From Burkholderiales bacterium (GTDB taxonomy: Bacteria; Pseudomonadota; Gammaproteobacteria; Burkholderiales; Burkholderiaceae_E), in contig CP070753.1 of NCBI GenBank assembly GCA_020348765.1, forward strand, positions 1,745,741 through 1,765,211: a stretch of 19,471 nt of DNA. The letters are read 5' to 3'. Made by a program: the position numbers and the translations under genes. Positions 1 to 19,471 of this stretch are shown here, piece by piece. The notes below the pieces were generated by a model, which worked only from the letters and a program-made list of their open reading frames with translations, was not told the DNA's origin and searched no databases. Position 1 is the first letter of the stretch; each line of letters starts with the position of its first letter.

Positions 1-44
1 AACCGCCGCCGCGCGCAACGAAGCGTTCAGCCAAGGAGGTCGTC

Positions 45-506
45 ATGACAGACATGGCAGATATCACGCGCTGGAATCCGTTTCGCGATCTGAGCCGCTT
101 CGATCCGTTCGACATCGAGCAGATGTTTCGGCAGATGGGGATGCCGCGTGCGCTCGGTCTCGGCGAGGAGATGGAACCCAAGCTGATCCGGCTCGACGTC
201 AGCGAGGATGACAAGGCGTACACGGTCAGGGCCGAGCTGCCCGGGGTCAAGAAGGAGGACATCGACGTCAAGATCGACGGCAACCAGGTCTCGATCAGCG
301 CGGAGGTCAAGCGCGACAAGGAGGAGAAGGACCAGAAGGGTCGCGTCGTGCGTTCCGAGCGCTACTACGGCAGCGTGCACCGCTCGTTCGCTTTGGCCAG
401 TGACATCGATTCGGCCGCGGCCGAGGCGTCGTGCGAGAATGGCGTGCTGAAACTGGTGCTACCCAAGAAGTCCGGTTCTCAGGCGAGGAAGCTCTCGGTT
501 GCATAG
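45..506 (+). CDS. Hsp20 / alpha-crystallin family small heat-shock protein
   Basis: This is a 153-residue small heat-shock protein, an ATP-independent cytoplasmic holdase that keeps unfolding proteins soluble. It opens with the typical bacterial Hsp20 N-terminus (RWNPFRDLSRFDPF, about residues 9-22). The alpha-crystallin domain spans about residues 45-145, with 'RAELPGVKKEDIDVKIDG' and the conserved 'ENGVLKLVLPKK' near its end. The C-terminal KLSV could stand in for the I-x-I motif that binds neighbouring subunits. The start is set by a strong AAGGAGG Shine-Dalgarno a few bases upstream. The next ATG, three codons in, is a weaker choice. The last codons overlap the TTG start of the following lipoprotein gene, so the two are probably co-transcribed. 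The family assignment is secure; the clients are unknown. Confidence 0.95.
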   Translation: MTDMADITRWNPFRDLSRFDPFDIEQMFRQMGMPRALGLGEEMEPKLIRLDVSEDDKAYTVRAELPGVKKEDIDVKIDGNQVSISAEVKRDKEEKDQKGRVVRSERYYGSVHRSFALASDIDSAAAEASCENGVLKLVLPKKSGSQARKLSVA

Positions 507-1128
507 CGGCGATTCGGGGACGCAGTCTGGCGAGACGCGACGGGCGGCGAGGCCGGGCGCCCGCTTGGCCCTCGCCGCCGTCTGCCTGGTGCTCGCGGGC
601 TGCGAGGCGTTGCTGCCCAGCTCTCAGAGCGCGACCGAGCGGCGCTGGAAGAGCTTCGACGAGGCCCTTGCCAGCTTCGACTCGGTCGAGGTGGGCACGA
701 CCCGGGCAGCCGAGCTCGATGCGCTCGGCTTCAATCCCTTCTCCAACCCGAATGCGGTGGTCCTCAACCATGCGGACCTGCTGGTGCGGTTCGCTGTGGT
801 CGGTGGCAACGAAAACGAATTCCTCGACCCGGCGGTGCGGACCTGCCTCGCGCTGCGCCAGCGTTGCCGTGCCTTCGAGCTCGATCACCGGGACATCCGG
901 CGCCAGCGGGTGGGCAGCTTCTGGCTCGACTTCCTGAACTTTCGCCGCAACACCGACATCACCGGATGGCGCTTCAAGGCGCTGCTGGTGATCCAGGACG
1001 AGCTGGTGGTGTACAAGCTCTGGAGCGGGCAGCCGGACATTCGCGAACTGGAGCGGGTGCACAATCCGCTCGGGCCCCTGCAGGGGCTGGGCGAGGCCAC
1101 TGTGCGTTACCAGTTCGAGCCGCGCTGA
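499..1128 (+). CDS. Putative lipoprotein of unknown function
   Basis: I do not recognise this 209-residue protein. It has a lipoprotein signal: two arginine-rich stretches, a hydrophobic run and the lipobox LVLAGC with the acylated Cys at residue 35, so the mature protein should be anchored in a membrane facing the periplasm. The remainder is soluble, without clear repeats or heme motifs, and has a conserved-looking core around 'FWLDFLNFRRNTDITGWRFKALLVIQDELVVYKLWSG'-like beta and aromatic segments (residues about 140-180). The start is a TTG overlapping the end of the Hsp20 gene; GAGGAAG about eight bases upstream supports it. The only later in-frame TTG (565) would leave a signal without positive charges. 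It probably belongs to the same transcript as Hsp20. Confidence 0.75.
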   Translation: MHSGDSGTQSGETRRAARPGARLALAAVCLVLAGCEALLPSSQSATERRWKSFDEALASFDSVEVGTTRAAELDALGFNPFSNPNAVVLNHADLLVRFAVVGGNENEFLDPAVRTCLALRQRCRAFELDHRDIRRQRVGSFWLDFLNFRRNTDITGWRFKALLVIQDELVVYKLWSGQPDIRELERVHNPLGPLQGLGEATVRYQFEPR

Positions 1129-1130
1129 CC

Positions 1131-1370
1131 ATGCGGCCGCAGCAGCGCGCCGCCCGGCCCCAGGTTGCGGCGCTGGCCGGCGGGCTTGCTGCGGGCGTAC
1201 TGCTGTGCGCAGGCTTCATCACCGCGCCGGCAGCATTCGGCCTGCTGCCGGAGCAGCCCGCACTCGCGGGCCGGATCGCCGGCCGGGTATTCGCATGGAG
1301 TTATGGGCTGGTGACGCTCGCGGGGCTGGCGGCGCTGCTGGCGAGCCGTCCGCGACGCGCCCGAAGGTGA
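1131..1370 (+). CDS. Small membrane protein resembling the N-terminal half of DUF4149
   Basis: This is a 79-residue protein with two predicted membrane helices (about residues 13-37 and 50-70). The segment 'AGFITAPAAFGLLPEQPALAGRIAGRVF' strongly recalls the first half of DUF4149/TMEM205-like bacterial membrane proteins, which are usually about 140-150 residues long. The sequence ends in a basic tail (SRPRRARR) directly after the second helix, so it is either a short family member or a truncated remnant. I see no continuation of the family in the next 70 bases in any frame. The ATG lies two bases after the stop of the lipoprotein gene, without a good ribosome-binding site, so translational coupling is likely. 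Function is unknown. Confidence 0.55.
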   Translation: MRPQQRAARPQVAALAGGLAAGVLLCAGFITAPAAFGLLPEQPALAGRIAGRVFAWSYGLVTLAGLAALLASRPRRARR

Positions 1371-1440
1371 TTGACGGAGGTCAAGCGCGGTTTTGCGCAC
1401 TGCCGCATAGTGTGAGGTTGTGTGAAGCGAGGCGCGCCGC

Positions 1441-3234
1441 ATGCGCGCCATTGCGGGAAGAATGGGCATGACGAAGCGGGAATCGGTGGCGATCGCGATC
1501 GCCGGCAGCGGCGGGGCCGGCGTGATGACCCTGGGCACGATGCTGCTCGAGACGGCCGCGCGCGGCGGCTACTACGGCCTGTTCACCCGCCTGTCGGGGC
1601 CGCAGGTGCGCGGTGGCGAGGCTGCCGCGCTGGTGCGCTTGTCCACCCGGCCCACCGACTGCGCACCGGACGCGTTCGATGCGCTGGTGGCGATCGACTG
1701 GGCCAATGTCGATCGATTCGCCTCGGAAATTCCGCTCGAGCCGGACAGCCTGATCGTTGCCGATCCGAAGGGCGGTGAGGCGCCGGCAGCGATCGCCGCC
1801 TCTGGTGCGCACACGGTCACGGTCGAGCTGGCCCGGATCGCGAAGTCGGTGCCCGGGGGGCGTCCGAACATGGTCGTGCTCGGACTGCTGGGCGCGGCAG
1901 TGGGGCTCGGGCGCGATGCCCTGGCGGCCGCGGCCCGCGACGCACTGGCCGACAAGGGCGAAGCCGCGGTGCAGTCGAGCGTGCAGGCGATCGAGCAGGG
2001 ATACGATGCGGCGCAGCCGCTGCAGGACCGACTGGCCCTGGCGCCGGCCGTGCGCTCGGGCGAACACTGGCTGCTCTCTGGCAACGAGGCGGTCGGCCTC
2101 GGCGCGCTTCGCGGCGGCGTGCGTTTCGTGGCGGGTTACCCGATCACGCCGTCGACCGAGGTGCTCGAATGGGTGCTGCCGCGGATCATGCAGCTGGGCG
2201 GCGCGGCGGTTCAGGCAGAGGACGAGCTGGCCGCACTGGGCTGCGTGCTCGGGGCGTCGTACGGCGGTACGCCGGCGATGACGATCACCTCGGGTCCGGG
2301 ACTGTCGCTGATGGTCGAGACCCTGGGACTGGCGGTGGCCGCCGAGATCCCGGCGCTCGTGGTCGACGTCCAGCGTGGCGGGCCGTCGACCGGCATCCCG
2401 ACCAAGAGCGAGCAGGGCGACCTGAATCTCGCGGTCTACGGGGCGCACGGCGATGCGCCGCGGATCGTGATCGCGCCGACCTCGATCTCGGACTGCATCG
2501 AGTCCACGCAGTGGGCCGTCACGCTCGCGGAACGGTTGCAGACCCCGGTGATCGTGCTGTCCGATCAGTTCATGGGACAGGCCCAGTGCGTGATCGAGGC
2601 GCCTGAGCCTCTGGAGACGACCGGTGAGCGGGACAGCGGGCAGCGCGGTGGACCGGCAGGCGCGAAGGCGGCCGAACCCGAAGGCGGAGCCGCGCCCGCG
2701 GCCTACAAGCGCTATCGACTGACCGAGGACGGTGTGTCTCCGATGGCCGTGCCAGGCACGCCCGGTGCCGCGTGGATCGCCGAGGGCCTGACGCACGCCG
2801 AGTCGGGCACACCGTCTTCGAGCGCGCCGGACCACATCGCCCAGATGGACAAGCGGCTTCACAAGCTCGGCAGCTACGAGTACGGAAGCCGTTGGGCGGA
2901 CATCGAGGGCGAGGGCGATCGGGTCGTGATCACCTGGGGCTCGAGCACCGGCCCGGTACGCGAGGCGGTCGCGCGCCTGGCGGCCGAGGGGATGCCGCTG
3001 CGCCTGATCGCCCCGCGGCTGATCGCGCCGATCGATGCGCAGCGCTATGCGGCGGCACTGAACGGCGCCAGGCGGATCCTGGTGATCGAGCAGAACCACA
3101 GCGGGCAGCTGTATCGGTATCTGCATGCACACCTCGAGACCGATGCGCGGCTCGAGGCGCTGCACCGCCCCGGTCCGCTACCGTTTCGGTCTCGTGAAAT
3201 CCATTCGGAGCTCAGGCAATGGATGCAGTCATAG
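1441..3234 (+). CDS. korA: 2-oxoacid:ferredoxin oxidoreductase, fused gamma/alpha subunit (KorA type)
   Basis: This is the large subunit of a two-subunit 2-oxoacid (probably 2-oxoglutarate) ferredoxin oxidoreductase, which makes acyl-CoA, CO2 and reduced ferredoxin. The N-terminal gamma domain (about residues 15-195) begins with a glycine-rich GSGGAG turn and contains 'RLSGPQVRGGE'. The alpha domain follows, with the hallmark GYPITPST at residues 232-239, an acidic EDE at 260-262 and GPSTGIPT. A low-complexity linker (about 395-425) precedes the C-terminal domain. The roughly 600-residue length fits the fused form. The longest start (1441) has GAGG eight bases upstream. The ATG at 1468 with GGGAAG seven bases upstream gives MTKRESV and is equally plausible. 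It overlaps korB by 16 bases. Substrate preference cannot be read from sequence alone. Confidence 0.93.
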   Translation: MRAIAGRMGMTKRESVAIAIAGSGGAGVMTLGTMLLETAARGGYYGLFTRLSGPQVRGGEAAALVRLSTRPTDCAPDAFDALVAIDWANVDRFASEIPLEPDSLIVADPKGGEAPAAIAASGAHTVTVELARIAKSVPGGRPNMVVLGLLGAAVGLGRDALAAAARDALADKGEAAVQSSVQAIEQGYDAAQPLQDRLALAPAVRSGEHWLLSGNEAVGLGALRGGVRFVAGYPITPSTEVLEWVLPRIMQLGGAAVQAEDELAALGCVLGASYGGTPAMTITSGPGLSLMVETLGLAVAAEIPALVVDVQRGGPSTGIPTKSEQGDLNLAVYGAHGDAPRIVIAPTSISDCIESTQWAVTLAERLQTPVIVLSDQFMGQAQCVIEAPEPLETTGERDSGQRGGPAGAKAAEPEGGAAPAAYKRYRLTEDGVSPMAVPGTPGAAWIAEGLTHAESGTPSSSAPDHIAQMDKRLHKLGSYEYGSRWADIEGEGDRVVITWGSSTGPVREAVARLAAEGMPLRLIAPRLIAPIDAQRYAAALNGARRILVIEQNHSGQLYRYLHAHLETDARLEALHRPGPLPFRSREIHSELRQWMQS

Positions 3235-4058
3235 AAGAGCAGCCCGTGGAGCTGGATGCCACGGCCTTCAAATCCGAAGTCAAGCCGATCTGGTGTCCCG
3301 GCTGCGGGGACTTCGGTGTGCTGTCGGCACTGACCCGCGCGCTGTCGGCGCTGGCGCGGCCGCCGCACGAGATCGCAGTGGTCTCGGGCATCGGCTGCTC
3401 GTCACGGCTTCCCGCGTACACGACCGCTTTCGGCATCCACAGTCTGCACGGCCGGGCGCTGCCGCTGGCCACCGGCCTGAAGCTGGCGCGGCCCGACCTC
3501 GAGGTGATCGTCGTCGGTGGCGACGGCGACGGATATTCGATCGGCGGCAATCATTTCCTGCATGCCTGTCGCCGCAACGTCGACATGCTCTACGTGGTCA
3601 TGGACAACCGGGTCTACGGCATGACCAAGGGTCAGCCTTCGCCGACCACCGAGCCGGGCTGGACCAGCGCGCTGTCGCCGCAGGGAACCGACGTCGCGCC
3701 GCTCAGTCCGCTGGCGATCGCCATCTCGGCGGGCGCGGGCTTCGTCGCGCGCGGATTCAGCGGCGATCCCAACGGCCTTGCGAAGCTGATGGTCGAGGGC
3801 ATCCAGTGGGCCGGTTTCGCGCTGATCGAAGTGATGTCGCCGTGCGTGACCTTCCGGCCCGAGCAGCGGCGATGGAAGGACGCGATCCATGTCGGCCCCG
3901 AGAAGCCGTACCCCGATCCGGCGTCCGCGGCAGCGGCACTGCTGGCCGATGACGGCTTCGGTGTGGGGGTCTACTATCGAGGGCAACGGCCGATGCCGCC
4001 GGAGCGCTCGTTGCCGGTGCGCACGCTGGCTCAGATCGAGCAGGAGTTCAGGCTATGA
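3219..4058 (+). CDS. korB: 2-oxoacid:ferredoxin oxidoreductase beta subunit (KorB type)
   Basis: This 279-residue subunit carries the thiamine diphosphate and an iron-sulfur cluster of the KorAB enzyme. Visible signatures are WCPGCG at residues 25-30, GIGCSS at 58-63 and the ThDP/Mg motif GDGDGYSIGGNH at 101-112 with its partner Asn at 130 (MDNRVYGMTKGQ). The length matches two-subunit KorB proteins, and no separate delta (ferredoxin-domain) subunit is encoded here. The start lies inside the 3' end of korA and the stop overlaps the next gene by ATGA, so all three genes are translationally coupled. A 2Fe-2S ferredoxin is encoded about 1.7 kb downstream on the other strand. Whether it is the electron acceptor is a guess. 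Confidence 0.95.
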   Translation: MDAVIEEQPVELDATAFKSEVKPIWCPGCGDFGVLSALTRALSALARPPHEIAVVSGIGCSSRLPAYTTAFGIHSLHGRALPLATGLKLARPDLEVIVVGGDGDGYSIGGNHFLHACRRNVDMLYVVMDNRVYGMTKGQPSPTTEPGWTSALSPQGTDVAPLSPLAIAISAGAGFVARGFSGDPNGLAKLMVEGIQWAGFALIEVMSPCVTFRPEQRRWKDAIHVGPEKPYPDPASAAAALLADDGFGVGVYYRGQRPMPPERSLPVRTLAQIEQEFRL

Positions 4059-4579
4059 CCCAGACCGATGCGCCCGCCGATGCGATCGCGATGTTCTATG
4101 CGCACGCGATCGCGCTGGAGAACGAGGCGGCCGAGCGCTACCGCGAGCTGGCCGACCAGATGGAAGCGCATCACAACGAAGGCGCGAAGCGCCTGTTCCG
4201 CTGGCTCGCCGGCCTGGAGGCCGAGCATGCCAGCGAGTTGCAGCGCAAGGCCGAGGGCATGACGCTGCCGCGGCTCAAGCCGTGGGAATACCGCTGGGTC
4301 GACGAGGAGGCGCCCGAATCGGCCTCGTTCGACACGGTGCACTACCTGATGACGGCGCGGCATGCGCTCGAGGTGGCGTTGACCAACGAGCGCCGGGCGC
4401 GCGAGTTCTTCGAGCGCTATGCCGAGTCGGCCGAGCATCCCGAGGTCAAGCGGTTGGCGACCGAGATGGCGATGGACGAGGCCGAGCACGAGCGCTACGT
4501 GCGCCGGGCGCTGGACCGGGTCGACGAGACCGACGCGCACTGGGACCTGGATCTGGACCCGCCGCAGACCGCAGAGTAA
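4055..4579 (+). CDS. Rubrerythrin-like ferritin-family diiron protein
   Basis: This is a 174-residue four-helix-bundle protein. Two ExxH motifs at E55-H58 (EAEH) and E142-H145 (EAEH), with additional helix glutamates at E22/E24 and E106/E112, reproduce the diiron ligand pattern of rubrerythrin (E..ExxH..E..ExxH). There is no C-terminal rubredoxin domain. In characterised relatives such proteins scavenge peroxide or handle iron. Coupling by ATGA to korB suggests that it protects the oxygen-sensitive, radical-forming KorAB enzyme from peroxide. That role is inference; the diiron fold is well supported. The acidic tail after residue 157 is unlikely to be structured. Confidence 0.88.
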   Translation: MTQTDAPADAIAMFYAHAIALENEAAERYRELADQMEAHHNEGAKRLFRWLAGLEAEHASELQRKAEGMTLPRLKPWEYRWVDEEAPESASFDTVHYLMTARHALEVALTNERRAREFFERYAESAEHPEVKRLATEMAMDEAEHERYVRRALDRVDETDAHWDLDLDPPQTAE

Positions 4580-4646
4580 CCGCAGCGGGCCGGCGCAGGT
4601 CGGCGGTGCACGCTGGCGCATGCCGGTGCCCGTGCCGTGTCGGGAC

Positions 4647-4682
4647 CCTTGCCGGGGCCCTTGCCGGGGCCGTTGCCGGGGC
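4647..4682 (+). repeat. Three 12-bp tandem repeats in a convergent intergenic region
   Basis: The unit CCTTGCCGGGGC occurs twice exactly and a third time with one change (CGTTGCCGGGGC), then decays into GGC-rich sequence. It lies in the 164-base gap between the convergent ferritin-like and SrkA genes. The GGGGCC/GGCCCC content can fold into GC-rich stems, which may stop transcription from either side, but there is no T-run. The rest of this gap shows no gene. Confidence 0.6.
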
Positions 4683-4743
4683 CGGCGGCGGTGGCGATGG
4701 CGGCGACCCGGCTCGTGTCGCGCTCGGGGCGCTTGCACCGCGC

Positions 4744-5775
4744 TCAGGCCGCGGGCGGGCTCAGGGGCGGCTCCTGCATCAGGGCGACCTGCTCGCGTAG
4801 CTCCAGGATCCGGTCCTGCCAGTAGCGCTGCGTCCCGAACCAGGGAAACGCGGCCGGGAACGCCGGGTCGGCCCAGCGGCGCGCCAGCCAGGCGCTGTAG
4901 TGCAGCAGCCGCAGCGTGCGCAACGGCTCGATCAGCGCGAGCTGGCGCGGGTCGAAGTCCATGAATTGGTGGTAGCCGGTGAGCAGGTCGTCGAGCTGGC
5001 TCTGCATGCCGTCGCGCTCGCCGGACAGCAGCATCCACAGGTCCTGGATTGCCGGCCCCATCCGACTGTCGTCAAGGTCGACGAAGTGCGGGCCCGCGTC
5101 GGTCCAGAGCAGGTTGCCGGCATGGAAGTCCCCGTGCAGCCGGATCGGCGCCGGCATGCCACCACCGGCGGCGGCGCGCTCGTATGCCTGCTCGACCGCT
5201 GCCAGCGCCAGTTCGACGATGCTGCGCCAGGGCGCCAGCAGCTCGGCCGGAATCAGCGCATGCGCCAGCAGCCAGTCGCGCGGCTCGCGCCCGAAGCTGT
5301 CGATATCGAGGCTCGGACGGTGCGCATATGACCTGGCCGCGCCGACCGCGTGCATGCGGCCGACGAATCTGCCGATCCACTGCAGCGTCGCCGGATCTTC
5401 CAGCTCCGGGGTTCGGCCCCCCTGGCGCGGAAACACGGCGAATCGGAAGCCGGCGAACCGGTGCAGCGTGCGGCCGTGCACCGTGAGCGGCGCCACGACC
5501 GGGATTTCGCGCTCGGCCAGTTCGGCCGCAAACGCGTGCTCCTCGTCGATCTGCGCATCGCTCCAGCGTCCGGGACGATAGAACTTGACCACGACCGGGG
5601 CGGCAGCGTCGACGCCGACCTGGTAGACCCGGTTCTCGAAGCTGTTCAGCGCCAGCAGGCGACCGTCTCCGAACAGTCCGATCGACTGCAGCGCGTCCAG
5701 GATGCGGTCCGGTGTCAGCCCGGCATACGGCGTGGCCGCGCTCGCTTCGGGTGTCGGTGCCTTCTCAGCGGTCAA
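4744..5775 (-). CDS. srkA: SrkA/RdoA/YihE-family stress-response serine/threonine kinase
   Basis: This is a 343-residue APH/choline-kinase-fold protein kinase of the SrkA family, which protects cells from stress-induced death in E. coli. The N-terminal lobe has NSFENRVYQVG and the ATP-binding lysine in VVKFYRPGR (K64), with a likely partner glutamate in the DEEHAF helix (E79). The catalytic loop is HGDFHAGN (residues 214-221, catalytic D216), followed by the metal-binding FVDLDDSRMG (D233, D235/D236). The length is close to the usual roughly 330 residues. It lies 21 bases downstream of the ferredoxin gene on the same strand and probably shares its transcript. An additional N-terminal extension of about 15 residues precedes the family start. 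Assignment is firm. Confidence 0.93.
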   Translation of the reverse strand: MTAEKAPTPEASAATPYAGLTPDRILDALQSIGLFGDGRLLALNSFENRVYQVGVDAAAPVVVKFYRPGRWSDAQIDEEHAFAAELAEREIPVVAPLTVHGRTLHRFAGFRFAVFPRQGGRTPELEDPATLQWIGRFVGRMHAVGAARSYAHRPSLDIDSFGREPRDWLLAHALIPAELLAPWRSIVELALAAVEQAYERAAAGGGMPAPIRLHGDFHAGNLLWTDAGPHFVDLDDSRMGPAIQDLWMLLSGERDGMQSQLDDLLTGYHQFMDFDPRQLALIEPLRTLRLLHYSAWLARRWADPAFPAAFPWFGTQRYWQDRILELREQVALMQEPPLSPPAA

Positions 5776-5796
5776 CGGAGGGCTCGCCGGCGAGCG

Positions 5797-6114
5797 CTAG
5801 TGGCTCGGAATCGTGACCGACAATCCGTCGAGCGCATCGGTCAGCTCGATCTGGCATCCCAGCCTGAGCCCGGGTTCGATCGCGGCGTCGTGCGCCTGCA
5901 AGGTCTCCGCTTCGTCCGCGCCCGGCGGGCCGACCCGCTCGCGCCAGGACGGGTCGATGACGATGCGACAGGTGGCGCAGGACATGCAGCCGCCGCAATC
6001 GGCGTCGATGCCGGGAACGTTGTTGAACACTGCGGCCTGCATCACGGACATGCCGGCGTCGGCGCGGACAGAGCGGGGCTCGGCGCCCGGCGGGTGGAAG
6101 ATCACGGTCGGCAT
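5797..6114 (-). CDS. 2Fe-2S ferredoxin, adrenodoxin/plant-type fold
   Basis: This is a 105-residue electron carrier. The cluster ligands are C40, C46, C49 and C87 in the pattern C-x5-C-x2-C...C, as in adrenodoxin-type and ISC-type ferredoxins. An additional C43 lies inside the loop. The ATG at 6114 gives the normal family start (MPTVIFHPPG). The open frame extends further upstream, but that part is Arg/Pro/Thr-rich, unlike a ferredoxin, and I see no better start there. No Shine-Dalgarno precedes this ATG (CAAGCCCCACG), so initiation may be leaderless or weak. It heads a two-gene unit with SrkA. The redox partner is unknown. Confidence 0.9.
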   Translation of the reverse strand: MPTVIFHPPGAEPRSVRADAGMSVMQAAVFNNVPGIDADCGGCMSCATCRIVIDPSWRERVGPPGADEAETLQAHDAAIEPGLRLGCQIELTDALDGLSVTIPSH

Positions 6115-6251
6115 CGTGGGGCTTGTGCTTGTTCGGACGGTTGGCGGCCTGGCGAGGCAAGGGCGCGCCCGGGCGGCTGTACGGAGGCGGGTCGTGCCGG
6201 CTTCAGCGCGACCGGCCCCGATTCTATCCGGGCGCGCGCCGCGCAATCCAC

Positions 6252-6351
6252 GATCGGGTTGTGGTTAGGCGTCGGAGATCGGGTTGTGGTCAGGCGTCGG
6301 AGATCGGGTTGTGGTCAGGCGTCGGAGATCGGGTTGTGGTTAGGCGTTAGA
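6252..6351 (+). repeat. Four-copy 25-bp tandem repeat between divergent genes
   Basis: Four head-to-tail copies of a 25-base unit begin GATCGGGTTGTGGTYAGGCG. Copies 1 and 4 have T at the Y position and copies 2 and 3 have C; copy 4 diverges in its last bases (GTTAGA instead of GTCGGA). The array ends about 10 bases before the ATG of the TM2-like gene, within the 247-base gap that separates it from the ferredoxin gene. It may carry promoter or operator sites, or be a recent slippage expansion. The remaining part of the gap (6115-6251) shows no gene or clear motif. Confidence 0.9.
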
Positions 6352-6361
6352 CTTGGGCGCC

Positions 6362-6805
6362 ATGCCGACCGAGACCAGCGCCAGCAGCGACGGTTCGCAG
6401 CCCGCGCCGTTTCGGTCGCGCACGGTGGCAGCACTGCTGGCCGCGTTGCTCGGGCTGCTCGGTGCGCACCGGCTGTATGTCGGCGCGCGCTGGTGGTGGG
6501 TGTACCCGGCACTCGGCGCGCCGGCCGTGGGCTGGGCCGTTCGGCAGGCCGAGTGGTACCGCTCCGGCGGATTCGTGCTGGCCACGGGCGTGATCCTGGT
6601 GGCGATGCTCGAGGCGATCGTCTGGTGCCTGACGCCGGACGAGAAATGGGACGCGCGCTTCAACGCGCGCTCGACCCGGCGCTCGGCCAACCGCTGGGCA
6701 CCGGTCCTGATCGCGGTTGCGACGCTGATGTTCGGCGCGTCGCTGATGATGGCCGTGCTGGCAATCGCGCTGGAGACCTATTTCGAGGCCCGGCGGCTGC
6801 AGTGA
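6362..6805 (+). CDS. TM2/NINE-domain-like membrane protein
   Basis: This is a 147-residue protein with a polar N-terminus followed by the TM2 signature 'AALLGLLGAHRLYVG' (about residues 27-41), a second hydrophobic stretch, and further hydrophobic helices at about 70-90 and 112-138. TM2 proteins are small membrane proteins usually found beside unrelated genes; their function in bacteria is largely unknown. I chose the ATG at 6362 because it begins the polar leader. A TTG nine bases upstream is possible. No Shine-Dalgarno is visible, and a TAGACT hexamer at 6348-6353 could be a -10 box placing transcription start almost at the ATG, that is, a leaderless message. The C-terminal half (WDARFNARSTRRSANRW onward) is longer than a minimal TM2 domain. 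Confidence 0.75.
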   Translation: MPTETSASSDGSQPAPFRSRTVAALLAALLGLLGAHRLYVGARWWWVYPALGAPAVGWAVRQAEWYRSGGFVLATGVILVAMLEAIVWCLTPDEKWDARFNARSTRRSANRWAPVLIAVATLMFGASLMMAVLAIALETYFEARRLQ

Positions 6806-6851
6806 GCCGCCGGTGCCCGCGATCGGCCCTGCGCCGGGAGGGAGGACGTCG

Positions 6852-7565
6852 ATGTCGACCGAGCCGCTGTTTCGTGACGATGCCTACCTGAGGCGATGCA
6901 CCGCCCGCGTGGTCGCGATCGGCGAGCGCGGGATCGAGCTCGACCGGACCGTGTTCTACCCGCTGGGCGGCGGCCAGCCCGGTGACACCGGCCGGCTGCG
7001 TCGCGCCGACGGTCCGACGGTGCGCATCGTCGACACCCGCAAGGGCGAATCGCCGGAGACGATCGTGCACGTGCCCGAACCGGAGTCGCCGGCGCTCTCG
7101 GTCGGCGACGTAGTCGAGGCCGAGATCGACTGGGACCGGCGCTATGCGCTGATGCGCATCCACACCTGCCTGCACGTCCTGTCCTGCGTGGTGACCGCGC
7201 CGGTGACCGGCGGCAACATCGCGCCGGACAAGGGACGGCTGGATTTCGACATCGACATGAGCCTGCTCGACGCCGTGCACATCGAGCGCGAGCTCAATGC
7301 GCTGATCGAGCGCGCAGTGGACACCGAGACCGTGTGGATCACCGACGCCGAGCTCGACGCGCAGCCTGAGCTGGTCAAGACGATGAGCGTGCAGCCGCCC
7401 AGGGGTGCCGGGCGCGTGCGCCTGCTGCGCATCCCGGGCATCGACCTGCAGCCGTGCGGTGGCACGCACGTGCGCAACACCGGCGAGATCGGGCGCATCC
7501 GCGTCTTGCGGATTCGCAGCGAAGGCCGGCGCAACAAGCGGGTCGAGATCGGCTTCGCCGACTGA
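6852..7565 (+). CDS. AlaX-type alanyl-tRNA editing protein (trans-editing hydrolase)
   Basis: This 237-residue protein matches the stand-alone editing domain of alanyl-tRNA synthetase, which hydrolyses Ser-tRNA(Ala) (and Gly-tRNA(Ala)). It has the N-terminal 'TVFYPLGGGQPGDTG' (about residues 33-47), the zinc-binding HxxxH at H104/H108 (HTCLH), and the CGGTH motif (C202, H206) followed by NTGEIG. The length fits the longer AlaX-II class, which includes the glycine-rich N-terminal barrel. The start at 6852 has an excellent GGGAGGGAGG ribosome-binding site. It lies 46 bases after the TM2-like gene and may be co-transcribed. It converges on the cytochrome operon, with a 67-base gap holding only a weak CCGCC/GGCGG stem. 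Confidence 0.93.
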   Translation: MSTEPLFRDDAYLRRCTARVVAIGERGIELDRTVFYPLGGGQPGDTGRLRRADGPTVRIVDTRKGESPETIVHVPEPESPALSVGDVVEAEIDWDRRYALMRIHTCLHVLSCVVTAPVTGGNIAPDKGRLDFDIDMSLLDAVHIERELNALIERAVDTETVWITDAELDAQPELVKTMSVQPPRGAGRVRLLRIPGIDLQPCGGTHVRNTGEIGRIRVLRIRSEGRRNKRVEIGFAD

Positions 7566-7632
7566 GTCACCGTCTCCGCCGTCAGGCGCTGGCGGATTCG
7601 TTCCGAGCCGCCGCGGCCGGTGGCGGGCCTGC

Positions 7633-8889
7633 TCAGCGTTGCGCTTCGGCGGCGGCCCGATCCGGCAGCGGGTGAAAGGCTACGTCGATGTAGGCGACGA
7701 TCGCCTCGATCTCGCTTTCGCTGAGGACATGGCCCCAGGCCGACATCGAGGTGCCTGGGATGCCGTCGCGGATCCGCTGCGCCAGGGCCGCCCGGCTCGT
7801 GTGGCGCATGAACTCGGGGTCGGTCAGGTCGCGCGGATGCGGCTCGAGAAAGCGGCCGATCCAGTTGCGGGCGGTGCCGTCGGCCGCGTGGCAGAACGCG
7901 CAGTTGCGCAGGTACAGGGCTTGACCGTGATTGACGACCGGGTCCTCGGTCGCGAGCGCGACCGGCACGTCATGGCGTGCATAGAAGCCCGATGCCGCAC
8001 CGTCCGGTGCCTGCGGCGAGGCCGCGTCCAGCCCGGCACGCTCGGCGAGCGCCACCTCGAGAGGCACGCTGCGGCCGTGGTACGAGATCCGCTTCGGTCC
8101 GGGCGGCGTGCCGTCGGCCCGCCGCACGCGGTCATGGCAGCTGACGCAGTCGTGACCATCGGGCGGATAGGAGACGGCACGGGCCTCGAACAGCAGGTCG
8201 TCTTCGGTCGCACGTGGCTCGTGGCAGGTGATGCAGGCGGACACGAACAGGCGACGGCCGGCGGCCTGCGATGCATCGAGCTGCTCGACCGGGAGATCGA
8301 GCGCGATCTCGCCGCGCACGAACGGGAATGCGGCCGCATGGCGCTGGTGGTTCGGCCAGCCGTTGGCTGCCGTGTGATAGGTCGTGTTGCGCTCGCCCCG
8401 GCGCACGAACTCGGACAGCACGAACGCGGCGACGGCAGCCATTTCGCGCTCGTCCAGGATGCCGGCGAACGAGGCCATCGCGGTGCCCGGGCGCCCGCCG
8501 CGCAGCGCCTCGACGATCGTGCCCCGCGCCATGCCGGCGGCCACCGGTGCCGTGAAGTCGCGCGGCGCCGGCGACAGGTAGGACGCGGCTACGGTCCGCG
8601 CGTCGCCCGAGTAGCCGTGGCAGAAATAGCAGCGGAAGTTGTAGACCGCGCGGCCGAGCGCGATCGCTGCGCTTTCGGTGCCCTCACGGGCGGGCGCCGG
8701 ATCCAGGGTGTTCGACGCACGCGCCGGACCGAGCGGCCCGAGTTCCGGGGCGGCCTGCGGTCCGGGCCTCGCGGTAAGCCCGGGCAGTGCGAGCGCGGCC
8801 AGCGCCAGTGCCAGCGGCCCGGCGAGCGCCAACGAACGCAGCAGCCGTCGTGGCACCGATCGCACGCTCCGGTCCCTGCGCGCGAGCAT
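7633..8889 (-). CDS. Exported tetraheme c-type cytochrome with two class I cytochrome c domains
   Basis: This is a 418-residue protein with an Arg-rich, hydrophobic N-terminal signal or anchor (about residues 11-40). Four heme-binding motifs are visible: CYFCH (87-91), CITCH (219-223), CVSCH (248-252) and CAFCH (330-334). The first and last lie in cbb3-type class I cytochrome c folds with Met ligand candidates in 'GTAMASF' (M138) and 'GTSMSAW' (M382). The middle two are in a less familiar segment of about 150 residues that contains several free histidines. The ATG shares one base with the stop of the upstream diheme cytochrome gene, so the two are translationally coupled. A periplasmic electron-transfer role is likely; partners are unknown. 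Confidence 0.9.
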   Translation of the reverse strand: MLARRDRSVRSVPRRLLRSLALAGPLALALAALALPGLTARPGPQAAPELGPLGPARASNTLDPAPAREGTESAAIALGRAVYNFRCYFCHGYSGDARTVAASYLSPAPRDFTAPVAAGMARGTIVEALRGGRPGTAMASFAGILDEREMAAVAAFVLSEFVRRGERNTTYHTAANGWPNHQRHAAAFPFVRGEIALDLPVEQLDASQAAGRRLFVSACITCHEPRATEDDLLFEARAVSYPPDGHDCVSCHDRVRRADGTPPGPKRISYHGRSVPLEVALAERAGLDAASPQAPDGAASGFYARHDVPVALATEDPVVNHGQALYLRNCAFCHAADGTARNWIGRFLEPHPRDLTDPEFMRHTSRAALAQRIRDGIPGTSMSAWGHVLSESEIEAIVAYIDVAFHPLPDRAAAEAQR

Positions 8890-9737
8890 CAGCGTGCGTC
8901 CGCGCGCCCGATCGATTCGCCGGGGCCGCGAATGAAGGCCTGGAACACGTACTCGGCGACATCGGCGATCTGTTGCGGTGTCAGCACCTTGTCCCAGGCC
9001 GGCATCTCGCTGCCGTTGCGCCCGGCCGAGACGGCGGCGAACAGCGCGGGCCGGTTGTAGGTCGCCCGCGACGCGTCGGTCAGGAACCCGCGCGGCTTCG
9101 GGTTGATGAAGTACGCACGCGGACCCTTGCCATCGCCGGTCACGCCGTGGCAGGTGGCACAGTTCGCGTCGTAGAACGTCTTGCCCTTGGCCGCGTCACC
9201 GACCAGCGGGCCGGGAAAGCCCAGGCTCATGTCCGCGATGACCGGCGCCGGCGCGCGGTCCGACGCGCGGCCGCCGTGCGCCCGGGTTCCGGACACCCCC
9301 GGGATGCTCGGGGCTGCAGCCTTCGGTGGGCCATTCGGCCGCACGAACGCGGCCATCACGTAGTCGGCGAGTGCCGCGATCTCGCGCCCGTTCAGCTGAG
9401 TGCGCCAGCCGACCATCGCGGTGCCCGGCTTGCCGTGGGTGACCATCGCGATGATGCGCTCGCGGCTCATCTCGACCCGGGCCCGGGCGCTGGTGAAATC
9501 GTACGGCGGTGGCACCAGGCTGTTCGAGGCGCGGCTGCGGCCGTCTCCGCGGTCGCCGTGGCACACCGAACAGTAGTTGTGATAGAGCAGGTCGGCCCGC
9601 AGGCCGGTGCTGCTCGGAGCTTCCGCGGCGGCCGCCGCGTCGCGTGCTACCACGGAGCCCCAGCCCAGGATCGCCAGCGCGACGGCCACCGTGCCGGTCG
9701 CGATCCGAATGCGCGTTCTGTCGCCAAGCATCGTCAT
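8889..9737 (-). CDS. Exported diheme class I cytochrome c
   Basis: This is a 282-residue protein with an N-terminal signal sequence (hydrophobic residues about 13-30), then two cbb3-type cytochrome c domains. Domain 1 has CSVCH (56-60) and Met in GTAMVGW (M108). Domain 2 has CATCH (193-197) and Met in GSEMPAW (M245). A Pro/Ala/Gly-rich linker separates them. I chose the ATG at 9737 because it starts directly before the signal peptide; the open frame extends much further upstream but is Arg/Ser-rich and runs over the divergent promoters. A second ATG two codons in (9731) is also possible. It is the first gene of a two-cytochrome operon with its own sigma-54 promoter 36 bases upstream of the start. 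Confidence 0.9.
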   Translation of the reverse strand: MTMLGDRTRIRIATGTVAVALAILGWGSVVARDAAAAAEAPSSTGLRADLLYHNYCSVCHGDRGDGRSRASNSLVPPPYDFTSARARVEMSRERIIAMVTHGKPGTAMVGWRTQLNGREIAALADYVMAAFVRPNGPPKAAAPSIPGVSGTRAHGGRASDRAPAPVIADMSLGFPGPLVGDAAKGKTFYDANCATCHGVTGDGKGPRAYFINPKPRGFLTDASRATYNRPALFAAVSAGRNGSEMPAWDKVLTPQQIADVAEYVFQAFIRGPGESIGRADAR

Positions 9738-9783
9738 GTCGCCGCGCGCGCCGATGCGTGCGGCCTCTCCCGGGTTCGGGAAA

Positions 9784-9799
9784 AGCAACTTCTTTGCCA
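9784..9799 (-). promoter_or_regulatory. Sigma-54 (RpoN) promoter for the diheme/tetraheme cytochrome operon
   Basis: Read on the minus strand the sequence is TGGCAAAGAAGTTGCT. It has the invariant GG and GC exactly 12 bases apart, and the -24 TGGCA and -12 TTGCT elements agree with consensus. Transcription would start near 9773 and give a leader of about 36 bases before the ATG at 9737. It is back to back with a second sigma-54 site on the other strand. Confidence 0.75.
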
Positions 9800-9819
9800 G
9801 CAACGCGAACCGTCGCCGG

Positions 9820-9835
9820 TGGCACGAGGTTTGCT
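9820..9835 (+). promoter_or_regulatory. Sigma-54 (RpoN) promoter for the small peptide/NHL operon
   Basis: TGGCACGAGGTTTGCT is a full match to the consensus TGGCACG-N4-TTGCW, with correct spacing. The predicted transcription start is near 9846, about 67 bases before the GTG at 9913. Only 20 bases separate this element from the divergent sigma-54 element on the minus strand, so a single enhancer-bound activator could serve both. Confidence 0.82.
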
Positions 9836-9912
9836 GGACGAAAGCCGTACCCCGCCGGCGCCCGCGGATGTCGCGGTCCGGGCGGGTCGAATCCCACCGA
9901 AAGGAGACCGCA

Positions 9913-10050
9913 GTGAACCCATCGACCGCCTCCGGGCACCTGGCCTGGCTCGTGCCGGTTGTCATCACCGTCAGCGCCTCGCTGGTGGCGCCTGCGGCGT
10001 TCGCTGCCGATGGCGCCGCGGTCGAGTACGTGCTGCAACAACTCAGGTAG
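9913..10050 (+). CDS. Very small secreted peptide of unknown function
   Basis: This is a 45-residue frame starting at GTG, with a textbook ribosome-binding site (AAAGGAGA) seven bases upstream. Residues 1-31 form a classical Sec signal peptide: a polar start, a hydrophobic core (VPVVITVSASLVAPAA) and AFA-AD as the cleavage site. The mature product would be only about 14 residues, ending EYVLQQLR. It lies immediately downstream of a perfect sigma-54 promoter and 25 bases before the NHL lipoprotein gene, so it is probably the first gene of that operon. It could be a processed peptide, a leader controlling translation of the NHL gene, or the remnant of a longer secreted protein. I do not recognise a family. 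The good start signals and well-formed signal peptide argue that it is real. Confidence 0.6.
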   Translation: MNPSTASGHLAWLVPVVITVSASLVAPAAFAADGAAVEYVLQQLR

Positions 10051-10075
10051 AGCGGCGCGCGCGCCGGGGGACACG

Positions 10076-11227
10076 ATGGCCTCGTCAACCAAGCTCGTCG
10101 CCGGAACGCCGAACCGGCGCTCGGCGCTCAGACTGCTGCTCGGAGGGCCGGCGGCAGCCGCGCTGCTGGCCGCATGCGCCGAGGTGCCGGTCCGGGCGCC
10201 GGTCAAGGTCGAACTGCCCGTGTTTCCGCCGCCGCCGGAGCAGCCGCGGTTCTACTTCGAACGCGCGATCTACAGCGATGCGGACGTGGTGCCCGAGGCC
10301 GAGGCCTCGACCTTTCGCCGCGTCCTGACCGGCGAGTCGCGGCGCGGCCAGGGACTGGGCAAGCCCTACGGCGTGGCGGTCTGGCGCGGGCGCGTGTTCG
10401 TGTCGGACACCGTGATGCGCGCGGTGCGCGTGTTCGACGCCCCGGGCGGGCGCGTGTACGCGATCGGAGACGAGGACGGAGCGGGCGGCCTGCAGAAGCC
10501 GATCGGGCTCGACGTCGATGCGGCCGGCAACCTGTACGTGGCCGACATCTCGATGGGCGCGGTGATGATCTACGACCCGGACGGCAAGTTCCTGCGCCGG
10601 GTCGGCGGCAAGGACTCGTTCCAGCGCCTGACCAGCGTGACCGTCGACCCGGCGGGTGAGCGGGTCTACGGGGTGGACATCGGCGGCGTCGGCAGCGACT
10701 CGCACAAGGTGCGCGTGTTCGACGCGGCCAGCGGCGAGCACCTGATGGACATCGGCTCGCGCGGCCCGGGCCCTGGGCAGTTCAACCTGCCGCGCGACCT
10801 GGCGATCGGCGTCGAGGGGCGCCTGTACGTCGTCGACGGCGGCAACTTCCGGGTCGTGATGTTCGATCGCGACGGCGGCTACCTGGCCACCTTCGGATCG
10901 GTCGGGCGCCAGCTCGGCCAGTTCGCCCGACCGAAGGAAATCGCGATCGACCGCCATGGCAACGTGTACGTGGTCGATTCGGCGTTCGGCAATTTCCAGA
11001 TCTTCGATCCTGACGGGCAGCTGCTGATGTTCGTCGGCTCGCGCTCGGAGCGCGACGGCCCGGCCAAGTACATGCTGCCCTCGGGCATCGCGGTCGACGA
11101 GGACGGCCGCGTGTACGTGGTCGACCAGTGGTTCCGCAAGATCGACGTGTTCCGGCCGGCCGAACTGTCGCCGCACCAGGGCTACCTGGCGCGCCGGCCC
11201 CCGGCGGCTTCGGCGGCGCAGCGCTGA
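10076..11227 (+). CDS. NHL-repeat beta-propeller lipoprotein
   Basis: This is a 383-residue protein. The N-terminus has a twin-arginine-like NRRSALRLL followed by a hydrophobic stretch and the lipobox LLAAC (acylated Cys34), so it is a periplasmic or surface lipoprotein, possibly Tat-exported. From about residue 95 it contains six propeller blades of the NHL type, each with the pattern P..(I/V)AV...G.(V/L)YV.D....V.(V/I)FD. Clear examples are 'GNLYVADISMGAVMIYDPDG', 'GRLYVVDGGNFRVVMFDRDG' and 'GNVYVVDSAFGNFQIFDPDG'. GGGGGA lies five bases before the ATG. From memory, NHL-repeat proteins are often encoded next to filament-forming multiheme cytochromes in Geobacter, and here the next gene is such a candidate. 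It may be an assembly scaffold or secretion partner; that role is inferred. Confidence 0.92.
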   Translation: MASSTKLVAGTPNRRSALRLLLGGPAAAALLAACAEVPVRAPVKVELPVFPPPPEQPRFYFERAIYSDADVVPEAEASTFRRVLTGESRRGQGLGKPYGVAVWRGRVFVSDTVMRAVRVFDAPGGRVYAIGDEDGAGGLQKPIGLDVDAAGNLYVADISMGAVMIYDPDGKFLRRVGGKDSFQRLTSVTVDPAGERVYGVDIGGVGSDSHKVRVFDAASGEHLMDIGSRGPGPGQFNLPRDLAIGVEGRLYVVDGGNFRVVMFDRDGGYLATFGSVGRQLGQFARPKEIAIDRHGNVYVVDSAFGNFQIFDPDGQLLMFVGSRSERDGPAKYMLPSGIAVDEDGRVYVVDQWFRKIDVFRPAELSPHQGYLARRPPAASAAQR

Positions 11228-11244
11228 CCGCGCGACGGCTTGCC

Positions 11245-11334
11245 ATTCCCGGAATCGGGACCGATCGATTCCGATTCCCGGGAATGCGGAATTCCCATCG
11301 GCGGGATGCGGGCATTTCCGATTCCGGGAATCGG
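11245..11334 (+). promoter_or_regulatory. Cluster of ATTCC/GGAAT palindromes, likely activator-binding sites
   Basis: Four inverted repeats lie in 90 bases. They are ATTCC-C-GGAAT (11245-11255), ATTCCCGGGAAT (11274-11285), GGAATTCC (11288-11295) and the best one, CCGATTCCGGGAATCGG (11318-11334, 8-base arms around a single G). A further half-site GGGAATCG lies in the leader near 11468. The palindrome centres lie roughly 65-150 bp upstream of the -24 element of the sigma-54 promoter at 11391, the usual position for an enhancer-binding protein. The rest of the 263-base gap between the NHL and tetraheme genes holds only that promoter and the leader. Confidence 0.6.
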
Positions 11335-11390
11335 TTCGGACGACCGCCCGATCGGAGGCGCGATCGCACGGTTTTTCCCACTGTCGGGAC

Positions 11391-11406
11391 TGGCACGCGG
11401 CCTGCT
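11391..11406 (+). promoter_or_regulatory. Sigma-54 (RpoN) promoter for the tetraheme cytochrome gene
   Basis: TGGCACGCGGCCTGCT matches the -24 element perfectly (TGGCACG) and the -12 element at four of five positions (CTGCT), with the invariant GG and GC correctly spaced. The predicted start is near 11417, leaving a leader of about 74 bases to the ATG at 11491. The upstream palindromes make it a plausible, separately regulated promoter for this gene. Confidence 0.75.
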
Positions 11407-11490
11407 TGACATCAGGGCAGGCGCAGCAAGCGACGCGCCGCGCCCATTGCGGCGTCGTACCAATTTCGGGAATCGACAGGGGGATCAGAC

Positions 11491-12426
11491 ATGAAGCGCA
11501 ACGTGCAAGGGGCATTCGGCTGGGCCTGGCTGGCCACGGCGGTCGGATGCGCGCTGTTCGCGTTCGTCGCCCTGGGTCCGTCGACGGCCCAGGCGCAGGG
11601 GATCGCGAGCACCAAGCACAACCTCGGCAGCACCGGCACCGGCGAGAACAAGAGCAGCAGCACCGACGAAGTCTGCGTGTTCTGCCACACGCCACACGGT
11701 GCGGACACGACCGACCCGCAGTCGAACCCGCCGCTCTGGAACAAGCGACTCGCCACCGGGGCCACCTACCAGACCTACTCGACGCTGCAGACCTCGTCGC
11801 TGGACGGCAATGAACTGAGCGTCGGCTCGGTGTCCGTAGCCTGCCTGTCCTGCCATGACGGCACGCAGGCGATGGACAACATCATCAATGCCCCGGGCTC
11901 GGGCGGCTATGACGCAACCGGCGGCGGCGAGTTCGGATTGAGCTATGCATGGGCCGGTGCCCGGGTCACCGCGGAGGGCAAGCTGCAGGATCCGGTCGGC
12001 GGCGTCAATGTCGCGCTGATCGGCCAGGACCTGAAGAACGACCATCCGATCGGAATCGAGTACTGCGGCGGCGGCATCGACGGCACCGGTGCCGGTGCGA
12101 CCGGCACCGACGCGAGCGGCACGTGCACGGATCCCGACTTCCAGCAGCCGAAGATGGCACTGATCAACAGCGTCCCGTACTTCTGGGTCGACACCGGCGC
12201 AGCGGCCGGCGACAACGTCCGGCACCGGACCGACATGATTCTCTACACGCGCGACTTCTCGGGCGTGGGCGGCGCGGCCAACACGCCGTCGGTCGAGTGC
12301 GGCAGCTGCCACGACCCGCACGTCGCCGAGGGAGACGTGGGCCCCAACAGCGTCGCAGCTGGCGCGACCTTCCTGCGCATCTCGAATACCGGCAGTGCCG
12401 TGTGCCTGGCATGCCACATCAAGTAG
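11491..12426 (+). CDS. OmcE-like tetraheme paired-CXXCH cytochrome, candidate extracellular filament subunit
   Basis: This is a 311-residue exported multiheme cytochrome. The Sec signal ends near AQA-QG (residue about 36). Four heme motifs form two paired-CXXCH modules: CVFCHTPH (62-69) with CLSCH (118-122), and CGSCHDPH (270-277) with CLACH (305-309), the last three residues before the C-terminus. Histidines outside the motifs are H43 (KHN), H69, H185 (DHP), H245 and H277; four of them can give bis-His ligation of all hemes. The KHN/CVFCHTPHG/PLWN pattern resembles OmcE of Geobacter and archaeal tetraheme filament proteins as I remember them. Two additional cysteines (C192, C212) could form a disulfide in the insertion. 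AGGGGGA precedes the ATG. It has its own sigma-54 promoter and terminator, as expected for an abundant structural product. An ordinary soluble tetraheme carrier remains possible. Confidence 0.85.
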   Translation: MKRNVQGAFGWAWLATAVGCALFAFVALGPSTAQAQGIASTKHNLGSTGTGENKSSSTDEVCVFCHTPHGADTTDPQSNPPLWNKRLATGATYQTYSTLQTSSLDGNELSVGSVSVACLSCHDGTQAMDNIINAPGSGGYDATGGGEFGLSYAWAGARVTAEGKLQDPVGGVNVALIGQDLKNDHPIGIEYCGGGIDGTGAGATGTDASGTCTDPDFQQPKMALINSVPYFWVDTGAAAGDNVRHRTDMILYTRDFSGVGGAANTPSVECGSCHDPHVAEGDVGPNSVAAGATFLRISNTGSAVCLACHIK

Positions 12427-12440
12427 TCGCTGGCCACGAC

Positions 12441-12503
12441 CCCGCGATCGCGGGCAATCGGGGTAGCGCACCGTAGAGCCACCTGACATCCCGCCAGGGA
12501 TGT
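12441..12503 (+). other. Two stem-loops preceding the terminator
   Basis: After the tetraheme stop codon there is a perfect 14-base palindrome, CCCGCGATCGCGGG (12441-12454), and then a hairpin with 7-base arms ACATCCC/GGGATGT around a GCCA loop (12486-12503). Both sit directly upstream of the intrinsic terminator. Such stacked 3' structures commonly block exonucleases and stabilise abundant messages; that role is inferred here. Confidence 0.55.
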
Positions 12504-12504
12504 T

Positions 12505-12538
12505 ACGGGCCAGCCCGCAAAGCTGGCCCGTTTTTTTC
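12505..12538 (+). terminator. Strong rho-independent terminator after the tetraheme cytochrome gene
   Basis: A 10-base stem, ACGGGCCAGC paired with GCTGGCCCGT, closes a CCGCAAA loop and runs straight into seven Ts and a further CTT. This is the clearest terminator in the window. It separates the tetraheme transcript from the isomerase/barrel operon that begins 55 bases later. Confidence 0.93.
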
Positions 12539-12593
12539 TTGTGTTTGCCTGCGTCGCGCGCCGCCTGCGCGCATCAGAGCAAGGAGCATCGAG

Positions 12594-13661
12594 GTGCAAC
12601 CGAAATCAGGAATGGGCCGTCTGGCCGCGCTCGCGCTGAGCGCGTTGGCAAGCGTGTGTATCCACGGCACGGCATCGGCGACGAATGCCACGGATGCCGA
12701 AGCGAGAGCGCGCGAACTGATCGACCGCGGCGAATCGGTGTTCGCCGTGGTCGACGAGCACGTGCTGAGCAGCGCGGACTATCACCGCGCATTTGCGGTT
12801 GCGGCACGCGAACGCTTCTACCACTCGAAGCCGCCCGAGGGCGAGTTGCGCGCGTTTCGCCGCGGCGTCGGCGAGATGCTGATCGGGCGCGTGCGGGCCG
12901 TCGACGAAGCCAGGCGCCGCGGCCTGCAGCCGGAGTCCGATCCGATCGAGGCCGCATTGCGCGCCTTCGACGAGCGCAACCGCGACCGCCCGGACTGGGC
13001 CGATCGGCGCGAAGCGCTACTGACCGCCTGGCGCGCGCAACTCGAGAACCGCAGCCTGCACCAGCAGTTCGAGGCCGCGATCCGGGACGTGCCACAGGCC
13101 TCGGAAGACCAGGCCCGTGCCTACTACGATCGCCGCCCGGAGCTGTTCACCGAGCCCGAGAAGGTGCGGCTGTCGCTGATCCTGCTCCGGGTCGATCCGA
13201 GCTCGCCGGCCGCCGCGTGGGACGCGGCGCTCGAAGAGGGGCGCGCGCTGCGCGATCGGCTGGTGCAGGGCGAGGATTTCGCTGCGCTGGCGCGTGAGCA
13301 TTCGCAGGACGCAGACAGCGCCGCGCGCGGCGGTGACATGGGCTATCTGCACCGGGGCATGGTCGGCGGCCCGCTGCAGCAGAGCGTGGACGCGCTTTCG
13401 GCGGGCCAGATCCAGGGGCCGATGCGTTTGCTCGAAGGGGTTGCGATCGTGCGGCTCGAGGACCGCAAGCCGCCCCTTCAGCGCGGCTTCGAAGAGGTGC
13501 GCGATCGTGCGGCCGAGCTGTGGCAGCGGGCTGAGTCGGAGCGGCGCTGGGACGAGACGCTCGCGAGCCTGCGACGCGCGGCGCAGGTCTGGGTCAACGA
13601 GTCGCTCTATGACGGGTCCATGCTCGCCGCTGGCGATTCGAAGGACGGGCGTGGGCGTTGA
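12594..13661 (+). CDS. Exported parvulin-type peptidyl-prolyl isomerase (SurA/PpiD-like)
   Basis: This 355-residue protein has a Sec signal (hydrophobic residues about 9-27, cleavage near SATA), a helical N-terminal chaperone region (about 30-165) and a parvulin rotamase domain (about 180-290) with 'RLSLILLRV', 'EDFAALAREHSQD', 'GGDMGYLHRGM' and 'ALSAGQIQGPM'. A helical tail follows. It would help fold outer-membrane or secreted proteins in the periplasm. The start is a GTG with AAGGAG seven bases upstream; an ATG at residue 7 is an alternative. It leads a run of at least seven same-strand genes and sits directly before the barrel gene, so the barrel and the exported cytochromes are its likely clients. 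From memory, prolyl isomerases also flank filament cytochrome genes in Geobacter. Confidence 0.9.
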   Translation: MQPKSGMGRLAALALSALASVCIHGTASATNATDAEARARELIDRGESVFAVVDEHVLSSADYHRAFAVAARERFYHSKPPEGELRAFRRGVGEMLIGRVRAVDEARRRGLQPESDPIEAALRAFDERNRDRPDWADRREALLTAWRAQLENRSLHQQFEAAIRDVPQASEDQARAYYDRRPELFTEPEKVRLSLILLRVDPSSPAAAWDAALEEGRALRDRLVQGEDFAALAREHSQDADSAARGGDMGYLHRGMVGGPLQQSVDALSAGQIQGPMRLLEGVAIVRLEDRKPPLQRGFEEVRDRAAELWQRAESERRWDETLASLRRAAQVWVNESLYDGSMLAAGDSKDGRGR

Positions 13662-13687
13662 CAGGCACCCGCCAACGGGGTTGACGC

Positions 13688-15700
13688 GTGCGCGGCCCGC
13701 GGCTCGGTCAGGCCTGTGTGGCTCGCGCGCTCGCGCTGCTCGCGCTGGGGACGGCCGTGCCTGCACCCGGGGGCTCGCGAGCCGCGCTCGTCGGCGGCGA
13801 CGATGCCCCGCTGCTGCTGGCGGCAGCGACCGCACCCGGTGTCACCATCGCCGGCTCCGAGCCGGCACCGCCGGCACCCGCGGTGGCGACCGACGAGGAG
13901 CAGGGCGGACTGCTGCGCGGCATTCGCTGGGAGTTGGCGCCGATCCGGTACTGGGGCCAGATCGCGATCGACTATCGCACCAGCGGCAGCGACGGTGGCG
14001 GCCAGGGTTCGCAGCAGACGGTTTCGGTGTCGATCAACGGTGCCAGCTACATCTGGCAACCGTGGTTTGCGCAGCTGCGCGGCGGGCTCGGCCTGGTGCT
14101 GGCCCGCAGCGAAGCGACCGACGGGGGCGGCACGCGCAACCTCGGCCTGACCGGAAGCCTGGGGCTGTCGCTGCTGCCGATCAGCCGCTTCCCGTCCAAC
14201 TTCTACCTGGATGTAAGCGACAGTCGTGCCGACGGCGAGTTCACCGGCGTCGACTACCGGACCGTCCGCTTCGGCTTCGACCAGTCCTACACGCCGCCGG
14301 ACAGCAGCGCGCGCTACCGGCTGGCATTCGACCAGAGCACGATCCGGGTCGACGATGCCGCGACCGGTGCCCGCGGCGCGTCTTCGATGGCCTCGTCGGA
14401 CACCGTGCGCACGCTGCGTGCCACGTACAGCCGCAGCTTCGAGCGCCAGAGCATCGATGCGGAAGCCAGCATCTCGACCAACGGCCGCGACGACCCCCTG
14501 GGTCGGGCGCGCTCGCAGTCGGACCTGGTGACGGTACGCCACAGCTACCAGCCGGCCGACGCGCTGTCGATCGAGAGCCTGGCCAGCCTGACCCGGTTCG
14601 ACAACGACCTGCCAACCCGGTCCGGTCGCCAGAATCTGGGGTTGCGCACGCTGCAGCTTTCGAGCTTCGCAACCTGGCGGCCGCTGCCGGGCGATGCCTG
14701 GCATTCGGCCGATCATCCGCTGTACCTGACCGCGAACGTGCGCGCGATGGTGCTCTCCAGCGACAACCTCGGCACGCAGTCCGAGACCCGGTCGCTGTTC
14801 GCCGGCATCGGGCTCAACTACCAGCTGCTGCGCACCGTGCGGCTTATCGCGAACACCTCGCTGGCGCGGTTCTCGGCGCACAGCGGTCCGTCGACCAGCT
14901 CGTTGACCCAGTCGTTCGGATTGAGCTACGCCGGCGATCCGATCGCGCTCGGGCGGTTCGTGTACACGCATTCGGCGTCGGTCAGCGCTTCGTTGGCGAA
15001 AACCACAGGCGCCGATGCCGGAAGCCGGCACGGCACCAATGCGAGCCTCAACCACGGTCTGTCCCGGACCTGGGCGCTCGGGCCGGCCAGCTCGTTCGCG
15101 CTTTCGCTCGGGCAGGGGCTGTCGCTCGGACACGGCACGCAGCGATCGCTGGGCGGCGGGCTGACGCACTCGGTGGCCGCATCCTGGACCCGGTCGACCG
15201 GCGGTGCGAGCCGCTCGCTGGCCCGGGTCTCGGCGACCGACTCGAGGGCGCTCGGTGCGCAGGGCGTCGATTACCAGATGGTCAATGTCCAGGTGTCGCA
15301 GCAGCAGTCGCTGTCGCGCGTGTCCTACTGGAGCGGCAACCTGACCTGGCAGGGCACGCGCAGGCGGGACCCCGAGGAAGACCCGGAGCTGCTCGGCTTC
15401 GCGCCGCGCGGATGGACCACTTCGTACGGGGCCGATCTGAGCTACGTGCACCAGCGTGCCTTCGGCGTTCAGGGCCTCCGCTACACGGCGCTGCTCAATG
15501 CCAACAGCTTCGACGTCGACCGGCGCGACCAGGGCTTCGTCGACGCGCCGCTGTCGAACACGACGCTGGCCTTCGACCAGCGCCTGGAATACCGGATCGG
15601 TCGCCTGGACATCCGGCTCTCGGCGCGCTGGGCGCGGGTCGACGGCAAGGACAGCTGGGTGGTGTTCCTGCGCATCGTGCGCGCCTTCGGTCGGTTCTGA
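13688..15700 (+). CDS. Large outer-membrane beta-barrel protein, candidate conduit or secretion porin
   Basis: This is a 670-residue protein with a signal-like N-terminus (residues about 10-32), a short Ala/Pro-rich segment, then about 580 residues of alternating polar/hydrophobic strands rich in Ser, Thr, Tyr and Arg, typical of a transmembrane barrel. It ends with an aromatic C-terminal Phe (FLRIVRAFGRF), the usual BAM recognition signal. The size is similar to MtrB/PioB porins (about 700 residues), but I do not see their family signatures and there is no CXXC motif. Strand count cannot be judged reliably; 20 or more seems possible. The start is a GTG with a weak ribosome-binding site 26 bases after the isomerase gene. 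It could hold a cytochrome conduit or export filament subunits. A long overlapping frame (13294-15750) lacks a signal and barrel pattern. Confidence 0.82.
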   Translation: MRGPRLGQACVARALALLALGTAVPAPGGSRAALVGGDDAPLLLAAATAPGVTIAGSEPAPPAPAVATDEEQGGLLRGIRWELAPIRYWGQIAIDYRTSGSDGGGQGSQQTVSVSINGASYIWQPWFAQLRGGLGLVLARSEATDGGGTRNLGLTGSLGLSLLPISRFPSNFYLDVSDSRADGEFTGVDYRTVRFGFDQSYTPPDSSARYRLAFDQSTIRVDDAATGARGASSMASSDTVRTLRATYSRSFERQSIDAEASISTNGRDDPLGRARSQSDLVTVRHSYQPADALSIESLASLTRFDNDLPTRSGRQNLGLRTLQLSSFATWRPLPGDAWHSADHPLYLTANVRAMVLSSDNLGTQSETRSLFAGIGLNYQLLRTVRLIANTSLARFSAHSGPSTSSLTQSFGLSYAGDPIALGRFVYTHSASVSASLAKTTGADAGSRHGTNASLNHGLSRTWALGPASSFALSLGQGLSLGHGTQRSLGGGLTHSVAASWTRSTGGASRSLARVSATDSRALGAQGVDYQMVNVQVSQQQSLSRVSYWSGNLTWQGTRRRDPEEDPELLGFAPRGWTTSYGADLSYVHQRAFGVQGLRYTALLNANSFDVDRRDQGFVDAPLSNTTLAFDQRLEYRIGRLDIRLSARWARVDGKDSWVVFLRIVRAFGRF

Positions 15701-15732
15701 TGCGGTCGGTTCTGATGCGGTCGGTTCCGAGC
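15688..15732 (+). repeat. Three 15-bp tandem repeats spanning the barrel stop codon
   Basis: The unit CGGTCGGTTCTGATG occurs twice exactly and a third time partly degraded (CGGTCGGTTCCGAGC). The unit encodes the last residues of the barrel plus its stop (GRF-TGA), so the C-terminal signal codons and stop have been duplicated beyond the gene. Because 15 is a multiple of three, the reading frame is kept. Confidence 0.85.
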
Positions 15733-15748
15733 TGGCACTGGAAATGCT
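15733..15748 (+). promoter_or_regulatory. Probable sigma-54 promoter inside the operon, before the c7 cytochrome gene
   Basis: TGGCACTGGAAATGCT has the invariant GG and GC at the correct spacing and differs from the consensus -12 element only in its first base (ATGC for TTGC). The predicted start is near 15759, about 31 bases before the ATG at 15790. It would allow the cytochrome half of the operon to be induced separately from the isomerase and barrel. Confidence 0.6.
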
Positions 15749-15759
15749 AGGCAAAACGG

Positions 15760-15778
15760 GCGGGCCCTGATCGCCCGC
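15760..15778 (+). other. Hairpin in the leader of the c7 cytochrome gene
   Basis: GCGGGC (15760-15765) can pair with GCCCGC (15773-15778) around a seven-base loop. It lies between the predicted sigma-54 start and the GGGAGG ribosome-binding site, which begins one base after the stem. There is no T-run, so it is not a standard terminator; it may stabilise the message or affect translation. Confidence 0.4.
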
Positions 15779-15789
15779 GGGAGGTGGCA

Positions 15790-16260
15790 ATGCTTGGTTC
15801 GACTCTGGCGCGCTGGCTGGCCGCGGCCCTCTCGGCCCTGGCCGTGCTGGCCCTGGCCTCGGCCGCGCGCACCGCGAGCGCCGAATACGGCGACGTCGTG
15901 ATCAACAACTATTCGGATGCCGCCGGCATGCGCCCCGTGGTGTTTCCGCACTGGTTCCACCGCATCCGCTTCCGCTGCAAGGTTTGCCATGCGGACCTGG
16001 GGTTCGAGTTCAAGGCCGGCGGCAACGAGATCGACATGGTCAAGATCATCGACGGCCAGTTTTGCGGCGCCTGCCACAACGGCGAGCTCGCCTGGGCGGT
16101 CGACAACTGCAACCTGTGCCATGCCGGCCTGCCGGGCACGCCGACCCAGGTGCACGAGAGCACGCTGCAGAAGCTGGTCGGCCCGCCGCCGGCGTCCGGC
16201 GCTGGCGCGAATCGGACCGTGTCCGCTACACAGCCGGCGCAATCAGGGGGAGGGCAATGA
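15790..16260 (+). CDS. Exported triheme c7-type cytochrome
   Basis: This is a 156-residue protein with a Sec signal (cleavage near ASA-EY, residue about 31) and a compact triheme domain: CKVCH (63-67), CGACH (92-96) and CNLCH (107-111). The motif VVFPHWFH (H54, H57) before the first heme is the typical c7/c3 start, and those histidines plus H122 are the only free ones, enough for bis-His ligation of three hemes. 'M..I..G.FCGACHNG..AW' also fits the c7 pattern. The ATG at 15790 has GGGAGG six bases upstream; a GTG two codons earlier lies inside that site. The stop overlaps the next start (ATGA). The C-terminal 35 residues are low complexity. It is likely a periplasmic carrier to the outer-membrane complex. 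Confidence 0.9.
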   Translation: MLGSTLARWLAAALSALAVLALASAARTASAEYGDVVINNYSDAAGMRPVVFPHWFHRIRFRCKVCHADLGFEFKAGGNEIDMVKIIDGQFCGACHNGELAWAVDNCNLCHAGLPGTPTQVHESTLQKLVGPPPASGAGANRTVSATQPAQSGGGQ

Positions 16261-17300
16261 ACAGGATGCGGAGCAGGGCGCGTTTCGCCGCCCGTGCCGC
16301 GCTCGTGGCCGCGCTCGCCGTGCTCGGCTGGCTGGCGGCGACACCGGCACGAACGCAGACCGGTACCCCTGGCGGCCAGCAGGTCTACGAATCGGCCTGC
16401 GTCGGCTGTCACGCGACCGGCGTGGCCGGCGCGCCGCGCTTCGGGGATGCCGCACAGTGGGCCGTGCGCCTGGCGGCCGGGCACGAGCAGGTGTACCGGA
16501 ACGCGATCGCAGGCACCGAGCGCGGCATGCCGCCCAAGGGCGGGCGCACCGACCTGTCGGACGCGGCCATCCGCAGCGCCGTCGACTACATGCTGGCGGC
16601 GGCCGGCGCACCGGCGCGAGAGCCGGCTGCGGCCTCGAACGCTGCACCTGCGCCGGCGGCGGCCCCGGTGCCGGCAGCGGCGACTGCGGCAGGGACGGCA
16701 AGCGCTCCGTCGGCGCCGAGCGCGAGCTCGGGCCCGACTGCGCCGGCGGCGGGCGCCGGTGCCGTCGCCGGTGGCGCGGTCGCAGATGTCAACGCGTTCA
16801 ACCGCCTGCTCAAGCCACCGGGCCGGCACAATCTGCCGGCGGCCGAGTCCGGGATTCACGACCCGGCCAACGACGGAACGCACGCGCTGCAGCCGCCGGC
16901 GCTTGCGTTCGCGATGCTGCCCAAGAGCCTGGCTGGCAACCGGGTCGACTGGGTGGGCTCGCTCGAGGACGGGAAGATCGACCCGCGCTGGGACCGTGCC
17001 GACCCGGCCGCCGCGCCGGTCGTGCTCGACCTGAACATCGTGCGTGAGGTCAAGGGGTCGATGCCCGACGTGGTGTATCCGCACAAGGAGCACACCCAGT
17101 GGCTCGACTGCGCCAACTGCCATCCCGCGATCTTCGTGCCGCAGAAGGGTGCCAACCAGATCTCGATGGCGGCGATCCTGCTCGGACAGAAGTGCGGTGT
17201 GTGCCACGGCAAGGTCGCGTTCCCGGTGTCCGAGTGTCGGCTGTGCCATTCGAGGAAGAAGGATGCGATGGCAGCCACGGCCGGCACCGGCACGCGATAG
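16257..17300 (+). CDS. Fusion of a class I (c5-like) monoheme cytochrome to a c7-type triheme cytochrome
   Basis: This 347-residue protein has a signal peptide (residues about 10-33). A cytochrome c5-like domain follows, with CVGCH (48-52) and Met in GMPPKGG (M91). A low-complexity Ala/Pro linker runs from about 117 to 175. The C-terminal c7-type module carries CANCH (285-289), CGVCH (313-317) and CRLCH (327-331), with H276 and H279 in VVYPHKEH as distal ligands. Between linker and heme domain is a conserved segment (LLKPPGRHNLP...GIHDPAND...DWVGSLEDGKIDPR) that recurs in the truncated gene at 19092. The start overlaps the previous stop and has GGGGGAGGG upstream. It joins a Met-ligated, higher-potential heme to three bis-His, lower-potential hemes, so it could connect two redox levels in the periplasm. 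Confidence 0.88.
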   Translation: MNRMRSRARFAARAALVAALAVLGWLAATPARTQTGTPGGQQVYESACVGCHATGVAGAPRFGDAAQWAVRLAAGHEQVYRNAIAGTERGMPPKGGRTDLSDAAIRSAVDYMLAAAGAPAREPAAASNAAPAPAAAPVPAAATAAGTASAPSAPSASSGPTAPAAGAGAVAGGAVADVNAFNRLLKPPGRHNLPAAESGIHDPANDGTHALQPPALAFAMLPKSLAGNRVDWVGSLEDGKIDPRWDRADPAAAPVVLDLNIVREVKGSMPDVVYPHKEHTQWLDCANCHPAIFVPQKGANQISMAAILLGQKCGVCHGKVAFPVSECRLCHSRKKDAMAATAGTGTR

Positions 17301-17322
17301 GGGCACACGGCGAGGACACGCG

Positions 17323-18204
17323 ATGCGGATCGAGTCGGTGAGGGCCTTCGGCGCGGTGCTGCTGGCGCTGGCTGTCGCGGCCGCGTTCGAGGCGGCGGCG
17401 CAGGATGACGCGCGCCGCACGATGATCATGCGCAAGCTCGAATTCGCCGGGCGCGTGCTCAATGACGCCGGCGCGATCTCGCGCATCGAAGCGGCGCCCG
17501 ATGCACGCGCGCGCAAACTGCTCGAGCGCGGCGCGGTGCTGTACGCCCGAGCGCGGGCGGAACTCGATGCCGGGCGTCTGGACGCGGCCGACCGCGACCT
17601 CAGCGAAGCGCTTGCGGCGCTCGGCCAGGCGCGCCGCATCGCGCGAGACACCGAAGCGCAGCGCGCGCACGAGCGCGCACGCTATGCGCAACTGCTCTCG
17701 AGCACCGAATCGCTGCTCGAGTCGTATCGGCGGCACCTGCTCGGACGCGGCGCACTGGCCGACGCTTCGGATTTCGCGCTGGCCGCGCGGCTGATGCAGG
17801 AGGCTCGCGATCGAGCGGACGCGGACACCGGGCTGATCGAGGCGCTGCGCACGCTCGAGCAGGCCGAGCAGCATCTGTTGCGCGGCATCGGCCATGCGCT
17901 GGGCGCGCGGACCCTGGCGTACGCGCCGCGCTTCGCGACCACGCGCGAGGAATTCGAGTTCGAACTGAGCCGCTACCGAGCGCTGACCGAGCTCGTGCCG
18001 CTGGCGATCGAGCAGCTTCGGCCCCCGGAGCAGGCGCGACGCCGGATGCAGGCAGGGCTCGAGCGCGCCGAAAGTGCCCGCCGGGCCGCGCTGGCCCAGG
18101 CCGAACTGGGCCTGCACCGGGCGGCGCTGGCGGCGGTGCGCGAGGCCATCGACGGCGTGCAGCAGGCGCTGAGCGCCGGCGGCCTCGTCACTCCCACGCG
18201 ATAG
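17323..18204 (+). CDS. Periplasmic all-helical protein, paralogue of the next gene
   Basis: This is a 293-residue protein with a signal peptide (residues about 7-27, cleavage near AAA-QD) and then continuous Ala/Arg/Glu/Leu-rich helices suggesting helical hairpins or TPR-like coiled coils. I do not recognise a family. It shares the segment FATTREEFEFELSRY (204-218) and the overall layout with the next gene (FATKREEYEYEIDRN), so the two are paralogues. There are no cysteines, so it binds no c-type heme. GAGGA precedes the ATG, 22 bases after the c5-c7 fusion gene. Placement between multiheme cytochromes suggests a scaffold or docking role; that is inference. Confidence 0.8.
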   Translation: MRIESVRAFGAVLLALAVAAAFEAAAQDDARRTMIMRKLEFAGRVLNDAGAISRIEAAPDARARKLLERGAVLYARARAELDAGRLDAADRDLSEALAALGQARRIARDTEAQRAHERARYAQLLSSTESLLESYRRHLLGRGALADASDFALAARLMQEARDRADADTGLIEALRTLEQAEQHLLRGIGHALGARTLAYAPRFATTREEFEFELSRYRALTELVPLAIEQLRPPEQARRRMQAGLERAESARRAALAQAELGLHRAALAAVREAIDGVQQALSAGGLVTPTR

Positions 18205-18212
18205 GAGGGAAC

Positions 18213-19088
18213 GTGAGTGCGTTGATGCGACAGGCGGTCGCGCTGCTGCTGGCATCGCTGCTGGTTGGCAACGCCGCCGCGGCCGAAGCACGGGATCCGG
18301 CGCAGCTCGAGCGGCGGCTGCAGTCGGTGGCCACGCTGATCGAGCGCTCGTCGGTGGCGCGCCAGATCGAGGCCAGCGGCGATCCGCTCGCGGCCGAGGC
18401 GCGAGCAAGGGCGCGCGTGCTGCACCGTGAGGCCACGGCTGCGGCAGCTGCGGGCGATGCGCAGCGCGCGTCACGATTGCTGGACGACGCGACCCGGCAG
18501 ATGGTTCAGGCCGCGCGCAGCGCTGCGCCCGAGCAGGTGACCGGAGACAAGGCCAGAAGCGACTTCGAAGCGCGGCTGCGCAGCGTCGAGTCGCTGCTCG
18601 ATGCACAACGCCGCATCGCCCAGGAAAAGCCGCAGTTCGCGGCCGATGCCGAGCAGAGCATCCGACGCGCCCGCCAGCACGTGTCCGAGGCGAAGTCGCT
18701 GGCGGCGGCGAAAGACCTCGCCGGTGCGCGCGCGACGATCGATCAGGCCTACCTGACCACCAAGGTCGCGCTCGAGTCGATGCGCCGCGGCGACACGCTG
18801 GTGCGGTCGCTGCATTTCGCGACCAAGCGCGAGGAATACGAATACGAGATCGACCGCAATGACACGCACCGGATGCTGGCGCAGGTGCTGCTGAAGGACA
18901 AGCGCGCGTCCAACCCGATGCTCGAGAGGTCGGTGCAGCCGTATCTGGAGCAGGCGGCACGGTTGCGCGCGCAGGCCGAGCAGCGCGCGGGCGACGGCGA
19001 TCACGACGGTGCGATCGCACTGCTCGAGGATTCCACGCGCCAGTTCGTGCGCGCGATCCGCAGTTCCGGCGTGTACATCCCGGGATGA
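18213..19088 (+). CDS. Periplasmic all-helical protein, paralogue of the previous gene
   Basis: This is a 291-residue protein starting at GTG with a strong AGGAGGGA ribosome-binding site, eight bases after the previous stop. It has a signal peptide (residues about 5-24, AAA-AEA). The body appears to have two similar halves: 'LERRLQSVATLIERS' followed by 'AAGDAQRASRLLDDATRQMVQAARS', and 'FEARLRSVESLLDAQ' followed by 'AAKDLAGARATIDQAYLTT'. The third segment, 'AGDGDHDGAIALLEDSTRQFVRAIRSSGVYIPG', repeats the second helix type again. The shared FATKREEYEYEID (202-214) links it to its neighbour. There are no cysteines or heme motifs. Function is unknown; a helical partner of the c7 cytochromes is plausible. 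Confidence 0.8.
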   Translation: MSALMRQAVALLLASLLVGNAAAAEARDPAQLERRLQSVATLIERSSVARQIEASGDPLAAEARARARVLHREATAAAAAGDAQRASRLLDDATRQMVQAARSAAPEQVTGDKARSDFEARLRSVESLLDAQRRIAQEKPQFAADAEQSIRRARQHVSEAKSLAAAKDLAGARATIDQAYLTTKVALESMRRGDTLVRSLHFATKREEYEYEIDRNDTHRMLAQVLLKDKRASNPMLERSVQPYLEQAARLRAQAEQRAGDGDHDGAIALLEDSTRQFVRAIRSSGVYIPG

Positions 19089-19091
19089 ACG

Positions 19092-19471
19092 GTGCGCAAA
19101 GCATGTCGCAACGGGCTGCGGGGCGCCACGCTGGTGTGCCTGGCGCTGGCATGCGTGGCCACGCTCGGCATCGGTGCGCAATGGAAGCGGCTCGCCGAGG
19201 ACGGGGTGCACGATCCGCAGAGCCCGGCCATCGGCCAGTTGCAGGAGCCGGCCGAGGCGCTGCGCGTGCTGCCGCCCGACTCGGCCGGCAACATGGTGCA
19301 CTGGGTGCGCGCCATCGAGCGCGGGGCGATCGCGCCGCGCACGACGCTGCAGCAGACCACGCCGGTGCGCATCCGCGAGGACGCGATCATCATCAGCAAG
19401 TACGGGTCGATGCCGGCGGTGGAATTCCCGCACCGCCAGCACACGCTGTGGCTCGACTGCAGCAACTGCCA
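19092..19471 (+). CDS. c7-type multiheme cytochrome, truncated by the window edge
   Basis: A GTG four bases after the previous stop opens a frame that runs off the window. The first 126 residues have a signal or membrane anchor (about 11-28) and then 'GVHDPQSPAIGQLQEPAEALRVLPPDSAGN', closely matching the middle of the c5-c7 fusion gene. Next come 'VEFPHRQHTLWLDC' (H114, H117) and the start of the first heme motif (CSNC, residues 123-126), where the window ends. It lacks the N-terminal c5 domain of its paralogue. By analogy two further hemes should follow. Its ribosome-binding site is weak, so translational coupling to the gene before it is likely. Confidence 0.85.
   Translation, partial: MRKACRNGLRGATLVCLALACVATLGIGAQWKRLAEDGVHDPQSPAIGQLQEPAEALRVLPPDSAGNMVHWVRAIERGAIAPRTTLQQTTPVRIREDAIIISKYGSMPAVEFPHRQHTLWLDCSNC

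Follow-up and report, generated by a model that had tools for sequence, protein, structure and literature searches.

An OmcE-family tetraheme cytochrome of a Uet operon as a candidate filament subunit, and a linked undecaheme protein with an OmcE-like head

The window (the whole stretch of DNA analysed, 19,471 nucleotides) comprises a complete contig and is followed by a 100-N gap. Since it ends in this gap inside a triheme-type cytochrome gene, it represents one contig of a joined assembly, in which contigs are linked by 100-N gaps and which has been rated 57% complete. The window carries uetA (11491..12426, + strand), encoding an OmcE-like tetraheme cytochrome of 311 aa with a signal peptide, which corresponds in kind and place to UetA as described in the accessible text of PMC10734462. 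Downstream, on the same strand, lie uetB (12594..13661), encoding a PpiC-type peptidyl-prolyl isomerase (PF00639, E 6.8e-16), and uetC (13688..15700), whose name follows from its position in the cluster. The 670-aa product of the latter, a putative outer-membrane beta-barrel, had no Pfam, NCBIfam or PDB match. They are followed by uetD (15784..16260, +), encoding a triheme c7-type cytochrome (TIGR04257, nanowire_3heme, 62.3 bits with a cut-off of 40), and uetE (16257..17300, +), in which a monoheme cytochrome c domain (PF13442) is fused to a TIGR04257 triheme domain (61 bits); these are the two genes of the operon that score over the cut-off of this NCBIfam model. A third triheme-type cytochrome gene, at the place of uetG (19092..19469, +), is represented by its start only, being cut by the contig end ahead of the complete first heme motif, and its product is 44% identical over 93 residues to that of the second triheme gene (blastp, E 2e-22).

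Two adjacent genes for conserved proteins of no known family, neither with a Pfam match, sit between the triheme genes. The first (17323..18204, +) lies near the place of uetF and has matches in 33 of the 80 genome loci described below, and the second (18213..19088, +) in 56; their products match the same two frames in genome G004. Upstream of uetA is a gene for an NHL-repeat beta-propeller protein (10076..11227, +; PF01436, E 4e-21), with a lipobox-like N-terminus read by eye. Two divergently oriented genes encode cytochromes c with cbb3-type domains, containing two (8889..10088, − strand) and four (7633..8889, −) CXXCH motifs; each has a match in 44 of the 80 loci, and both are outside the Uet gene list in print. 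The region 1441-4579 of the window contains two genes with 2-oxoacid:ferredoxin oxidoreductase domains (POR and TPP), followed by a gene for a rubrerythrin-like protein.

Inspection of the uetA product bore out the basic features of the original prediction, which had placed a tetraheme protein with a Sec signal at these coordinates. The reading frame (311 aa and a stop codon) was checked for position, strand and phase, and its four CXXCH motifs start at residues 62, 118, 270 and 305; none of 20,000 shuffled versions of the protein had four such motifs, and the most found in any of them was one. Reading by eye suggests a signal peptide with cleavage between PSTAQAQ and G; H43 would then be residue 7-9 of the mature protein, depending on the exact cut, and hence stand near its N-terminus, as had been proposed. 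Since the protein ends with CLACHIK, the last heme motif is, as also foreseen, C-terminal. The GC and GC3 contents of uetA (0.68 and 0.89) are similar to those of the neighbouring genes.

UetA contains nine histidines (43, 66, 69, 122, 185, 245, 274, 277 and 309), eight of which would serve four bis-His hemes. All eight, that is, all except H245, are invariant in an alignment of 65 sequences (the UetA query and 64 homologues, chosen out of 119 others listed; at least 4824 homologues were found among 8000 scored candidates). A wider set was provided by 80 genome loci, less three whose frames have 3 or 5 CXXCH motifs (L075, L090 and L092). Seven of the eight ligand-type residues are histidine in 77 of these 77 loci and the eighth, H69, in 76 (Q in one). 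H245 is histidine in none of the 77, so it is a spare residue, as had been supposed, and was ruled out as a heme ligand. There are thus exactly four conserved free histidines (H43, H69, H185 and H277, the same four as named in the prediction) for four hemes. The cysteines C192 and C212 are near-invariant in the 65-sequence alignment and invariant among close homologues, but a pair of this kind was ruled out as a family-wide trait, because the two positions are Cys in only 27/77 and 26/77 of the wider loci.

A single-sequence search of PDB chains (phmmer) identified only two significant relatives of UetA: OmcE of Geobacter sulfurreducens (7tfs, E 8.5e-23) and 9yuq (E 8.9e-19), the latter being one PDB entry with 16 identical chains of 218 aa, named "Putative multiheme cytochrome c". 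The third row was 6r2q_A (E 7.4). With a profile built from the 65 sequences, 9yuq and OmcE were again found (E 5.2e-32 and 1.1e-31), followed by a cytochrome c2 at E 0.97. The homology extends over most of the OmcE chain (residues 9-164 and 170-232 of 232, with E 0.012 for the second stretch alone), and 80 of 215 aligned columns are identical in UetA and OmcE. The four CXXCH motifs are accompanied by free histidines at positions matching those of OmcE, which has five free histidines. It is therefore close to certain, judging from the sequences, that UetA belongs to the OmcE family. The original prediction had also pointed to archaeal tetraheme filaments. In this respect the two halves of the proposal separated: the HMM search recovered OmcE, with a partner for each of the eight histidines, whereas neither the archaeal filament proteins (8E5F, 8E5G) nor OmcS appeared among the PDB matches up to E = 10, with the single sequence or with the profile. 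Sequence homology of UetA to the archaeal filaments and to OmcS is consequently not supported, and the resemblance to the archaeal proteins is functional, with no sequence relation detected in these searches.

The Uet cluster has been described before and this gene is its uetA, so the names of the gene and of the operon are not new. According to the accessible text of PMC10734462 and PMC12575090, the cluster (uetABCDEFGHIJ) occurs in Candidatus Tenderia electrophaga and some Gallionella, and encodes a tetraheme cytochrome (UetA), an isomerase (UetB), a porin (UetC), triheme cytochromes (UetD, UetE and UetG), NHL proteins (UetH and UetI) and an undecaheme cytochrome (UetJ). For the Tenderiales Uet system, electron uptake from outside the cell is stated in the available part of PMC12575090. 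The available part of PMC5371394 places a tetratricopeptide-repeat gene among the triheme genes of Tenderia and lists this gene and three triheme genes among those most expressed at the cathode; from the order of the locus tags we infer that these correspond to UetF and UetDEG. In the window, uetA is followed by the isomerase, putative barrel and triheme genes, and the same genome encodes an undecaheme UetJ and an NHL protein, the 11-CXXCH gene adjoining an NHL-matching frame on another contig. These similarities support the assignment of the operon to the kind described for surface electron transfer. The operon of syntrophic sulfate reducers encoding 16- and 26-heme cytochromes (PMC5539420, in its accessible text) was also considered; a beta-propeller and an isomerase are common to both, but these heme numbers set it apart from Uet.

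The conservation of the gene order was examined in the best 80 of at least 527 UetA relatives, as loci in named genomes, with neighbours matched by tblastn. The isomerase was found in 72 of the 80 loci (always downstream of uetA), and the 670-residue protein, each triheme gene and the NHL protein in 69 each; for uetE, 68 of its 69 matches are downstream of uetA. In 67 loci uetA is succeeded on its own strand by the genes for the isomerase, the 670-residue protein and the first triheme cytochrome, arranged in that order, and in 66 the second triheme gene is located beyond or beside these three. The NHL match is more variable in position: 51 loci have it at most 2.5 kb upstream of uetA, 13 at a distance of over 7 kb on the downstream side, and five at other places. 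As a control, alaX, a gene of the window 4 kb from uetA and outside the operon, had a match in none of the 80 loci; alaX is a fair control, and korA, at the edge of the 10-kb flank, a poor one. In genome G004 a single stretch contains, in order, an NHL gene, uetA, uetB, uetC, uetD, uetE, two genes of unknown kind, two triheme frames, two further NHL genes and an 11-heme uetJ.

Eight loci lack the isomerase match. Three of them (L041, L071 and L085) end about 125 bases or less from uetA; the others are L043, L068, L070, L078 and L091. L043 and L068 are second uetA copies with no matches to operon genes nearby, and the other copies in these genomes (L032 and L033) are in the operon; the genomes are those of Polaromonas sp. 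RGN.1 and Ramlibacter alkalitolerans. Within the window's family a match was found in only 2 of 25 genomes, so the distribution of the cluster is patchy. Loci with uetA in isolates outside Geobacter include those of Dechloromonas hankyongensis (L036), Aromatoleum toluolicum (L024) and Piscinibacter defluvii (L014). In two Chromatiales genomes (L022 and L026), 8-heme and 18-heme cytochrome frames are located upstream of uetA.

The UetJ-like gene of the window's genome (G000), at L008:791-3427, encodes a protein with 11 CXXCH motifs that starts with an OmcE/UetA-like tetraheme head containing all eight histidines. This first part aligns to residues 38-311 of UetA (E 8e-29) and carries the motifs TRHNL, CVFCHTPH, CLSCHDG, NDHP, CASCHDPH and CVACH. 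When the whole protein was compared with PDB, OmcE was matched over residues 42-268 (E 5.3e-25). Frames with at least eight CXXCH motifs were found in 13 of the 80 loci, and 11 of them begin with an OmcE/UetA-like module; the remaining two (L022 and L026) are of the other, 8- and 18-heme, kinds. Together with those of G000, G004 and G034, these gave 14 UetJ heads. All eight ligand-type histidines are present in 14 of 14, with the reservation that the first is not independent evidence, because the heads were picked partly by a His-Asn/Asp-Leu/Phe motif before the first heme, which contains it. The three complete UetJ frames have 11 CXXCH motifs; the other 11 frames extend as far as the locus boundary, and 8 to 11 motifs are visible in them.

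In profile-profile comparisons the UetJ heads matched UetA over 227 columns (E 5e-54), and the tails over only 37 (E 1e-4). The eight histidines and eight heme cysteines coincide in the alignment of UetA, the UetJ heads, OmcE and 9yuq. A tree of 43 rows (27 of the 78 UetA rows were taken) separated the UetJ heads (support 100/100), OmcE with 9yuq (98/91, on long branches) and UetA (88/95); being unrooted, it is silent on which two groups are nearest. The notion that OmcE is nearer to UetA than to the UetJ heads was dropped, the root of the tree being a midpoint of the drawing only.

The co-occurrence of the two proteins was examined in 300 genomes of the same order, using one query for both and a match threshold of E ≤ 1e-15. 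Twelve genomes had a match. A full-length UetA (match reaching residue 311, E at most 8.8e-59) is encoded in ten, including the window's genome, and all ten also have a match inside a frame of at least 785 residues. These UetJ-type frames, defined here by match and length and not by heme number, lie on the same contig about 8 to 11 kb from uetA in seven genomes, far from it in one and on another contig in two. The distance in the window's genome is uninformative, as is gene order outside the window, because its assembly joins contigs by 100-N gaps. Among the other 290 genomes two have a long frame, G034 (903 residues) and G220 (619 residues). A Fisher test gave p 4.7e-17 for the co-occurrence, a value for which the thresholds were chosen with the table already in view and shared ancestry was left out of account. 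A 339-residue frame of G034 (L011:7719-8735), with five CXXCH motifs, matches UetA in two pieces, and this genome may be an eleventh UetA carrier.

Taken together, we consider it probable (roughly 0.65) that UetA is the OmcE-family cytochrome of the Uet operon, polymerising outside the cell as an OmcE-like filament, and that UetJ joins or ends the chain. The sequences themselves show the family membership of UetA, its complete complement of eight ligand-type histidines, the operon, and the N-terminal domain common to UetA and UetJ. According to this model, UetA would be secreted from the cell and its subunits would polymerise head to tail, the N-terminal H43 of one subunit supplying the second histidine of a bis-His heme in the next subunit to give a continuous heme chain like that of OmcE. 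UetB might aid folding, UetC could act as the outer-membrane channel, and the triheme proteins UetD, UetE and UetG would carry electrons in the periplasm. UetJ, with its OmcE-like head and seven-heme tail, would join or end the UetA chain, the head providing a compatible chain end and the tail a path, in either direction, between chain and barrel.

The individual steps differ in strength. Every free histidine common to OmcE and 9yuq is retained in UetA; a filament with such cross-subunit ligation is therefore the simplest reading, and formation of a filament by UetA is likely. The role of H43 as the cross-subunit ligand is suggested by its N-terminal place and by a parallel with OmcS. OmcE and OmcS both have one heme whose ligation involves a histidine of the adjacent subunit (PMC9473688, PMC12307469, in their accessible text), and for OmcE the available sections of these papers do not name the residue. 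That UetA keeps it is likely, not certain, since the fifth free histidine of OmcE (in VHND) has no partner in UetA. The 79 residues by which UetA exceeds OmcE could, moreover, alter the packing.

The strongest competing explanation, which we regard as rather unlikely, is that UetA acts as a monomer on the outer surface, where it would form a porin-cytochrome complex together with UetC and UetJ, work like an additional Mtr-type surface cytochrome and form no polymer. The accessible text of PMC10734462 presents Uet as a porin-multiheme complex, with UetA as an extracellular tetraheme cytochrome and not as a filament, and the linkage of the putative barrel, isomerase and undecaheme genes agrees with this explanation. 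Polymerisation does not follow from the module by itself, because the module also forms the head of UetJ, for which no polymerisation is known. However, the closest solved relative of UetA is a filament protein, the second has 16 identical chains in one entry, and the four free histidines are all common to OmcE and 9yuq. Improbable, in our estimation, is a one-to-one heterodimer in which matching domains of UetA and UetJ share ligands across their interface and form a short, fixed wire instead of a long filament: the same eight histidines in both proteins, the strong co-occurrence and the intact operon with both genes in G004 would suit it, but the extra uetA copies with no operon genes nearby (L043 and L068) fit a polymer subunit better. 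Still less credible is a soluble periplasmic tetraheme carrier, for which the signal peptide speaks as the sole export signal visible by eye, since UetA is homologous to a filament protein found outside the cell, PDB matches up to E = 10 otherwise comprised only 6r2q_A and the cytochrome c2, and the operon already provides triheme cytochromes.

Beyond the proposed extracellular UetA filament itself, the presence of all eight histidines in the UetJ head and the co-occurrence of the two proteins raise the possibility that UetJ anchors or caps the filament. A broader proposal, which we put forward tentatively and with clearly less confidence than the reading of UetA, is that Uet is a filament system of beta- and gammaproteobacteria and more than a porin-cytochrome conduit, with UetA as the nanowire and UetJ, whose head has the same N-terminal histidine, as an end-piece that splices it to the outer-membrane conduit by cross-subunit heme ligation. 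If correct, it would extend long-range wires to these bacteria, and UetJ would be an anchor or cap that the genome itself encodes for a cytochrome nanowire. To our knowledge, how cytochrome nanowires join the cell that charges them is an open question for Geobacter. In the operon described here, the gene for the candidate subunit of a filament is accompanied by genes for a putative barrel in the outer membrane and for triheme cytochromes, with a linked protein that has a filament-like head, and the presence of these genes in isolates outside Geobacter makes the junction between nanowire and cell testable by single-gene deletion. The physiological role of cytochrome filaments is disputed even for Geobacter, as stated in the accessible text of PMC11077965.

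A limited literature search, covering partial texts, did not find a link between Uet and OmcE, a filament reading of Uet or an OmcE-like head of UetJ; the latter two are apparently new here. Homologues of OmcS, OmcE and OmcZ have been found in bacteria and archaea by sequence searches (PMC12307469, in its available part), so OmcE homologues outside Geobacter are said to be in print already, and the likeness of UetA to OmcE may well be too. With uetA lying in a conserved bacterial gene cluster for proposed electron transfer at the cell surface, OmcE-type wires may occur in many other bacteria.

Among the known systems, OmcE resembles UetA in having four hemes, in the shared motifs, which occur in the same order (TKH, CVFCHTPH, CxSCHDG, NDHP, CGSCH..H and a C-terminal CLxCH.K), and in having a histidine aligned to each of those in UetA other than H245. 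OmcE has nine histidines, the ninth being that of VHND, and its filament has a rise of about 34 Å (PMC12954529). UetA is the longer protein, with much of its excess between H185 and C270, and the cysteine pair of its close homologues is absent from OmcE. The 9yuq protein is also shorter than UetA; its 204 printed residues contain exactly eight histidines, all at UetA positions. The present cluster differs from the published Uet clusters in that an NHL gene and a divergent pair of genes for cbb3-type cytochromes lie upstream of uetA, and in that uetJ is located on a different contig, the assembly being incomplete. The Uet clusters of Tenderiales and Gallionella nevertheless consist of the same kinds of genes, and a Candidatus Tenderia locus (L089) has uetA, isomerase, barrel and two triheme genes in the order found in the window.
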